From contig NZ_CP168030.1 in NCBI RefSeq assembly GCF_041529975.1, forward strand, positions 1,116,001 to 1,180,000: a stretch of DNA of 64,000 bases, written 5' to 3'. Below the pieces are notes generated by a model. The model was not told the origin of the DNA, did no database searches, and saw only the letters and a program-made list of their open reading frames with translations. Shown one piece after another: positions 1 to 64,000 of this stretch. The position numbers and the translations under genes were made by a program. Numbering within the stretch: the stretch's first letter is position 1; each line of letters begins with the position of its first letter. Source of the DNA: Microbacterium maritypicum. GTDB lineage: Bacteria; Actinomycetota; Actinomycetes; Actinomycetales; Microbacteriaceae.

Positions 1-378
1 GACGGACACATCGGCTTCAACGAGCCGGGGTCGTCCTTCGCGTCGCGCACCCGGGTGAAGACGCTCACGGAGCAGACCCGCGAGGACAACGCGCGCTTCT
101 TCGACTCCATCGACGACGTGCCGATGCACTGCATCACGCAGGGACTCGGCACCATCCTGAAGGCGCGGCACCTGGTGCTGCTCGCTTTCGGCGAAGGCAA
201 GGCCGAGGCCGTGGCCGGCGCCGTCGAGGGACCGCTCACCGCGCTCCTTCCGGGCTCCGCCATCCAGCTGCACCCGCATGCGACGATCGTCGTCGATGAG
301 GCTGCGGCATCGCGTCTCGCTCTTGCCGACTACTACCGCTACACGTTCGCGAACAAGCCGGCCTGGCAGGGCATCTGA
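1..378 (+). CDS. nagB: Glucosamine-6-phosphate deaminase, C-terminal part
   Basis: The 3' end of NagB; the gene starts before the window. NagB converts glucosamine-6-phosphate to fructose-6-phosphate and ammonia in the cytoplasm. The visible frame opens with the family motif [12 protein letters not shown], then the R-V-K-T-L-T segment and the late G-L-G-T-I-L-x-A-R motif, and ends at the usual C-terminal position. About 125 of roughly 260 residues are present. It works with nagA (5365-6537) and the hexosaminidase (6534-8045), which lie 5 kb away on the other strand, so the amino-sugar genes are not one operon here. It converges on the Nudix gene with a 16-bp gap. Confidence 0.95.
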
Positions 379-394
379 CGCCTGTCCGGCGCGT

Positions 395-802
395 TCAGCC
401 CGCCAGCGCGGGCCAGGCGATCGGCAGCAGGTGCTCGACGCTCAGGGGCGCCAGGGGGAGTGTCGCGACGTCTGCCGGCGTGATCCATCGCAGTTCAGCG
501 AGCTCCGCCTGGACCGTGACGGCTCCGGGGTCGACGGATGTCGCGAAGGCCGCAGCGACGACACGGTGCCCCGGTTCGTTCGCGGCCGCGGAGATGAAGG
601 TCCCGAGTGGGTGAAGGTCACTCTCGTCGAGCGTGAGTCCCAACTCCTCGTGGAGCTCGCGGATCAGGGTCTGCACCGCGGATTCGCCCGGCTCGGGCTT
701 GCCTCCCGGCTGCATGAACCGCGTGGTGCCCTGCTTGCGGACGACCAGCACCCGGCCTTCGGCATCGATGATCACGGCCGCGCTCACATGGATGTCAGGC
801 AT
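395..802 (-). CDS. Nudix hydrolase (MutT-like)
   Basis: A 135-residue single-domain Nudix protein that hydrolyses a nucleoside diphosphate linked to another moiety; the substrate cannot be read from the sequence. The Nudix box is complete at about residues 37-60: G-x5-E-x7-R-E-L-x-E-E-L-G-L. The ATG at 802 is preferred over a longer frame because residues upstream of it are only the antisense of the oxidase C-terminus and MPDIHVSAAVII is a normal Nudix N-terminus. The start overlaps the stop of the upstream oxidase gene by 8 bp, so the two are probably translationally coupled. Confidence 0.85.
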   Translation of the reverse strand: MPDIHVSAAVIIDAEGRVLVVRKQGTTRFMQPGGKPEPGESAVQTLIRELHEELGLTLDESDLHPLGTFISAAANEPGHRVVAAAFATSVDPGAVTVQAELAELRWITPADVATLPLAPLSVEHLLPIAWPALAG

Positions 803-2159
803 CGGGGCTGAACACCTTTCCCGGGTTGAGGATGCCGAGGGGATCGAACACCGCGGCGATCTGCCGTTGCAGCTGCCACTGGTCGTCACCGAGCTCTTCG
901 GCGAGCCAGCGGCGCTTCAGCACGCCGATGCCGTGCTCTCCGGTCAGGGTCCCGCCGAGGCGGATCGCCGCGCGGAACAGCTCGTCCGCCGCGACCCACA
1001 CCTCGGGCGGAACGTCCGGACCTTCGAAGAGGAAGTTGGGGTGCAGATTGCCGTCGCCGGCGTGCGCCACCGTCGGGATGGTGAGCGCGTGCTCGCGTTC
1101 GATGCGCGCGATCTCGTCGAACATGGCGGGCATCGCGCTGCGCGGCACGGAGACGTCCTCGATGAGCGTCGTTCCCAGTGACGCCATCGCCGCGTGCATC
1201 GATCGGCGGATCGCGAGCAGCTGTTCGCCCTCCGCGCGATCGTGCGAGACCACAGTGACCCCGCCATGGGAACGGAGGATCTCCGCGATGGCGTCGGCCT
1301 CGGCACGGGCGGCGGGTCCGTCGGTCTGAATGGTGAGCTGGGCCGCCCCCGGCGTCGGGGCGACGAGACCGAGGAGCGCGTGCACGGCGGTGAGGCTCGC
1401 GGCATCCATCAGCTCCATGATCGCCGGTTGCACCCCGGCGGCGGTGACAGCGGCAGAAGCGGAGGCTGCGGCGCGCACGCCGGGGAAGGTGGCGACGACC
1501 GTGCAGGTCTCTCCGGGCACGAGCCTGCGCAGCTTGAGGGTCGCTCCCACCACGACACCCAGCGTGCCTTCGGAGCCGACGACCAGTGCGGTGAGGTCGA
1601 GACCGGTGACGCCTTTGACGCTCCGGTGGCCGAGGTGCAGAAGCCGTCCGTCCGCGAGCACGAGGTCGGCGCCCAGCACGGCATCGCGGACGACACCGTA
1701 TTTGGCGCAGAGCAGTCCGCCGGCACCGGTGGCGATGTTGCCGCCCACCGTGGAGATGTCGCGGCTGGCCGGGTCGGGCGCCCACCACAGGCCATGCCGG
1801 GCGAGCTCCGTGTTGAGGTCGGCGTTCAGGATGCCGGGTTCGACGACCGCGAGCAGATCGTCTGGTCGCACCTCGCGGATCGCGGTCATCCGCCGCAGGG
1901 ACAGCACGATCTCGCCACTGCCGGCGTTGGCGGCACCGGCGAGTCCGGTGCCGGCACCGCGGATGACGACGGGGGTGCGCGTGGCCGTCGCGATGCGCAT
2001 GGTCTGCTGGACGTGCTCGACCCGTTCGGCGTGGATGACGGCGATCGGGCGTCCGGCGGCGGCATGACCGGAGCGGTCTGCTCTGGCCTGCTCGAGAACA
2101 GTCTCGTCGGTGTCGACGAGCGCGCCGAGCGTCTCCTTCAGCCGTGCCAGGACGCTCAC
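795..2159 (-). CDS. FAD-linked oxidase, GlcD / D-lactate dehydrogenase type
   Basis: A 454-residue flavoprotein with an N-terminal PCMH-type FAD-binding domain (FAD_binding_4, about residues 35-215, with R-G-A-G-T-G-L-A-G near residue 66 and the loop V-G-G-N-I-A-T-G-A-G-G) and a C-terminal FAD-oxidase domain (H-A-G-D-G-N-L-H-P and G-E-H-G-I-G-V near the end). Known relatives oxidise glycolate, D-lactate or other 2-hydroxyacids, passing electrons to quinone or cytochrome. No glcE/glcF-like Fe-S partner is adjacent, which favours a stand-alone GlcD/Dld-type enzyme. Substrate unknown. It overlaps the Nudix gene by 8 bp. Confidence 0.85.
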   Translation of the reverse strand: MSVLARLKETLGALVDTDETVLEQARADRSGHAAAGRPIAVIHAERVEHVQQTMRIATATRTPVVIRGAGTGLAGAANAGSGEIVLSLRRMTAIREVRPDDLLAVVEPGILNADLNTELARHGLWWAPDPASRDISTVGGNIATGAGGLLCAKYGVVRDAVLGADLVLADGRLLHLGHRSVKGVTGLDLTALVVGSEGTLGVVVGATLKLRRLVPGETCTVVATFPGVRAAASASAAVTAAGVQPAIMELMDAASLTAVHALLGLVAPTPGAAQLTIQTDGPAARAEADAIAEILRSHGGVTVVSHDRAEGEQLLAIRRSMHAAMASLGTTLIEDVSVPRSAMPAMFDEIARIEREHALTIPTVAHAGDGNLHPNFLFEGPDVPPEVWVAADELFRAAIRLGGTLTGEHGIGVLKRRWLAEELGDDQWQLQRQIAAVFDPLGILNPGKVFSPDA

Positions 2160-2183
2160 GGCCGCGCGCTCACCACGAGAGGC

Positions 2184-2555
2184 TCACGACAGTGCGCGCC
2201 GACCACTGAGAACGCCCGCGACGACGGCCACCAGGGCGAACGCGGTGCCGATCAGCGCCTGGCCCATCGACCACCAGGCGATCGTGACGCCGACGTAGAT
2301 CAGCAGCTCGACGGCGGCGCGGAGGAACGGGTGCACGCGCAGTACCGGGCGCGGAGACAGGAAGAGCGCCCAGACGAGGATCACGAGCACCGGCGCACCG
2401 ATACCGAGGATGACGTTCCAGGGGAGGTCCCAGCTGGCGAAGCCCCACAGGGCGAGGGAGGCGACCGCAGCGACCAGGACGACGGTGCGGACGACGTCGA
2501 GAGCGGAGATGGTCGGGCGCTCGACGCCGGGGACGGGTGCGGGATCCGAGGACAT
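2184..2555 (-). CDS. YrdB-like four-helix membrane protein (DUF2568)
   Basis: A 123-residue inner-membrane protein with four hydrophobic helices (about residues 24-45, 49-68, 78-100 and 103-120), including the tryptophan pair in I-A-W-W-S typical of YrdB/DUF2568 proteins as I know them. Function of the family is not established. It lies between the FAD oxidase (24-bp gap) and the sigma-factor fusion (9-bp gap), all on the minus strand, so it may be co-transcribed with the sigma gene. Start ATG at 2555. Confidence 0.65.
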   Translation of the reverse strand: MSSDPAPVPGVERPTISALDVVRTVVLVAAVASLALWGFASWDLPWNVILGIGAPVLVILVWALFLSPRPVLRVHPFLRAAVELLIYVGVTIAWWSMGQALIGTAFALVAVVAGVLSGRRALS

Positions 2556-2564
2556 GCATCCAGT

Positions 2565-4712
<2,148 letters not shown>

Positions 4713-4756
4713 CTACAGGGTGAGATGCGTGAGGGCGCCGCTCATCACGCGACTTC
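4713..4756 (-). promoter_or_regulatory. Promoter-like element upstream of the sigma-fusion gene (copy 3)
   Basis: On the minus strand GAAGTCGCGTGATGA (4756-4742) is followed at fixed spacing by CATCTCAC (4727-4720) and a TAG (4715-4713). GTGATG and CATCTCAC are 15 bp apart, the same spacing as in the two plus-strand copies at 4884 and 5131. The element ends 27 bp before the sigma start codon, which fits an ECF-type promoter (possible -35 and -10) with a short leader. The same bases also read as a 10-codon ATG-to-TAG frame, so a tiny peptide is an alternative. Confidence 0.5.
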
Positions 4757-4883
4757 ATCATTCTCTCGCGAATCTCCCAGCTAAGCCACCCTTCCCTGCG
4801 GATTCTGAACAGATATACGGGATCTCGCCAGGCCGACCGGGAGCCCGCGGCCCGCGGGAGCACGGCGGCACGAACTTTTTTCC

Positions 4884-4920
4884 GAAGTCGCGTAATGAAC
4901 CCGAGGGGTCGCCGTCTCAT
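4884..4920 (+). promoter_or_regulatory. Promoter-like element, copy 1
   Basis: GAAGTCGCGTAATGA (4884-4898) and CGTCTCAT (4913-4920), with 15 bp between GTAATG and CGTCTCAT. The two blocks match copies 2 and 3 while the spacer between them (CCCGAGGGGTCG here) differs, as expected for -35 and -10 boxes. It is followed by CCCATAG and then by a hairpin at 4940. Confidence 0.45.
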
Positions 4921-5079
4921 CCCATAGGGACAGCCGTACGAACTCCACCGGGGGGCGGAGTTCAGGTGCTGGTGTGAAGGACATGCACCGGTCGGGCGGG
5001 TCGGGATCCTCGGGGGAGGAGAGCCCGGCCCCCCATCTCTGCACACGAGGAAGAGACCGCCGATCTGGGGACCGGCGGC
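4884..5079 (+). ncRNA. Candidate structured RNA, unit 1 of a tandem pair
   Basis: The stretch has no convincing gene but is repeated 247 bp downstream. After the promoter-like element it can form hairpin A (4940-4963, 7-bp stem GAACTCC/GGAGTTC, 10-nt loop), hairpin B (5007-5020, TCCTC/GAGGA around GGGG) and hairpin C (5057-5078, CCGCCG/CGGCGG, 10-nt loop ATCTGGGGAC). In hairpin A one pair is C-G here and T-A in unit 2, a true compensatory change. No U-rich terminator follows. Direction is inferred from the element. Confidence 0.4.
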
Positions 5080-5130
5080 CTCCCGCGTGGATCGGTCCTC
5101 GGACCGGGGTGGCTTTCCGAAGATTTTCGA

Positions 5131-5167
5131 GAAGTCGCGTAATGAATCGGTGGGGATGCCGTCTCAT
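5131..5167 (+). promoter_or_regulatory. Promoter-like element, copy 2
   Basis: GAAGTCGCGTAATGA (5131-5145) and CGTCTCAT (5160-5167), again with 15 bp between GTAATG and CGTCTCAT. The spacer sequence differs from copy 1. As in the other copies, ATG and an in-frame TAG (5142-5174) enclose ten codons; the peptide would be MNRWGCRLIP. Confidence 0.45.
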
Positions 5168-5303
5168 CCCATAGAGACAGCCGTACGAATTCCTCCGGGG
5201 GGCGGGATTCAGGCAGCGGTCGGTCGGGATCCTCGGGGGAGGAGAGCCCGGCCACCGGCTCTGAGAGGGGAACGGGGCCGTCGATCTGGGGACCGGCGGC
5301 CCC
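5131..5303 (+). ncRNA. Candidate structured RNA, unit 2 of a tandem pair
   Basis: Second copy of the repeat. Hairpin A is at 5187-5210 (GAATTCC/GGGATTC, 10-nt loop), hairpin B at 5230-5243 (identical to unit 1) and hairpin C at about 5274-5303, where the stem extends to ten pairs (GGGGCCGTCG with CGGCGGCCCC, one T-G wobble) around the same 10-nt loop. The segment between hairpins A and B is about 24 bp shorter than in unit 1. It ends about 60 bp before the nagA stop codon, with which it converges. Confidence 0.4.
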
Positions 5304-5364
5304 CCACCCGAACCTGAACGACCGGAGAGCGCAGGGTTGCGCGTCGCGCGATGCTCTGCTGCCT

Positions 5365-6537
5365 CTAGGCGTGCAGCCGTGGTCCTGACCACACTCGTGC
5401 GACGCGCAGCTCGGCATCCAGCAGTACGGCATCTCCGAGCATCCCGACCCGGAGCCCGCCGAGTTCGGCGGAGCGGCCGATCGCCCGCGCCGGCGTCTCG
5501 GTGAGGGCCCGCACGGCTTCAGCGACGTCCACCCCGGCGGCCACCGTGCGTCGCAGCGCGACATCCTGGGTGAGGGTCGACCCGGCGATCGAACCGGTGT
5601 CATCGGTTCGGGCGACGCCGTTCTCGACCGTGACGCTCACCGCTCCGAGGTCGTAGTGGCCGTCGGCGCTTCCGGCCGCGGCCATGGCGTCGGTGATGAG
5701 GGCCACTCGGCCGGGCGCGGAGTCGAACACGAGCTTGATGACGTGCGGGTCGAGGTGCACGTTGTCGGCGATCGCCTCCAGCACCACACGATGATCTGCG
5801 GCGGCGGCGAGCACCGGTCCGGGAGCACGATGGTGGATGCCGGGCATCGCATTGAACGCGTGGGTGAGGATCGACGCGCCGGCCTCGAATGCGGCGACCG
5901 CCATCGCCGCGTCGGCATCGGTGTGTCCCACGGCTGCCGCGGATCCGGCGGCCACGATCTGTCGGATCGCGTCGAGTCCGCCCGGAAGCTCCGGCGCGAT
6001 CGTCACCTGCCGGACCGTGCCGCGGCCCGCGTCGAGCAGACGCGCGACGTCGGCCGCAACCGGGTGGCGCAGAAGCGCGGGCTCGTGCGCGCCGTGGTGG
6101 CCCGGGTCGAGGAAGGGTCCTTCGAGGTGCGAACCGAGGATGTCCGCATCGGTCTCGGTCAGGTCGGCGATCGTGGCGACGTTGCGCGCGAGCGCGTCGA
6201 TCGACGCCGTCACGAGCGACACGACCGCCCGGGTGGTGCCGTGCGCGCGATGCAGACCGCGCCCGGTGCGGATCGCCTCCACCCCGTCGTCGAACGATGC
6301 ACCGGCACCGCCGTGTCCGTGGATATCGATGAAACCCGGGGTGAGCAGGGCGCCGGGTCCGGCATCCGCCGCGGCGTCGACGACCTCATCGGCGGGCGAC
6401 CAGTCGGCGCCGGTGCCGCGAGCCGTGACGGCGCCGTTCTCGATGCGGACCCAGCCGTCTTCGGTGATCTCGCCGCGATCGACGATCCTGGCCGAATGGA
6501 CGACCAGTGAACCGGTCGCGGAGGAGTGGGTGCTCAA
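5365..6537 (-). CDS. nagA: N-acetylglucosamine-6-phosphate deacetylase
   Basis: A 390-residue amidohydrolase that removes acetate from GlcNAc-6-P to give glucosamine-6-P, the substrate of NagB. The metal-site motif H-G-H-G near residue 74 (F-I-D-I-H-G-H-G-G), the E in S-H-L-E-G-P-F, the H in A-V-G-H-T-D-A and H-A-F-N-A-M, and D in L-I-T-D-A-M are all present. It overlaps the upstream hexosaminidase by 4 bp, so both are co-translated: the hexosaminidase releases GlcNAc and NagA processes it after phosphorylation. No GlcNAc kinase is in the window. Confidence 0.95.
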   Translation of the reverse strand: MSTHSSATGSLVVHSARIVDRGEITEDGWVRIENGAVTARGTGADWSPADEVVDAAADAGPGALLTPGFIDIHGHGGAGASFDDGVEAIRTGRGLHRAHGTTRAVVSLVTASIDALARNVATIADLTETDADILGSHLEGPFLDPGHHGAHEPALLRHPVAADVARLLDAGRGTVRQVTIAPELPGGLDAIRQIVAAGSAAAVGHTDADAAMAVAAFEAGASILTHAFNAMPGIHHRAPGPVLAAAADHRVVLEAIADNVHLDPHVIKLVFDSAPGRVALITDAMAAAGSADGHYDLGAVSVTVENGVARTDDTGSIAGSTLTQDVALRRTVAAGVDVAEAVRALTETPARAIGRSAELGGLRVGMLGDAVLLDAELRVARVWSGPRLHA

Positions 6538-8045
6538 CGTTCGCTCCAGGGGATCTCGTCTGCGGGGTGGAAATCGACCCCCTCAGCCTTCCACAGCGGG
6601 GCGAGCGCTCCGACCCGCTCGCGGAAGGACTCCCACACCCGCTCGGGAGCGTGCTGCGGCGACCATGCCACCTCCGCCTGGGCGGCCACGCGGGGGAAGA
6701 CCAGCTGCTCGACGTCGCCGAGTGTGCGCGTGGTCTCGGACCACAGCGGCGCTTCGACGCCGAGGATCGCGGCATCCGGCACGTCGAGGACCGCGGTCGG
6801 CTCCCACTCGTAGGCGGAGCGGACGTCGATGATCGCGGCCCAGGTGAGTCCCAGGGGGAAGTCCTCGGTGTACTTCATGTCGAGGTAGGTGACGTCGGCC
6901 GCGGACATGATCAGTGCGCCGCCGCGCTCGACGAAGTGCGCGGCCTCTTCCGCATGGGCGCCCTCCGGGGTCGTCTTGCCCCAGTACTGCCCGACCGTAC
7001 CCTCGGCGATGTTCGCCGCCGATCCCATCTCATGCCAGGCGACCGGTGTCTTGCCCGCGTCGACCACGATCGCGGTGGCGCGCTCGGCGAACAGGTCGAA
7101 GTCCGCCTGGGGCGTGCCGAGCGACTCGTCGCCGCCGATGTGGATGTACGGACCGGGTGTCATCTCGGCCAGCTCGCGGACGACGTCGCGCACGAAGTCG
7201 TACGTGCGCTCCTCGTGGATGCGCACGCTGGAGTGTCCGACGCCCCAGCCCAGGTAGCTCTCGCCGGCGACCGGCAGCGCCTGGCCGAGGCGTTCCGAAT
7301 CCGCGATCAGGTTGTCGTTCATGACCGGCTCCTCGACGAGCTCCGGGTAGGCGACGCCGATCGCGTGCGTGTGACCGGGGAGGTCGATCTCGGGGATCAC
7401 GATCATGTGCCGGGATGCGGCGTACGCGACGATCTCCCGGTAGTCGTCCTTCGTGTAGAAGCCGCCAGGGTCGCCGTTCGCCGACGTGCCGGCCGACAAC
7501 TCCGTGAGCCGCGGCCAGGAGTCGATGTGCACACGCCACCCCTGGTCGTCGCTGAGGTGGAGGTGCAGATGGTTGAGCTTGAGTGCGCTCGTGCTGTCGA
7601 TGAACTTCTTGACGTCGTCGACGCCGAAGAAGTGCCGGGCCACGTCGAGCATCACGCCGCGCCGGGCGAAGCGGGGGGAGTCGGCGATGTCGGCGCCGAG
7701 GAGCGTCCAGCCGGAGTCGTCCTGCCGGAGCAGTTGCAGCAGTGTCTGCACGCCGTAGAAGAGTCCGGCCTCGTCGGCGCCGACGACGACGGCCCGCTCA
7801 CCGATCTCGAGCGTGTAGCCCTCCGGCGCCGACGAATTCGGGTCGACGAACAGCTCGATCTCGGCGGGGGCCCCGTCGGCGACGGAGAGGCGGATGCCGG
7901 TGCGGCGCTCCACCGCGTCGATCAGTTGGGCGGCGGCGGGGGAGGAGCCGAGCACGCGCGTCGTCGCGGTGACGGGCATCCGCCCTTCTCGTGCGGCGGC
8001 GGAGACGGGCACGGGCACGAGAGGAAGGGGATGAGGAAGGACCAT
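6534..8045 (-). CDS. Beta-N-acetylhexosaminidase, GH20
   Basis: A 503-residue family-20 glycosidase that cleaves terminal GlcNAc/GalNAc from chitin oligomers or glycans. It has the N-terminal GH20b-like domain (about 1-120), then the TIM barrel with the catalytic D-E pair in H-I-G-G-D-E near residue 305, and L-H-L-H-L-S-D-D-Q-G-W-R, the standard barrel strand. I chose the ATG at 8045 over a TTG six bases upstream because AGGTAGG lies 8 nt before it. There is no obvious signal peptide, so it may act on imported oligosaccharides. It overlaps nagA by 4 bp and is divergent from glyA. Confidence 0.92.
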   Translation of the reverse strand: MVLPHPLPLVPVPVSAAAREGRMPVTATTRVLGSSPAAAQLIDAVERRTGIRLSVADGAPAEIELFVDPNSSAPEGYTLEIGERAVVVGADEAGLFYGVQTLLQLLRQDDSGWTLLGADIADSPRFARRGVMLDVARHFFGVDDVKKFIDSTSALKLNHLHLHLSDDQGWRVHIDSWPRLTELSAGTSANGDPGGFYTKDDYREIVAYAASRHMIVIPEIDLPGHTHAIGVAYPELVEEPVMNDNLIADSERLGQALPVAGESYLGWGVGHSSVRIHEERTYDFVRDVVRELAEMTPGPYIHIGGDESLGTPQADFDLFAERATAIVVDAGKTPVAWHEMGSAANIAEGTVGQYWGKTTPEGAHAEEAAHFVERGGALIMSAADVTYLDMKYTEDFPLGLTWAAIIDVRSAYEWEPTAVLDVPDAAILGVEAPLWSETTRTLGDVEQLVFPRVAAQAEVAWSPQHAPERVWESFRERVGALAPLWKAEGVDFHPADEIPWSER

Positions 8046-8084
8046 GAACAAAACCTACCTGCCGCGGCCCCTCAACGGAACGGG

Positions 8085-8099
8085 GAATCGAATCGATTC
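8085..8099. promoter_or_regulatory. Possible operator in the hexosaminidase-glyA intergenic region
   Basis: GAATCGATTC (8090-8099) is a perfect 10-bp palindrome, preceded by an overlapping half-repeat GAATCG. It stands out in GC-rich sequence about 45 bp upstream of the hexosaminidase start and could bind a LacI- or ROK-type regulator. No regulator gene is adjacent, so this is only a candidate. Confidence 0.2.
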
Positions 8100-8156
8100 T
8101 GTGGCGGGGTGTCGATGTCTCCGCGTCCGCCGCCTCGGGCATCCGCTATGCTCGTA

Positions 8157-8232
8157 ACCGTCGCGACTGGCGTCTGGGTGGACTACCACCGGGGAGCGAC
8201 TGACCACGGAATTCGACCGCGCGCCTGGGCCG
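8157..8232 (+). promoter_or_regulatory. ZTP (pfl) riboswitch
   Basis: The sequence between a TATGCT -10 box (8147-8152) and glyA carries the ZTP/ZMP aptamer core as I recall it: GACTGGCG, GTGGA with ACCAC closing a stem, GGGGAGCGACT, and a distal GCCTGGGC that forms the pseudoknot. ZTP signals 10-formyl-THF shortage, and glyA and folD both feed the one-carbon pool, the classic context. Downstream CCTTT (8244-8248) can pair with AAAGG of the glyA ribosome binding site (8262-8268), suggesting translational control. No -35 box was clear. Confidence 0.85.
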
Positions 8233-8277
8233 ATAGGAACACCCCTTTCGAATCCGTCGTCAAAGGAGCATGTCACC

Positions 8278-9552
8278 ATGACCGACCGTTACTTCAACGC
8301 CCCGCTCGCCGAGGTCGACCCCGAGATCGCACAGGTCCTCGACCGTGAGCTGAAGCGTCAGCAGACCTTCCTCGAGATGATCGCCTCGGAGAACTTCGTT
8401 CCCGTCTCGATCCTGCAGTCGCAGGGTTCCGTGCTCACGAACAAGTACGCCGAGGGATACCCCGGCCGCCGCTACTACGGTGGCTGCGAAGAGGTCGACG
8501 TCGCGGAGTCCCTCGCGATCGAGCGGGCGAAGAGCCTGTTCGGCGCCGAGTTCGCGAACGTGCAGCCGCACTCCGGCGCGTCGGCGAACGCCGCGGTCCT
8601 GCACGCGATCGCCCGCCCCGGCGACACCCTGCTCGGCCTGTCGCTCGACCAGGGCGGCCACCTCACGCACGGCATGAAGATCAACTTCTCCGGCCGGCTC
8701 TACGACATCGTCGCGTACGGTGTCGACCCCGAGACCTCGACCATCGACATGGCGGAGGTCCGCCGCCTCGCGATCGAGCACAAGCCCAAGGTCATCATCG
8801 CCGGCTGGTCGGCCTACCCGCGCACCATGGACTTCGCGGCCTTCCGCGAGATCGCCGATGAGGTCGGCGCGCTGCTCTGGGTGGACATGGCGCACTTCGC
8901 CGGTCTGGTCGCCGCGGGTCTGCACCCGAACCCGGTTCCGCACGCGCACGTCGTCTCCTCGACCGTGCACAAGACCATCGGTGGCCCGCGCTCGGGCTTC
9001 ATCCTCACGAACGACGCCGAGCTCGCCAAGAAGATCAACACCGCGGTCTTCCCGGGCCAGCAGGGCGGACCGTTGATGCACGTGATCGCCGCCAAGGCGA
9101 CCGCGTTCAAGCTCGCCGGCACCCCGGAATTCAAGGAGCGCCAGGAGCGCGTGCTACGCGGAGCGAAGCTCATCGCCGAGCGCCTTTCGCAGCAGGACGT
9201 GAAGGATGCCGGCATCGCGGTGCGCTCGGGCGGCACCGACGTGCACCTGGTGCTGGTCGACCTGCGCGACGCCGAGATCGACGGCAAGCAGGCGGAAGAC
9301 CTGCTGCACGACATCCACATCACCGTGAACCGCAACGCCGTTCCGAACGACCCGCGTCCGCCGATGGTGACCTCGGGTCTGCGCGTCGGCACGCCGGCGC
9401 TCGCGACCCGCGGCTTCGGTGACGCCGAGTTCACCGAGGTCGCCGACATCATCGCCCTCGCGCTGCTGCCGGGTGCGGATGTGGAGTCGCTGCGCGCCCG
9501 CGTCGACGCCCTGGCCGCCGCGTTCCCCCTCTACCCGGACCTGCAGCAGTGA
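8278..9552 (+). CDS. glyA: Serine hydroxymethyltransferase
   Basis: A 424-residue PLP enzyme that interconverts serine plus THF with glycine plus 5,10-methylene-THF. The PLP lysine is K232 in S-T-V-H-K-T-I-G-G. Other signatures are [13 protein letters not shown] near residue 60 and [10 protein letters not shown]. Full length for the bacterial family. AAAGGAG lies 9 nt before the ATG. It is the first gene behind the ZTP riboswitch and overlaps folD by 4 bp. Confidence 0.98.
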
Positions 9553-10427
9553 CGGCGAAGATCCTCGACGGGAAGGCGGCTTCCGCCGCGATCCGTGCCG
9601 AACTCACCGAGCGCGTCGCCGCGCTGAAGGCACGGGGCATCACCCCGGGCATCGCGACGGTCCTCGTGGGCGCGGACCCGGCATCGCAGCTGTACGTGGG
9701 CATGAAGCACCGGCAGTCCGAGGCGATCGGGATGAACTCGATCCAACGCGAGCTGCCCGCGGATGCGACCCAGGCCGAGGTCGAGGCGCTGATCGACGAG
9801 CTCAACGCCGACCCCGCGTGCCACGGCTACATCGTGCAGCTGCCGCTGCCGAAGCACCTCGACACCGACGCCATCCTGGAGCGGATCGATCCGGCGAAGG
9901 ATGCCGACGGACTGCACCCGACCAACCTCGGCCGCCTCGTGCTGAACGTCAACGGTCCGATCCACACGCCGCTGCCCTGCACGCCGCGCGGCGTGATCGA
10001 GCTGCTGCTGCGCAACGACTACGACCTCAAGGGCAAGCACGTGGTCGTGGTCGGGCGCGGCGTCACCATCGGCCGTTCCATCGGGCTGCTGCTCACCCGC
10101 CGCGACCTCAACGCGACGGTCACGCTGACGCACACCGGCACCGTCGACATGCCGCGGTACCTGCGTGAGGCGGACGTGATCGTGGCTGCGGCCGGCGTCA
10201 AGCACCTGATCCGCGCCGAGGACGTCAAGCCCGGTGCCGCCGTGCTCGACGTCGGCGTGACGCGCGAGACGCACCCGGAGACCGGCAAGAGCCTGGTCTT
10301 CGGTGACGTCGCCCCCGGCGTCGCGGATGTCGCTGGTTACATCTCGCCGAACCCCGGCGGTGTGGGGCCGATGACGGTCGCCCTGCTCATGACGAATGTC
10401 GTCGAGGCCGCCGAGCGGGTCGTGTAG
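9549..10427 (+). CDS. folD: Bifunctional methylene-THF dehydrogenase / methenyl-THF cyclohydrolase
   Basis: A 292-residue FolD that oxidises 5,10-methylene-THF with NADP and hydrolyses the methenyl form to 10-formyl-THF. The catalytic lysine is K53 in L-Y-V-G-M-K-H; the Rossmann segment [14 protein letters not shown] has V where many homologues have S-x-x-[10 protein letters not shown] is present near the C-terminus. The start overlaps glyA by 4 bp, so GlyA makes the substrate of FolD from one transcript under ZTP control. A strong terminator follows. Confidence 0.97.
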
Positions 10428-10449
10428 CCGCCGGTCGCCGCAGATACGC

Positions 10450-10493
10450 ACGATGTCGCAGGAATCCGTGAGATTCCTGCGACATCGTCGTTT
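10450..10493. terminator. Strong intrinsic terminator, bidirectional
   Basis: A perfect 17-bp stem (10450-10466 with 10472-10488) around loop CGTGA, followed by CGTTT. It sits between the convergent folD and the membrane-protein gene and can serve both. Confidence 0.9.
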
Positions 10494-10512
10494 GACTGCG
10501 AGGTGAGGCCGG

Positions 10513-11079
10513 TCAGCCGAGTTCGTCGAGCATCCGTCGCTGCTCGGGCGTGAGTCCGTCGTTGAGCTCGTCGCGGGCCGCGGTCGTCTCGGGGGACTCG
10601 GGTGCGGCCGTCGTGGAGGCCGTCGCGGGTGCGGACTTCGAGCGTCCGCCCGTCACCCGCGCCTGCACGGAGTCGTAGATCTCCGCGGCCTTGGCCCGCA
10701 TCCGGTCGTCGATCTGGTCGTAGATCATCCAGCCGAACAGCAGGGCGAGCGGCGGCAGCACGAACGCCCAGAAGCCGGAGGCGCGAACGCCGCTCAACCA
10801 CACCGTGAGCACCCAGACGATGAGCTCGACGAGGTAGACGAGCACGTATTGGACGATCTTCTCGCCGGTCTTCGTGCGTTCGGCGGCCGACTTCGCTGCG
10901 GACTTGCGGAAGGCACCGGCGATCAGCGGCTTCACGAAGAGCGCGGCGAGGGTCAGGATGACCGATGCCCACAGCGCATTGAACCCGACGGAGACGCCGG
11001 GCAGCAGCAGACCGATCAGGAGCAGCACCGCGACGTTGAACACGTAGAGCGCGGCGAACCGGACGATTCCGTTCTTCAT
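10513..11079 (-). CDS. Four-helix membrane protein of unknown function
   Basis: A 188-residue protein with four hydrophobic helices (about residues 8-28, 33-55, 75-95 and 103-122) and a polar, Ser/Ala/Thr-rich C-terminal tail of about 60 residues. The tight pairing of helices with a short basic loop (K-S-A-A-K-S-A-A-E-R-T-K) recalls the holin-4-2-like proteins found widely in actinobacterial chromosomes, which are not phage-derived in most cases, but I cannot confirm the family. No operon partner: the neighbour upstream is 57 bp away. Confidence 0.6.
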   Translation of the reverse strand: MKNGIVRFAALYVFNVAVLLLIGLLLPGVSVGFNALWASVILTLAALFVKPLIAGAFRKSAAKSAAERTKTGEKIVQYVLVYLVELIVWVLTVWLSGVRASGFWAFVLPPLALLFGWMIYDQIDDRMRAKAAEIYDSVQARVTGGRSKSAPATASTTAAPESPETTAARDELNDGLTPEQRRMLDELG

Positions 11080-11136
11080 GCGACCAGAATCCCATAGATC
11101 GCGGTGGCGCGGAGGGGGAGCGGCCGCCCCGCGCGG

Positions 11137-11856
11137 TCAGCCCTGTGGGTGCAGCGTGCTCTCGATGCCGCTGATGCGGGCCTGCTCGTCGAACCGGAAC
11201 GTCGCCGTGCCGGTGGTGTCCGACACGGACGCGCCCGAGAAGGCCTCATCGGTCCAGGTCAGGGTCCAGCCGGCGAGCCGCGCGAGGTCCCACACCGCGG
11301 TGCGGGCGTCGGGCAGGTCTGCTCCGGCGAGCACACGGGGGAGGGCGACGACCGCGTCGGCGACGGTGAGCGGTGCGAGCGGTGCGTCGAGCAGGAACAC
11401 CGCGCGGGTGCCGTTGCCGACGGGCGCGGAGTAGTACGGGGAGCGTCCGGTCAGCTCGACGGCGACGCCGCCGATGGTGTGCGCCGCCTGCGCGATCCAG
11501 TCGTCGTCGCCCGCGCCCTCGGGGAACGGCACTTCCGAGTTCGTCAACTCCGCGATGCCGTGCTCGGCGCCGTATGCGTGCAGCTGAGCGGCGACGCCCT
11601 GCGGGTCCCCGTTGGGGTGCGCCCAGGCCCACAGCAGCGAACGGGGGCCCGGCGCGATCGTCGCGATCAGGTGCGCGCGGGCGACGAACTGCTTCGAAGG
11701 GTCGTCGTTCGCCGTGAAGGTGAGCGTGCCGGCCGCCATGTCCGCGTCCCAGCGGTGCTCACCGAGCGCGTCGGCGGCGGCGGAGAGGGCTTCCTGTCGG
11801 AGTGCGACGAAGAGGGCGGCACGGTCGGCGAGGGGCTGGAGCGCGGCGAAGGTCAT
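11137..11856 (-). CDS. Cytoplasmic protein of unknown function (DUF6882-like)
   Basis: A 239-residue soluble protein with no signal peptide or membrane segment. It is rich in Ala and Trp, with R-S-L-L-W-A-W-A-H-P and a C-terminal repeat-like beta pattern (T-F-R-F-D-E-Q-A-R-I). The N-terminal half (residue W plus F/L pattern, then S-L-L-W-A-W-A-N/H-P) resembles DUF6882 proteins as I remember them, which have no known role. It stands alone between a membrane protein and the hpa operon. Confidence 0.55.
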   Translation of the reverse strand: MTFAALQPLADRAALFVALRQEALSAAADALGEHRWDADMAAGTLTFTANDDPSKQFVARAHLIATIAPGPRSLLWAWAHPNGDPQGVAAQLHAYGAEHGIAELTNSEVPFPEGAGDDDWIAQAAHTIGGVAVELTGRSPYYSAPVGNGTRAVFLLDAPLAPLTVADAVVALPRVLAGADLPDARTAVWDLARLAGWTLTWTDEAFSGASVSDTTGTATFRFDEQARISGIESTLHPQG

Positions 11857-11918
11857 GCCGACAGTCTCGCCGGAAATGCTATGAATCCGCTAGCTCGCAC
11901 ACCGTTCGTGTGAGCGGC

Positions 11919-12719
11919 TCAGTAGCTGGCGCGCGCCGCCCCGTCCGCGGCGATGAATCGCGCCGCCAGCGCCTCGGATGCGCGGGCCAGCAGGGCGACA
12001 TCCGCACCCACGGCCACGAAGTCCGCGCCCGCGGCGAGGTAGGCATCAGCGGCGGCGGGGTCGAACGCGTTCACGCCGACGGCCTTGCCCGCGGCCTTGA
12101 CCGCGGCGAACACCTTCTCGACGGAGGCCGTCACATCGGGATGCGTCTGCTGCCCGAGGAGCCCCATCGAAGCGGACAGGTCGGACGGTCCGACGAAGAC
12201 GGCATCCACGCCGTCGACCGCGGCGATGTCGGCTGCGGCCTCGACCCCTGCAGCCGTCTCGATCTGCACGGTCAGCGAGACGTGCTGCGCGGACTCCTGC
12301 AGATACTGGTCGACGCGGTTCCACCGGGCGCTGCGGGCCAGGGCGCTTCCCACTCCGCGTACGCCCTCCGGCGGGTAGCGGGTGGCGGCCACGGCGGCGC
12401 GGGCCTCATCGGCTGAGGAGACCATCGGGACGATAAGATTCTGCGCCCCGAGATCGAGGATCTGCTTGATCGCGACCGTGTCGTTCGACGGCACGCGCAC
12501 GAGCGGGGCGATCGGATAGGCGGCGACGGCCTGCAGCTGCTGCAGCACGGAGTCGAGCGTGTTCGCCGAGTGCTCCATGTCGATCAGCAGCCAGTCCAGC
12601 CCGGACCCTGCAGCGACCTCCGCGAGAAGCGGGCTGCCGGAGCAGACCCACATGCCCACGAACGGGTGATCGGAGTCCGCGAGCTGTTCGCGGAAGGAGG
12701 GGTCTAGACGAAGCGGCAT
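11919..12719 (-). CDS. hpaI: 4-hydroxy-2-oxoheptane-1,7-dioate aldolase (HpcH/HpaI)
   Basis: A 266-residue class II aldolase that cleaves the last intermediate of homoprotocatechuate degradation to pyruvate and succinic semialdehyde. Signatures: L-I-D-M-E-H-S near residue 48, R-V-P near 75, metal ligands in V-Q-I-E-T and V-F-V-G-P-S-D-L-S. ATG 12719 is chosen because it gives the standard N-terminus and overlaps the hydratase stop by 16 bp. It is the last gene of the minus-strand hpa operon. Confidence 0.9.
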   Translation of the reverse strand: MPLRLDPSFREQLADSDHPFVGMWVCSGSPLLAEVAAGSGLDWLLIDMEHSANTLDSVLQQLQAVAAYPIAPLVRVPSNDTVAIKQILDLGAQNLIVPMVSSADEARAAVAATRYPPEGVRGVGSALARSARWNRVDQYLQESAQHVSLTVQIETAAGVEAAADIAAVDGVDAVFVGPSDLSASMGLLGQQTHPDVTASVEKVFAAVKAAGKAVGVNAFDPAAADAYLAAGADFVAVGADVALLARASEALAARFIAADGAARASY

Positions 12720-13489
12720 GCGATTGTTCCCATCGGTCCGTAATCGCACAGCACTTCATCGCCACGCGACACCCACATCGGGCGCGTGAACGATCCTGCC
12801 AGGATGATCTCGCCTGCTTCGAGACGCGCGCCGTGCTGATGGAACTTGTTCGCGAGCCAGGCCACGCCGGTGGCCGGATGGCCGAGCACTCCGGCGGCGA
12901 CGCCGGTCTCCTCGATCTCGCCGTTGCGGGACAGGACGCCGGGAACCCATCGCAGGTCGATCTCATCGGGGCGCTTGTGCACGGTGCCGAGCACCATCGC
13001 CCCGTACGCGGCGTTGTCGCTGATCGTGTCGACGATCGTCCGACCCTCCAGCTCGATGTGCGAGTTGAGCACCTCGAGGGCCGGCACGGCATAGTCGATC
13101 GCCGCGAGGGCGTCTTCGAGAGTGCAGTCGGGGCCTTCCAGTGGGCTCTTCAGCACGAAGGCCAGCTCGACCTCGATGCGCACGTTCGAGAAGTGGGAGG
13201 TCGCGATCTCGGCCCCGGACTCGTACACGGTGTCGTCGAACATCACGCCGTAGTCCGGCTCGGTGATACCCGTCGCCTGCTGCATCGCCTTGGACGTCAG
13301 CCCGATCTTGCGCCCGACGAGCCGACGGCCCGCCGCGAGGTTCTGGTCGCGCCAGACCCCCTGGATCGCATACGAGTCCTCGACCGTCGCCTCCGGGTAC
13401 CGTGCGGTGATGCGCGGGATCACGCTGTGCGTGCGATCGGCTTCGGCGAGCTCCGCCGCGATCGCCGAGATGGTCTCGTCTGACAGCAT
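12704..13489 (-). CDS. hpaH: 2-oxo-hept-4-ene-1,7-dioate hydratase
   Basis: A 261-residue member of the FAH-fold hydratase family (HpaH/HpcG, related to MhpD). It hydrates 2-oxo-hept-4-ene-1,7-dioate to the substrate of HpaI. Metal-site acidic residues are in [10 protein letters not shown] near residue 108, and K-I-G-L-T-S-K and F-D-D-T-V precede it as in homologues. It starts 9 bp after the hpaD stop and runs into hpaI. Confidence 0.9.
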
Positions 13490-13498
13490 CGGTGCCTC

Positions 13499-14662
13499 CT
13501 AGAGCTGGTGGCCGAGCTTGTACTCGCCCTGCTTGTACTCGGGCATGTCCTTGTCGTCCTCGGCGCGGGTGTACGAGAAGCCGTCGGCGCCGATGGTCAC
13601 CGCCATCTCGCTGGAGTCGGTGCGGGCGACGACCGGCTGCGGGTTGCCGTCGAGGTCGAGCACGAGCGAGGCATCCGTGTACCAGGACGGGACGACGGGG
13701 TTCCCCCACCAGTCGCGGCGCTGGTTGTCGTGCACGTCCCAGGTGACGACCGGGTTGTCGGGGTCGCCCGTGTAGTAGTCCTGCGTGTACACCTCGACGC
13801 GGTGTCCGTCGGGGTCGCGCAGGTACAGGTAGAACGCGTTCGAGACGCCGTGGCGGCCGGGGCCGCGCTCGATCGCATCGGAGCGGCGGAGCGCGCCGAG
13901 CTTGTCGCAGATCGCGAGGATGTTGTGCTTCTCGTGCGTCGCGAAGCACACGTGGTGCATGCGGGGCCCGTCGCCGCCGGTCATGGCGGTGTCGTGCACG
14001 GTGGGCTTGCGGCGCATCCACGCGGCGTAGACGGTGCCCTCCTCGTCCTGGATGTCTTCCGTGACCCGGAATCCGAGGTCCTGCATGAAGCCGACCGCGC
14101 GCGGCACGTCGGGGGTGACCTGGTTGAAGTGGTCGAGACGCACCAGTTCGCCCGGGATATGGAGGTCATAGCGCCACGACATCCGCTCGACGTGCTCGGT
14201 GGCGTAGAAGAACTCGTACGGGAAGCCGAGCGGATCGACCACGCGCACGGAGTCGCCGATGCCCTTCACGAAGCCATCCGGGTTGCGGCGTACGTCGCAG
14301 CCGAGCTCTGTGTAGAACTCGACGGCGCGGTCGAGGTCTTCGGGCGTGCGGACCCGGTAGGAGAAGGCGGCGACCGCGGCGATCGGTCCCTTGCGCAGCA
14401 CGAGGTTGTGATGGATGAACTCCTCCGTCGAACGCAGGTAGAGCGCCTCGTCGTCTTCTGCGGTCACGTAGAGACCCAGCACGTCGACGTAGAACTGACG
14501 GGAGGCCGCGAGGTCGGTGACCACGAGCTCCATGTACGCGCAGCGGAGGATGTCCGGCGGCGTGCTCTTCGGTGTCGCCACGGGGTTCTCCGAGTGGATC
14601 GGCGCCTCCTGGGAGACGTAGAAGCCGGAGGAGGTCAGGGTCATGTCTTCGCGGTGTGTCAT
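13499..14662 (-). CDS. hpaD: Homoprotocatechuate 2,3-dioxygenase
   Basis: A 387-residue extradiol dioxygenase of the vicinal-oxygen-chelate fold that opens the ring of 3,4-dihydroxyphenylacetate. The Fe or Mn ligands are visible: H in R-L-D-H-F-N-Q-V, H in the segment M-H-H-V-C-F-A-T-H, and E in G-H-R-V-E-V-Y-T-Q-D. Long segments match the Brevibacterium fuscum enzyme from memory. A second ATG six codons in (14644) is possible. It lies between hpaE (33-bp gap) and hpaH. Confidence 0.95.
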   Translation of the reverse strand: MTHREDMTLTSSGFYVSQEAPIHSENPVATPKSTPPDILRCAYMELVVTDLAASRQFYVDVLGLYVTAEDDEALYLRSTEEFIHHNLVLRKGPIAAVAAFSYRVRTPEDLDRAVEFYTELGCDVRRNPDGFVKGIGDSVRVVDPLGFPYEFFYATEHVERMSWRYDLHIPGELVRLDHFNQVTPDVPRAVGFMQDLGFRVTEDIQDEEGTVYAAWMRRKPTVHDTAMTGGDGPRMHHVCFATHEKHNILAICDKLGALRRSDAIERGPGRHGVSNAFYLYLRDPDGHRVEVYTQDYYTGDPDNPVVTWDVHDNQRRDWWGNPVVPSWYTDASLVLDLDGNPQPVVARTDSSEMAVTIGADGFSYTRAEDDKDMPEYKQGEYKLGHQL

Positions 14663-14695
14663 GTCAGCGTCCTTGCGTGATCGGGCAGACGGGTT

Positions 14696-16192
14696 TCAGT
14701 TCTTGCCGAAGGTCGGGTTGTGGGCTCCGCCGAGCGTGATGTGCACGCTCTGCTGGTCGGTGTAGAAGTCGATCGAGCGGTAGCCGCCCTCGTGACCGAG
14801 GCCCGAGGCCTTCACGCCTCCGAACGGGGTGCGCAGGTCGCGCACGTTGTTGCTGTTCAGCCACACCATGCCGGCCTCGACCGACTGCGCGAAGTTGTGT
14901 GCGCGCTTGAGGTCGTTGGTCCAGATGTAGGCGGCGAGCCCGTACTTGGTGTTGTTCGCGAGGGACAGCGCCTCCTCGTCGGAGTCGAACGGCGTGATCG
15001 CGACGACCGGGCCGAAGATCTCCTCCTGGAAGATTCGGGCGTCGGGGGAGACGTCGGCGAACACGGTCGGCGCGACGAAGTTGCCCTCGTCGAACCCCTC
15101 CGGGCGACCACCCCCGGCGACCAGACGCCCCTCGGTCTTGCCGATCTCGACGTAGCTCATCACCTTCTCGTAGTGCTCGGGGTGCACGAGTGCGCCGACC
15201 TCGGTGGCCGGGTCATGCGGGTAGCCGACCTTGACGCGCTTCGCCTGCGCCGCGTAGCGCTCGACGAACTCCTCGTAGATCGAACGCTCGACGAGGATGC
15301 GCGATCCGGCCGTGCAGCGCTCGCCGTTGAGGGAGAAGACGCCGAAGATCGTGGCATCGACCGCGGCTTCGAGATCGGCATCGGCGAAGACGACGGCGGG
15401 GGACTTGCCGCCGAGCTCCATCGACAGGCCCTTGAGGAAGGGCGCGGCGTTGCCGAAGATCAGCTGCCCGGTCGAACTCTCGCCCGTGAAGGAGATGAGC
15501 GGCACGTCGGGGTGCTTCACGAGAGCGTCGCCCGCGTCTTCGCCGAGGCCGTTCACGAGGTTGAAGACACCCTGGGGGAGACCTGCCTCTTCGAAGATGC
15601 CGGCCCAGAGGGAGGCCGACAGCGGGGTGAACTCGGCGGGCTTGAGCACGACCGTGTTGCCGGTCGCCAGCGCGGGGCCGAGCTTCCACGACTCGAGCAT
15701 GAAGGGGGTGTTCCACGGGGTGATGAGCCCGGCGACACCGATCGGCTTGCGGTTGACGTAGTTCATCTGGCGCCCGGGCACCTTGAAGGCGTCGTCGGAC
15801 TGCGCGACGATCAGATCGGCGAAGAAGCGGAAGTTCTCGGCGGCGCGGCGGGCCTGGCCCAGCGCCTGCGTGATCGGAAGACCGGAGTCGTATGACTCGA
15901 GCTCGGCGAGGCGCGCGTCGCGGGACTCGACGAGGTCGGCGATGCGGTGCAGCACGCGCGAGCGCTCGCGGGGGAGCATCCGCGGCCAGGGTCCTTCATC
16001 GAAGGCGCGCTTGGCGGCGGCGACGGCGAGATCGATGTCGGCCTTCTTGCCGGCGGCGGCCGTCGTGTAGGTCTGATTGGTGACCGGGTCGAGCACGTCG
16101 AAGGTGTCGCCGTCGACGGAATCGACGAACGCGCCGTCGATGTAGTGCTGGATGTGGTCGGGGAGGTCGGCGGGGATGCGCGAATCGGTCAT
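14696..16192 (-). CDS. hpaE: 5-carboxymethyl-2-hydroxymuconate semialdehyde dehydrogenase
   Basis: A 498-residue aldehyde dehydrogenase that oxidises the HpaD ring-cleavage product with NAD. The catalytic Cys is in L-N-G-E-R-C-T-A-G and the general-base Glu in S-M-E-L-G-G-K-S-P. The open frame runs far upstream, but only as antisense of gntR; the ATG at 16192 gives the normal N-terminus and overlaps the gntR stop by 4 bp. Role assigned from its place between hpaD and the rest of the hpa operon. Confidence 0.93.
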   Translation of the reverse strand: MTDSRIPADLPDHIQHYIDGAFVDSVDGDTFDVLDPVTNQTYTTAAAGKKADIDLAVAAAKRAFDEGPWPRMLPRERSRVLHRIADLVESRDARLAELESYDSGLPITQALGQARRAAENFRFFADLIVAQSDDAFKVPGRQMNYVNRKPIGVAGLITPWNTPFMLESWKLGPALATGNTVVLKPAEFTPLSASLWAGIFEEAGLPQGVFNLVNGLGEDAGDALVKHPDVPLISFTGESSTGQLIFGNAAPFLKGLSMELGGKSPAVVFADADLEAAVDATIFGVFSLNGERCTAGSRILVERSIYEEFVERYAAQAKRVKVGYPHDPATEVGALVHPEHYEKVMSYVEIGKTEGRLVAGGGRPEGFDEGNFVAPTVFADVSPDARIFQEEIFGPVVAITPFDSDEEALSLANNTKYGLAAYIWTNDLKRAHNFAQSVEAGMVWLNSNNVRDLRTPFGGVKASGLGHEGGYRSIDFYTDQQSVHITLGGAHNPTFGKN

Positions 16193-16872
16193 GAGTGTTC
16201 TCCGGTCGTCTGGGCGGAACGGGTGTGCAGGGCGTCGAGGAACGCGTCCATCGTGCGCCAGCGGTGGTTGCGGGCGGCGAGTTCGATCTCGAGCGGGTCG
16301 GCGCCCGCGCGGATGAGCTCGAGGATCTGGGTGTGCTCCTCGACAGAGTGCTGGGCGCGTCCGGGGACCGACGCGAAGGTCGTGTCGCGGATGCCGGAGA
16401 GCCGAGACCAGCCGCGGTGCACGAGGTCGAGCAGATGAGGGTTGGGGCACGGCTCGAACAGCACCGAGTGGAACTGGCGGTTGAGCTCGGTGAAGGCGTG
16501 GGCGTCGAGGTGGTCGAGCATCTGCGCCATGCGCTCGTTGATGCGGGCGGCCTCGTCGAGGGCGGCCTCGTCGAGCAGGGGAGCGGAGAGCGCGGTGGCG
16601 CACCCCTCGACCAGGCCGAGCGTCTGCATCGTGTGGGCGTATTCGCTCTCGTCGACGAGTGTCACCCGCGCTCCGACATTGCGCTCGAACGTGACGAGCC
16701 CCTCGGCTTCGAGGCGGCGGATCGCCTCGCGCACGGGGACGACGCTCATCTTGAGGTCTTCGGCGATCGAGCCCAGCACCAACCGGTAGCCGGGGCTGAA
16801 CATGTGTCCCGTGATGCGCGAGCGGATCCACTCGTACGCGACCTCGGACTTGCTGGCCGTCGTCATCGTCAT
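16189..16872 (-). CDS. GntR-family regulator, FCD type
   Basis: A 227-residue regulator with an N-terminal winged helix (residues 10-75, V-P-V-R-E-A-I-R-R-L-E-A-E-G-L-V) and an all-helical FCD ligand domain (90-215) with metal-site histidines in L-N-R-Q-F-H and A-A-R-N-H. It sits inside the hpa operon, overlapping both neighbours by 4 bp (ATGA), so it is co-expressed with the pathway. It probably represses the operon until homoprotocatechuate or a pathway intermediate binds. The start is the first of two ATGs (16872, 16866). Confidence 0.92.
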   Translation of the reverse strand: MTMTTASKSEVAYEWIRSRITGHMFSPGYRLVLGSIAEDLKMSVVPVREAIRRLEAEGLVTFERNVGARVTLVDESEYAHTMQTLGLVEGCATALSAPLLDEAALDEAARINERMAQMLDHLDAHAFTELNRQFHSVLFEPCPNPHLLDLVHRGWSRLSGIRDTTFASVPGRAQHSVEEHTQILELIRAGADPLEIELAARNHRWRTMDAFLDALHTRSAQTTGEHS

Positions 16873-18389
16873 CGGGAGCTCCGGTGGGCCGTGGCCTCCT
16901 CGTAGCGGGCGCGCCACTCGGCGTTGAGCGGGAACAAGCCGTCTACCGGGTGGCCGGCGGCGACCTGTTCGGCGATCCACGCGTCTTCGACCTCCTGCGC
17001 CACGGCGTCGGCCGCGACCTCGGCTGCCAGGGCCGGCGGGATGACGATCACGCCGTCGCTGTCGCCGACGATGATGTCGCCCGGCTGCACGGTCGCGCCC
17101 CCGCAGGAGATGGTGACATCCACGTCCCACGGCACGTGCTTGCGGCCGAGGACCGACGGGTGCGCGCCCTGCGAGAACACGGGGAGTCCGATCTCGGCGA
17201 CCGCGTCGAAGTCGCGGACCCCGCCGTCGGTCACGACGCCGGCAGCACCGCGGGCCTTCGCGCGCAGGGCGAGGATGTCGCCCAGTGTGCCGGTGGTGGC
17301 GTCGCCGCGGGCCTCGATCACGATGATCTCGCCGTCATCCACGGCGTCGAACGCCCGCTTCTGGGCGTTGTACCCGCCGCCGTGGGCCTTGAACAGGTCT
17401 TCGCGGAACGGCACGAACCGCAGGGTCTTCGCGGTGCCGACGATCTTGCTGCCGGGGATGTTCACCGACACCCCGTCGATGAAGCAGGAGTGGTGTCCGC
17501 GCTTGCGGAGCTGGGCGGAGAGCCCCGCCGTCGGAGCTTCGAGGAGCAGGGCGCGCAGCTCGGGGGAGAGGCGTGAAGGGTCAGGAATCGCCGCGTCGGC
17601 AGGGGGGAGCGCGGCATTCTGCGACCCCTCACCGGTGGGGGGCGCGAGCCCGGCAGCCTCGGCCGAGCCCCACGCCTCGGTGCGCTGCAGGTCGTCGACG
17701 GCGGGAAGTGAGCCGAGGTCGCCGTCGAACGGGACATCGCCCTGGGTCACGGTGGTGACCAGGCGGCCGGAGGTCGGTGCGCCGGGAGCATCGGGAGCAT
17801 CCACCTCGACCTCGACGACGTCGCCGGGGACGATGACCGAGGATCCCGCGGGGGTGCCCGTGAGGATGACGTCGCCCGGCTCGAGCGTGAAGTGCTGGGA
17901 GAGGTCGGCCACGAGCTGCGCGAGCGGGAAGATGAGCCCAGCCGTGGTGTCGTCCTGGCGGAGTTCGCCGTTGACCCAGGAGCGCACGCGGAGGGCGGCG
18001 GGGTCGACGGTGCGGGCATCGATCAGCTCGGGGCCGAGAGGGGTGTAGCCGTCGCCGCCCTTGGACCGGACGTTCGAGCCCTTGTCGTTCGCGCGCAGGT
18101 CGTACAGTCCGAGATCGTTCGACGCGGTGACCCACCCCACGTGGGACCAGGCGTCGTCGAGGGAGACGCGCCGGGCGGCGGTGCCGATGACGAGGGCGAT
18201 CTCACCCTCGAAGGCCAGCAACTCGGTGCCGGCCGGGCGCTCGACCGAGCCGCCCGAGACACCGACGGAACTGGCCGGCTTGAAGAAATAGGAGGGGGCG
18301 GCGGGACGCCGGCCGCGCTGATCGGCGCGGGAGGCATAGCTCAAATGAATCGCGATGATCTTGCCGGGGCGGTCGATGGTATCCGTCAC
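16869..18389 (-). CDS. hpaG: Fusion of FAH-family hydrolase/decarboxylase (HpaG-like) and RraA-like domain
   Basis: A 506-residue two-domain enzyme, first gene of the hpa operon. Residues about 10-235 are a fumarylacetoacetase-fold domain: metal ligands in F-E-G-E-I-A-L-V-I-G, a conserved T-A-S-N-D, and I-L-T-G-T-P-A-G near the end. After a Pro/Ala linker, residues about 270-485 are an RraA/HMG-aldolase-like domain with G-T-L-G-D-I, V-T-D-G-G-V-R-D and G-D-S-D-G-V. HpaG proper has two FAH modules doing isomerisation and decarboxylation; here the second module is replaced by an RraA-like one, whose relatives decarboxylate oxaloacetate. No separate hpaF is seen. GTG 18389 is chosen because GAGGAGG lies 8 nt upstream. 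Confidence 0.85.
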   Translation of the reverse strand: MTDTIDRPGKIIAIHLSYASRADQRGRRPAAPSYFFKPASSVGVSGGSVERPAGTELLAFEGEIALVIGTAARRVSLDDAWSHVGWVTASNDLGLYDLRANDKGSNVRSKGGDGYTPLGPELIDARTVDPAALRVRSWVNGELRQDDTTAGLIFPLAQLVADLSQHFTLEPGDVILTGTPAGSSVIVPGDVVEVEVDAPDAPGAPTSGRLVTTVTQGDVPFDGDLGSLPAVDDLQRTEAWGSAEAAGLAPPTGEGSQNAALPPADAAIPDPSRLSPELRALLLEAPTAGLSAQLRKRGHHSCFIDGVSVNIPGSKIVGTAKTLRFVPFREDLFKAHGGGYNAQKRAFDAVDDGEIIVIEARGDATTGTLGDILALRAKARGAAGVVTDGGVRDFDAVAEIGLPVFSQGAHPSVLGRKHVPWDVDVTISCGGATVQPGDIIVGDSDGVIVIPPALAAEVAADAVAQEVEDAWIAEQVAAGHPVDGLFPLNAEWRARYEEATAHRSSR

Positions 18390-18450
18390 GGGGCGCCTCC
18401 TCGCGCTCGTCTGCGTGGTCGTGCAGGACGCCTTGTGCGTCGTATTCGAA

Positions 18451-18463
18451 ATCATATATCATC
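18451..18463. promoter_or_regulatory. AT-rich candidate operator between hpa operon and transporter
   Basis: ATCATATATCATC is an abrupt AT-rich block in the 153-bp divergent region. FCD-type GntR regulators often bind AT-containing imperfect palindromes of this kind, and the hpa GntR is encoded 1.6 kb away. The symmetry is only partial. Confidence 0.35.
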
Positions 18464-18542
18464 GGTTCACCCCTCGGCAAGCACTCCGGATCCGCATCCG
18501 CTGCACGCCGTGACAATGCGGTCACAACCAAAGGAGACACCC

Positions 18543-19922
18543 ATGAGCGGGCAGTCACAGGATGGGTTCACACCCACCGGAACCATCGCGACAGCGGCCG
18601 ATCGGCGCCGCGTCGTGTTCGCCACCGTCGTCGGCACCACGGTCGAGTGGTACGACTTCTTCATCTACGCCACGGCCGTCGGGCTCGTGTTCGGCCAGCT
18701 GTTCTTCGAGCCGCTCGGGGCGGACAGCGCGCTGATCGCGTTCGCCACCGTCGGCGTGAGCTTCCTGTTCCGGCCGCTCGGCGCATTCCTCGCCGGGCAC
18801 TACGGCGACAAGCTCGGACGCAAGACCGTGCTCATGTGGACGCTGATCCTGATGGGTGCCGCAACCGCGCTCATCGGTCTGCTCCCGACATACGAGACGA
18901 TCGGCATCATGGCGCCGATCCTCCTCGTGCTCCTGCGCATCATCCAGGGCATCTCGGCCGGTGGCGAGTGGGGCGGCGCTGTACTGATGGCGGTCGAGCA
19001 CGCTCCGCGCAAGAAGCGCGGCATCTTCGGGGCTTCACCGCAGATCGGCGTTCCCCTCGGCCTGCTGCTCGCCTCCGGTGTGATGGCGCTGATGACCGTG
19101 ATCGCCCCCGGCGACCAGTTCGCGATCTGGGGCTGGCGTGTGCCGTTCCTCCTCAGCGTGGTGCTGATCCTCGTCGGCTACTACGTGCGCCGCAAGGTTG
19201 AGGAGAGCCCGGTCTTCACCGAGCTCGCCGCGCGTAAGGAGAAGGCGCGGATGCCGATCGCGCAGCTGTTCCGCAAGCACCTGCTGCTCGTGATCATCGC
19301 GGCGCTCGTGTTCGCCGGCAACAACGCGGTCGGCTACATGACCACCGGCGGGTACATCCAGGGCTACGCCACGAACCCCGAGGGGGCGATCGGCCTCGAG
19401 CGCGGTCCGGTGCTCTGGGCCGTCGCGGGCTCCGCCGTCACGTGGCTGCTCACGACGCTCCTGGCCGGCTGGCTGTCCGACCGCATCGGGCGCCGAACGA
19501 CGTACGTCATCGGCTGGGTACTGCAGCTGGTCGGCGTATTCACGCTGTTCCCCCTCGTGAACACCGGTGAGATCGGACTCCTGTTCGCCGGTCTCGCGAT
19601 CCTGACGATCGGTCTCGGCTTCACCTACGGCCCGCAGGCGGCGCTCTACGCCGAGCTGTTCCCCGCGAGCATCCGGTTCTCGGGCGTCTCGATCTCGTAC
19701 GCGATCGGTGCCATCGCGGGTGGGGCCTTCGCGCCGACCATCGCCACGGCCATCGTGAGTGCCACGGGCTCGACCGACGCTGTCACCTGGTACCTCGCCG
19801 GGATGACGCTGATCGGCCTGGTCGCCACGCTCCTGCTGCGCGACCGCTCCGGTATCCCGCTCGGTCCGGACCATGAAGAGGAGCAGTCCGTCAGCCCGAT
19901 CTACGGTCTCGCGAAGGCCTGA
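18543..19922 (+). CDS. MFS transporter, metabolite:H+ symporter (MHS) type
   Basis: A 459-residue transporter with 12 predicted helices. It carries the MHS hallmarks V-G-T-T-V-E-W-Y-D-F-F-I-Y near residue 38, G-H-Y-G-D-K-L-G-R-K in loop 2-3, and I-S-A-G-G-E-W-G-G-A. AAAGGAG precedes the ATG at 18543. Facing the hpa operon across a shared control region, it probably imports the aromatic acid that feeds it, but MHS members also carry shikimate, proline or other organic acids. A terminator hairpin follows. Confidence 0.88.
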   Translation: MSGQSQDGFTPTGTIATAADRRRVVFATVVGTTVEWYDFFIYATAVGLVFGQLFFEPLGADSALIAFATVGVSFLFRPLGAFLAGHYGDKLGRKTVLMWTLILMGAATALIGLLPTYETIGIMAPILLVLLRIIQGISAGGEWGGAVLMAVEHAPRKKRGIFGASPQIGVPLGLLLASGVMALMTVIAPGDQFAIWGWRVPFLLSVVLILVGYYVRRKVEESPVFTELAARKEKARMPIAQLFRKHLLLVIIAALVFAGNNAVGYMTTGGYIQGYATNPEGAIGLERGPVLWAVAGSAVTWLLTTLLAGWLSDRIGRRTTYVIGWVLQLVGVFTLFPLVNTGEIGLLFAGLAILTIGLGFTYGPQAALYAELFPASIRFSGVSISYAIGAIAGGAFAPTIATAIVSATGSTDAVTWYLAGMTLIGLVATLLLRDRSGIPLGPDHEEEQSVSPIYGLAKA

Positions 19923-19946
19923 GCGGCCTGTTCGCGGAATCCGATC

Positions 19947-19979
19947 GAGAGCGTGCGTCCCCAGTGGGCGCACGCTCTC
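19947..19979. terminator. Terminator hairpin between convergent genes
   Basis: GAGAGCGTGCG pairs perfectly with CGCACGCTCTC (11 bp, 11-nt loop that can add GG/CC pairs). It lies between the transporter and the IclR gene. No T tract follows, as is common in actinobacteria. Confidence 0.8.
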
Positions 19980-20014
19980 GTCGTGCCGCCCTCGCCCTCG
20001 CCTCGACCGGGTCG

Positions 20015-20725
20015 TCAGCCGTCGAGGGCCTCACGGATGACGGCGGCCGAGCGGTGCAGTCGTGCGGCGATCTGGGCGTCGTCGAGATCCGTCGCCACAT
20101 GCACCACGGCGATCGCGGCCAGGCGCTGACTCCGCAGGACCAGCGGCACGGCAACGGATTGCACGGTGGGGATGACCTCGTCATGGCTGGTGGCGTAACC
20201 GCGGAGCTTCGTCGCCGCCACGTCCGCGGGCAATGACGCGGGCGCTTCGGCGGGCCATTCGGCGCTCGGCAGCTGAGCGAGAATCGCTTTGCCCGGGGCG
20301 CCGACGGTGATCGGATGCCGGGCGCCGGGGCGCTGGGCGACGCTCGCGACGGCATGCCGCGGTTCGACGCTGGCCAGCGTGATGCACTCGGCCCCGTCGA
20401 GGACGGCGAGGAAGCACGTCATCCCGAGCTCGTTGGCGATCGCGGTGAGTTCGGGGAGTGCTTCGGCCTGCAGATCGTGCGCGACGCCGGCCGCGAGTGC
20501 CGCCATCCGCGCGCCGAGGCTCACCGCCCCGGCCGCGTCCCGCGTGACGAGGCCGTGGTCCTCGAGCGTGCGCAGCAGGCGGTAGGCGATCGAGCGATGC
20601 ACGCCGAGACGGGTCGCGATCTCGTCGATCGTGAGGGGGCCGCGGGCGTCGGCGAGGACTTCGAGGATGCGGATGCCGCGGCTCAGCGTCTGCGAGGCGG
20701 GGGAGGTGCTCGGGGTCTCGGGCAT
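20015..20725 (-). CDS. IclR-family regulator of the hydroxybenzoate monooxygenase
   Basis: A 236-residue regulator with an N-terminal winged helix (about 15-70, L-T-I-D-E-I-A-T-R-L-G-V-H-R-S-I-A-Y-R-L) and the IclR ligand-binding domain (80-230, with G-A-P-G-K-A-I-L-A). Divergent from the flavin monooxygenase at 20871 across a 145-bp region with two matching palindromes (20768, 20788), so it very likely controls that gene in response to 3-hydroxybenzoate or protocatechuate. Confidence 0.9.
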   Translation of the reverse strand: MPETPSTSPASQTLSRGIRILEVLADARGPLTIDEIATRLGVHRSIAYRLLRTLEDHGLVTRDAAGAVSLGARMAALAAGVAHDLQAEALPELTAIANELGMTCFLAVLDGAECITLASVEPRHAVASVAQRPGARHPITVGAPGKAILAQLPSAEWPAEAPASLPADVAATKLRGYATSHDEVIPTVQSVAVPLVLRSQRLAAIAVVHVATDLDDAQIAARLHRSAAVIREALDG

Positions 20726-20767
20726 GCGTGCGCTCCCTTGCGGTCACCGGCGCGGCGGTTTAGGCTG

Positions 20768-20804
20768 TGTTCAATAGTAGAACAGTGTGTTCGAATATAG
20801 AACA
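20768..20804. promoter_or_regulatory. Twin IclR operators
   Basis: Two 17-bp inverted repeats TGTTC-N7-GAACA, at 20768-20784 and 20788-20804. Their centres are 20 bp apart, about two helical turns, so two dimers would sit on the same DNA face. They lie about 70 bp upstream of the monooxygenase start and about 40 bp from the IclR gene. Confidence 0.7.
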
Positions 20805-20870
20805 CACACCCCCCGAGCGCAAGACCCGAAGCGCAGGACCGACGAAGAAGTCCGGAAGGAATCGACGACG

Positions 20871-22742
20871 ATGCAGTTCCACCACCACGGCTACGTCTCC
20901 GCAGACCCGCGCGTGCAGGACGCCGCCGGCGTCGGACTCGACCGGCCGACCGACCTCCCCGATGAGATCGATGTGCTCATCGTCGGCTCCGGACCCGCCG
21001 GGATGCTCCTCGCCGCCCAGATGTCGCAGTACCCCGGCATCTCCACCCGCATCATCGAGAAGCGCGACGGCCGCCTCCCGTTGGGACAGGCCGACGGGAT
21101 CCAGCCGCGCAGTGTCGAGACCTTTCAGGCGTTCGGATTCGCCGAGCGGATCATCGCCGAGGCCTACAACATCGGCTGGATGAACTTCTGGGGCCCGAAC
21201 CCCGACAAGCGCGACGAGATCGTCCGCACCTCGCGCACCGCCGACTACGCCTACGACATCTGCGAGTTCCCGCACCTGATCGTCAACCAGGCACGCGTGC
21301 TGGACTACTTCGCCGAGGCGGCCGCGAACGGCCCCGGCCGCATCGCCCCCGACTACGGAGTCGAGTTCGTGGGGCTCACCGTGCACGAGGAAGGCGAGTA
21401 CCCGGTCGAGGTCCGCATCCGCTACGTCGCAGGGGAGCGCGCAGGGGAGGAGCGGACGATCCGCACCAAGTTCGTCGCCGGGTGCGACGGCGCCCGCAGC
21501 GGCGTGCGCCAGGCGATCGGGCGCACGCACGTCGGTGCCTCGGCCGCGCACGCATGGGGCGTGATGGACGTGCTCGTCAACACCGACTTCCCGGACTGGC
21601 GGACCAAGTGCGCCATCAACTCCGAGGCCGGCAACATCCTGCACATCCCGCGTGAGGGCGGCTACCTCTCCCGCATGTACATCGACCTGGGCGAAGTCGC
21701 CGCCGACGACGACCACCGGGTACGGCAGACGCCGATCGAGGAGATCATCCGCCGCGCCAACGAGATCCTCCACCCGTACACCCTCGATGTGCGCGAGGTC
21801 GCCTGGCACAGCGTGTACGAGGTCGGCCACCGCGTCACCGACGGGTTCGACGACGTGATCGACGAGTCGGGACGCACGCCGCGCGTCTTTCTCACCGGCG
21901 ACGCCTGCCACACGCACAGCGCCAAGGCAGGCCAGGGCATGAACGTCTCGATGCAGGACGGCTTCAACCTCGGCTGGAAGCTCGGCTCGGTGCTCACGGG
22001 GCGCGCCCCGGAGGCGCTCCTGGCGACGTACGGCGCGGAACGACGTCCGGTGGCGCAGCAGCTCATCGACTTCGACCGCGAATGGTCGAGCCTGATGGCG
22101 CGCAAGCCCGAGGAGATCTCCGACCCCGGCGACCTCGCGACCTACTACCTCGCGACCGCCGAGTTCCCGTCGGGCTTCATGACGCAGTACACCTCGTCGA
22201 TGATCACCGGCACCGACGCCCACCAGGCGCTCGCCGTCGGCTACCCCCTCGGCAAGCGCTTCAAGTCGGCCGAGGTCATGCGCGTGGGCGACGGCAACGT
22301 CACCCACCTCGGACACCATGCGAAGGCGGACGGCCGCTGGCGCGTGTACGCCTTCGGCGACCGCACCGGGGAGGCGCTCGCCGCCTGGGCCGCCGATGCC
22401 GCCCCGTTGTTCGCGCGCTTCACTCCGGCGGATGCCGACGTCGACGCCGTGTTCGACGTGAAGGCCGTGTACCAGCAGCCCTTCGAGGAGGTGGAGGTCA
22501 CCTCGGCGCCGGACCTGTTCCAGCCGAAGACCGGTCCGCTCGGCCTCACCGACTGGGAGAAGGTCTATGCGGCGGGCCCCAGCAAGTGGACCGAGACCGA
22601 CATCTTCGCGGCGCGAGAGCTCTCGCGCGACGGCGTGGTGGTCGTCGTGCGACCCGACCAGTACGTAGCGGCGATCCTGCCGCTGGACGCGGTGGACGAG
22701 CTCGCCGGGTTCCTCGACGGGGCGCTGCTCCCGGCCCGCTGA
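20871..22742 (+). CDS. mobA: FAD-dependent aromatic hydroxylase, 3-hydroxybenzoate 4-monooxygenase-like
   Basis: A 623-residue group A flavin monooxygenase. FAD-binding motifs: I-V-G-S-G-P-A-G-M-L-L-A near residue 45, V-A-G-C-D-G-A-R-S-G-V and V-F-L-T-G-D-A-C-H-T-H-S. A C-terminal thioredoxin-like domain (about 440-620) marks the phenol hydroxylase/MobA subgroup. It most likely converts 3-hydroxybenzoate to protocatechuate; phenol 2-monooxygenase activity is the main alternative. ATG 20871 follows GGAAGGA; the longer frame reads through the promoter. No ring-cleavage genes for protocatechuate are in the window. Confidence 0.82.
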   Translation: MQFHHHGYVSADPRVQDAAGVGLDRPTDLPDEIDVLIVGSGPAGMLLAAQMSQYPGISTRIIEKRDGRLPLGQADGIQPRSVETFQAFGFAERIIAEAYNIGWMNFWGPNPDKRDEIVRTSRTADYAYDICEFPHLIVNQARVLDYFAEAAANGPGRIAPDYGVEFVGLTVHEEGEYPVEVRIRYVAGERAGEERTIRTKFVAGCDGARSGVRQAIGRTHVGASAAHAWGVMDVLVNTDFPDWRTKCAINSEAGNILHIPREGGYLSRMYIDLGEVAADDDHRVRQTPIEEIIRRANEILHPYTLDVREVAWHSVYEVGHRVTDGFDDVIDESGRTPRVFLTGDACHTHSAKAGQGMNVSMQDGFNLGWKLGSVLTGRAPEALLATYGAERRPVAQQLIDFDREWSSLMARKPEEISDPGDLATYYLATAEFPSGFMTQYTSSMITGTDAHQALAVGYPLGKRFKSAEVMRVGDGNVTHLGHHAKADGRWRVYAFGDRTGEALAAWAADAAPLFARFTPADADVDAVFDVKAVYQQPFEEVEVTSAPDLFQPKTGPLGLTDWEKVYAAGPSKWTETDIFAARELSRDGVVVVVRPDQYVAAILPLDAVDELAGFLDGALLPAR

Positions 22743-22778
22743 ATCTCCTCGGCATGACACGTGTCATGCCGAGGAGAT
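22743..22778. terminator. 36-bp perfect palindrome, probable terminator
   Basis: ATCTCCTCGGCATGACAC is followed at once by its exact reverse complement, starting directly after the monooxygenase stop codon. As RNA it makes a 16-pair stem with a tetraloop. A second, smaller hairpin (GACACC/GGTGTC, 22779-22797) follows. The absence of any spacer also fits a dimeric protein site. Confidence 0.6.
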
Positions 22779-22825
22779 GACACCTCCCTCCGGTGTCGTG
22801 ATGCTCCTGCCGCGAGGCTGGAGAC

Positions 22826-23800
22826 ATGAACAACTCCTCCGTGGACGGGTCGGCGACGCAGGTCACCGCGCGTCCGGCATCCGAAGCCTCGAACCATGAT
22901 CCGGTCGTCCTCGAGCTGAACGGCGTCACACGCCACTTCGGCTCGGGCGACCGCCGCGTGCAGGCCGTCGGCGGGGTCGACCTGTCGATCCGCCGCGGCG
23001 AGGTCGTCGCGCTGCTCGGACCGAACGGCGCGGGCAAGACGACGACTCTCGACATGCTCCTCGGGCTCACGCAGCCCAGCAGCGGCAGCGTCCGGGTGCT
23101 CGGCGTCACGCCGGAGCAGGCGACGTCGAGCGGAGCGATCGGCGCGGTGCTGCAGACCGGCGGCCTTCTGGGCGACCTGACCGTGGGCGAGACCGTGCGC
23201 CTCATCGCCTCGCTGTACGGAACGGAAGCGGCCGCGCGGGTGCCTGAGGTCATGGCCCGCGCCGACCTCGAGCACCTCGCCCGCCGCCGCGTCTCCAAGT
23301 GCTCGGGGGGAGAGCAGCAGCGGGTGAAGTTCGCGCTCGCGATGGTGTCCGACCCCGACATCCTCGTGCTCGACGAGCCGACGGCCGGGATGGACGTCAC
23401 CGCCCGGCGACACTTCTGGGACGTGATGCGGGCCGATGCGGATGCCGGACGCACGATCATCTTCGCCACCCACTACCTGGAGGAGGCGGAGCAGTTCGCC
23501 CGGCGGACCGTCGTGATGCACCGCGGTGCGGTCGTCGCGGATGCGCCCACCGCTCTGCTGCGAGCGAGCCTGGGGGAGCGGAGCGTCTCCGCGACGGTCG
23601 GAGAGGGGGGAGCGGCGCTCGTCGCGACGCTGAGCGCGACCGATGGCGTGGTCGACGTGCGGCTCGACGGAGATCGTCTCAGCCTGCGGGCCGTGGACTC
23701 CGACGCCGCCGCCCGCATCCTGCTCGACCACGGCGCTCACGACCTGGAGATCGCCGCACCCACCCTCGAAACCGCCTTCACGGCTCTGACGGAGAACTGA
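22826..23800 (+). CDS. ABC transporter ATP-binding protein (ABC-2 exporter type)
   Basis: A 324-residue ATPase. Walker A is G-P-N-G-A-G-K-T-T near residue 69, the signature is S-G-G-E-Q-Q-R, Walker B I-L-V-L-D-E-P and the H-loop F-A-T-H-Y. The C-terminal 80 residues form the extra domain typical of drug/antibiotic exporters of the DrrA/CcmA type. It starts a four-gene plus-strand operon with the permease 1 bp away. It energises export by the 23802 permease; the substrate is unknown. Confidence 0.93.
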   Translation: MNNSSVDGSATQVTARPASEASNHDPVVLELNGVTRHFGSGDRRVQAVGGVDLSIRRGEVVALLGPNGAGKTTTLDMLLGLTQPSSGSVRVLGVTPEQATSSGAIGAVLQTGGLLGDLTVGETVRLIASLYGTEAAARVPEVMARADLEHLARRRVSKCSGGEQQRVKFALAMVSDPDILVLDEPTAGMDVTARRHFWDVMRADADAGRTIIFATHYLEEAEQFARRTVVMHRGAVVADAPTALLRASLGERSVSATVGEGGAALVATLSATDGVVDVRLDGDRLSLRAVDSDAAARILLDHGAHDLEIAAPTLETAFTALTEN

Positions 23801-23801
23801 C

Positions 23802-24557
23802 ATGCTCGTCTCACCCACCATGCTGCGCATCGAAGGCGTCCGCCAGCTGCGCAACCCGTACACTCTCGCGTTCACCCTGGCGATGCCGGTCGCGATGTAC
23901 CTGCTGTTCGGAGCCGGGATGGGCTTCGGCTCGCTCTCGGCCGGGCACGGCAACGTCTCGTTCTACGTGATGACCTCGATGGCCGCGTACGGCACGGCGG
24001 TCGCGATGAGCTCCCTGACCTCGCTCGCCGCGACCGAGGCGAAGCAGGGCTGGGGGCGCCAGCTCGCCATGACGCCCCTGACGACCGCGGGCTATGCGCT
24101 CACGAAGCTGCTCACCTCCGTCACCTTCGCGGCGCTGGCACTGGTGGCCGTCTTCGCCGCAGGCATGATGACCGGCGCGGAGGTCGAGGACGGCTGGCGC
24201 TGGGTGGCGACCGCGGGCATCATCCTCGGGGTCGGCCTGATCTACGGCCTCTTCGGGCTCGGTGTCGGCCTGTTCTTCAGCTCCGACTCGGCCGCGGCGC
24301 TCGCCTCGATCTCGATGACGTTCTTCGCGTTCTTCGGCAACGTCTTCATGCCCCTCGACGGGGTGATGCTCGACATCGCCCGGTTCACCCCTCTCTACGG
24401 CTTCGTGGCCCTGAGCCGCTGGCCGTTGACCGACGGCACCCTCACCACCGGACAGACGGATGAGCTGTGGATGGTGTTCCTGAACGTCGCCGTGTGGCTC
24501 GCACTGTTCGTGCTGCTGGTCACCCTGGGCATGAAGCGCTCCCGGGCGCGGCAGTAA
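23802..24557 (+). CDS. ABC-2 type permease
   Basis: A 251-residue membrane protein with six predicted helices, the standard ABC-2 permease layout, including the late F-F-G-N-V-F-M-P-L motif in the signature region. It pairs with the ATPase just upstream. Six-helix permease plus ATPase plus DesK/DesR-like genes is a common Gram-positive arrangement in which the kinase responds to a membrane or antibiotic signal and induces the exporter. Confidence 0.9.
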   Translation: MLVSPTMLRIEGVRQLRNPYTLAFTLAMPVAMYLLFGAGMGFGSLSAGHGNVSFYVMTSMAAYGTAVAMSSLTSLAATEAKQGWGRQLAMTPLTTAGYALTKLLTSVTFAALALVAVFAAGMMTGAEVEDGWRWVATAGIILGVGLIYGLFGLGVGLFFSSDSAAALASISMTFFAFFGNVFMPLDGVMLDIARFTPLYGFVALSRWPLTDGTLTTGQTDELWMVFLNVAVWLALFVLLVTLGMKRSRARQ

Positions 24558-24596
24558 GACGCCGGCCAGATCGGGCGACGACAGTAGGTTGGACGG

Positions 24597-25811
24597 ATGA
24601 CGCAGCACTCGAAGCGGGCCTCCTCGGAAGCATCCGAGGAGGCCCGGCGGTTCGCCGCCCTGGGAGCACCGCCGGCCGCGTGGTCGGCTCCGGGAGCGCG
24701 GGCACCGCGTGGGCCGGTGGGAAAGGATCCCTGGGCGCGGTTCGGCTGGCTGATGGCCGTGATCTGGCTGGTCTTCCTCGTGTACCCGGTGATCGCACTG
24801 CTGCGTTCCGAAGCGCCGCTCGCGTGGATCGTCGTCGGCTGGATCGCACTGGTCGTCTTCGTCGTGCTGTACGTCACCGGTTTCATGCACGGCATGCGGG
24901 GTGGTGGAGGACTGGGGAGGCCGCCGTCGACACGACAGTGGGTCACGTTCGTGGTCCTCATCGTCTGCGTGCTGGTTTCGGTGCCGGCTGAGGGCGGATC
25001 GGCGCTCAGCTTCCTGCCGTTCATCATGTCGTTCGCCTCGTACGGGCTGACGCGCGTGTGGCACTGGATCACGACAGCCGCAGCCGTGATCGTCGCGGCG
25101 CTGTGTGTGTTCCTCCTTCCTGGAGGCCTCAGCTACCTCTCGGTGCTGGCGATCATCGGGCTGCTCGGCGTGGTGAACACGGTGTCGACGTGGCTCATCA
25201 TCCGCTCCGCCGAGGCCGAACAGCTCGGGCTCGAGCTGGCCACGAGTGAGGGTCGCGAAGCGGTCGCCCGCGACGTGCACGACCTGATCGGCCACTCGCT
25301 GACGGTCGTCGGTCTCAAGGCGCAGCTCGTGCGCCGGCTCATGGATTCCGATCCGGAGCGCGCCAAGGCCGAGCTCGCCGATATCGAACGGCTGACCGCG
25401 GAGGCGATCGCGGGGGTGCGGTCGTCGGTTGCCGGTGCACGGGCCACGACGCTCGTCGAACAGCTCGCGTCGTCGCGGGACTCTCTCCGCGCGGCCGACA
25501 TCGATCTGCGCGTCGACGGGGAGCCCGCTGCTCTGTCGCCGGTGCAGGCGATCACCGCGAGCTGGATCCTGCGCGAGGCGACGACCAATGCGCTGCGTCA
25601 TTCCGAGGCCCGCACGGTTCGAGTGCTGCTGGCGCCGGGGCGCCTGGTGGTCGAAGACGACGGGGTCGGCCTCGCGGAGGGAGCGGATGACGCGACCGGG
25701 AACGGCATCCGCAGCATGCGCGAACGCGCCGCTGAGGCGGGGGCCGGTTTCGTGATCGCCGCGTCGCGGGAAGCAGGCGCCTCGGGCACCCGCGTGGAGG
25801 TGACCTGGTGA
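24597..25811 (+). CDS. Sensor histidine kinase, DesK/NarL-partner type
   Basis: A 404-residue membrane kinase. Six hydrophobic helices (about residues 45-205) form the sensor. A HisKA_3 dimerisation domain follows, with phospho-accepting H228 in A-R-D-V-H-D-L-I-G-H, then an HATPase_c domain with N in R-E-A-T-T-N-A-L-R-H and G-x-G at D-D-G-V-G-L. No large extracytoplasmic domain, so the signal is probably sensed in the membrane, as by DesK. The 3' end overlaps the response-regulator gene by 4 bp. Confidence 0.92.
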   Translation: MTQHSKRASSEASEEARRFAALGAPPAAWSAPGARAPRGPVGKDPWARFGWLMAVIWLVFLVYPVIALLRSEAPLAWIVVGWIALVVFVVLYVTGFMHGMRGGGGLGRPPSTRQWVTFVVLIVCVLVSVPAEGGSALSFLPFIMSFASYGLTRVWHWITTAAAVIVAALCVFLLPGGLSYLSVLAIIGLLGVVNTVSTWLIIRSAEAEQLGLELATSEGREAVARDVHDLIGHSLTVVGLKAQLVRRLMDSDPERAKAELADIERLTAEAIAGVRSSVAGARATTLVEQLASSRDSLRAADIDLRVDGEPAALSPVQAITASWILREATTNALRHSEARTVRVLLAPGRLVVEDDGVGLAEGADDATGNGIRSMRERAAEAGAGFVIAASREAGASGTRVEVTW

Positions 25812-26437
25812 CGGCCGCCGGGGAGGCCGGCGGCATCCGGCTGCTGATCGCCGACGACCAGGCGCTGGTGCGTGGCGCGTTGGGGGCGCTGCTCGATCTG
25901 GAGCCGGATCTCACCGTGATCGGCATGGCTTCCGATGGTGCAGAGGCGCTACGGCTCGCGGAGGAGCTGCGACCGGACGTGTGCCTGATGGACATCCAGA
26001 TGCCGGGCATGGACGGTGTGGAGGCCACGCGCCGCATCCGCGAGGCGAGTCCGGAGACGCGCGTCCTGGTCGTGACCACCTTCGCGCGCCCCGGCTACCT
26101 GCGGTCGGCGCTGGATGCCGGAGCCAGCGGATTCATCGTGAAGGACACTCCCGCCGAGCAGCTGGCGGAGGCGGTTCGTCGGGTGCATTCCGGGTTGCGC
26201 GTGCTGGATCCGGTGCTCGCCGCAGACAGCCTGTTCGACGGCGCGAACCCGCTGAGCGACCGCGAGCGTCAGGTGCTGCGCCTGGCCGCCGACGGGCGGT
26301 CGGCTGCGGCCATCGCGGCGGAGGTGTTCCTGTCGGCCGGCACCGTGCGGAACCATCTCTCCGCGGCGATCGGCAAGACGGGTGCGGGGAACCGGGCGCA
26401 GGCCGTGCGGATCGCCCTCGACAAGGGGTGGATCTGA
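25808..26437 (+). CDS. Response regulator, NarL/FixJ family
   Basis: A 209-residue regulator: receiver domain (residues 8-125) with phospho-acceptor D62 in C-L-M-D-I-Q-M-P and the conserved K in I-V-K-D-T, then a LuxR-type helix-turn-helix (about 145-205, L-S-D-R-E-R-Q-V-L-R-L-A-A). It is the partner of the kinase at 24597 and the likely activator of the exporter genes. It converges on the next gene with only 3 bp between stops. Confidence 0.94.
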   Translation: MTAAGEAGGIRLLIADDQALVRGALGALLDLEPDLTVIGMASDGAEALRLAEELRPDVCLMDIQMPGMDGVEATRRIREASPETRVLVVTTFARPGYLRSALDAGASGFIVKDTPAEQLAEAVRRVHSGLRVLDPVLAADSLFDGANPLSDRERQVLRLAADGRSAAAIAAEVFLSAGTVRNHLSAAIGKTGAGNRAQAVRIALDKGWI

Positions 26438-26440
26438 CGC

Positions 26441-27628
26441 TCAGCCGTCTGCAGCGGATCCCGCCTGCGCGCGCTGTGCCGCGGCCTGCTTCTGCCGTGC
26501 GAGCCAGGTGTGCCCGGCGATCGCGGCCCTGACCTCGGCGGAGTAGTCCCTTCCCTCGTCCGGGTGGCGTAAGAGGTTCCTCCGGTGGAAGGGAGACGCC
26601 TCCCGATGCGGCCCGCTGCGGTCGATGCGCCGGGCGAGTTCGGTGAGGCTGTCGCGGCCGGCTTCGTGGTACTCCTGGCGCTCGGCCTCATCCAGGCGGA
26701 TCAAGCACGAGTCGTCGGCCATCGAGGAGATCGTGTACCGGGAGTCGAGGTACAGGTCGCCGTGCTGTTCGACCAGGAACCACAGGCCCGGCTCATGATC
26801 GACGTAGCGCATCGCATCGCGCACCTCGGCGATGCGAGCGGCGTCGCCCCACTCCTCGACGGGAGGGATGGCTTCGAGGGGCCGTCGCATCGCGGCATCC
26901 AGCGGGTGATACCCGAATGTCGGAGGGGCGTCGCGATACAGGGTGAGGCAGGCGACCCGGCCGCACGCGGTGCACGTGACCTGGCTCTCCACCCGCTCCA
27001 TGAGGGCGGAGGCGTGCAGCAGCCGGAGGTCGGCGAGGCTCACGGCTCCGCTGGACTCCTTGAGGACTCCTGCTTCGACCCCCGCCACGAGAGCGTCGAC
27101 CGTGCCGTCCAGATCGAAGGACCCGTCGCCGGTGCGCACGATCAGTTCGCGGCACACCGGGCAGTCCTCGTCGGCCGGGCGGCACGTCTCCCTCGGATCG
27201 TCCACGGTGAACGCCACCCGCTGCAGGTCGCCGGCTCGACGGCCCCCGTGCTTCACGAACTCCGGGCGCAGATACGCTGCCTCGAGGACGAAGTAGCGGT
27301 CCCCGTCGGCGAACCTCCAGGGGACGTCGAACGTCGCCTTGAAGTCGGCGAAGGTCGCATCGTTGTCGACCCCCGGGAGCCACTCCGCGGCGTCGAGGCC
27401 GCGCGGAGCGGACGGCGTTGGCGCGAGGTGCAGGATCACGGCGACGACCGCGTCATCGTGCAGCACGATCTCGCCGCCGGACCCGAACAGCAGATGCTGC
27501 GAGAGCACGGCCGGTTCACCGATCCGGCGCTCCGTCGTCTCCACGGGTTCGGTGCCCAAGGCATCGATCAGGCGACGCACGGGGGCGTCGTCACGTGCCA
27601 GGCAGAGGGCGTCGAGAATCAGGGGCAT
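26441..27628 (-). CDS. Uncharacterised protein with two CxxC pairs
   Basis: I do not recognise this protein of about 395 residues. It is soluble, without signal peptide or helices. Two cysteine pairs, C-P-V-C near residue 183 and C-T-A-C near 244, are far enough apart to form a zinc site. It contains Y-F-V-L-E-A-A-Y-L-R and a tryptophan-rich middle, and ends with a basic Gln/Ala tail. I chose the ATG at 27628, since upstream residues (R-R-R-R-E-H-D-R) look non-coding, but the ribosome binding site is weak. It faces the VOC gene at 27754. Confidence 0.6.
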   Translation of the reverse strand: MPLILDALCLARDDAPVRRLIDALGTEPVETTERRIGEPAVLSQHLLFGSGGEIVLHDDAVVAVILHLAPTPSAPRGLDAAEWLPGVDNDATFADFKATFDVPWRFADGDRYFVLEAAYLRPEFVKHGGRRAGDLQRVAFTVDDPRETCRPADEDCPVCRELIVRTGDGSFDLDGTVDALVAGVEAGVLKESSGAVSLADLRLLHASALMERVESQVTCTACGRVACLTLYRDAPPTFGYHPLDAAMRRPLEAIPPVEEWGDAARIAEVRDAMRYVDHEPGLWFLVEQHGDLYLDSRYTISSMADDSCLIRLDEAERQEYHEAGRDSLTELARRIDRSGPHREASPFHRRNLLRHPDEGRDYSAEVRAAIAGHTWLARQKQAAAQRAQAGSAADG

Positions 27629-27753
27629 CCGGTCATGCTCTCGGCGTCGCCTCACCCGACCAGTATCGGTCACCGACCGCTCTGGTGCGACGTCGGCGGC
27701 GCCGCGTACCGTGGACGCCGATGGGCGACGGCGCCCGACAGGAGGAGCACGTG

Positions 27754-28134
27754 ATGGATTGGAAGATCGAACTCATCTTCGTCCCGGTCTCGGATGTCGA
27801 CCGGTCGAAGGCCTTCTACGAGAAGATCGGCTTCCACGCCGACCACGACCAGACGCCCGTGGAGGGGCTGCGGTTCGTGCAGATGACTCCACCGGGTTCG
27901 GCCTGCTCGATCGCCTTCGGCACCGGCCTCGGCATCGATCTCGAGCCGGGGCAGCAGAACACGATCCAGGTCGTGGTGCCCGACGCCGACGAGGCGCTGG
28001 CGCATCTGCAGGGCCTCGGCGTCGACGCACGAGGCGTCGAAGACATGGACTGGGGGCGTTTCGTTTCTTTCGACGACCCCGACGGCAACAGCTGGACGCT
28101 GCAGGAGCTGCCTGACTACGGCGCCCAGGCCTAG
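27754..28134 (+). CDS. VOC-family protein (glyoxalase-like)
   Basis: A 126-residue vicinal-oxygen-chelate protein: paired beta-alpha-beta-beta-beta modules starting I-F-V-P-V-S-D-V-D-R-S-K-A-F-Y and closing with F-D-D-P-D-G-N-S-W-T-L-Q-E. The final E is the usual metal ligand, but the N-terminal H is replaced by V-P, so a metal-independent or binding role is possible. AGGAGG precedes the ATG at 27754. Its stop codon shares CTAG with that of the next, convergent gene. Confidence 0.85.
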   Translation: MDWKIELIFVPVSDVDRSKAFYEKIGFHADHDQTPVEGLRFVQMTPPGSACSIAFGTGLGIDLEPGQQNTIQVVVPDADEALAHLQGLGVDARGVEDMDWGRFVSFDDPDGNSWTLQELPDYGAQA

Positions 28135-28550
28135 GCGGTGGTGGTCGCCGGCGTCGACGTGGTGTCGGCGACCACCTCGACCTTGAAGCCCGCGGCATTC
28201 TCGAGCCAGCCCGCGTAGTGCTGCTCGCCGCCGGCGTGCGGGTAACGCTCGGAATAGAGCGGGTGCCAGCCGTGCGCCGGGGCCTCGGACATGAGCGCAT
28301 CCACGGAAGCGGGGTCGCCACCGTGGAACGCCAGATGGTTGAGCCCGGCGCGCCGGCGGTCGTGCCCGGCATCCGACAGATTCGGAGAGGTCGTGAAGGT
28401 GAGGTAGGTCCCGCCCGCAGCCCAGGATTCGCCGTCGGCCCACTCGCTGTCGAGGGTGAAGCCCAGACGATCGAGGATCCAGCGCCATTCCGTGCGCACG
28501 GCATCGAGGTCGGCGACCCACAGTTCGACGTGATGAAGACCCGGCATCAT
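28131..28550 (-). CDS. VOC-family protein (glyoxalase/bleomycin-resistance-like)
   Basis: A 139-residue VOC protein. The N-terminal H in G-L-H-H-V-E-L-W-V and the H in L-N-H-L-A-F-H are possible metal ligands, and E in F-K-V-E-V-V-A is near the C-terminus, so the site looks complete. It is only distantly similar to its convergent neighbour, and the shared stop site CTAG (28131-28134) looks like chance packing. Role unknown; the family includes dioxygenases, glyoxalases and resistance proteins. Confidence 0.8.
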   Translation of the reverse strand: MMPGLHHVELWVADLDAVRTEWRWILDRLGFTLDSEWADGESWAAGGTYLTFTTSPNLSDAGHDRRRAGLNHLAFHGGDPASVDALMSEAPAHGWHPLYSERYPHAGGEQHYAGWLENAAGFKVEVVADTTSTPATTTA

Positions 28551-28568
28551 CCGAGTCTGCCAGTCGCG

Positions 28569-30218
28569 TCAGGAGTTCACGCGGATGATCTCCTGCTGGT
28601 ACGGCGCGATGACGTCCCCGGAGATGCGCAGGTCGAGGAGCAGGAAGCGGCGGGTGGAGGGATCCTCGGCGGTCCAGCTCTCGAGGCGGTCGAGGTCGGC
28701 GAGCGTGCGCACGACGACGCCCTCGGCTCCGACGGCCGCGCCGAAGGCGGCGAAGTCCACCTCGGGGATGCGCATCGGGCCCTCGGCGAGGCCCTTGAGC
28801 CCGTACAGGTTCACTTCGGCGCCGTATGCCGCGTCGTTCCAGACGACGGCCATGCCCCGGCCGCCGGCCGCGCGGACCGCAGATTCGAGGTCGGCGATCG
28901 CCATCAGTCCGCCGCCGTCGCCGGAGGTGAGTACGACGGTCGATTCGCGCCGAGCCAGAGCGGCCCCGACGACGCTCGGCCAGCCCTGCCCGATGGACTG
29001 GAACGCGGTGCCGATCATCATCATGCGATCGGGCGCGGCGACCGGCCAGTACATGTTCGCCCAGCCGATGAAGTGGCCGCCGTCGGACACCACGACACGA
29101 TTCTCGGGGAGCAGTTCCGCGATACGACGGGCGGCCGATCGCGGGTCGAGGCGTCCGTCGGCGGCGAGGTCGTCACCGGCGTCGTACGCTCGGGCCGCGG
29201 CGACGTCGACGCTCTCCCGCCACGGGCTCGACGACAGGGAACCACCGAGCCGGGACACGAGAGCCTCGGCGGCCAGGCGGGCGTCCGCGCGTACGAACCC
29301 GCCGACGTGGGCATGGGTGGCGGCGGGGGCGATGTCGACCTGGAAGACCCGCGTCCCCGGCGCGAAGAGTTCGCCGAACCGCATCGTGAACTGGTTCAGG
29401 GAGGCGCCGAACACCACGGCGACATCGGCTGTGCGCACGAGGTCCATCGCGCCGTCCGCACCGAAGCCGCCGGTGACGCCCAGGTCGTACCGCGTATCGG
29501 GGAAGATGCCCCGGCCGAGAGCCGAGGACGCCGTCAATGCGCCGGTCGCCGCGGCGAGCTCGCCCAGCGCGGCGCCGGCACCGGAGAGCCACGCGCCGCG
29601 ACCTCCCAGGAGGAAGGGTCGCCGGGCGGTGCGCAGAGCATCAGCGATCTCGTCGAGCATCCCGTCGGCGAACTCCCCGCGCGGCGCGAGCGGAGCGGGC
29701 ACCCGTGGCGACGGGGCCGCCGGAACCTCGCCGGCTTCGAGCGCCGCGACGTCGTAGGGGATGGCGAGGACGACCGGGACGCGATAGGTCAGCGCGTGCT
29801 CGATGGCGATGATCGTCGTGGCCGCGGCATCCGCTCGGCCGACCGTATAGGTGCGGGCGCCGACGGCCGAGGCGAGGGCGATCTGGTCGACGTCCCACGG
29901 GCGCGGGCCGGACGTGGGCTCGTCGCCGACCACGAGCACGAGCGGGACGTGCGCCTGCACGGCCTCGGCGAGGGCGGTCAGGGTGTTGGTGAATCCGGCG
30001 CCGTACGTCGAGGTGCCGGCGGCGATGCGCCCGGACGCGCGGAAGTGGGCGTCGGCGGCGACCACGGCCCCCTGCTCGTGACGGACGGCGGTGAAGGAGG
30101 CATCCGTCTGCGTCTCGATGGCGTCGAGGAAGTAGGCGTTGCCGTTGCCCATCACGCCGAAGACCGAGTCGATGTGCTGGGCGAGGGTGAGGGCGACGTG
30201 CGCGGAGACGGTGGGCAT
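28569..30218 (-). CDS. Thiamine-diphosphate-dependent enzyme (acetolactate synthase/decarboxylase superfamily)
   Basis: A 549-residue enzyme of three ThDP domains: N-terminal pyrimidine domain with the catalytic Glu in V-R-H-E-Q-G-A near residue 48, a central nucleotide-fold domain, and the C-terminal pyrophosphate domain with G-D-G-G-G-L-M-A-I-x-D. Length and layout fit decarboxylases or carboligases such as benzoylformate or indolepyruvate decarboxylase, but no close family is evident. No partner subunit is adjacent. A-T-R-F start region has AAAGG 9 nt upstream. Divergent from the PRTase gene. Confidence 0.78.
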   Translation of the reverse strand: MPTVSAHVALTLAQHIDSVFGVMGNGNAYFLDAIETQTDASFTAVRHEQGAVVAADAHFRASGRIAAGTSTYGAGFTNTLTALAEAVQAHVPLVLVVGDEPTSGPRPWDVDQIALASAVGARTYTVGRADAAATTIIAIEHALTYRVPVVLAIPYDVAALEAGEVPAAPSPRVPAPLAPRGEFADGMLDEIADALRTARRPFLLGGRGAWLSGAGAALGELAAATGALTASSALGRGIFPDTRYDLGVTGGFGADGAMDLVRTADVAVVFGASLNQFTMRFGELFAPGTRVFQVDIAPAATHAHVGGFVRADARLAAEALVSRLGGSLSSSPWRESVDVAAARAYDAGDDLAADGRLDPRSAARRIAELLPENRVVVSDGGHFIGWANMYWPVAAPDRMMMIGTAFQSIGQGWPSVVGAALARRESTVVLTSGDGGGLMAIADLESAVRAAGGRGMAVVWNDAAYGAEVNLYGLKGLAEGPMRIPEVDFAAFGAAVGAEGVVVRTLADLDRLESWTAEDPSTRRFLLLDLRISGDVIAPYQQEIIRVNS

Positions 30219-30297
30219 GCGAAGGCCTTTCGAGACAGGGACGGAGGAACTGCGGGATCCGTATGTGTCTCGCCTCCGCGTCTTCGCGAAGTGCTTC

Positions 30298-30316
30298 GTG
30301 CCTCTTTTTCAGGCAC
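30298..30316. promoter_or_regulatory. Inverted repeat in the divergent ThDP-enzyme/PRTase region
   Basis: GTGCCT-N7-AGGCAC, with a CTTTTTC loop. It lies about 65 bp before the PRTase start and 80 bp before the ThDP-enzyme start. It may be an operator or a weak terminator. The rest of the 163-bp region shows nothing I can name. Confidence 0.25.
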
Positions 30317-30381
30317 CGGCCGGGCCGGACCCGCTCAGTCTACCGGCGAGGAAGCACCGCGGGATGCGGGAGAATGCAGAG

Positions 30382-30891
30382 ATGACGGATGCGGCGCTCG
30401 AGCGCGAGACACTGACCTGGGACGGCTTCGGAGCGGCGACACGGGAGCTGGCGCGGAGCATCCTCGCCACCGGCTTCGAACCGGAGGTGGTGGTGGCGAT
30501 CGCCCGCGGCGGGTTGCTCCCGGCCGGTGCCATCGCCTACGGGCTCGGTGCCAAGAACTGCGGCGCGATCAACGTCGAGTTCTACACCGGCATCGGCACG
30601 GTGCTCGAAGCGCCCGAGGTGCTTCCGCCCGAGCTCGACATGGCGTATCTCGACGGCCGCCGGGTGCTGCTCGTCGACGATGTGGCCGACTCCGGGCGCA
30701 CGCTCGCGCTGGCCGTGCAGCTGCTGCAGGAGAAGGGTGCCGACGTGCGGTCGGTCACGATCTACACCAAGCCTTCGACGATCATCCAGCCCGACTTCGC
30801 CTGGAAGGACACCGACCTGTGGATCAACTTCCCGTGGTCGTTCCAGGGCACGGTGCGCGAAGAAGATCTGGGCCTCGCGCCCTCGGCCTGA
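30382..30891 (+). CDS. Phosphoribosyltransferase
   Basis: A 169-residue type I phosphoribosyltransferase. The PRPP-binding motif is V-L-L-V-D-D-V-A-D-S-G-R-T near residue 90, and an R-G-G-L-L-P-A-G loop near 40 binds pyrophosphate. The size and D-L-W-I-N-F-P-W-S-F near the end resemble xanthine/hypoxanthine-type PRTases of actinobacteria, so purine salvage is the best guess. An ATG at 30364 would add six residues. It converges on ligB. Confidence 0.82.
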   Translation: MTDAALERETLTWDGFGAATRELARSILATGFEPEVVVAIARGGLLPAGAIAYGLGAKNCGAINVEFYTGIGTVLEAPEVLPPELDMAYLDGRRVLLVDDVADSGRTLALAVQLLQEKGADVRSVTIYTKPSTIIQPDFAWKDTDLWINFPWSFQGTVREEDLGLAPSA

Positions 30892-30908
30892 ACCGCGGCT
30901 CCCTCGGG

Positions 30909-32432
30909 TCAACCCCGCAGCAGCGACTGCAGCGTCTGGATCGTGTCGGCTTCGGCCGCGGTCTTGTCCGGACGGTAGCCCTTCACCCGGGCGAAGCGCA
31001 GCGCGATGCCGCCCGGATACCGCGGAGAGCGCTGCACACCGTCGATCGCGATCTCGACGACGATGTCGGGGCGCACGAAAACGGTGGATGCCGTGCGGTG
31101 CGACTCGTGCTCGGGGAACTCGGCGGTCTGCCACCGCAGCAGCTCGTCGGTGAGTCCTTTGAACGTCTTGCCCACCATGACGAATCCGCCGGGGTCGCCG
31201 AACTCGCCGTCGGGGTCGCGCGCGCCGAGGTGCAGGTTCGAGAGCCAGCCCCGACGACGCCCCGAGCCCCACTCGGCGCCCAGGACCACCAGGTCGAAGG
31301 TCAGCACCGGCTTGACCTTGACCCACGACTTGCCGCGGCGCCCGGCGGCGTAGGGGGCGTCGATCGCCTTGACCACGACCCCCTCGTGCCCGGCGGCGAG
31401 GGCATCGTGCGACAGCTGCTCGGCGGCATCGGCATCGGCCGTGACGATGCCGGGCATCCGCCATTGGCCGGCCACGCGTTCCAGCTCGGCCAGCCGTGTC
31501 GAGAGCGGCTCGTCGAGCAGGTCGCGTCCGTCGACATGCAGCATGTCGAAGAACCAAGGCCGCAGAACGAGCTCCCGCGAGACCTCGGCCCCGAACCGCG
31601 ACATGGTCTCCTGGAACGGGCGCGGCCCGCCGTCTTCGTCGAGCGACAGTGTCTCGCCGTCGAGGATGACGTCGTGCACCGGCAGCGACCGCACGATCTC
31701 CACGATCTCGGGCACCCGGTGGGTGATGTCGGCGAGGCTCCGCGTGTAGACACCGACCTCGTCGCCGTGGCGATGCACCTGGATGCGGGCACCGTCGAGC
31801 TTGTATTCGACGGACGCTTCGCCGGTGACCTGCAGGGCCTCCGATGCGCTCGCCGCGGTCGATGCCAGCATCGGCAGCACCGGACGCCCCACCTGAAGCC
31901 CGACCGCCTCGAGGTCGTCGGGTGCGCCTGTGAGGGCGATGCGCGCGGTCTCGCCGAGGTCGCCCGACAGCATCGCCGCGCGTCGGACGACGGCCGCCGG
32001 ACGGTCGGACGCCCGGGCGATCGCGTCGAGGAGCACGCCCGACAGAGCGCCGGTGCGGAGCTCACCGAGCATCGCCCGCACCAGGAAGTCCCATTCGGCG
32101 GCGGTCGCTCGCGAGCCGAGATCGACGAGGATGCCGGTGCGGCCCGCCGCCGAGCCCGAACCGGACGTCGAGGCGAGGGCATCGAGCGAGTCATCGACAT
32201 CACCGACCGTCAGGGTGGATTCGTCGGCGTGGGCGATCTCGATGGCCGAGAGCCCGCGCCAGCCGACGCCCAGCCTGCCCTGGCGCGGTGACGCGAGGAG
32301 GAGACCCATGACGATCGGGAGCTCGGAGGGGTCGGCGCGCGCGAGGAGCTCGGCGAGGGCATCGATCTTGGCGAGCCGGGACGACGTGGCGCCGACGCGG
32401 TCGGTCGTGGTGACGAGCTCTGCGAGCTTCAT
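30909..32432 (-). CDS. ligB: ATP-dependent DNA ligase, LigB type
   Basis: A 507-residue ATP-dependent ligase, the size I recall for mycobacterial LigB. The adenylated lysine is K211 in E-Y-K-L-D-G-A-R. An N-terminal DNA-binding domain (1-200) precedes the adenylation domain (205-380, with D-G-E and F-E-G/V-V-V-K motifs) and the OB domain (380-507). It seals nicks with ATP; the NAD-dependent LigA does this normally, so LigB is probably a repair back-up. A longer frame exists upstream, but ATG 32432 gives the family N-terminus. Confidence 0.92.
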   Translation of the reverse strand: MKLAELVTTTDRVGATSSRLAKIDALAELLARADPSELPIVMGLLLASPRQGRLGVGWRGLSAIEIAHADESTLTVGDVDDSLDALASTSGSGSAAGRTGILVDLGSRATAAEWDFLVRAMLGELRTGALSGVLLDAIARASDRPAAVVRRAAMLSGDLGETARIALTGAPDDLEAVGLQVGRPVLPMLASTAASASEALQVTGEASVEYKLDGARIQVHRHGDEVGVYTRSLADITHRVPEIVEIVRSLPVHDVILDGETLSLDEDGGPRPFQETMSRFGAEVSRELVLRPWFFDMLHVDGRDLLDEPLSTRLAELERVAGQWRMPGIVTADADAAEQLSHDALAAGHEGVVVKAIDAPYAAGRRGKSWVKVKPVLTFDLVVLGAEWGSGRRRGWLSNLHLGARDPDGEFGDPGGFVMVGKTFKGLTDELLRWQTAEFPEHESHRTASTVFVRPDIVVEIAIDGVQRSPRYPGGIALRFARVKGYRPDKTAAEADTIQTLQSLLRG

Positions 32433-32478
32433 CCGAGCATTCTCGCACCGGCCTCGGACATCGGGTCGGTGTCGGGTC

Positions 32479-33249
32479 TCAGCGCCCGCGGAACTCCGGC
32501 TTGCGCTTCTCCTGGAAGGCGGCGAACCCTTCGCGATAGTCATCGGTGTCGCACAGGGCGGCCTGCGCCGCGTTCTCGATGCGGACCGCATCCCACAGCG
32601 CGAGTCGCTCGTCGCGGATGCGCGCGATCAGCTCCTTGCTCGCCAGGAACGCCGCCGTGGCGCCGCGGGCGGCCGTCGCGGCGGCGTCCGTCGTCGCCTG
32701 GACGACCTCGTCGTCAGGGAAGACCCGCGAGAAGAGGCCCGAGGACACGGCCTCGGCCCCGCTCATCAGACGTCCGGTGTAGATGAGGTCGAGCGTCTTG
32801 TGGGCCCCGAGGCGGTCGAGGAACAGCGCATGACCGCCGGAGTCGAGCGTCGCACCGAGCGCGGCGAACGGGGAGCCGATCTTCGCGGACTCGGCGACGT
32901 AGACGACATCGGTCGCGATCAACAGGCCGAGTCCCACCCCGAGGCAGGCGCCGTGCGCGACCGCGAAGGTCGGCGCAGGGAACCGCGCCATCCGCTGCAG
33001 CAGCGGGGTGACGAGCCCACCGAGGTAGCCGAGCACGTCGTCGTCGCGCGGGTCGACGCCCGAGATGTCCCGGCCGGCGCAGAACGCACGCCCCTCACCG
33101 CGGAGTACCAGCGCGCGCACGCCCGCGACCTCCGCGGCCTCGTAGGCGGCATCCAACTCGGCCAGCGCCCGCTCGTCGAGAGCATTGAGCTTCGCCGGCG
33201 CATTCAGCACGATCGTCGCGACATCGTCGGCGACGGTGAGGTCGATCAT
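32479..33249 (-). CDS. paaG: Ring-1,2-epoxyphenylacetyl-CoA isomerase
   Basis: A 256-residue crotonase-fold enzyme, last gene of the paaABCDEG operon. It isomerises the epoxide made by PaaABCE to oxepin-CoA. The two Glu residues of normal hydratases are missing (H-G-A-C-L-G-V-G-L-G-L-L and A-L-G-A-T-L-D-S-G-G); the Asp in T-L-D-S-G-G is the PaaG catalytic acid, which separates it from PaaF at 50538. The C-terminus D-D-Y-R-E-G matches PaaG. It starts 12 bp after paaE. Confidence 0.9.
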   Translation of the reverse strand: MIDLTVADDVATIVLNAPAKLNALDERALAELDAAYEAAEVAGVRALVLRGEGRAFCAGRDISGVDPRDDDVLGYLGGLVTPLLQRMARFPAPTFAVAHGACLGVGLGLLIATDVVYVAESAKIGSPFAALGATLDSGGHALFLDRLGAHKTLDLIYTGRLMSGAEAVSSGLFSRVFPDDEVVQATTDAAATAARGATAAFLASKELIARIRDERLALWDAVRIENAAQAALCDTDDYREGFAAFQEKRKPEFRGR

Positions 33250-33261
33250 GGGGGCTCCTGG

Positions 33262-34425
33262 TCAGACGTCGTAGTCGACGACCACACGGTCGCTGGTCGG
33301 GTGGGACTGGCAGGTGAGGACGAACCCGCGTTCGAGCTCGTCCGGCTCCAGGGCGTAGTTCTCGGTCATCGTGACGCTGCCCTCGAGCACGCGTGCTCGG
33401 CAGGTGCCGCAGACCCCGCCCGCACAGGCGAAGGGCGCATCGGGGCGCACGCGCAGGGCGGCGTTCAGTACCGACTCGTGCGCATCGACCGGGCTCTCGA
33501 CCGTCGATGAGACACCGTCGAGGGTGACCTCGATCCGCACGGTCTTCTCGCCGGCCCGCACCTGCACCGGACGGGCCGCGCGCGCGGGCTCGTCGCCGGT
33601 CGTGAAGAGCTCGAAGCGGATGTGCGAGCGGTCGACGCCGACATCGGCCAGCACCTCGCGGCAGAGGTCGACCAGGGCGAGCGGTCCGCAGAGGAACCAC
33701 TCGTCGACGGTGGCCGGAGGGATGAGCGTGCCGAGGATCGTCCGCAGCTTCTCCTCGTCGATCCGGCCCGAGAGCACCGGGGCCGCCCGCTGCTCGCGGG
33801 AGAGCACATGGTGCAGCACGAGTCGCGTCGGATACCGGTCCTTGAGGTCGGCGAGGTCCTCCAGGAACATCACGTCGAGCGTGGCGCGGTTCGTGTACAG
33901 CAGGGTGAACCGCGACGTGTCCGACCGGGTGAGCACCGTGTGGGCGAGAGCCATCAGCGGCGTGATGCCGGAGCCCGCGGCGATCCCGACCACGTGCCGG
34001 TCGTCGAGGTCGGGAAGCGCCGAGGTGAACGTGCCCTGCGGGCTCATCACGTCGATCTCGAATCCGGGCTGGAGCCCGGTCTGCGCCCAGGTCGAGAAGA
34101 GCCCGCCCTCATCGCGCTTCACTGCGACGCTGAGGCGCGTGTCCTGCCCGTCGTCGCGGTGCTCCGGCGCGCGGCACAGCGAGTAGGAGCGCCGCACCTC
34201 GACCCCGTCGAGCGTCGTGCGCAGGGCGACGTACTGTCCGGGCAGGTGGTCGTACTCGTCCGCGAGCGCGGCGGGCACCGTGAACGTGACCTCGACCGCG
34301 TCGTCGGTGAGCGGGCGCACGTCCTCGACCGTGAGCGTGTGGAAGCGGGCGCGCTTTCGAGGAGCGGTCTCGCGGGCGGTCGTCGCGCGGGGGACGGATG
34401 CCGGCGCGGACGTGAAGAGCGACAT
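33262..34425 (-). CDS. paaE: Phenylacetyl-CoA epoxidase, reductase subunit
   Basis: A 387-residue reductase (also called PaaK) that passes electrons from NADPH through FAD and a plant-type [2Fe-2S] cluster to the PaaA oxygenase. Flavin domain with R-R-S-Y-S-L-C near residue 78, NAD(P) domain with G-I-A-A-G-S-G-I-T-P, and a C-terminal ferredoxin domain with C-A-G-G-V-C-G-T-C and a fourth Cys in L-T-C-Q-S. ATG 34425 lies 1 bp after the paaD stop; the longer frame is antisense of paaD. Confidence 0.96.
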   Translation of the reverse strand: MSLFTSAPASVPRATTARETAPRKRARFHTLTVEDVRPLTDDAVEVTFTVPAALADEYDHLPGQYVALRTTLDGVEVRRSYSLCRAPEHRDDGQDTRLSVAVKRDEGGLFSTWAQTGLQPGFEIDVMSPQGTFTSALPDLDDRHVVGIAAGSGITPLMALAHTVLTRSDTSRFTLLYTNRATLDVMFLEDLADLKDRYPTRLVLHHVLSREQRAAPVLSGRIDEEKLRTILGTLIPPATVDEWFLCGPLALVDLCREVLADVGVDRSHIRFELFTTGDEPARAARPVQVRAGEKTVRIEVTLDGVSSTVESPVDAHESVLNAALRVRPDAPFACAGGVCGTCRARVLEGSVTMTENYALEPDELERGFVLTCQSHPTSDRVVVDYDV

Positions 34426-34426
34426 C

Positions 34427-34921
34427 TCAGTGCACCTTGAAGTGGTCGAAGGGCTCGAGGCAGGCCCGGCATTCGAACAGCGCCTTGCACGAGGTGGAGC
34501 CGAAGTGGGACACCTCACGGGTGTCGAGGGAGCCGCAACGCGGGCAGCGCACGCTCAGCGAGAGCCGGATCGGTCCGGTCGACACCGCGGCGCGGCCGGA
34601 CGGCGGGGCGATGCCGTAGGCGGCGAGCTTGGCCTTGCCGGCATCCGACATCCAGTCCGTCGTCCAGGCGGGCGAGAGGACGAGGCGCACCTCGACCCGG
34701 TCGTATCCCGCCGCCGTGAGCGCGAGGATGACGTCGTCGCGGATCGTGTCCATCGCCGGGCAGCCGCTGTAGGTCGGGGTGATGTCGACCCGCACGCGAT
34801 CACCGTCGGCCTCGACCGCGCGGAGCACACCGAGGTCCTCGATCGTGAGGACGGGCACCTCGGGGTCGGGGACCGCCGCGGCGATGCGCCAGGCATCCTG
34901 GGTGGGGGTCCGCGTCACCAT
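34427..34921 (-). CDS. paaD: Phenylacetate degradation protein PaaD (Fe-S assembly-like)
   Basis: A 164-residue DUF59/PaaD protein that supports maturation of the epoxidase complex. The N-terminal domain holds T-P-T-Y-S-G-C-P-A near residue 50 and the C-terminal part a four-cysteine site, C-P-R-C ... C-K-A-L-F-E-C-R-A-C, likely for Zn or Fe-S. It overlaps paaC by 7 bp and is 1 bp from paaE. Confidence 0.93.
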   Translation of the reverse strand: MVTRTPTQDAWRIAAAVPDPEVPVLTIEDLGVLRAVEADGDRVRVDITPTYSGCPAMDTIRDDVILALTAAGYDRVEVRLVLSPAWTTDWMSDAGKAKLAAYGIAPPSGRAAVSTGPIRLSLSVRCPRCGSLDTREVSHFGSTSCKALFECRACLEPFDHFKVH

Positions 34922-35778
34922 GACGCCCCCGGATGCCGTCGTGCGAGCACCTGCATCTCGGCGAGGATGTGGCCGAGGGGTGTCGCGTGGGTGCCCTGCC
35001 GTCCGCCGGCGGAGGATGCCGCGATTGCGGGCACCGACAACTCCGCCTCGGCGAAGACCGTATCGACCACGCCGTCGAATCCGGCGCGGAGGCTCGACGG
35101 GCGCACCGCGGCATCACCGAGACGCTCGATCAGGTCGTCGTCGCGGAACAGCTCATCGACATACGGCCAGACGTCTCCGATCGCGCGGACGATCCTGGTG
35201 CGGGACTCCTCGGTGCCTCCGGCGAGGCGCAGCATCCACTGCACCGCGTGGTCCCGGTGGTAGTCGACCTCTTTGAGGGACTTCTCCGCGATCGCCGCGA
35301 ACGTCTCGTCGCTGCTCGCCCGGAGGGCCGAGTACAGCTCGAACATGTAGGTGGCCACCACGAACTGCCGGGCGATCGTCTGGGCGAAGTCGCCGTTGGG
35401 CTGCTGCACGATCCAGGCGCAGCGGAACTCGGGCTCGTCGCGGAAGAAGGCCAGGTCGTCTTCGCTGCGCCCGTCGTACGACCCCGCGTAGTGCAGGAAG
35501 GAGCGCGCGTGCCCGAGCAGGTCGAGGGCGATGTTCCCGAGGGCGACGTCTTCTTCGAGCTCGGGGGCTCGCGAGATCCAGGCGCCGAGTTGCTGGGAGA
35601 GGATGAGCGCGTCGTCACCGAGGCGCAGCGCGTACTCCGCGATGTCGGCCGATGCCGCGACCGCGCCGGTGCCCGAGAGCTCCTGCGAGAGGCGGAGCTC
35701 CTCGACCGAGACGTCGCCGTGGACGTCGCCGTGGACGTCGATGTCCTCGTGCGCGGTGTTCGGGTGTGCGATGCTCAC
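34915..35778 (-). CDS. paaC: Phenylacetyl-CoA epoxidase, structural subunit
   Basis: A 287-residue ferritin-like subunit of the ring epoxidase, inactive itself but required for the PaaA2C2 core. The helical fold is readable (L-G-A-W-I-S-R-A-P-E-L-E-E-D-V-A-L-G-N-I near residue 65), with Y-H-R-D-H. The first 25 residues contain a duplicated V-H-G-D block (D-V-H-G-D-V-H-G-D-V) that is unlike homologues and may mean the true start is a few codons later. It overlaps paaB by 4 bp. Confidence 0.94.
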   Translation of the reverse strand: MSIAHPNTAHEDIDVHGDVHGDVSVEELRLSQELSGTGAVAASADIAEYALRLGDDALILSQQLGAWISRAPELEEDVALGNIALDLLGHARSFLHYAGSYDGRSEDDLAFFRDEPEFRCAWIVQQPNGDFAQTIARQFVVATYMFELYSALRASSDETFAAIAEKSLKEVDYHRDHAVQWMLRLAGGTEESRTRIVRAIGDVWPYVDELFRDDDLIERLGDAAVRPSSLRAGFDGVVDTVFAEAELSVPAIAASSAGGRQGTHATPLGHILAEMQVLARRHPGASW

Positions 35779-36080
35779 AGGTGCGGCACCCCCTCGGAGG
35801 CCGTGTAGTACACGGCATGGCGGTAGTTCTTGCCGGCGGGGCTCTCGAAGTAGGCGCCCTTGGCATCCGGATCGCTCGTCGTGATCGCCTCGGCCGGTGC
35901 GACCCAGATCGACACGCCCTCACCGCGGCGGGTGTAGAGGTCGCGGGCGTTGCGGATCGCCATCTCGGCGTCCGGCGCATGCAGCGAGCCGACGTGCACG
36001 TGGCTCAGCCCGCGGTTCGCGCGGACGAAGACCTCCCACAGTGGCCAGGGTTCGCGTTCGTCGGCACCGGGAGTCGCCAT
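35775..36080 (-). CDS. paaB: Phenylacetyl-CoA epoxidase, small subunit
   Basis: A 101-residue PaaB, which bridges PaaAC dimers. Typical opening P-L-W-E-V-F-V-R and the H-V-G-S-L-H-A and N-A-R-D-L-Y-T-R-R segments are present. The ATG at 36080 sits in TGATG with the paaA stop; a GTG one codon upstream (36083) would give the GTGA overlap and is equally possible. Confidence 0.95.
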   Translation of the reverse strand: MATPGADEREPWPLWEVFVRANRGLSHVHVGSLHAPDAEMAIRNARDLYTRRGEGVSIWVAPAEAITTSDPDAKGAYFESPAGKNYRHAVYYTASEGVPHL

Positions 36081-37057
36081 CACGCCACCGCCTTCTTCTT
36101 CAGGGACTGCTTGCGGGCGTACTCGGCCGCGGCCTCGCGCACCCAGGCGCCGTCTTCGTGAGCCGTGCGACGGCGCTCGAGCCGCTCGGCGTTGCAGGGA
36201 CCGTTGCCGCGGAGCACCTCGAAGAACTCGTCCCAGTCGATCTCGCCGATCACGTACTGCCCGGTCTCATCGTCGAAGCGCAGCTCGGGGTCGGGCAGCG
36301 TGACGCCGAGGATCTCGGCCTGCGGCACGAGCATCCCCACGAAGCGCTGACGCAGCTCGTCGTTCGTGAAGCGCTTGATCTTCCACTTCATCGACTGGGC
36401 GGAGTTCGGGGACTGGTCATCGGGCGGCCCGAACATGGCGAGGCTCGGCCAGTACCAGCGGTTCACGGCATCCTGCGCCATCTCGCGCTGCTCGTCGGTG
36501 CCGCGCATGAGTGAGAGCAGGATCTCGAAGCCCTGGCGCTGGTGGAACGACTCCTCCTTGCACACCCGCACCATCGCGCGTCCGTAGGGGCCGTACGACG
36601 CGCGGCACAGCGGCACCTGATTGCAGATCGCGGCGCCGTCGACGAGCCATCCGATCGCGCCCATGTCGGCCCAGGTGGGCGTGGGGTAGTTGAATATCGA
36701 GGAGTACTTGGCTTTGCCGCTGATGAGCTGGTCCATCATCTCGTCGCGGGTGGTGCCGAGGGTCTGCGCGGCGGAGTAGAGGTAGAGCCCGTGACCCGCT
36801 TCGTCCTGCACCTTGGCCATCAGGATCGCCTTGCGCTTGAGGCTCGGGGCGCGCGTGATCCAGTTGCCCTCCGGCTGCATGCCGATGATCTCGGAGTGCG
36901 CGTGCTGGGAGATCTGGCGCACCAGGGTCTTGCGGTACGCATCGGGCATCCAGTCGCGCGGCTCGATGCGCTGCTCGTTCGCGATGAGCTCGTCGAAGAG
37001 ACGTTCCTCATCGGAGATCTCGCCCACGAGGGACAGGTCTGCGGGACTGGTCATCAT
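36080..37057 (-). CDS. paaA: Phenylacetyl-CoA epoxidase, catalytic subunit
   Basis: A 325-residue di-iron monooxygenase that inserts one oxygen of O2 into phenylacetyl-CoA to form the 1,2-epoxide. The di-iron ligands are visible in the four-helix bundle, including E-I-I-G near residue 58 and D-E-A-G-H-G-L-Y near 85, and E-E-S-F-H-Q-R. It is the first gene of paaABCDEG and is preceded by a PaaR-type operator at 37082. Confidence 0.97.
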
Positions 37058-37081
37058 CGACTCCTCGGCATCAGGCCATCT

Positions 37082-37103
37082 TTACTGACCGATCGTTAGG
37101 TAA
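37082..37103. promoter_or_regulatory. PaaR operator upstream of paaABCDEG
   Basis: TTACTGACCGATCG-N3-GGTAA, a 22-bp imperfect palindrome centred on CGATCG, 25 bp upstream of the paaA start. It matches sites at 46354 and 52544. A TetR regulator encoded at 46912 is the natural ligand, lifted by phenylacetyl-CoA as known for PaaR in other bacteria. Confidence 0.85.
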
Positions 37104-37149
37104 TTCTGACACAGCGGATGGCCGGTTTCAAGACGGCCCTGAGTGCGGC

Positions 37150-37569
37150 TCAGTGTGAGCGGGAGATCAACGCCAGCAGCGCGCGCCCATATGCTTCGGA
37201 CGGATCCGGATGCTCGAAGACCGAAGTGGCGTCCGCGATCTCGATCTCGACCCGGAAGGTGTCCTCGACGCGCGACAGCGAGCGGAACGTGCCGCGCAGC
37301 AGCTCGCGCAGCTGATCCTCCCGCGGCAGCCACACCGCGTCGGCGAGCGTCACCGCGTCGAGCGCCCACTCGGTCGTGCCGTTGAAGGCGAGGTCGGTGC
37401 CGCTCGGGGTCTGTCTGGCCTCGATCGTCATCTCGCTGACCGTGAAGATCTCGGCCTCCGCCTCGAGCTCGACCTCATCGGGGAGATCGAGCTGGAAACG
37501 GTCGCCCTCCGCCGGGTGCCAGACGAGTCCGGCCTCTCGAAGGGTGACGGCGAGCTCGCGAGTGATCAT
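37150..37569 (-). CDS. Small cytoplasmic protein of unknown function
   Basis: I do not recognise this 139-residue acidic protein. It has no membrane segment; the middle is rich in Glu (E-L-E-A-E-A-E-I-F) and alternating hydrophobic residues suggest a beta-rich fold. Similar proteins in Microbacteriaceae are sometimes labelled as pilus CpaE, which I doubt. Its 5' end faces rqlH 90 bp away, and its 3' end faces the paa operon promoter. Confidence 0.5.
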   Translation of the reverse strand: MITRELAVTLREAGLVWHPAEGDRFQLDLPDEVELEAEAEIFTVSEMTIEARQTPSGTDLAFNGTTEWALDAVTLADAVWLPREDQLRELLRGTFRSLSRVEDTFRVEIEIADATSVFEHPDPSEAYGRALLALISRSH

Positions 37570-37662
37570 CCCTTCACGCTAGACGACGGAGGATCGCCCG
37601 GGATGCGAGCGGGCTGGGGATGAGGGGCCGGTCGTGTCGGCGGGGTGAGGCAGAGTGGAGGC

Positions 37663-39792
37663 ATGACCTCCCTCGCTCCTGCCGACACCCGGGGCGCCGC
37701 GCTCGCCGCTCTGCGCGAGCTCGTCGGCCGACCGGGCGCCGACTTCCACGACGGCCAGTACGAGGCGATCGAGGCGCTGGTCGAAGGGCGCCGGCGTGCG
37801 CTCGTGGTGCAGCGCACGGGATGGGGCAAGTCCGCGGTGTACTTCGTCGCGACGCTGCTGCTGCGACGTCAGGGCGCGGGACCGACCGTGCTCGTCTCGC
37901 CGCTGCTGGCGCTCATGCGCGACCAGATCGCCGCCGCCGAGCGTGCGGGAGTGCGCGCGGTCGCGATCAACTCGACCAACGCGCACGAGTGGTCCGACGT
38001 GCTCGCGCAGCTCGATCGCGACGAGGTCGACGTGCTGCTGGTCTCACCCGAGCGGCTCAACAACCCGGCCTTCCGCGAGCAGCAGCTGCCGGCGCTCGTG
38101 CGTCGCATCGGGATGCTCGTGGTCGATGAGGCGCACTGCATCAGCGACTGGGGCCACGACTTCCGCCCCGACTACCGGCGGCTGCGTGATCTGATCGCGC
38201 AGATGCCGGCGGACGTGCCGGTGCTCGCGACCACCGCGACCGCGAACAGTCGGGTCGTGGCCGATGTCGCGGAGCAGCTCGGCAGCCTCCAGGCGGGCGA
38301 GACGGTAGAGGGTGACGCGGCGCCCGTGCTCACGATCCGCGGGCCGCTCGCACGGACCTCGCTGCGTCTCGGCGTGCTGCGGCTGCGCGACTCGGCGAGC
38401 CGCCTGGCCTGGCTGCTGAGCCACCTCGATGATCTGCCGGGGTCCGGCATCATCTACACGCTGACCGTCGCCGCGGCGGTCGACACGGCCCGGCTGCTGC
38501 GTGATCACGGGCACGACGTCCGCGCGTACACCGGGCAGACCGACACCGACGAGCGCGCGGAGTCCGAGGGGATGCTCAAGCGTAACGAGGTCAAGGCGCT
38601 GGTCGCGACCAGCGCGCTGGGCATGGGGTTCGACAAGCCCGATCTGGGCTTCGTCCTGCACCTCGGTGCCCCATCCTCGCCTGTGGCCTATTACCAGCAG
38701 GTCGGCCGAGCCGGTCGAGCGAGCGAGAGCGCCGACGTGCTGCTGCTCCCCGGCGTCGAAGACCGCGATATCTGGCACTACTTCGCCACCGCGTCGATGC
38801 CCGACCGGGAACGGGCGGAGCGGGTGATCGGCGCGCTCGGCGACGCGCCGATCTCGACACCGGCACTCGAGGCGATGGTCGACATCCGGCGGACGCCGCT
38901 CGAGCTGCTGCTCAAGGTGCTCGACGTCGACGGTGCGGTGCGACGCGTGCAGGGCGGCTGGGTCGCGACGGGCGAGCCCTGGGCGTACGATGCCGAGCGC
39001 TACGAGCGCATCGCCGCCGAGCGCATCGCCGAGCAGCAGCACATGATCGACTACGAGCAGACCGACGGATGCCGCATGGAGTTCCTGCAGCGCTCGCTCG
39101 ATGATGACACGGCCGCTCCCTGCGGACGGTGCGACAACTGCGCGGGCGGATGGTTCCCCCGCGAGATCGGGGAGTCGGCGACCACCCAGGCCGCGGAGTC
39201 GCTCGACCGGGTCGGTGTTCCGATCGAACCTCGTCGTGCCTGGCCGACCGGTGCCGATCGGTTGGAGGTGCCGGTCAAGGGCCGCATCCCCACCGACGAG
39301 CAGGCGGGAGAGGGACGAGCCCTGGCTCGACTCACGGATCTCGGGTGGGGCGGTGCGCTGCGCGAGCTCTTCGCCGCGGGGGCGACGGATGCCCCGGTGA
39401 CGCCGCAGTTGCTGCAGGCCTGCATCCGTGTGCTCGCCGGGTGGGGCTGGGGCGAGCGGCCGGTGGCCGTGGTCGCCCTGCCGTCGCGGTCGCATCCGCT
39501 GCTCGTCGACTCGCTCGCGCGCGGCCTCGCCGACGTCGGACGACTGCCCTATCTCGGAGCGCTCGAACCGGTCGGTGGCGGTCCTACCGGGCAGCCGGGC
39601 GGCAACAGCGTGTTCCGCCTCGGCGGCGTCTGGGATCGGTTCAGTGCCGAGCACCTCGACGTTCCGGCGGGGCCGGTGCTTCTCGTGGACGACCTGGTCG
39701 ACAGCCGGTGGACGATGACGGTCGCCGCCCGGGTGCTACGGCAGGCCGGTGCGACTCAGGTGCTGCCGTTCGCGCTGGCGTTGCGCGGCTGA
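37663..39792 (+). CDS. rqlH: RecQ-like helicase with phosphoribosyltransferase-like domain (RqlH type)
   Basis: A 709-residue DNA helicase. Helicase motifs: T-G-W-G-K-S (I) near residue 51, D-E-A-H (II), T-A-T-A (III), and V-G-R-A-G-R-A (VI). A zinc-binding module with C-R-M-E and C-G-R-C-D-N-C follows. Instead of HRDC, the C-terminus (about 600-700) has a PRTase-like domain with V-L-L-V-D-D-L-V-D-S-R-W-T. Mycobacterial RqlH has the same architecture. ATG 37663 is preferred to a GTG at 37645; GGAGG lies unusually close, so the start is not certain. It acts in DNA repair and recombination. Confidence 0.88.
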   Translation: MTSLAPADTRGAALAALRELVGRPGADFHDGQYEAIEALVEGRRRALVVQRTGWGKSAVYFVATLLLRRQGAGPTVLVSPLLALMRDQIAAAERAGVRAVAINSTNAHEWSDVLAQLDRDEVDVLLVSPERLNNPAFREQQLPALVRRIGMLVVDEAHCISDWGHDFRPDYRRLRDLIAQMPADVPVLATTATANSRVVADVAEQLGSLQAGETVEGDAAPVLTIRGPLARTSLRLGVLRLRDSASRLAWLLSHLDDLPGSGIIYTLTVAAAVDTARLLRDHGHDVRAYTGQTDTDERAESEGMLKRNEVKALVATSALGMGFDKPDLGFVLHLGAPSSPVAYYQQVGRAGRASESADVLLLPGVEDRDIWHYFATASMPDRERAERVIGALGDAPISTPALEAMVDIRRTPLELLLKVLDVDGAVRRVQGGWVATGEPWAYDAERYERIAAERIAEQQHMIDYEQTDGCRMEFLQRSLDDDTAAPCGRCDNCAGGWFPREIGESATTQAAESLDRVGVPIEPRRAWPTGADRLEVPVKGRIPTDEQAGEGRALARLTDLGWGGALRELFAAGATDAPVTPQLLQACIRVLAGWGWGERPVAVVALPSRSHPLLVDSLARGLADVGRLPYLGALEPVGGGPTGQPGGNSVFRLGGVWDRFSAEHLDVPAGPVLLVDDLVDSRWTMTVAARVLRQAGATQVLPFALALRG

Positions 39793-39810
39793 GTCAGGGC
39801 CGGACCGGCG

Positions 39811-40578
39811 TCAGTCGTCGGCGGGCGCGATGCGGGGCGGCCACGAGGTCGCTCCGAGTTCCCGCGAGATGTTCCTGGCGGTCTCGCGCAACGCGTTCAT
39901 GATGGCGTCGGAGGCCGGCGTCTGCGAGGTCGGCAACACGACCGCGACCGCCGCGACGATGTCGTTCGAGGCGTCGGCGACGGGGGCGGCGAGCGAGGAC
40001 TCGCCCAGCACGGCCTCGTCGAATTCGCCCGCGGTGCCGCGCTCCGCGATCGCGGGGAGCTCCAGGGTGAGGCGGGCGACGTCGGTGATCGTGTCGCCGG
40101 TGAGGCTGCGCAGCGGCTGCTCGAAGACGCTCTGCTGGAATCCCTGGTCGTAGGCGAGCAGCACCTTGCCCATCGCGGAGGCGTGCGCGGGGATGGCGAC
40201 GCCGGTCTCGAGCATCTGCTGGCTGTCGTCGGGACGAAGGTTGTGGTGGATGACGAGCACGTCGGTGAAGTGGGGGGCGCCGAGCCGCACGGAGAGGTCG
40301 GTGCGACGAGCGAGCTCCTGCGTCCAGCGCATGGCCCGCGCGCGCACGTCGAGGGTGTCGAGGTACACGTTGCTCAGGCGCAGCAGCGTCGGCCCGAGCA
40401 TGTAGCGCTGGCCACCGCGCTCCTTCGCGACGAGGCCGTGCGATCGCAGCGACTTCACGATCCCGTGCACGGTCGACGGCGGCAGGCTGAGGGCTGCGGC
40501 GAGGTCGGTGATGCCGAGGTGGCGTGCTCCCTGGAGCAGTTCGAGGATCTTCGCCGCGCGGTCGATGGCCTGGATCAC
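39811..40578 (-). CDS. IclR-family regulator of the dha operon
   Basis: A 255-residue regulator: winged helix (residues 5-65, [19 protein letters not shown]) and IclR ligand domain (75-245, with [12 protein letters not shown]). It is divergent from dhaK across a 158-bp region with a consensus promoter overlapped by two palindromes, so it is very likely the repressor of dhaKLM; a role as glycerol or dihydroxyacetone sensor is inference. Confidence 0.9.
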
Positions 40579-40643
40579 GGGGGAGCCTCCTTCCGGTGCG
40601 TCGTCGAGCCGGTGCGTGTGCCGTGCCGGTCTTCAGGATGATC

Positions 40644-40707
40644 TTGACAACCCGGCAGGGTCCGAGCATATTCGACATTAACGAATTGCTTTCGGATTTC
40701 GCGAAAG
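40644..40707 (+). promoter_or_regulatory. dhaKLM promoter with twin IclR operators
   Basis: TTGACA (40644-40649), 17 bp, CATATT (40667-40672): near-consensus sigma-A promoter. Two inverted repeats cover it from the -10 box onward: ATTCG-N7-CGAAT (40670-40686) and CTTTCG-N7-CGAAAG (40689-40707). Centres are 20 bp apart, as at 20768-20804. Binding here would block polymerase. A ribosome binding site AAAGGAG is at 40722-40728. Confidence 0.75.
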
Positions 40708-40736
40708 AAGTCCCGAGGATCAAAGGAGATCGAACG

Positions 40737-41729
40737 ATGAAGAAGCTCATCAACGCCCCCGAGGACGTTCTCGTCGAATCACTGAAGGGGGTCGCGCTCG
40801 CTCACCCCGAGCTCTCGGTCGACCTGGAGAACCACGTCATCACGCGGGCGACGCCCAAGGCGCAGGGCAAGGTCGCCATCGTGTCCGGTGGCGGTTCGGG
40901 CCACGAGCCCCTGCACGGCGGCTTCGTCGGCACCGGGATGTTGGATGCCGCCGTGGCCGGCGAGGTCTTCACCTCCCCGACGCCGGACCGCGTCCAGGTC
41001 GCCACCAAGGCCGTCGACCGCGGGGCCGGCGTGCTCCACATCGTGAAGAACTACACCGGCGACGTGCTGAACTTCGAGATGGCCGCCGAGCTCGCCTCCA
41101 TGGAGGGGATCGAGGTGGGCAGCATCACGGTGGACGATGACGTCGCCGTGCAGGATTCCCTGTACACGGCAGGTCGCCGCGGCGTGGGTCTGACTGTGCT
41201 GCTCGAGAAGATCGTCGGTGCCGCCGCGGAAGAGGGCCGCGACCTCGCCGCTGTCGTGGAACTCGCCAAGAAGGTCAACGGCCAGGGTCGCTCGATGGGC
41301 ATGGCGCTCACCAGCTGCACGGTTCCCGCCGCGGGCAAGCCCACCTTCGACCTCCCCGACGACCAGATGGAGATCGGCATCGGCATCCACGGTGAGCCCG
41401 GTCGTCATCGCGAACCGCTCGCTCCGGCATCCGACATCGCCCGGCAGCTGGTGGAGCCGATCCTCGCCGACATCGATGCCGCAGGCCCCGCAATCGTGAT
41501 GCTCAACGGCATGGGTGCGACACCGCTGATCGAGCTGTACCTGATGTACGCCGAGGTCGCGGCGATCCTCGAGAAGTCCGGGGTGCAGATCGCGCGGAAC
41601 CTGGTCGGCAACTACATCACCTCGCTCGACATGGCGGGCTGCTCGGTCACGGTGCTCAAGGCGGATGACGAGCTGCTGCGCCTGTGGGACGCCCCGGTGA
41701 ACACCCCCGGCCTGCGGTGGGGTGCGTGA
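40737..41729 (+). CDS. dhaK: Dihydroxyacetone kinase subunit K
   Basis: A 330-residue substrate-binding subunit of the PTS-dependent dihydroxyacetone kinase. It binds dihydroxyacetone covalently at H218 in G-I-G-I-H-G-E-P-G and holds G-G-G-S-G-H-E-P near residue 48. DhaL donates the phosphate. Start ATG 40737 follows AAAGGAG. The dhaL start overlaps its stop. Confidence 0.96.
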
Positions 41730-42373
41730 TGGCGGCTGTCGACACCGCTGTGCTCGCCGACTGGGTCTCCCGTTTCGGCGCGGCTGTCACGGAGAAGCGC
41801 GACTGGCTCACCGAACTCGACTCGGCGATCGGCGACGCCGACCACGGCGCGAACATGGCCCGCGGGATGAGCGCGGTGAGCGAGAAGCTCGGGGCGAGCA
41901 CTCCGGCCACGGTCGATGAGCTGCTGAAAACCGTGGGCATGACGCTGGTGAGCTCCGTGGGCGGGGCGAGCGGGCCGCTCTACGGCACGTTCTTCCTGCG
42001 GATGGGGATGGCGGCCGGTGCCGTGTCGGAGCTCGACGGGCCGGCGCTCGCCGCCGCCCTGCGCGCAGGACTCGACGGCATCGTGGCGCGAGGCAAGGCC
42101 GAGGCGGGCGACAAGACGATGTTCGACGCGATGGCTCCGGCCGTCGATGCGCTCGACACCGCGCTCGCCGGAGGTGCGTCTGTCGTCGATGCCGCGAGGA
42201 CCGCAGCGGATGCGGCCGCGGCCGGCCGCGACGCCACGCTCCCGCTCGTCGCCCGAAAGGGCAGGGCCAGCTATCTCGGCGAACGCAGCGCCGGGCACCT
42301 CGATCCGGGAGCCGCATCGACGGCGATCCTGTTCGACACGCTCGCCGCAGCGGTGGAGGGCAGCGCCGGATGA
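41729..42373 (+). CDS. dhaL: Dihydroxyacetone kinase ADP-binding subunit L
   Basis: A 214-residue helical barrel subunit that keeps ADP/ATP bound and moves phosphate from DhaM to dihydroxyacetone on DhaK. The Mg-ADP site I-G-D-A-D-H-G near residue 32 and the G-G-A-S-G-P-L-Y-G loop are present. The ATG at 41729 sits in TGATG with the dhaK stop; the open frame extends upstream but not as a sensible protein. It overlaps dhaM by 4 bp. Confidence 0.95.
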   Translation: MAAVDTAVLADWVSRFGAAVTEKRDWLTELDSAIGDADHGANMARGMSAVSEKLGASTPATVDELLKTVGMTLVSSVGGASGPLYGTFFLRMGMAAGAVSELDGPALAAALRAGLDGIVARGKAEAGDKTMFDAMAPAVDALDTALAGGASVVDAARTAADAAAAGRDATLPLVARKGRASYLGERSAGHLDPGAASTAILFDTLAAAVEGSAG

Positions 42374-44874
42374 TCGGCATAGTCGCCGTCTCCCACAGTG
42401 CACGGCTCGGGGAGGCGGCCCTGGAGCTTGCCCTGCAGATGGTGCAGGGCGGCGGGGTGCGCGTGCAGGTCGCCGCCGGCGCCGGAGTGGACGGCGACGG
42501 CACGCCGATCCTCGGGACGGATGCAGTGGCGGTGGCCGCCGCGATCGACGAGCTCGCGGCGGACTGCGACGGCGTCCTGGTCCTCATGGATCTCGGATCG
42601 GCCGTGCTGAGTGCCGAGCTCGCACTCGAGCTGCGTGCGAGTGACGTGCCCGTGCGCCTCGTGCCGGCTCCGTTCGTGGAGGGGCTGCTCGCCGCGGTCG
42701 TCTCCGCCGCGGCGGGGGGCGGGCTGGACGCGGTCGCGGCGGAAGCGACCGCCGCACTCGGGGTGAAGACCGGGCAACTCGGGGTGCCTGACGACGCGGC
42801 GCCGTCATCCGACGCCGAGCCCACGTCCGGTGTCGCAGAGGATGGGGGGCCGACCGGCGAGGAGATCGTCCGACGGGTGCGCGTGCGCAATCCGCTGGGC
42901 ATCCATGCGCGCCCCGCCGCGCTGATCGCCGAAGCCTCGGCGGGGGCCGATGTGCGGCTGCGTCGTCTACCCGACGGTCCCGACGCGCCGGCCGCGAGCC
43001 TCTCTCGACTGCTGATACTCGGGGCTCGGCAGGGCGACGAACTGGAGCTGGTCGCGCGCGGCCCGGAAGCCGACGCGGTGCTGGAGAAGCTGTCCGCGCT
43101 GTTCGACGACGGCTTCGGCGAGGGGACGGACGAAGCAGCACCGACGGCGGCTGCGGCGGCCTCGGGATCCACCGCCCCGCTCTCCGACGCCCCGGCGCCC
43201 GTCATCGCGTCCGGCGCGGTGTTGCGGGGCCGCGGTGTCAGTCCCGGTCGCGTGGCCGCACCGCTCGTGCACCTCGCGCCGGCGGTCGGCGAACCGGAAG
43301 CGGGCGAGGTCGTCGCTTCGGCCGACCGCGACGCCGAGGTCTCGGCGATCGAGTGGGCCGCCGTGGCCGTGGCGGATCAGCTGCGCGCACGGACGTCTCA
43401 GGCGACGGGGGAGACCAGGGCGATCCTCGATGCGTCGCGTCTGCTGGCCTCCGACCCCGAGCTGGTCTCGGAGGCGACGGCGCTCGTCCGGTCGAAGGGC
43501 CGCAGTGCGGCGCGCGCGATCTGGGAGACCGCAGCCGCGCACGAGAAGGGTGTGGCTGCGCTGGGAGGCCGGATGGCGGAGCGTGTCGCCGACATCCGTG
43601 ACGTGCGGGACCGGATCATCGCCGAGATCCTGCAGGTCGACATGCCCGGGGTGCCCGAGCGCGATGAGCCGTTCGTGCTCGTGGCGACGGACCTCGCGCC
43701 CGCCGACACCGCAGCCCTCACCGGAGGGCACTGCGTCGCGCTCGTCACCGAGCAGGGCGGGCCGACTTCGCACACCGCGATCATCGCGCGATCGCTCGGT
43801 CTTCCCGCAGTCGTCGGCGTCACCGGCGCGGTCGGCATCCCGGTCGGCTCGACGCTCCTCGTCGACGGCGGGCGCGGCACGGTCGAGGTCGATCCGCCGG
43901 CATCCCGCGTCGCCGACGCCCAGGCCGCCGCCACCGTCGTCGAGTTCGACGGATCCGGGCGGCTCGCCGACGGGCACCGCGTGGCCCTGCTGGCGAATGT
44001 GGGCGGTGCTCCGGATGCCGTGAACGCCGCGGCGGCACGGGCGGAGGGCGTCGGCCTGTTCCGCACCGAGTTCTGCTTCCTCGACCGGACCGAAGCGCCG
44101 ACGGTCGAGGAGCAGACCGCCGCCTACCGCGGTGTCCTGGCCGCATTCCCCGATCGCAAGGTCGTCGTGCGCACGCTGGACGCGGGGAGCGACAAGCCCC
44201 TCCCGTTCGCGAACTCCGACGAGGAGGACAATCCGGCGCTCGGCGTGCGGGGACTCCGGATCGCGCGCCGCCGGCCGCAGCTGCTCGCGGACCAGCTGCG
44301 CGCGCTCGCGCTCGCCACGGCCGAGGAGTCGGCCGAGGTCGAGGTGATGGCCCCGATGGTGGCCACCGTCGAAGAGGCCAGGGAGTTCGCCGATCTCGCG
44401 CGTGCGGCGGGGATCGGCCGCGTCGGCATCATGATCGAGACACCGTCGGCGGCACTTCTCGCCGCCGAGCTGTTCGAGGTGGTCGACTTCGTGAGCCTCG
44501 GAACCAACGACCTCGCGCAGTACACGCTCGCCGCCGATCGGCTGCTCAGCGACCTGGGTGATCTGAACGATCCGTGGCAGCCCGCGGTGCTGCGCCTGAT
44601 CGGCGTGGTCGGAGCGGCGGGGCGTGCGGCGGGGAAGCCGGTGGGTGTCTGCGGAGAGGCGGGTGGGGACCCGACCCTCGCTCCGGTGCTCGTGGGGCTC
44701 GGGGTCACCTCGCTCTCGATGACCCCGAGGTCGCTCGGACGAGTCGCGGAGGCGCTCCGCGATGTGACTGAGGAGGAGTGCCGTCGCGCCGCCGAGGCCG
44801 TGCTCGAGGCCGCCACCGCGGACGAGGCCAGGGCCGTGGGCGCCGCCGCTCTGCAGCGTGCCGACGCTCGGTGA
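42370..44874 (+). CDS. dhaM: PTS-type phosphotransfer protein DhaM with HPr and full enzyme I
   Basis: An 834-residue phosphorelay protein that feeds phosphate from PEP to DhaL. Domains: EIIA-Dha (1-130, phospho-H9 in V-S-H-S), HPr (170-250, H179 in L-G-I-H-A-R-P-A-A), and a complete enzyme I (280-834): phospho-His H468 in T-S-H-T-A-I-I-A-R-S, PEP-binding C-terminal barrel with C761 in G-V-C-G-E-A-G. E. coli DhaM ends within the enzyme I-like part; here the whole relay is on one chain, so no separate PTS is needed. Pro/Ala/Asp-rich linkers join the domains. Confidence 0.94.
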   Translation: MIGIVAVSHSARLGEAALELALQMVQGGGVRVQVAAGAGVDGDGTPILGTDAVAVAAAIDELAADCDGVLVLMDLGSAVLSAELALELRASDVPVRLVPAPFVEGLLAAVVSAAAGGGLDAVAAEATAALGVKTGQLGVPDDAAPSSDAEPTSGVAEDGGPTGEEIVRRVRVRNPLGIHARPAALIAEASAGADVRLRRLPDGPDAPAASLSRLLILGARQGDELELVARGPEADAVLEKLSALFDDGFGEGTDEAAPTAAAAASGSTAPLSDAPAPVIASGAVLRGRGVSPGRVAAPLVHLAPAVGEPEAGEVVASADRDAEVSAIEWAAVAVADQLRARTSQATGETRAILDASRLLASDPELVSEATALVRSKGRSAARAIWETAAAHEKGVAALGGRMAERVADIRDVRDRIIAEILQVDMPGVPERDEPFVLVATDLAPADTAALTGGHCVALVTEQGGPTSHTAIIARSLGLPAVVGVTGAVGIPVGSTLLVDGGRGTVEVDPPASRVADAQAAATVVEFDGSGRLADGHRVALLANVGGAPDAVNAAAARAEGVGLFRTEFCFLDRTEAPTVEEQTAAYRGVLAAFPDRKVVVRTLDAGSDKPLPFANSDEEDNPALGVRGLRIARRRPQLLADQLRALALATAEESAEVEVMAPMVATVEEAREFADLARAAGIGRVGIMIETPSAALLAAELFEVVDFVSLGTNDLAQYTLAADRLLSDLGDLNDPWQPAVLRLIGVVGAAGRAAGKPVGVCGEAGGDPTLAPVLVGLGVTSLSMTPRSLGRVAEALRDVTEEECRRAAEAVLEAATADEARAVGAAALQRADAR

Positions 44875-45022
44875 TCGCACCGCATATGCGTGCTCCGGCA
44901 TGTGCAGAATCTCATTCTGATCTCGACGTGGAACGAGCGCCTCAGATGCCCGGGGCGAGGCTCTAGGCTCGGCTGCACGGGGGTGCGCCGATGCCGGCGC
45001 CGAGTGTGGATCGGAGTGGGAC

Positions 45023-46318
45023 ATGTCGCGGTCGAGGACGTTCGTGCAGGGCCTGATCGGTGTGGTCGCGGTCGGGGCATTGGCGGCTCTTTCCGGGTGC
45101 GCTCCGACTCCGCAGTCCACGCCCACACCCGAGCCCACGGCCGCGCCGGAATCCCCGGCTCCCGACCCGTATGCCGGACCCATCGCCTTCGTCGGCGACG
45201 AGCTGGACTGGTTCCTGCTGAGTGCCGAGGAGATCTCCGGTCTGCTTCCCGATGTGGGTGACGTCAGCCCGGCGGTGCCCTCCCTGATCCAGGTGTCCGA
45301 CGGGGGCGGCTACGAGCCGGATCCCTCCATCTGCAACGCGGTCTACGCCGAAGCCTCGCTGGGCTCCATCGGTGCACGGTCCGTCACGTGGACGACGACC
45401 GTTTCCGAAGGGCGAGACGGCTGGCTCCACGTGATGCAGTTCGCCGATGAAGCGGCCGCCACGGCGCGCATGGACCAGTACGCCCAAGCCGCGGAGCAGT
45501 GCGGTGAGTTCACCTTCGGCGGGGCGCCTTCTTCCTTCGCCTCGTCGACGGCCGAGGGCGACGGGGGCGTCCGCGCCATCGCCGGATCCCTGGTCCTCAC
45601 CTACCCGGGCGGCGACGGTCACTCCCTCTACAAGACCTACTCCTCGGTCGGAAACGTGGTCGTCGAGATGTGGCAGCCCTTCACGGGGGAACCCGCGTTC
45701 GACACCGAGGCCGCTGCAGCTCAGCTGCGCGATCGCGCGAGCGAGGCGAGGGCGAAGCTGATCGACGAGCTGACGGAGAACCCGCCGGTTCCCGTGGACG
45801 TCCCCGCCGCCGACGCCGCGGCGCCCTGGAGCGAGTGGGAGATCACGACGGAGGGGGTCGGCCCGGTGCGCCTGGGCGTCGAGCTCGATGAGGCCATCGC
45901 CGCCGTGCCCGGAGCTCGGGTCGCGGAGCCCGAGTGGCCGGGGGCGCCGACGCGATTGATCTCGGCCGATGGGGCGGCCTCGCTGGTGCTCTGGACGCAG
46001 GACGAGTCGACCGTCGTCGCCGGAGTCTCCGTCGGCATCGCGAACGTCGCAGGGGACCTGACCCACGATGGCGCGTCGCTTCCGTCCGCCGGTGGTGTGC
46101 GAATCGGAGATCCGGTCAGCGCCGCGGCAGCTGCCTTCCCCGAGGGGACGGCGCTGCGCATCATCTCGTCGGGCGAGTACTTCTACGAGTGGTCCAGCCG
46201 CGAGGGGGTCGTCATGCGGTTCCGCCTGGATCGCGACTCGACGGCAGACCCCGCCGCGGTGATCACCGGCATCACGGTCGACGACGCCACGCTCGCAAAG
46301 CCGCTGATCTTCGGCTGA
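45023..46318 (+). CDS. Secreted lipoprotein of unknown function
   Basis: A 431-residue lipoprotein. A basic N-terminus, a hydrophobic stretch and the lipobox L-S-G-C26 show export and lipidation, followed by a Pro/Thr-rich linker. Two folded parts follow: residues 60-225 with conserved Cys104 and Cys160, and 270-431 with a compact beta-rich repeat. The first part, with D-W-F-L-L-S-A-E-E-I near residue 60, resembles the extracellular sensor domain of mycobacterial PknH, but I could not confirm this. GGAGTGGG lies before the ATG. It stands alone between dhaM and paaI. Confidence 0.75.
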   Translation: MSRSRTFVQGLIGVVAVGALAALSGCAPTPQSTPTPEPTAAPESPAPDPYAGPIAFVGDELDWFLLSAEEISGLLPDVGDVSPAVPSLIQVSDGGGYEPDPSICNAVYAEASLGSIGARSVTWTTTVSEGRDGWLHVMQFADEAAATARMDQYAQAAEQCGEFTFGGAPSSFASSTAEGDGGVRAIAGSLVLTYPGGDGHSLYKTYSSVGNVVVEMWQPFTGEPAFDTEAAAAQLRDRASEARAKLIDELTENPPVPVDVPAADAAAPWSEWEITTEGVGPVRLGVELDEAIAAVPGARVAEPEWPGAPTRLISADGAASLVLWTQDESTVVAGVSVGIANVAGDLTHDGASLPSAGGVRIGDPVSAAAAAFPEGTALRIISSGEYFYEWSSREGVVMRFRLDRDSTADPAAVITGITVDDATLAKPLIFG

Positions 46319-46353
46319 GCTTCGTGCAGGTTGCCGGCCCGCATGGCCCTTCT

Positions 46354-46375
46354 TTACCGACCGAGCGGTCAGTTA
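46354..46375. promoter_or_regulatory. PaaR operator upstream of paaI-paaR
   Basis: On the minus strand TAACTGACCGCTCG-N3-GGTAA, 55 bp upstream of the paaI start and adjacent to TAGTAT (46374-46379), a possible -10 box. The core GACCG-A/G-GCGGTC is more symmetric than in the other two sites. It implies autoregulation of paaR. Confidence 0.8.
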
Positions 46376-46430
46376 GTATGGGCCTGTCGGGCGCTGCTGC
46401 GGTGGCATCCGCGCGACGAGGAGGTCGACG

Positions 46431-46859
46431 ATGACGGATGCGACGCCGCGGGCCACGGACGCCGTGCGCCCCAACCGCGCCATGATGGAGCGCGATCGTG
46501 CGTCCGCCTCGCTGGGCCTCGTCGTGGAACGCGACGATCCCGGACACGCCGTGGTCTCGATGCGCGTGCGCGACGACATGACCAACGGGTTCCACATCAC
46601 CCATGGCGGTTTCGTCTTCGCCCTGGCCGACACGGCCTTCGCGATCGCCTGCAACGAGGACGATCGGGTCACGGTGGCTGCGGGCGCCGACATCTCCTTC
46701 CTGAAATCCACCGTCTCCGGACAGACGCTGACCGCGACGGCCGTGCGGCGCACCCGCAGCGGCCGCTCCGGCATCTACGACGTGACGGTCGTCGACGAAC
46801 TCGGCGATCCGGTCGCGGAGTTCCGTGGGCGCTCGCGCACCACCGACCAGACCTACTGA
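46431..46859 (+). CDS. paaI: Phenylacetyl-CoA thioesterase PaaI
   Basis: A 142-residue hotdog-fold thioesterase that hydrolyses aberrant or excess CoA esters of the pathway and so protects the CoA pool. The catalytic Asp is in H-G-G-F-V-F-A-L-A-D-T-A-F-A near residue 64. It forms a two-gene unit with the TetR regulator 52 bp downstream, under the operator at 46354. Confidence 0.92.
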   Translation: MTDATPRATDAVRPNRAMMERDRASASLGLVVERDDPGHAVVSMRVRDDMTNGFHITHGGFVFALADTAFAIACNEDDRVTVAAGADISFLKSTVSGQTLTATAVRRTRSGRSGIYDVTVVDELGDPVAEFRGRSRTTDQTY

Positions 46860-46911
46860 CCCCGTGCTGCCGATCCCGGCCGACAGCGCGATCCGATGCG
46901 AGACTGTGGGG

Positions 46912-47556
46912 ATGTCCGAGATGCAGAGCACGAGACGAGGCCGCCCCGGGTACGACCAGCAGGGCATCCTCGCGGTCGCCGTCGCCGCATTCAACGAGCA
47001 CGGGTACGACGCGACCTCGATCGGCATGCTGGCCGAGCGGCTCGGCCTGTCGAAGTCGGCGATCTACCATCACTTCGGATCGAAGGATGAGATGCTCGAC
47101 CTCGCCCTCGACGCCGCGCTCGGGGGGCTCGAGGCCGTGGTGGACGACCCGCTCCCGGCCACCGTCGATCGTGACGATTCCCGCGCGGTCGCCCGCCTCG
47201 AGCACGTCCTCCGGGGTGCCGTCCACGTGCTGGTGGACCAGCTCCCCGCCGTGACGCTCCTGCTGCGAGTGCGCGGCAACACCGATGTCGAGCGCCGTGC
47301 GCTCACTCGACGTCGCGCGTTCGACCGCCGGATCACCGCGCTCGTCTCGGAAGCACAGGCCGAAGGTACGCTGCGCGCCGACATCGACGCCAGCGTCGTG
47401 GCCCGCCTGGCGTTCGGAATGATCAACTCGATCGTGGAGTGGTACCGTCCGGGCGGCCGCGAGGGCGCGGATCGGCTCGCCGACGACGTCGTCGCCATCG
47501 CCCTCGACGGTCTGCGCCGACGATCCGACGATCCCGCGGGCGCCCCGGTCTCCTGA
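46912..47556 (+). CDS. paaR: TetR-family repressor of phenylacetate degradation
   Basis: A 214-residue TetR regulator with the helix-turn-helix S-I-G-M-L-A-E-R-L-G-L-S-K-S-A-I-Y-H-H-F near residues 40-60 and a helical ligand domain. The M-S-E-M start at 46912 is chosen; upstream codons in the frame are unlikely. It is the only TetR gene in the window and lies between two paa operons and behind paaI, so it is assigned as PaaR, which binds phenylacetyl-CoA in relatives. Confidence 0.88.
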   Translation: MSEMQSTRRGRPGYDQQGILAVAVAAFNEHGYDATSIGMLAERLGLSKSAIYHHFGSKDEMLDLALDAALGGLEAVVDDPLPATVDRDDSRAVARLEHVLRGAVHVLVDQLPAVTLLLRVRGNTDVERRALTRRRAFDRRITALVSEAQAEGTLRADIDASVVARLAFGMINSIVEWYRPGGREGADRLADDVVAIALDGLRRRSDDPAGAPVS

Positions 47557-47572
47557 CCGGCGCGCCCGCCGG
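47557..47572. terminator. Terminator-like hairpin between paaR and paaZ
   Basis: CCGGCG-CGCC-CGCCGG fills the 19-bp gap between the convergent stop codons. It is GC-only without a T tract. Confidence 0.5.
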
Positions 47573-47575
47573 GGA

Positions 47576-49660
47576 TCAAGCGGCTGCGGCCTGCTCCTTC
47601 GCGACGAGGGTGAGCACGTCGTACGTGGCGACGATCTCGTCGCTCTGGTTCTTCAGCACCGCGTCCCAGCGCACCTCGCCGTACTCGTCGGTCTCGCGGG
47701 GAGTGATCTGCTTGGCGGTGAGCTCGACGCGGATCTCGTCGCCGGGGGAGACCGGGGTCAGGAAGCGCAGGTTCTCCAAGCCCGAGTTGGCGAGGACGGG
47801 ACCGGGCGCCGGGTCGACGAAGAGGCCGGCAGCCCACGACACGAGCAGGTAGCCGTGGGCGACGCGACCGGGGAAGAACGGGTTCGCCGCCGCGGAGGCC
47901 TCGTCCATGTGCGCATAGAAGGTGTCGCCGGTGAACGCCGCGAACGTCTCGATGTCCTCGAGCGTCACCGTGCGCGAGCCGCTCACGACCTGATCGCCGA
48001 TGCGCAGCTCGGCCAGCGACTTACGGAAGGGGTGGACGCCCCCGCTCTCCTGGTACGGACGCGCCACCGTGCCCTGATGCCAGACCCCGGTCAGGGCGGT
48101 CAGCATCGCGGGCGAGCCCTGCACCGCGGTGCGCTGCATGTGGTGCAGCACGGCACGGATGCCGCCGAGCTCCTCGCCACCGCCGGCGCGGCCGGGGCCG
48201 CCGTGCACGAGGTTCGGCAGCGGAGAGCCGTGGCCCGTGGAGCTGCGGGCGTCGTCGCGATCGAGGAACAGCACGCGTCCGTTGTAGGCGGCCATGCCGG
48301 TGGCGAGCGCGACGGCGACCTCGGGGTCGTGCGTGGCGACACTGGTCACCAGGGAGCCACCGCCCCGGGCGACCAGGGCGCTCGCTTCGTCGAGGGTGCG
48401 ATAGCCGACGATGCTCGAGACCGGGCCGAACGCCTCGATCTCGTTGACCGCCGCGCTCTGCGGGTCGGAGAAGCGCAGCAGCATCGGCGCGAGGAAGGCG
48501 CCATCCGGAGAGGGCCCCTGACTTCCGTCGCCGTGTCGCACGTCCGGAGCATCGGTCGAGCCGATGACCAGCTCGCCGCCGCCGTCCTGCAGCCGTGCCA
48601 CCTGGCGCAGCACCTCGTCACGCTGCGCGGTCGAGGCCAGCGGCCCCATCGTGACGCCCTCCGCCCGGGGGTCGCCGAGCACGATGCGTTCGGACAGCCG
48701 TGCCCGCACGGCGCCGATCACGTCGTCGACGGTGCCGGCCGGCACGATCGCGCGTCGGATCGCTGTGCACTTCTGCCCGGCCTTGCTGGTCATCTCCGCC
48801 ACGAGCTGCTTGACGTAGGCGTCGAACTCCGGCGTGCCCGCGACGGCGTCCGTCCCGAGGATGGACGCGTTGATGGAGTCGGTCTCGCTCGTGAAGCGCA
48901 CGCCGCCGGTCTGTACCGCATCGTGGGCGCGCAGCCCCTCCGCGGTCGACGCCGATCCGGTGAAGGCCACCAGATCACCGAGCCGCAGCTCGTCGAAGAT
49001 ACCGGGAATGCTGCCCGAGACGAGTTGCAGCGACCCCTCGGGTAGCAGGCCGGACTCGACCATGATCCGCACCATCGCCTCGGCGAGGTACCCGGTCGGC
49101 GTCGCGGGCTTCACGACGGTCGGCACACCGGCGAGGAAAGCGGGCGCGAACTTCTCCAGCGAGCCCCAGACCGGGAAGTTGAAGGCATTGATCTGCACGG
49201 CGACGCCGGGGAGCCGGGTGTAGATGTGGCGCCCGAGGAACGAACCGTCCCTGGACAGGTTCTCCACCGCGCCGTCGACATAGACCTTCGCATTCGGCAG
49301 CTCTCGCCTGCCCTTGCTGGAGTAGGCGAACAGCACGCCGATACCGCCGTCGATGTCGACCCACGAGTCCTGGGTGGTCGCGCCCGTCCGGCTCGAGATC
49401 TCGTACAGCTCCGCCTTTCGTTCGGTGAGCGCGAGCGCGAGCTGCTTGAGCCGAACGGCGCGCTGGTGGAAGGTCAGCTCACCGAGCGAAGCCTGCCCCG
49501 CGGTGCGGGCGTAGGCGAGAGCCGCTGAGAGGTCGATGCCCTCGGTCGACACGCGGGCGACGATCTCGCCCGTCGAGGCGTCGCGCACCTCGGTCGCCTC
49601 GGCGTCGGCAGCCGGCGACCACCAGGATCCCTGCAGGTAGCTGGGGAGGATCTCGGTCAT
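47576..49660 (-). CDS. paaZ: Bifunctional oxepin-CoA hydrolase / 3-oxo-5,6-dehydrosuberyl-CoA semialdehyde dehydrogenase
   Basis: A 694-residue two-domain enzyme that opens the oxepin ring and oxidises the resulting aldehyde. Residues 1-520 are an aldehyde dehydrogenase with the catalytic Cys in G-Q-K-C-T-A-I-R; residues 550-690 are a MaoC-type hydratase with D-x-N-P-F-F-P-G-R-V-A-H-G-Y. ATG 49660 follows AAGGGA, 11 bp after the paaH stop. Last gene of paaJFHZ. Confidence 0.93.
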   Translation of the reverse strand: MTEILPSYLQGSWWSPAADAEATEVRDASTGEIVARVSTEGIDLSAALAYARTAGQASLGELTFHQRAVRLKQLALALTERKAELYEISSRTGATTQDSWVDIDGGIGVLFAYSSKGRRELPNAKVYVDGAVENLSRDGSFLGRHIYTRLPGVAVQINAFNFPVWGSLEKFAPAFLAGVPTVVKPATPTGYLAEAMVRIMVESGLLPEGSLQLVSGSIPGIFDELRLGDLVAFTGSASTAEGLRAHDAVQTGGVRFTSETDSINASILGTDAVAGTPEFDAYVKQLVAEMTSKAGQKCTAIRRAIVPAGTVDDVIGAVRARLSERIVLGDPRAEGVTMGPLASTAQRDEVLRQVARLQDGGGELVIGSTDAPDVRHGDGSQGPSPDGAFLAPMLLRFSDPQSAAVNEIEAFGPVSSIVGYRTLDEASALVARGGGSLVTSVATHDPEVAVALATGMAAYNGRVLFLDRDDARSSTGHGSPLPNLVHGGPGRAGGGEELGGIRAVLHHMQRTAVQGSPAMLTALTGVWHQGTVARPYQESGGVHPFRKSLAELRIGDQVVSGSRTVTLEDIETFAAFTGDTFYAHMDEASAAANPFFPGRVAHGYLLVSWAAGLFVDPAPGPVLANSGLENLRFLTPVSPGDEIRVELTAKQITPRETDEYGEVRWDAVLKNQSDEIVATYDVLTLVAKEQAAAA

Positions 49661-49671
49661 GTCAGTTCCCT

Positions 49672-50541
49672 TCATGAGGCGTCCCATTCGTAGAAGCCGC
49701 GTCCGCTCTTTCGTCCGAGGTGGCCCTCGGCGACGAGGCGGCGCAGCAGAGCCGGCGGTTCGAAGCGTTCGCCGAGGTTCGCGGCGAGGTATTCGGAGAT
49801 GCCGAGCCGCACGTCGAGCCCGACGATGTCGGTGAGGCGGAGTGGCCCGACCGGATGCTTGTAGCCCAAGGTCATCGCGGCGTCGATGTCTGCGGCCGAG
49901 GCGACGCCCTCTTCGAGCATGCGGATCGCCTCCAGGCCGATCGCGACGCCGAGTCTCGACGACGCGAACCCGGGGGCATCGGCCACGACGATCGGCGTCT
50001 TGCCGAGGGCGTGCACCCAGGCCCTCGCATCGTCGACGAGCGGGGGAGCGGTGGCCGTGCCGCGCACGATCTCGACCAGGGTGGACGCGGGCACCGGGTT
50101 GAAGAAGTGCATTCCGAGGAAGCGCGACGGACGGTCCAGCACTGCGGCGAGCTCATCGATCGAGATCGACGAGGTGTTCGAGGCGAGGACGGCGTCCGGT
50201 CCGATCTGCGCTTCGACGCGAGTGAGGGCGTCGACCTTCAAGGCCAGATCCTCGGGCACGGCTTCCACGACGAGGTTGCACGGAGCGAACAGCGCGAGAT
50301 CTGTGCCGGTGTCGAAGCACGCACGGTAGGCGTCTCCCGGTTCGGCCGCGGTGCCGCGGGCGATCGAGGCGTCGACGGATTCGAGCACGCGATGGGCGGC
50401 TGCCGCGGCAGCATCCGCATCGCGTTCGACGACCGTCACGCGCGAACCCGCGAGAAGGAACGCGTGGGCGATGCCGGCGCCCATTCGCCCGCCGCCGAGC
50501 ACTCCGACGTGCGCGGGAGCGTGAGGCGTGGCCTCGGTCAT
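49672..50541 (-). CDS. paaH: 3-hydroxyadipyl-CoA dehydrogenase
   Basis: A 289-residue NAD-dependent 3-hydroxyacyl-CoA dehydrogenase. NAD-binding G-G-G-R-M-G-A-G-I near residue 16, S-N-T-S-S near 123 and the catalytic His in G-M-H-F-F-N-P-V. It makes 3-oxoadipyl-CoA for PaaJ. It overlaps paaF by 4 bp. Confidence 0.93.
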   Translation of the reverse strand: MTEATPHAPAHVGVLGGGRMGAGIAHAFLLAGSRVTVVERDADAAAAAAHRVLESVDASIARGTAAEPGDAYRACFDTGTDLALFAPCNLVVEAVPEDLALKVDALTRVEAQIGPDAVLASNTSSISIDELAAVLDRPSRFLGMHFFNPVPASTLVEIVRGTATAPPLVDDARAWVHALGKTPIVVADAPGFASSRLGVAIGLEAIRMLEEGVASAADIDAAMTLGYKHPVGPLRLTDIVGLDVRLGISEYLAANLGERFEPPALLRRLVAEGHLGRKSGRGFYEWDAS

Positions 50542-51293
50542 CGGTCTCTCCGTTCCAGGAAGTCGGTCATGCGTCGGAACTTCTCCGGGCTCTCGAAGAG
50601 CTCGGCCTGGGCTTCCAGATCGGCGGCGGGGTGGCGGTCGCGGGGCGCGCGGAACACCCGTTTCGTCGCGATGGTGGCGGCCGGGTCGTTGCGGGCGATC
50701 CGGTCGGCGATCGCCTCGGCTGCGGCCAGCAGTTCCTCGGGGTCGTGGATCGCCGAGACGAGGCCGATGCGCAGCGCCTCCTCGGCCTTCACCGTGCGGC
50801 CGGTGAGCAGCAGCTCGATCGCCCTGGCATCGCCGACGATCTCCTTCAGCCGCCAGCTCGCGCCGGCCGCGGCGAGGATGCCGAGGCCCGTCTCCGGGTT
50901 GCCGATCGCGAGCGAGGGCGTGGCGATGCGGATGTCCGCGGCGTAGGCGAGTTCGGCGCCGCCTCCCAGGGCATAGCCGTCGATCGCCGCGATGACCGGC
51001 ATCGGCAGCTCGGCGACCCGGACGAAGGCGTGCGCGTTGATGCCGCGCAGCGCGTCGGCGGCCCGGCGTTCGCGCAGCTCGGCGATGTCGGCGCCCGCCG
51101 CGAAGACGCCGTCGGCGCCGACGAGGATCAGGGTCCGCGGCGTCTCTTCGAGCTCGTCGCAGAGCAGGTGCAGGGCATCGATCGTGGCCTGGTCGATCGC
51201 GTTGCGCTTGTGGGGACGGTTGAGAGTGGCGACCACACGGTCGGGGTGCCGCTCGACGAGCAACGGCTCTTCGGGATTCGCCGGGCCGGGCAT
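50538..51293 (-). CDS. paaF: 2,3-dehydroadipyl-CoA hydratase
   Basis: A 251-residue crotonase-family hydratase. Unlike PaaG at 32479 it keeps both catalytic Glu residues: G-G-G-A-E-L-A-Y and N-P-E-T-G-L-G-I. It hydrates 2,3-dehydroadipyl-CoA for PaaH. The ATG at 51293 is in TGATG with the paaJ stop; a GTG one codon upstream is possible. Confidence 0.92.
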   Translation of the reverse strand: MPGPANPEEPLLVERHPDRVVATLNRPHKRNAIDQATIDALHLLCDELEETPRTLILVGADGVFAAGADIAELRERRAADALRGINAHAFVRVAELPMPVIAAIDGYALGGGAELAYAADIRIATPSLAIGNPETGLGILAAAGASWRLKEIVGDARAIELLLTGRTVKAEEALRIGLVSAIHDPEELLAAAEAIADRIARNDPAATIATKRVFRAPRDRHPAADLEAQAELFESPEKFRRMTDFLERRDR

Positions 51294-52483
51294 CACACCT
51301 TCTCCAGGATCACGGCCGCACCCTGACCGACGCCCACGCACATGGTCGCGAGTCCGTACCGGGAGCCCTCGCGCTCCATGCGCCCGAGCAGTGTGATCAG
51401 CAGGCGGGAGCCGGACGAGCCGAGCGCATGGCCGAGGGCGATGGCCCCGCCGTCGGCGTTGACGCGCTCGTCGTCGAGGCCGAGCCGACGGATGGAGGCG
51501 ATCGACTGTGTGGCGAAGGCCTCGTTGAGCTCGACGGAGCCGATGTCGTCGATGGTGAGTCCGGCGCGGCGGAGCGCCTTCTGCGTCGCGGGCACCGGGC
51601 CGAGGCCCATGACCTCCGGTGCGAGACCGGCACTGGTGCCGACGACGATCCGGGCGCGGGGCACGAGGCCATGGCGCTCGACCGCTTCGGCGCTCGCCAC
51701 GAGGATCGCCGAGGCGCCGTCGTTGAGGGCGCTGGAGTTCCCGGCCGTCACGACCTGGCCGCCGGCGACCACGGGGCGCAGTCGGGCGAGCGCCTCGAGC
51801 GTGGTCTCGGGTCGTGGGCCCTCGTCGACCAGCACCTCTCCGGCCGCGGTCGGCACGCCGACGATCTCGGGGGCGAAGCGTCCGGTCGCGATCGCGGCGG
51901 CGGCGCGCTGCTGCGAACGCAGGGCGAAGGCGTCAGCCTCGTCACGCGTGATCCCGTCGATCCGGGCGACCTCCTCCGCGGTCTCGGGCATCGAGAAGGT
52001 CGCCTTGTCGCGGGCGACGAGGCGCGGGTTCGGGAAACGCCAGCCGATCGAGGTGTCGAAGGCCGCGCCCGGTTTGGACCAGGCCTTCTCCGGCTTGGCC
52101 TGTACCCAGGGCGCACGGGTCATGGACTCGACGCCGCCGGCGACGATGAGGTCGGCATCGCCCGCGCGGATCGCCTGCGCGGCCATGGTCACGGCCGACA
52201 TGCCCGAAGCGCAGAGCCGGTTCACCGTGATGCCCGGAACGCTGTCGGGGAGCCCGGCGAGCAGCACCGCCATCCGGGCGACATTGCGGTTGTCCTCGCC
52301 GGCCTGGTTCGCCGCCCCCAGGATCACCTCGTCGATGTCGATCTGCGTCGCATCGATGCCGGCCCGGCGCACCGTTTCGGCCACCACGATCGAGGCGAGG
52401 TCGTCGGGGCGGACGGTGGCGAGCACGCCGCCGTAGCGCCCGACCGGGGTGCGCGCCCCTCCGACGAGGAATGCCTCGGTCAT
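51293..52483 (-). CDS. paaJ: 3-oxoadipyl-CoA thiolase
   Basis: A 396-residue thiolase. Nucleophilic Cys in N-R-L-C-A-S-G-M-S near residue 90, G-G-V-E-S-M-T-R, H in A-L-G-H-A-L-G-S-S-G and the second Cys in T-M-C-V-G-V-G-Q-G. It cleaves 3-oxoadipyl-CoA to succinyl-CoA and acetyl-CoA. First gene of paaJFHZ, 60 bp downstream of a PaaR operator. A role in the beta-ketoadipate pathway (PcaF) is also possible. Confidence 0.93.
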   Translation of the reverse strand: MTEAFLVGGARTPVGRYGGVLATVRPDDLASIVVAETVRRAGIDATQIDIDEVILGAANQAGEDNRNVARMAVLLAGLPDSVPGITVNRLCASGMSAVTMAAQAIRAGDADLIVAGGVESMTRAPWVQAKPEKAWSKPGAAFDTSIGWRFPNPRLVARDKATFSMPETAEEVARIDGITRDEADAFALRSQQRAAAAIATGRFAPEIVGVPTAAGEVLVDEGPRPETTLEALARLRPVVAGGQVVTAGNSSALNDGASAILVASAEAVERHGLVPRARIVVGTSAGLAPEVMGLGPVPATQKALRRAGLTIDDIGSVELNEAFATQSIASIRRLGLDDERVNADGGAIALGHALGSSGSRLLITLLGRMEREGSRYGLATMCVGVGQGAAVILEKV

Positions 52484-52543
52484 GCGGATCTCCTGACTTC
52501 GTCGTCTCGGCGGGGGCTCGTCGCCCTCTCGCGCGGCCAGGAA

Positions 52544-52565
52544 TTACTGACCGATCGTATGGTAA
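52544..52565. promoter_or_regulatory. PaaR operator upstream of paaJFHZ
   Basis: TTACTGACCGATCG-N3-GGTAA, identical to the 37082 site in all fixed positions. It is 60 bp from the paaJ start and 45 bp from the end of the convergent-facing E2 gene. Confidence 0.85.
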
Positions 52566-52609
52566 TTATGGCACACGCGCCGCGTCGGCCCGAGGGGCTT
52601 CGGGCGGTC

Positions 52610-54061
52610 TCAGACCCGCACGAACGCGCGCAGCGGATGCTCGATGAGCTCGGTGACGCGCCGCAGGAATCCCGCCGCGTACCCGCCGTCGCAGACGCGA
52701 TGGTCGAACGCGAGCGACAGCTGCACGATGCGACGCGCGACGATCGCCCCGTCGACGACCCACGGCCGCTCGATGATCCGGCCGATGCCGAGGATGGCGA
52801 CGTCCGGGTGGTTGATGATCGCCGCCGAGCCGTCGACGCCCAACCCGCCGTAGTTGTTGAGGGTGAAGGTCGAGCCGCGCAGGCGTTCCGGCGGCATCGT
52901 GCCTGCTCTGGCCGTGGCGGTGAGCTCGCGCAGTGCCGCATCGAGCTGCTCCACGGTGAGGGCGTGCGCACGGGGGACGACCGGGACCAGGAGTCCGCGT
53001 TCGGTGTCCGCCGCGATCCCGAGGTTCACACCGTCGAACGAGATCAGCTCCTCGCCGCTCTCGTCGAGTCGCGAGGCCAGCACCGGATAGTCCTCGAGGG
53101 CGAGCAGGACGAAGCGCGCGAGCAGTGCCGTGACCGAGGGGGCCTTGCCGCCCTCCGGGGCCATCTGCGCGCGGAGGGCCCATAGGGACGTGGCATCGAC
53201 GTCGACCCAGACGGTGGCCTCGGGGATCTCGGTGCGACTGCGCGTGAGCTTCGCGCTGACCGCGCGCCGCAGCGGCGACATGCGCTCGCGGGAGACGACG
53301 TCGAGCCCGTCGACGGACTCACCCGTCCCGTTCGTGGCGCGGTGATGCGCGGCCGCGCCGTCCACGGCGTTCTCGACCGCGGCCTTCAGCACGTCGGCGC
53401 GGGTGATCGCCCCGTCGGGGCCGGTCGCGGCGATCGTGTGCACGTCGAGGCCGAGATCGCGGGCGAGGCGACGGACGAGGGGGGAGCGCACGGCCACCGG
53501 GCGGCGGACGGATGCAGCGAGGGCAGGGGTCGCGTCAGGGTCGACGGCGGCGGCCTTCGATGCGGATGCCGGTGCCGGTGCCGGTGCGGGTGCGGGTGGG
53601 GATGCGGTCGGGCGGTCGACTCGGACCGACGCGGCGGCCGGCCGTCGCCGCCCCTTCGTCGTGTGCGCTGTGGTGCCGTAGCCGATCAGCACGTTCCCGG
53701 ATCCGGCGCGTTCCTCCTCGCGGTACGCCTCATGCTCGGGGGTGCTCGACGCTGCAGACCCGGCAGCATCCGGAGTCGTTCCCTCCGCCGCCGATGCCGA
53801 TTCCGGGTCGGCGACCTCGAGCACCGGTGCACCGACGTCGATGGTGTCCCCGGCGGTGCCGTGGAGAGCCGTGACGACGCCGGCGAACGGCGATGGCAGC
53901 TCCACCACGCTCTTCGCGGTCTCGACCTCGGCGATCGGCTGGTCGGTCGTGATGGTGTCGCCCACCGCGACGAGCCACGTCACGAGTCCCGCCTCAGTCA
54001 GGCCCTCGCCGAGGTCCGGCAGGCGGAAGATGTGCGTGGACGGCTTCAGCGGGGCGCTCAT
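52610..54061 (-). CDS. Dihydrolipoamide acyltransferase (E2) of a 2-oxoacid dehydrogenase
   Basis: A 483-residue E2 core subunit. One lipoyl domain (1-80, lipoylated K50 in V-E-T-A-K-S-V-V), Pro/Ala linkers, an E3-binding domain near 190-225 (P-L-V-R-R-L-A), and the catalytic domain with H454 in F-D-H-R-V-C-D-G-G. Third gene of the E1a-E1b-E2 operon, overlapping E1b by 4 bp. The two-subunit E1 and Lrp neighbour favour a branched-chain complex (BkdC); pyruvate dehydrogenase is possible. Confidence 0.9.
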   Translation of the reverse strand: MSAPLKPSTHIFRLPDLGEGLTEAGLVTWLVAVGDTITTDQPIAEVETAKSVVELPSPFAGVVTALHGTAGDTIDVGAPVLEVADPESASAAEGTTPDAAGSAASSTPEHEAYREEERAGSGNVLIGYGTTAHTTKGRRRPAAASVRVDRPTASPPAPAPAPAPASASKAAAVDPDATPALAASVRRPVAVRSPLVRRLARDLGLDVHTIAATGPDGAITRADVLKAAVENAVDGAAAHHRATNGTGESVDGLDVVSRERMSPLRRAVSAKLTRSRTEIPEATVWVDVDATSLWALRAQMAPEGGKAPSVTALLARFVLLALEDYPVLASRLDESGEELISFDGVNLGIAADTERGLLVPVVPRAHALTVEQLDAALRELTATARAGTMPPERLRGSTFTLNNYGGLGVDGSAAIINHPDVAILGIGRIIERPWVVDGAIVARRIVQLSLAFDHRVCDGGYAAGFLRRVTELIEHPLRAFVRV

Positions 54062-55086
54062 ACGTCGTCCTCCCAGTGCAGGGTGTCGATCGCATCGAGC
54101 ACGCGGTCGACATCGGGCAGGTACCAGTGCTCGAGCTTCGGAGGTGCGTAGGGGGTGTCGAACCCCGTGACCCGTCGGACCGGGGCCGCGAGGTACTCGA
54201 AGCAGCGCTCGAACACGCGGGCCTGGATCTCCGAGGCGACGCTCACATATCCGGGGGCCTCGGCGATGACCACGGCACGGCCGGTGGACTTCACCGCGGC
54301 GGTCACGGTCGCGTCGTCGAAGGGGGAGAGCGAGCGCACGTCGACCACCTGCACGCTGCGCCCCTCGGCGGCGGCGACATCGGCGACCTCGAGTGCGAGC
54401 GGCACGGAGGCGCCGTAGGCCAGGAGCGTCACATCCGTGCCCTCGCGGGCGATACGGGCGGTGCCGAGTTCCGTGGTGATCGAGGTGTCGACTTCGCCCT
54501 TCGACCAGTACAGCTTCTTCGGCTCGAGGAAGATCACCGGATCCGGCGAGGCAATCGCCGCGCGCAGCAGCGAGTAGGCATCCTGCGGCGTCGACGGACT
54601 GACGACCGTGAGGCCGGGGGTGTGCGCGTAGTAGGCCTCGGACGAGTCGCAGTGATGCTCCACGCCGCCGATGCCGCCACCGAACGGGATGCGGATCACC
54701 AGCGGCATCCGCATCCCACCGCGTGTGCGGTTGCCGAGCTTGGCGACATGGCTGACGACCTGCTCGAACGCCGGAAGTGCGAACGCGTCGAACTGCATCT
54801 CCACCACGGGGCGCATCCCGTTCATGGCCATGCCGACCGCGGTGCCGACGATGCCGGACTCGGCCAGGGGTGTGTCGAAGCAGCGCTCCTCGCCGAACCG
54901 CGCAGTGAGGCCGTCGGTGATGCGGAAGACGCCCCCGAGCGCCCCGACGTCCTCACCGAAGACGACCACATCCGGGTCGGACTCGATGGCGTCGGCGAGT
55001 GCTCTGTTCAACGCGGCGGCCATGGTCATGGTGGTCGCCGTGGGGGACTCGACCTCGGTGCGGGTGTCGTCGTGTGTGATCGTCAT
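54058..55086 (-). CDS. 2-oxoacid dehydrogenase E1 beta subunit
   Basis: A 342-residue transketolase-type subunit, partner of E1 alpha. Conserved E in V-F-G-E-D-V-G near residue 47, P-L-A-E-S-G-I-V-G and V-E-M-Q-F-D-A-F. The E1 heterotetramer decarboxylates a 2-oxoacid and transfers the acyl group to lipoyl-E2. ATG 55086 overlaps the E1 alpha stop by 4 bp. Confidence 0.93.
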   Translation of the reverse strand: MTITHDDTRTEVESPTATTMTMAAALNRALADAIESDPDVVVFGEDVGALGGVFRITDGLTARFGEERCFDTPLAESGIVGTAVGMAMNGMRPVVEMQFDAFALPAFEQVVSHVAKLGNRTRGGMRMPLVIRIPFGGGIGGVEHHCDSSEAYYAHTPGLTVVSPSTPQDAYSLLRAAIASPDPVIFLEPKKLYWSKGEVDTSITTELGTARIAREGTDVTLLAYGASVPLALEVADVAAAEGRSVQVVDVRSLSPFDDATVTAAVKSTGRAVVIAEAPGYVSVASEIQARVFERCFEYLAAPVRRVTGFDTPYAPPKLEHWYLPDVDRVLDAIDTLHWEDDV

Positions 55087-56207
55087 CGGTGGCCTCCGTT
55101 CGGGGTGATCTCTGCACTCGCATCGGCGAGGCGCGAGCGCTCGATCTCGTCGCGCAGCAGGTGCCATTGCTCGTCGAGCTGTGGCGAGCGTGTCGCGGTG
55201 ACGAAGCGGAACAGGTCTTCGGGGTCGAGGTCGGCGTCGGTGTTCAGCGCGGTCCGCATGGCCGCGGCGATCGCCTCGGCTCCGGCGGCGAACCGCTCCT
55301 CGGCGTCGGCGTCGAGAGCCCCGGTGTTCGTCAGGTGGGTGCGCAGGCGAAGCAGGGGGTCGCGGGCGGTCCAGGCCTGCACCTCATCGCGTTCCCGGTA
55401 GCGGGTGTCGTCGTCGGCGTTGGTGTGCGCCTGCATCCGGTAGGTGTGCGCCTCGATGAGCGAAGGGCCGCCGCCGGTACGGGCGCGATCCACCGCCTCG
55501 CCGAGCACGGCGAGCACGGCGGCGACGTCGTTCCCGTCGACACGCTGTCCCGGCATCCCGTAGCCGACCGCCTTGTGGGCGAGGGACGGAGCCGCGGTCT
55601 GCCGCGAGAGCGGGACCGAGATCGCGAACCCGTTGTTCTGCACGAAGAAGACGACCGGCACCTGGAAGACGGCGGCGAAGTTCATCGCCTCGTGGAAGTC
55701 GCCCTCGCTGGTGGCGCCGTCGCCGCACAGCGCGAGCACGACCGTGTCCTCGCCGCGATGCTTGGCCGCCTGCGCGAAGCCGACCGCGTGCAGCAGCTGG
55801 GTGGCGAGCGGGGTGGCCTGCGGTGCGACCCGGTGGGAGCGCACGTCGTAGCCCGAGTGCCAGTCGCCCTTGAGGAGGACCATCGCGTCGGCGGGTTCGA
55901 CTCCGCGTGCGATGACGGCGACCGAGTCGCGATAGGTCGGGAACAGCCAGTCCGTTTCGCCGAGAACCATCGCGGCGGCGACCTGGCACGCTTCTTGACC
56001 GTGGGACGACGGGTAGACGGCGAGACGTCCCTGACGTACGAGCGCGCCGGCCTGGTCGTTGATGCGGCGGCCCTCGACGAGGCCGCGATAGGCGGCCAGC
56101 AGGGTGTCGCCGTCGGGGAGCGCGTAGTGCTCGTCCGCGACAGGCTGTCCGTCCGCATCGATCAGTTGCACCGCGGTGTCTCGCGGAAGCATGTCGGTGT
56201 GCAGCAT
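55083..56207 (-). CDS. 2-oxoacid dehydrogenase E1 alpha subunit
   Basis: A 374-residue ThDP-binding subunit with the pyrophosphate motif G-D-G-A-T-S-E-G-D-F-H-E-A-M-N near residue 155 ending N-N-G-F-A-I-S. H-T-Y-R-M-Q-A-H-T belongs to the phosphorylation-loop region. GGAGG precedes the ATG at 56207. First gene of the operon, divergent from an Lrp/AsnC regulator, which in bkd clusters senses branched-chain amino acids. Confidence 0.92.
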   Translation of the reverse strand: MLHTDMLPRDTAVQLIDADGQPVADEHYALPDGDTLLAAYRGLVEGRRINDQAGALVRQGRLAVYPSSHGQEACQVAAAMVLGETDWLFPTYRDSVAVIARGVEPADAMVLLKGDWHSGYDVRSHRVAPQATPLATQLLHAVGFAQAAKHRGEDTVVLALCGDGATSEGDFHEAMNFAAVFQVPVVFFVQNNGFAISVPLSRQTAAPSLAHKAVGYGMPGQRVDGNDVAAVLAVLGEAVDRARTGGGPSLIEAHTYRMQAHTNADDDTRYRERDEVQAWTARDPLLRLRTHLTNTGALDADAEERFAAGAEAIAAAMRTALNTDADLDPEDLFRFVTATRSPQLDEQWHLLRDEIERSRLADASAEITPNGGHR

Positions 56208-56358
56208 GCGCTCGTCCTCCTTGCCGAACTCGGTGGGGACAGCTTGCCTCTGTGGGCGACAGTCATCCAAGATCATCCGCGAAATACTGGATGGAAGAGC
56301 GACAGATGCGGCATTCTTGATCGAAGTGTCAGATTTTCTGGCCCGAGGAAGGGGTGTC

Positions 56359-56796
56359 ATGATCGCGCTGGACGACACGGACCGAGCGATCCTCGAGGAG
56401 CTGCGTCGCGACGCGCGCTCGTCGATGACGGCGATCGCGGATGCCGTGCACATCTCGCGCGCCGGTGCGCACGCGAGGATCAAGCGCCTCACCGACGCCG
56501 GTGTCATCACGGGATACACGGTCCGCACGGATCCCGTCCTGCTCGGGCACCATGCGAGCGCCTACGTGACCCTTGCCATCGAGCAGGCGACGTGGCAGGC
56601 GGTGAGCGACCGGCTGCGCGCGATCCCCGAGATCGAGCACATGGCGCTCGTCGGCGGTGACTTCGACGTGATCCTGTTGGTGCGCGCCAACGACGCCCGC
56701 GACCTGCGTCGAATCGTGCTCGAGGACATCCAGGCGATCCCTTCGATCCGCTCGACCCGGACCACGCTGATCTTCGAGGACTACACGCGGGAGTAA
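56359..56796 (+). CDS. Lrp/AsnC-family regulator
   Basis: A 145-residue regulator: helix-turn-helix (residues 5-50, S-M-T-A-I-A-D-A-V-H-I-S) and RAM ligand domain (65-140). GAAGGGG precedes the ATG at 56359; the frame upstream is non-coding. Its 151-bp divergent region with the E1 alpha gene has the AT-rich patches expected of an Lrp target but no clear palindrome. It probably controls the dehydrogenase operon in response to an amino acid. Confidence 0.9.
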   Translation: MIALDDTDRAILEELRRDARSSMTAIADAVHISRAGAHARIKRLTDAGVITGYTVRTDPVLLGHHASAYVTLAIEQATWQAVSDRLRAIPEIEHMALVGGDFDVILLVRANDARDLRRIVLEDIQAIPSIRSTRTTLIFEDYTRE

Positions 56797-56835
56797 CGGG
56801 GACGCGGGCGCGTTCTGCGGTGCGGGTGGGTTCTG

Positions 56836-56882
56836 GGGCGTGGTCTGCGGCGGCGGGGTCTGCGGGGGCGGGGTCTGCGGCG
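56836..56882. repeat. G-rich tandem repeat upstream of the DUF222 gene
   Basis: Three units of the type GGTCTGCGG with G-rich spacers, within the 213-bp gap 56797-57009. The plus strand has enough G runs for a G-quadruplex. The rest of the gap contains an AT-richer block (TTTCGGAATATTG) and no gene. Confidence 0.55.
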
Positions 56883-57009
56883 AGTGTGGACAAGTGCTGC
56901 GTCGGTGTTTCTGTGGAGGGCGTGTCGGTGTTTCGCGTGTTTCGGAATATTGCTCTGAACTGGGGTTATCGGGGTTTGAATGTCTGTGGTCCCGGGTTGA
57001 CTTAGGGGT

Positions 57010-58542
57010 ATGAACAACCCCGTGGAGGTGCTCGGCCAGGTCGTCGCTGACCTGGATGCGGTGCTGCGCTCTGACGTGATCGCCCGGCTCGGTGACGACG
57101 AGAAGATGGGGCTGTTGCGGGTCGCGGGTGAGGTGCAGCGGCGGGTGGAGGCGGTGGTCGTGGAGACGGTCGCGTCGGTCGATGAGCGGCCGGCGGGGTC
57201 GGGGGAGCCGGCGTTCTGTGGGCGATATGGCTGTCGCACGGTGAACGAGTTGCTGCAGCGGGTGTTGCGCACGGATGCTGCGGGGGCGGGGCGGGTGGTG
57301 AAGGCCGCGAAGGCGGTGCGGCGGGAGGTGGGGGTGTCGTCGGGGGCGTGGTTGCCGGCGCGGTGGCCGGCGTTGCGGGTGGCGTTGGTGGACGGGACGA
57401 TCGGGGTCGCGGGGCTGTTGGCGGCGATCGGGCCGATCGAGCAGGCCGGGTCCCGGGTCGGGACGGCGGACCGGTTGCGGGCGGATGCGGAGTTGGCCGC
57501 GTACGCGCGGGGAACCTCTGTTGCTGACCCGGATGCGGGTGCGGATGCGGAACCGGACGCTGGCGGGGATGTTGGACCGGCGGCGACGCCGGAGGATCTG
57601 CGGTTGTTGGCGCAGGTGATCGTGCAGTATCTCGACCCCGATGGTGCGGAACCCGCGGACGACATCGCGATGCGGGTGCGGGGGCTGACCCTCGGGCGCG
57701 CGAAAGACGGGGTGATCCCGGTCCGGGGACGGTTGCTGCCCGAGGTCGCGGGACAGTTGCAGCGCCTGTTCGACGCGTACCTGAACCCGAAAGTCGACGG
57801 ACCACCCGTCCCCGGAGTCATGTTCCGGCCTTCGGACGCGACGAACTCGGAAACGAACTCGGAAACCCTCGATGACGGTGCGGGTATGGACGACGACGCC
57901 CTTCCGTCCGGTGACCCGGGACGGATGGTCGACACCCGCTCCCGGTCGCAGAAGCAGCACGACACCCTCGCCGCGATCCTCGGCATCGCCGCCCGCCACG
58001 ACGACACCCCACGCCTGGGTGGGGGCGCGCCCACACTGGTGGTGTCCGTCACCGCCGACGACTACACGACCGGCCGCGGCTGGGCGCACATCGACGGCAT
58101 CGACACCCCCGTCCCCACCCGTGTCGCCGTCCACACCGCGTGCGCGGGCGGGGTGCAACGGGTGCTGTTCGACCCGCACGGGCGGATCATCGGCATCAGC
58201 ACCACCGACCGGATCTTCACCGCGCATCAGCGTCGCGCGATCACCCTCCGCGACCGCGAGTGCCTCATCCCCGGCTGCCACGTCCCCGCGACCTGGTGCG
58301 AGATCCACCACGTCCACGAGCACGCCCACGGCGGCCCCACCCACACCGACAACGGCGTCGCCCTCTGCTGGCACCACCACAGAACCCTCGACACCAGCGG
58401 ATGGGAGATCCGCATGCGCCACGGCACACCCCACGTCCGCGGACCCGCCTGGTGGGACCCCACCCGACGCTGGCGCACCCCACGACCCCCGACACCACGA
58501 CCGGCACCTGAGGCCTGCCGGTCGACTGCGCTCAGAGCATGA
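57010..58542 (+). CDS. DUF222 and HNH-endonuclease protein
   Basis: A 510-residue member of the large actinobacterial DUF222/HNH family (related to mycobacterial 13E12-repeat proteins). The DUF222 part covers about residues 30-330; the HNH motif is at 400-460: C-L-I-P-G-C, H-H-V-x-E-H-A-H-G-G, and N-G-V-A-L-C-W-H-H-H. The catalytic H residues are intact. Actinobacterial genomes have many copies; the role is unknown and a mobile origin is suspected. C-terminal codon use is strongly C-rich. No repeats flank it. Confidence 0.9.
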   Translation: MNNPVEVLGQVVADLDAVLRSDVIARLGDDEKMGLLRVAGEVQRRVEAVVVETVASVDERPAGSGEPAFCGRYGCRTVNELLQRVLRTDAAGAGRVVKAAKAVRREVGVSSGAWLPARWPALRVALVDGTIGVAGLLAAIGPIEQAGSRVGTADRLRADAELAAYARGTSVADPDAGADAEPDAGGDVGPAATPEDLRLLAQVIVQYLDPDGAEPADDIAMRVRGLTLGRAKDGVIPVRGRLLPEVAGQLQRLFDAYLNPKVDGPPVPGVMFRPSDATNSETNSETLDDGAGMDDDALPSGDPGRMVDTRSRSQKQHDTLAAILGIAARHDDTPRLGGGAPTLVVSVTADDYTTGRGWAHIDGIDTPVPTRVAVHTACAGGVQRVLFDPHGRIIGISTTDRIFTAHQRRAITLRDRECLIPGCHVPATWCEIHHVHEHAHGGPTHTDNGVALCWHHHRTLDTSGWEIRMRHGTPHVRGPAWWDPTRRWRTPRPPTPRPAPEACRSTALRA

Positions 58543-58666
58543 GCGGCCACGACCGGGCTCGGCGTGAACTGTCGACCTGTGCGACACGATGTGGCATGCT
58601 TGCGGGCATTGCGCCGGGCCCCGTTTCTGGGGCCGTCCGTGAATCGAGAGGTAGACGCCGGAACAC

Positions 58667-59815
58667 ATGTCCAGACCACTCGCGGGACCGCAGGGCCTGC
58701 TACGCACGCTCAACGGTCGCGCGATCCTGGAGGCGCTCGCGCGCAGCGGTCCGCAGACCCGCGCGGAGCTGATGTCGGCGACGGGGCTGTCCCGCACGGC
58801 CGTCACCCAGGTGCTGCGGATGCTCGAGGCAGCGGGCGCCGTCGCCTCGGCAGGCATCGACCGCGAGACGCGCGGGCCTGCCGCCGGTCGCGTGACCCTG
58901 CATCCGCGGCTCGGGTTCGCCGCCGCCGTGCACATCGACCACCACGCCGCGCACGTGGTGCTCGTCGACGCCCGCGGAGTCGTGCACGCCGAGGAGCACG
59001 CCGTGCTGCCCATCCAGGAGGACCGCGTCGAGCAAATCGTCGCCCTCGTCGACCGTTGCCGAGGGTCGGTGAAGGCGGCCAAGGGGGCGATCCACCTCGC
59101 CGTCGTCGGCATCCCCGGGATCGTCACCGCCGACGGCGGCATCCGCGACGATCTCGGTCCGGACGGCGGCGCCTTCCGCGCTGCGCTGACCGCATCGCTC
59201 GGCTGCCCGGTACGCATCGAGAACGACGTCAACCTCGCCGCCCTCGCCGAGCTCACGGCGGGCGTGGGCGGCGACCTCGCCAGTTTCGCGCTGCTGCTCC
59301 TCGACGACGGGCTCGGTGCCGGCATCGTGATCGACGGCGCACTGCACCGCGGATTCTCCGGTGTCGCGGGCGAGGTCATGTACCTGCCACAGACTCCGCT
59401 CCCGATCGGGGCGCCCATCGTGAGCGACGCCGTGGTCGGAGATCTCGCACTCGGGGTAGGGCGAGACGCCGAGGCCACGTTGGAGGACCATCTCGAAGCC
59501 GCTGGTCGCGGTGACGAAGCCGCGATCCGGGTCGTCGCCGAGATCGGCAAGCGCATCGTCCTCGTGGCCGGCAGCATCGGCCTGGTGCTGGACCCGGAGG
59601 CGTTCATCCTCAGCGGCACGGCAGCCCATCCCGTGCTGGTCGACGCGATCCAGCGCGTCGCAGACGAGTATGCCGCCCAGCTGCCGCTGCGGTTCCTGGT
59701 CTCCTCGTTCGGCCCGGAAGCCCCGCTGGTCGGCGCCGTCGACGAAGCGGCATCCGCCCTCCGCAGCATGCTCTTCACCCGCATCCTGACGCCGACGCCG
59801 AAGCCCGGCCGCTGA
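58667..59815 (+). CDS. ROK-family transcriptional regulator
   Basis: A 382-residue ROK repressor: winged helix (residues 15-75, R-A-E-L-M-S-A-T-G-L-S-R-T-A-V) and a sugar-kinase-like domain with I-E-N-D-V-N-L-A-A near 185. The ATP-loop D-x-G is altered (H-I-D-H-H at the phosphate 1 site), so kinase activity is unlikely. It begins a plus-strand unit with the YdjC deacetylase and GPH transporter and probably represses it, released by an oligosaccharide. Confidence 0.87.
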   Translation: MSRPLAGPQGLLRTLNGRAILEALARSGPQTRAELMSATGLSRTAVTQVLRMLEAAGAVASAGIDRETRGPAAGRVTLHPRLGFAAAVHIDHHAAHVVLVDARGVVHAEEHAVLPIQEDRVEQIVALVDRCRGSVKAAKGAIHLAVVGIPGIVTADGGIRDDLGPDGGAFRAALTASLGCPVRIENDVNLAALAELTAGVGGDLASFALLLLDDGLGAGIVIDGALHRGFSGVAGEVMYLPQTPLPIGAPIVSDAVVGDLALGVGRDAEATLEDHLEAAGRGDEAAIRVVAEIGKRIVLVAGSIGLVLDPEAFILSGTAAHPVLVDAIQRVADEYAAQLPLRFLVSSFGPEAPLVGAVDEAASALRSMLFTRILTPTPKPGR

Positions 59816-59867
59816 GCACCCCCGATCGTCGCCCCCGATCGCCCGTCCCTACCCGACAGGACCTCTG

Positions 59868-60797
59868 ATGACCGCTCCCTCCGATCTCGCCGACCGCCTC
59901 GGCCTCGCACCCGGCGCCAGGGCGATCATCCTCAACGCCGACGACTTCGGCATGTGCCATGCGGCGAACACCGCGATCGTCGAGCTGCTCACGACCGGGC
60001 ACATCGACTCGACGACCGTGATGGTCCCGTGCTCGTGGTCGCCCGAAGCACTGGCCTTCGCGGCTTCCCGCACCGATCTCGACGTCGGCGTGCACCTGGT
60101 GCTCACCAGCGAGTGGAGACGCTACCGCTGGCGCCCATTGACCGGCACGGGAACGAGCCTCGTCGACGCCGACGGGTTCTTCCCCGCTGATGTCGCGACC
60201 GTCGAGCGGGATGCGACCGACGACGATGTCGCCGCCGAGCTCGCCGCCCAGCTGCAGGCCGCGCTCGACGCCGGGGTCGACGTGACGCACCTCGACAACC
60301 ACATGGGCTCGGTCTACGGCCTCGTCACCGGCCACGACTTCCTGCGCCCGGTGTTCGAGCTCGCCGCCCGCAACGGCCTCCCGTTCCGGCTGCCGCGGAC
60401 GATGGACGGGGTGGGGGAGGATGCCGCGTTGCAGGCCAAGCTCGACGACGCGGCGGCCGCAGCGGACGCCAGCGGCATCGAGATCATCGATCGGCTCTGG
60501 TCGCATCCCTTCGAGCTCCTCCGCGAGGGCGAGCCCGACGAGGAGACCTACGAGCAGGTGCGCGACGGCTTCATCGCGTTGCTGCGCGCTGTTCCTGCCG
60601 GCGTCACCGAGATCTACCTGCACCCGATGATCGACGACGACGAGCTCCGGGCCGCGGTCGACTTCAGCGCGGCGAAGCGTGGGTACGAGCTGCGTCTGCT
60701 CACCGACCCCGCCGTGCTGCAGGCCATCGAAGACGAGGCTCTCGTGCGCATCGGCTGGCGTGACCTGCGCGACCTGCAGCGGTCGTCCGCGCGATGA
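59868..60797 (+). CDS. ChbG/YdjC-type carbohydrate deacetylase
   Basis: A 309-residue YdjC-family deacetylase. The metal site is N-A-D-D-F-G-M-C near residue 25, and H-L-D-N-H-M near 142. ChbG removes an acetyl group from chitobiose or chitotriose; the substrate here is not fixed. AGGACC precedes the start. Downstream it overlaps the transporter by 4 bp, so import and deacetylation are co-expressed. Confidence 0.88.
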   Translation: MTAPSDLADRLGLAPGARAIILNADDFGMCHAANTAIVELLTTGHIDSTTVMVPCSWSPEALAFAASRTDLDVGVHLVLTSEWRRYRWRPLTGTGTSLVDADGFFPADVATVERDATDDDVAAELAAQLQAALDAGVDVTHLDNHMGSVYGLVTGHDFLRPVFELAARNGLPFRLPRTMDGVGEDAALQAKLDDAAAAADASGIEIIDRLWSHPFELLREGEPDEETYEQVRDGFIALLRAVPAGVTEIYLHPMIDDDELRAAVDFSAAKRGYELRLLTDPAVLQAIEDEALVRIGWRDLRDLQRSSAR

Positions 60798-62119
60798 CGG
60801 TTCTGGGCGAACGCCTGCGCGATCGACGGCTGGATGCGGCGCCGACCAGGGCGCAGACGATCGCATTCGGGGCATCCGGGTTCCCGACCCAACTGATGGC
60901 GCAGACCTTCTCGGCCTTCATCGTCTACTTCTACGTCTCACACCTCGCTGTCCCAGCCGGATGGGTGGCCGCGGCGATGATCGCCCACGGTGTGCTGAAC
61001 GCGGTGCTGAATCCGGTCGTCGGCACGATCTCCGACCGGCTGCGCACTCCCTGGGGTCGGCGCATCCCGTGGATCGGTCTGGGCATCGTGCCGCTCGTGG
61101 TCGCCTTCGCGCTGGTGTGGATGCCGCCCGAGCTCCCGGCGGCCGGCCTCATCGTGTGGTTCCTCGTGGTCGTCGCCGTGTACGACATCGCGTTCGTCGT
61201 CGTGGTGCTGAACATCTCGGCCCTGTTCCCCGAGATCTTCCGCACCACCGAGGAGCGCGCCCGAGGCAACGTGCCGCGGCAGATCTTCGCGATCCTCGGC
61301 ATGGTCCTCGGCACCGCCGGCGCGCCCGCCCTGTACAGCGCGCTCGGGTGGCCGGGGATGGCCCTGGTGCTGGGCGCCGTCTGCCTGGTGCTGCTCGTGT
61401 GGTCGTTCCTCGGCGGGATGATCGAGCGCCGGGTCCCGGAGGCGGCTTCCGAGGCCATGCGGTGGGGCGACCAGCTGAAGTACACCTTCCGCAATCGGGC
61501 CTTCGTCCCCTACGTGCTCGGGTCGCTGTTCGTGCAGACCTCGATCGCGGTGATCCTCGCCGCGATCCCCTTCTACGTGCGGTACTCGCTCGGGGCTGCC
61601 GAGGGAGAAGGCAGTCTGCTGCTCGGGGCCATCTTCGTCACCGCGATCCCGTCGATCGTGCTGTGGAGCGCGGTCGTCCGCCGCACCTCGCCGCGCACGG
61701 CGGTGCTGTGGAGCGTGGCGGTCTTCGGCGTCGCCGTGCTCGGCTACCTCGCCCCGTCGGACGTGCTCGGGGCGGTGCTGGTCGGCGTCGCGGTCGGGGT
61801 GGGCGTCGGCGGCCTGCTGCAGCTGCTCGAGGTCATGCTCGCGCAGATCATCGACGAGGATGCCGTGCGCACCGGGCACCGCCGCGAGGGGGCCTACTTC
61901 GGGGTCAACGGCTTCGTGGTGCGAGGATCGGTGGTGCTGCAGGCGATCGTGGCCGCGGTGGTGCTGACGGCATCCGGATTCGATGCCACGCTCGGCGACG
62001 CGCAGCCCGAGAGCGTCGACGGTGGAATCCGTCTGATGCTCGCCGTGATTCCGCTCGGGTTCACCGCCCTCGCGTGGCTGTGCTTCTGGCTCTACCCCAT
62101 CCGCGCCCGCGACATCTGA
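60794..62119 (+). CDS. GPH-type sugar transporter (MFS)
   Basis: A 441-residue glycoside-pentoside-hexuronide symporter with 12 predicted helices. The G-x-x-S-D-R-x-R-T-x-x-G-R-R motif (about residue 82) in loop 2-3 is clear. It probably brings in the oligosaccharide that the co-expressed YdjC enzyme deacetylates. No glycosidase follows. It converges on galE with a 1-bp gap. Confidence 0.88.
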   Translation: MTVLGERLRDRRLDAAPTRAQTIAFGASGFPTQLMAQTFSAFIVYFYVSHLAVPAGWVAAAMIAHGVLNAVLNPVVGTISDRLRTPWGRRIPWIGLGIVPLVVAFALVWMPPELPAAGLIVWFLVVVAVYDIAFVVVVLNISALFPEIFRTTEERARGNVPRQIFAILGMVLGTAGAPALYSALGWPGMALVLGAVCLVLLVWSFLGGMIERRVPEAASEAMRWGDQLKYTFRNRAFVPYVLGSLFVQTSIAVILAAIPFYVRYSLGAAEGEGSLLLGAIFVTAIPSIVLWSAVVRRTSPRTAVLWSVAVFGVAVLGYLAPSDVLGAVLVGVAVGVGVGGLLQLLEVMLAQIIDEDAVRTGHRREGAYFGVNGFVVRGSVVLQAIVAAVVLTASGFDATLGDAQPESVDGGIRLMLAVIPLGFTALAWLCFWLYPIRARDI

Positions 62120-62120
62120 G

Positions 62121-63101
62121 TCAGGCCGACGCCGCCTGCCGCGCCTCCCACCCCGTGCGCACCATCTCGTCGACCGTGTACCGCATGGTCCAGTCGAGGT
62201 CGCGGGCGGCGAGCTCGCCGGTGGCGACGATGCGGTCGGGGTCGCCGGGGCGGCGGGGGCCGATCTCGGGCGTGAAGTCGATGCCGGTCACGCGGGCGAC
62301 GGCATCCATGATCTGCTTCACGCTGAGTCCGTCGCCGGAGCCGAGGTTGTACGCCGCCTCGATGGGGCTTCCGTCGGCGAGGCGCTGGGCGGCGGCGACG
62401 TGGGCGGCGGCGATGTCGCCCACGTGCACGTAGTCGCGCACATTCGTGCCGTCGGCGGTGTCGTAGTCGTCACCGAAGATCTTCGGGGTCTTGCCCGCGA
62501 GCAGCGCCTCGAACACGATCGGGAAGAGGTTGTGCGGGCTCACGTCGTAGACGGTCGGATCGGCGGAGCCCACCACGTTGAAGTACCGCAGCGAGGTGTG
62601 CCGCAGCGGGCGCGCGGCGTCGGCCGTCGCGATGGCCTGGTCGCGCAGCAGCCACTCGCCGATGAGCTTCGATTCGCCGTAGGGGCTGGCCGGCTTCTTG
62701 GCGGTGTCCTCGACGACGAGCGCGACGTCGGGGGTGCCGAACACCGCAGCCGACGACGAGAACACGATGTTCGAGACGCCCGCGGCTTCCATCGCCTCGA
62801 GGATGATCCGGGTGCCCTCGACGTTCTGCGCGTAGGTGTGCAGCGGGCGCTGCACCGAGACGCCCGCGTACTTGTACCCGGCGACGTGGATGACGCCCTG
62901 GGCGTCGTGGTCGCGCAACGTCTTCTCGACCAGGTCGCGATCGAGGATGCTGCCCTGCACGAACGGCACGCCCTCGGGCACGAACGACGCGACGCCGCTG
63001 GAGAGGTCGTCGAGCACGACCGGGGTGAGCCCTGCTTCGGCGAGGGCCCGGACGACGTGGGCTCCGATGTAGCCGGCGCCGCCGGTGACGATCCAGGACA
63101 T
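62121..63101 (-). CDS. galE: UDP-glucose 4-epimerase
   Basis: A 326-residue SDR epimerase. NAD-binding G-G-A-G-Y-I-G near residue 7, S-S-S-A-A-V-F-G and the Y-G-E-S-K catalytic pair. It interconverts UDP-galactose and UDP-glucose. AGGAG lies upstream of ATG 63101. galK starts outside the window upstream on the same strand (49-bp gap), so the order is galK-galE, Leloir pathway. Confidence 0.95.
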   Translation of the reverse strand: MSWIVTGGAGYIGAHVVRALAEAGLTPVVLDDLSSGVASFVPEGVPFVQGSILDRDLVEKTLRDHDAQGVIHVAGYKYAGVSVQRPLHTYAQNVEGTRIILEAMEAAGVSNIVFSSSAAVFGTPDVALVVEDTAKKPASPYGESKLIGEWLLRDQAIATADAARPLRHTSLRYFNVVGSADPTVYDVSPHNLFPIVFEALLAGKTPKIFGDDYDTADGTNVRDYVHVGDIAAAHVAAAQRLADGSPIEAAYNLGSGDGLSVKQIMDAVARVTGIDFTPEIGPRRPGDPDRIVATGELAARDLDWTMRYTVDEMVRTGWEARQAASA

Positions 63102-63150
63102 TGCGTTCCTCTCCTGCCGCGGAGTGATCGCGGCTCGATCGATCATTCTC

Positions 63151-64000
63151 TCAGGCGTCGCGGAGCGGACCTGCGGAGGGGGTGACCGTGAACAGGTGCG
63201 GAGCGCCGAATCCCGAGGCGGCGAACGCGGCGGTCACGGCACCCGACACCGCCTCGACGGCATCCTGCTCGATCAGCGCGATCGCAGCACCGCCGAAACC
63301 GCCGCCGGTCATGCGGGCGCCGAGAGCGCCGGCGGCCAGCGCGGTGTCGACCGCGGTGTCGAGCTCGACGGTCGAGATCTCGAAGTCGTCCCGCATTGAC
63401 ACATGCGACGCTACGAGGAGGTCGCCGATGGCTCTCGCGCCCTTCTCCCGCAGCACCTGGACGGTGTCGAGCACGCGCTGGTTCTCGGTGACGATGTGAC
63501 GCACGCGGCGGAAGGTCACGTCGTCCATCAGCTCCTGAGCGCGGGGAAGGTCGGCGATCGACACGTCGCGCAGGGCGGGCACGCCCATGAGTGATGCCCC
63601 GAGTTCGCACGACGCCCGGCGTTCGCGGTAGCCGCCCGTGGAGTGGGCGTGCTTCACGTGGGTGTCGATCACGAGGATCGCGAGTCCGGCCTCGGCGATG
63701 CCGAGCGGCACCGGCCGGGCCTCGAGCGAGCGGCAGTCGAGGAAGATCGCGGTGTCGGGCTGACCGAGCATGGACGCCATCTGGTCCATGATCCCGGTGG
63801 GGGCCCCGACGGCCTCGTTCTCGGCGCGGCGTCCGACGCGGGCGAGAGTCGTGGCGTCGAGGCCGGTGCCCCAGAGCTCGTTGAGGGCGGATGCCGTCGC
63901 CCCCTCGATCGCGGCGGAGGAGGAGAGCCCGGCGCCCACCGGCACGTCGGAGGCGATCGCGATGTCGAGGCCGCGGAACGGGCCGTCCTCGGCGGTCTCG
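63151..64000 (-). CDS. galK: Galactokinase, C-terminal portion (start outside window)
   Basis: The 3' 850 bp of a GHMP kinase that phosphorylates galactose with ATP. The ATP loop P-V-G-A-G-L-S-S-S-A-A begins about 20 codons into the visible part, and the C-terminal G-G-F-G-G-A-A-I motif is present. The frame continues unbroken to 64000. The N-terminal galactose-binding part is missing only because the window ends. Confidence 0.94.
   Translation of the reverse strand, partial: ETAEDGPFRGLDIAIASDVPVGAGLSSSAAIEGATASALNELWGTGLDATTLARVGRRAENEAVGAPTGIMDQMASMLGQPDTAIFLDCRSLEARPVPLGIAEAGLAILVIDTHVKHAHSTGGYRERRASCELGASLMGVPALRDVSIADLPRAQELMDDVTFRRVRHIVTENQRVLDTVQVLREKGARAIGDLLVASHVSMRDDFEISTVELDTAVDTALAAGALGARMTGGGFGGAAIALIEQDAVEAVSGAVTAAFAASGFGAPHLFTVTPSAGPLRDA

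Follow-up and report, generated by a model that had tools for sequence, protein, structure and literature searches.

The window analysed here is a 64,000-nucleotide stretch (C1:1116001-1180000) of the one-contig, 3.9-Mb genome of Microbacterium maritypicum. Near its start lies a minus-strand gene for a sigma-fusion protein, and divergent from it, on the plus strand, are two units predicted to be transcribed into structured RNAs with hairpins H1 to H4. The sigma gene and both RNA units are each preceded by a copy of one promoter-like element. The features are as follows, in window positions and with their basis in brackets.

2565..4685, minus strand: sigma-fusion gene, 706 aa (Pfam, NCBIfam, hydropathy)
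4721..4756, minus strand: promoter-like element of the sigma gene, GAAGTCGCGTGATGA, spacer, CATCTCA (exact genome search; counterparts in relatives)
4884..4919, plus strand: promoter-like element of RNA unit 1 (exact genome search, repeat comparison, relatives)
4926..5085, plus strand: RNA unit 1, predicted transcript with H1 to H4, both ends inferred (alignment, covariation, model match of 116.7 bits)
4940..4963, plus strand: H1 of unit 1, apical CCACCGGGGGGCGG (invariant or nearly invariant apical columns, covarying stem)
4968..4992, plus strand: H2 of unit 1, loop GAAGGAC, no GGGG in the loop (covarying stem)
4998..5032, plus strand: H3 of unit 1, apical CCTCGGGGGAGG (apex nearly invariant, lower stem covaries)
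5055..5080, plus strand: H4 of unit 1, loop ATCTGGGGAC, terminator-like (repeat D3; outside the covariation test)
5131..5166, plus strand: promoter-like element of RNA unit 2 (exact genome search, repeat comparison, relatives)
5173..5306, plus strand: RNA unit 2, diverged, without H2, both ends inferred (model match of 83.6 bits; repeats D1 to D3)
5187..5210, plus strand: H1 of unit 2 (repeat comparison, folding)
5220..5257, plus strand: H3 of unit 2 (97% identical to unit 1 over 35 nt)
5275..5304, plus strand: H4 of unit 2, loop ATCTGGGGAC, terminator-like (repeat comparison, folding, count of TGGGG-loop hairpins)

The sigma protein combines an ECF-type sigma factor with an anti-sigma-like zf-HC2 domain, hydrophobic segments, a VDP repeat (residues 436-501) and a long C-terminal extension. 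It belongs to the ECF type by the NCBIfam model sigma70-ECF (TIGR02937; 76.5 bits, cut-off 42.9), and in Pfam the domains Sigma70_r2 (33.6 bits, cut-off 24) and zf-HC2 (31.4 bits, cut-off 22.2) are recovered, with Sigma70_r4_2 scoring 22.9 bits, under its cut-off of 25.7. Hydropathy has its maxima around residues 243-265 and 325-360, and membrane attachment of the factor is predicted from these maxima alone. A carbohydrate-binding domain in the proline-rich extension is a feature of ECF52 proteins, whereas our Pfam search (E <= 1) found no carbohydrate-binding family in the protein. As no such domain was found, we call the factor ECF52-like only.

Among the 120 database matches of the sigma protein listed of 1014, the named ones belong to Microbacterium with about one exception, the best being 99% identical. 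The sigma gene adjoins the element in 36 of 40 regions fetched around likely copies of the element in relatives, and most of these 36 regions also carry nagA, hexosaminidase and glyA genes in the same order as the window (neighbors were named by similarity to the window's own genes). In addition, second sigma genes of the same type were observed at the loci L167-L175; they are 45-52% identical over the first 230 residues and show no upstream element by the pattern applied. The glyA-like gene of the window (8278-9552) lies downstream of a ZMP/ZTP riboswitch (RF01750, 51.8 bits) at 8153-8237.

The original prediction described one promoter-like element in three copies, and these are indeed present at minus 4748-4721, plus 4892-4919 and plus 5139-5166. 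All three contain GAAGTCGCGTRATGA and separate GTRATG from CRTCTCA by 15 bp, with TAG and RGAC coming after; taken as an extended block, the minus-strand copy runs from 4756 to about 4713. An exact search of the 3.9-Mb genome for GTRATG-N15-CRTCTCA returned three matches, all at this locus, and the reversed control returned none. With two mismatches allowed, 184 genomic matches compare with 73 for the reversed control, and near-exact copies alone are therefore informative. The two plus-strand copies sit in a duplication (247-bp spacing, 84% identical over 96 nt) and so are not mutually independent within this genome, while the sigma copy is; independent support is provided by the relatives.

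A fourth site with the exact spacing lies elsewhere in the chromosome (G000:C1:2851633-2851662, minus strand), and approximately 125 nt separate it from the start of the downstream gene, whose predicted product is a sortase-type surface protein of 517 aa with an LPLTG C-terminus and the domains Big_8 and DUF5979. This surface gene site (L080/L176) is among the five further matches of a relaxed search of the same genome. Another of them (L082) has a spacer one base longer and precedes a short ORF, and the remaining three (L076, L079, L081) were rejected as regulon sites, being located by eye inside ABC-transporter coding sequence.

Across 149 genomes of the genus the exact pattern matches 57, and many of the hits, chiefly those starting with GTGATG, look by eye like chance occurrences in coding sequence. 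The sigma gene of many relatives is preceded by CGCGTGATGA-N14-CGTCTC, and in these sigma-gene elements the base after CTC is mostly T, in contrast to A in the RNA copies. A generalised rule, derived from the first 37 loci (chosen by a narrower pattern, or the window itself), was applied to 88 sigma loci, comprising the window and 87 loci from relatives. It gave 117 matches in 47,570 bp of intergenic sequence and none in 742,044 bp of flanks. The spacer is exactly N14 in 116 of the 117 matches, though lengths of 8-19 were allowed (14 is counted after one extra fixed base and corresponds to the earlier N15), and its sequence varies while its length is fixed. Matches point toward the RNA at 65 loci, toward the sigma gene at 45, in both directions at 38 and in neither at 16. 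At the 51 loci picked by sigma homology alone, 35 have at least one match and 16 have none. In three lineages (L117, L157, L160) the sigma-gene element looks degenerate by eye and G-loops are few, a possible joint loss of promoter and RNA.

A similar picture emerges from CGCGTNATRR-N14-CRTCTC, which is found in 85 of the 149 genomes (174 matches, against four for the reversed control). A sigma ortholog is present in 81 of these 85 genomes and in 16 of the 64 that are free of the element, with a Fisher p of 2e-20 that serves as a guide only, the genomes being related; the four element-bearing genomes without an ortholog are G046, G070, G084 and G124. Sigma matches at E <= 1e-55 occur in 103 of the 149 genomes, in 97 as an ortholog and in six only as a weaker paralog, with the ortholog cut set at a best E <= 1e-77 by our own choice. 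The element could alternatively be the operator of some DNA-binding regulator, or a repeat that has spread, a reading that would suit the tandem duplication of two of its copies. We regard this as very unlikely, given the orientation of the elements toward the sigma gene or the RNA, the near-uniform spacing over variable spacer sequence, the empty 742 kb of flanks and the co-occurrence with the sigma ortholog.

The element thus appears as a two-block, directional motif of fixed spacing that tracks the sigma gene genus-wide and precedes both this gene and a divergent structured RNA, in the manner expected of an autoregulated ECF promoter; by sequence, one element recurs before the sigma gene and its putative targets. 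The original prediction is partly supported in this respect: its proposal of self-activation and of two driven RNAs agrees with these patterns, but the small closed circuit that it envisaged is opened by the fourth site before a surface-protein gene and by more such sites in relatives.

Each RNA unit is inferred to start near CATAGRGACAGCC, after which the hairpins follow in the order H1 (CCACCGGGGGGCGG), H2 (often AGGGG), H3 (CCTCGGGGGAGG) and H4 (ATCTGGGGA, terminator-like). The H4 loop contains TGGGGA and the H3 loop CGGGGGA; TGGGGA is absent from H1, which is among the most conserved loops, and from the H2 loop of unit 1 (AAGGAC). A TGGGG-loop hairpin was identified at 37 of 37 loci, a count that takes the most stable one per locus, which is not always H4, and that has no shuffle control. 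Folding of single sequences is only mildly better than that of shuffles (z = -1.82 and -0.91). A small ORF within the RNA was considered and rejected: the ATG of unit 1 is missing in unit 2 (by eye), and the stems covary. A G-quadruplex joining the loops was considered as well; H2 of unit 1 offers only AAGGAC for it.

For a comparison among relatives, eleven places found by the pattern were dropped because they had no H3 match (four were sigma-gene copies), 39 distinct units passed the H3 rule and 31 of these were aligned; near-duplicate, H2-less or very divergent units were left out (unit 2 of the window, both L048 units, unit 2 of L064, and L038, L053, L055 and L059). In the alignment, 22 of 33 pairs have changed on both sides, and none of 500 shuffles reaches any of five measures. 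Of all cells, 92.8% are paired; shuffles give 85.0%, and sliding the pairing partners leaves 55.1% at most. These figures are favored by the prediction of the structure from the same 31 related sequences and do not cover H4. The stems vary, whereas the loops of H1 and H3 are almost constant.

A covariance model detects the RNA in 50 of the 149 genus genomes, 45 of them at E <= 1e-5, and in all of these 45 the match adjoins a sigma ortholog. In 297 genomes of the order, the model gave four matches within the genus and one weak match outside it (E 0.003). No Rfam family matches the RNA at its gathering score. GGGG hairpin loops are strongly enriched, both at the 37 pattern-chosen loci (122, against 17.8 in shuffles) and at 48 sigma-chosen loci (89, against 21.2). 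CCCC loops show no enrichment over the same shuffle control (5 against 8.0 and 13 against 12.2, respectively), and one strand is therefore selected; these counts took 85 of the 88 loci, three being too short. Since the 48 sigma-only loci still show an excess of GGGG loops, the covariance model misses divergent copies of the RNA. In genomes G008 and G011 the sigma gene is accompanied by adjacent G-rich stretches and no model match. A second RNA-like unit was also seen in G133 (L071, 2826-2855 and downstream), with the same promoter element, a sequence unlike that of the main RNA and four GGGG stretches near inverted repeats.

The stretch between nagA and the sigma gene might consist mainly of terminators with no function in trans, which would fit H4, a terminator-like hairpin positioned where the convergent nagA has its 3' end. 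Terminators, however, need neither a conserved upstream promoter element nor nearly invariant G-loops in other hairpins, nor would they favor GGGG over CCCC in their loops, and we consider this explanation highly improbable.

Some of the elements found away from the sigma locus point toward surface proteins. Of 39 listed off-locus sites in the genus genomes, counting the fourth site of our genome, inspection by eye places about a dozen in front of genes for predicted surface proteins, several of which have sortase-type ends. Behind the rest the same inspection finds small basic ORFs, other genes or RNA-like hairpins, apart from a few sites that resemble chance matches. Chance seems likely for L187 (by eye, at a transporter gene end) and L201; the sites of L195, L204 and L207 also overlap a high-GC3 frame, with L204 nonetheless preceding a surface gene. 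In other species, small basic ORFs with an RSTF/YVP-like motif were observed by eye directly behind promoter-like sites (L179, L194, L200 and L206, the motif reading ATYVP in L206), and at L199 a predicted surface protein of very large size has, by eye, this same motif in its N-terminal part. In another species, a surface protein encoded after a promoter-like site (L178) contains the VDP repeat of the sigma fusion again, in the form of a PVDP linker.

Passing 37 off-locus loci through a gene caller yielded a gene within 320 nt of the site at 17 loci and no called gene at 20; several of the 17 genes are of unrelated function. TGGGG[GA] lies within 20 nt upstream of a possible start in nine of the 17 genes, compared with eight of 391 background genes (p = 6e-10), the latter obtained under an identical calling rule from sets of orthologous loci that overlap. 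All seven off-locus genes with an LPxTG- or LAxTG-like C-terminus carry the motif before the start. The p value is optimistic, because three of these seven genes (L176, L191 and L193) look like orthologs, background loci overlap, and the match of at least one of the nine motif genes (L197) seems to lie inside the frame. Display of the mRNA motif in a hairpin loop was not supported: a loop is predicted in nine of 12 cases, but often with shuffled flanks too, and only one of 12 is stabler than 95% of shuffles.

How the RNA could be connected to these genes allows several readings. RNAs such as CsrB and RsmZ are decoys with repeated hairpins whose G-rich motif also occurs near the start codons of target messages. 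Sequestration of CsrA in this fashion would be in line with the multi-hairpin layout, with GGA in several RNA loops and with the presence of CsrA in the genome (E 3.1e-20). Its gene is located at G000:C1:991205-991357, and CsrA was found in 25 of 58 genomes searched, our own included. Among 35 genus genomes, 7 have both CsrA and an RNA-model match, 6 the RNA only, 6 CsrA only and 16 neither; CsrA thus accompanies 7 of 13 genomes with the RNA and 6 of 22 without it, a weak and non-significant tendency (p 0.16). Two of the six "CsrA only" genomes are G008 and G011, in which the sigma gene is present. Against this reading, CsrA is absent from six of the 13 RNA-bearing genomes (five at least 99% complete, with G005 and its near-perfect RNA among them), the tendency is less evident when the sigma ortholog replaces the RNA (9 of 22 against 4 of 13, p 0.72), and CACCGGGGGGCG, among the most conserved loops, lacks GGA. 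CsrA was hence discarded as an obligate partner of the RNA; a weak association may exist, and sequestration of CsrA by the RNA is in our view very improbable.

The main rival to a decoy is an RNA that acts by base pairing with C-rich targets through its G-loops. Nearly invariant G-run loops on covarying stems fit seed loops. A C-loop partner might be expected in the manner of 6C RNA (RF01066), a small RNA of Actinobacteria with homopolymer C loops, but 6C-type candidates in the genome stay below the cut-off (28.3 and 24.2 bits, against 47). The RNA itself does not match RF01066 at the gathering score, and the genome holds only sub-threshold 6C matches elsewhere, so that neither the partner nor a family assignment to 6C is supported by Rfam or genome scores. 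In addition, the link to the surface genes is one of common sequence and not of complementarity. RpoE-dependent small RNAs provide a precedent for pairing in the sections of PMC8103513 considered here. On balance, base pairing is a possible but rather unlikely explanation.

We favor a model in which the sigma factor switches on its own gene, both RNA copies and the wall-protein gene, with the RNA as a decoy for a factor that binds the GGGG motif; for this model as a whole we see about an even chance, and its parts differ in strength. It is very probable that a sigma factor freed from the membrane transcribes itself, the RNA and surface genes. The zf-HC2 domain and membrane segments of the protein would keep the sigma domain silent at the membrane until proteolysis releases it, similar to what has been proposed for ECF48, ECF52 and ECF53; in the portions of PMC8999054 and PMC5826349 consulted, the C-terminal part of ECF52 factors is proposed to restrain the sigma domain until a protease cuts. 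Once free, the factor may read CGCGTRATG-N15-CRTCTC, as genomic co-occurrence and strict spacing suggest, and from the positions of the element it would then raise itself, the RNA and, in this genome, the 517-aa sortase-type surface protein. The decoy part, in which the RNA titrates a factor recognising GGGG near the start codons of surface genes, is more tentative. It builds on the G-runs in the RNA loops and on TGGGG[GA], which is rare near starts generally and frequent behind off-locus elements. Such a factor might be a trans-acting repressor of surface-gene messages, and its titration would free their translation. A narrower version, a CsrB-like decoy without CsrA whose G-loops copy a TGGGGA ribosome-binding motif of the sigma factor's surface regulon and so lift a putative actinobacterial translation repressor, is speculative and rather less likely than otherwise.

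To our knowledge, the partners of regulatory RNAs in Actinobacteria are little understood. The locus offers a compact, conserved case, in which an ECF52-like fusion, a very specific promoter-like element and an adjoining structured RNA without an Rfam family occur together, and in which surface-protein genes and RNA loops have a rare near-start motif in common. In the open literature we found no report of such an RNA or element in Microbacterium, and the word "Microbacterium" is absent from the main texts of PMC11109978 and PMC8632094. Sigma-dependent small RNAs are already known from proteobacteria, with RpoE, MicA and RybB as examples in the sections of PMC8103513 covered; for Actinobacteria, our searches of the open literature gave no account of a conserved G-loop RNA divergent from the gene of a fused ECF sigma factor.

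The closest known counterpart of the sigma protein is the ECF52 factor SCO4117 of Streptomyces coelicolor, which, in the parts of PMC5826349 and PMC8999054 used here, likewise comprises a sigma domain, zf-HC2, one or more hydrophobic segments and a long C-terminal extension with a proline-containing repeat, and for which autoregulation has been proposed. The motif proposed for it, CSGYN-17bp-SRHA (PMC5826349, same parts), differs from CGCGTRATG-N15-CRTCTC, and the term "small RNA" is absent from the main text of that paper. The promoter read by a fused ECF52-like sigma factor becomes testable with the present locus, a question that the authors of the SCO4117 work also ask in the portion of their text considered. 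RpoE (sigma-E), an envelope-type sigma factor, controls surface proteins as well as the small RNAs MicA, RybB and MicL (PMC8103513, in part); here, in contrast, sigma factor and inhibitor-like domain form one protein, the RNA units adjoin the sigma gene divergently, and several hairpin loops of the RNA display runs of G. With 6C RNA our RNA shares small size, an actinobacterial host and homopolymer loops, although its loops are of G and not of C. Finally, compared with CsrB and RsmZ, the motif consists of four or more G instead of ANGGA, the RNA is shorter, and CsrA does not strictly accompany it. The resemblance lies in repeated hairpins with a G-rich motif that is also found near the start codons of putative targets. 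The locus makes it testable whether Actinobacteria use CsrA-independent decoy RNAs.
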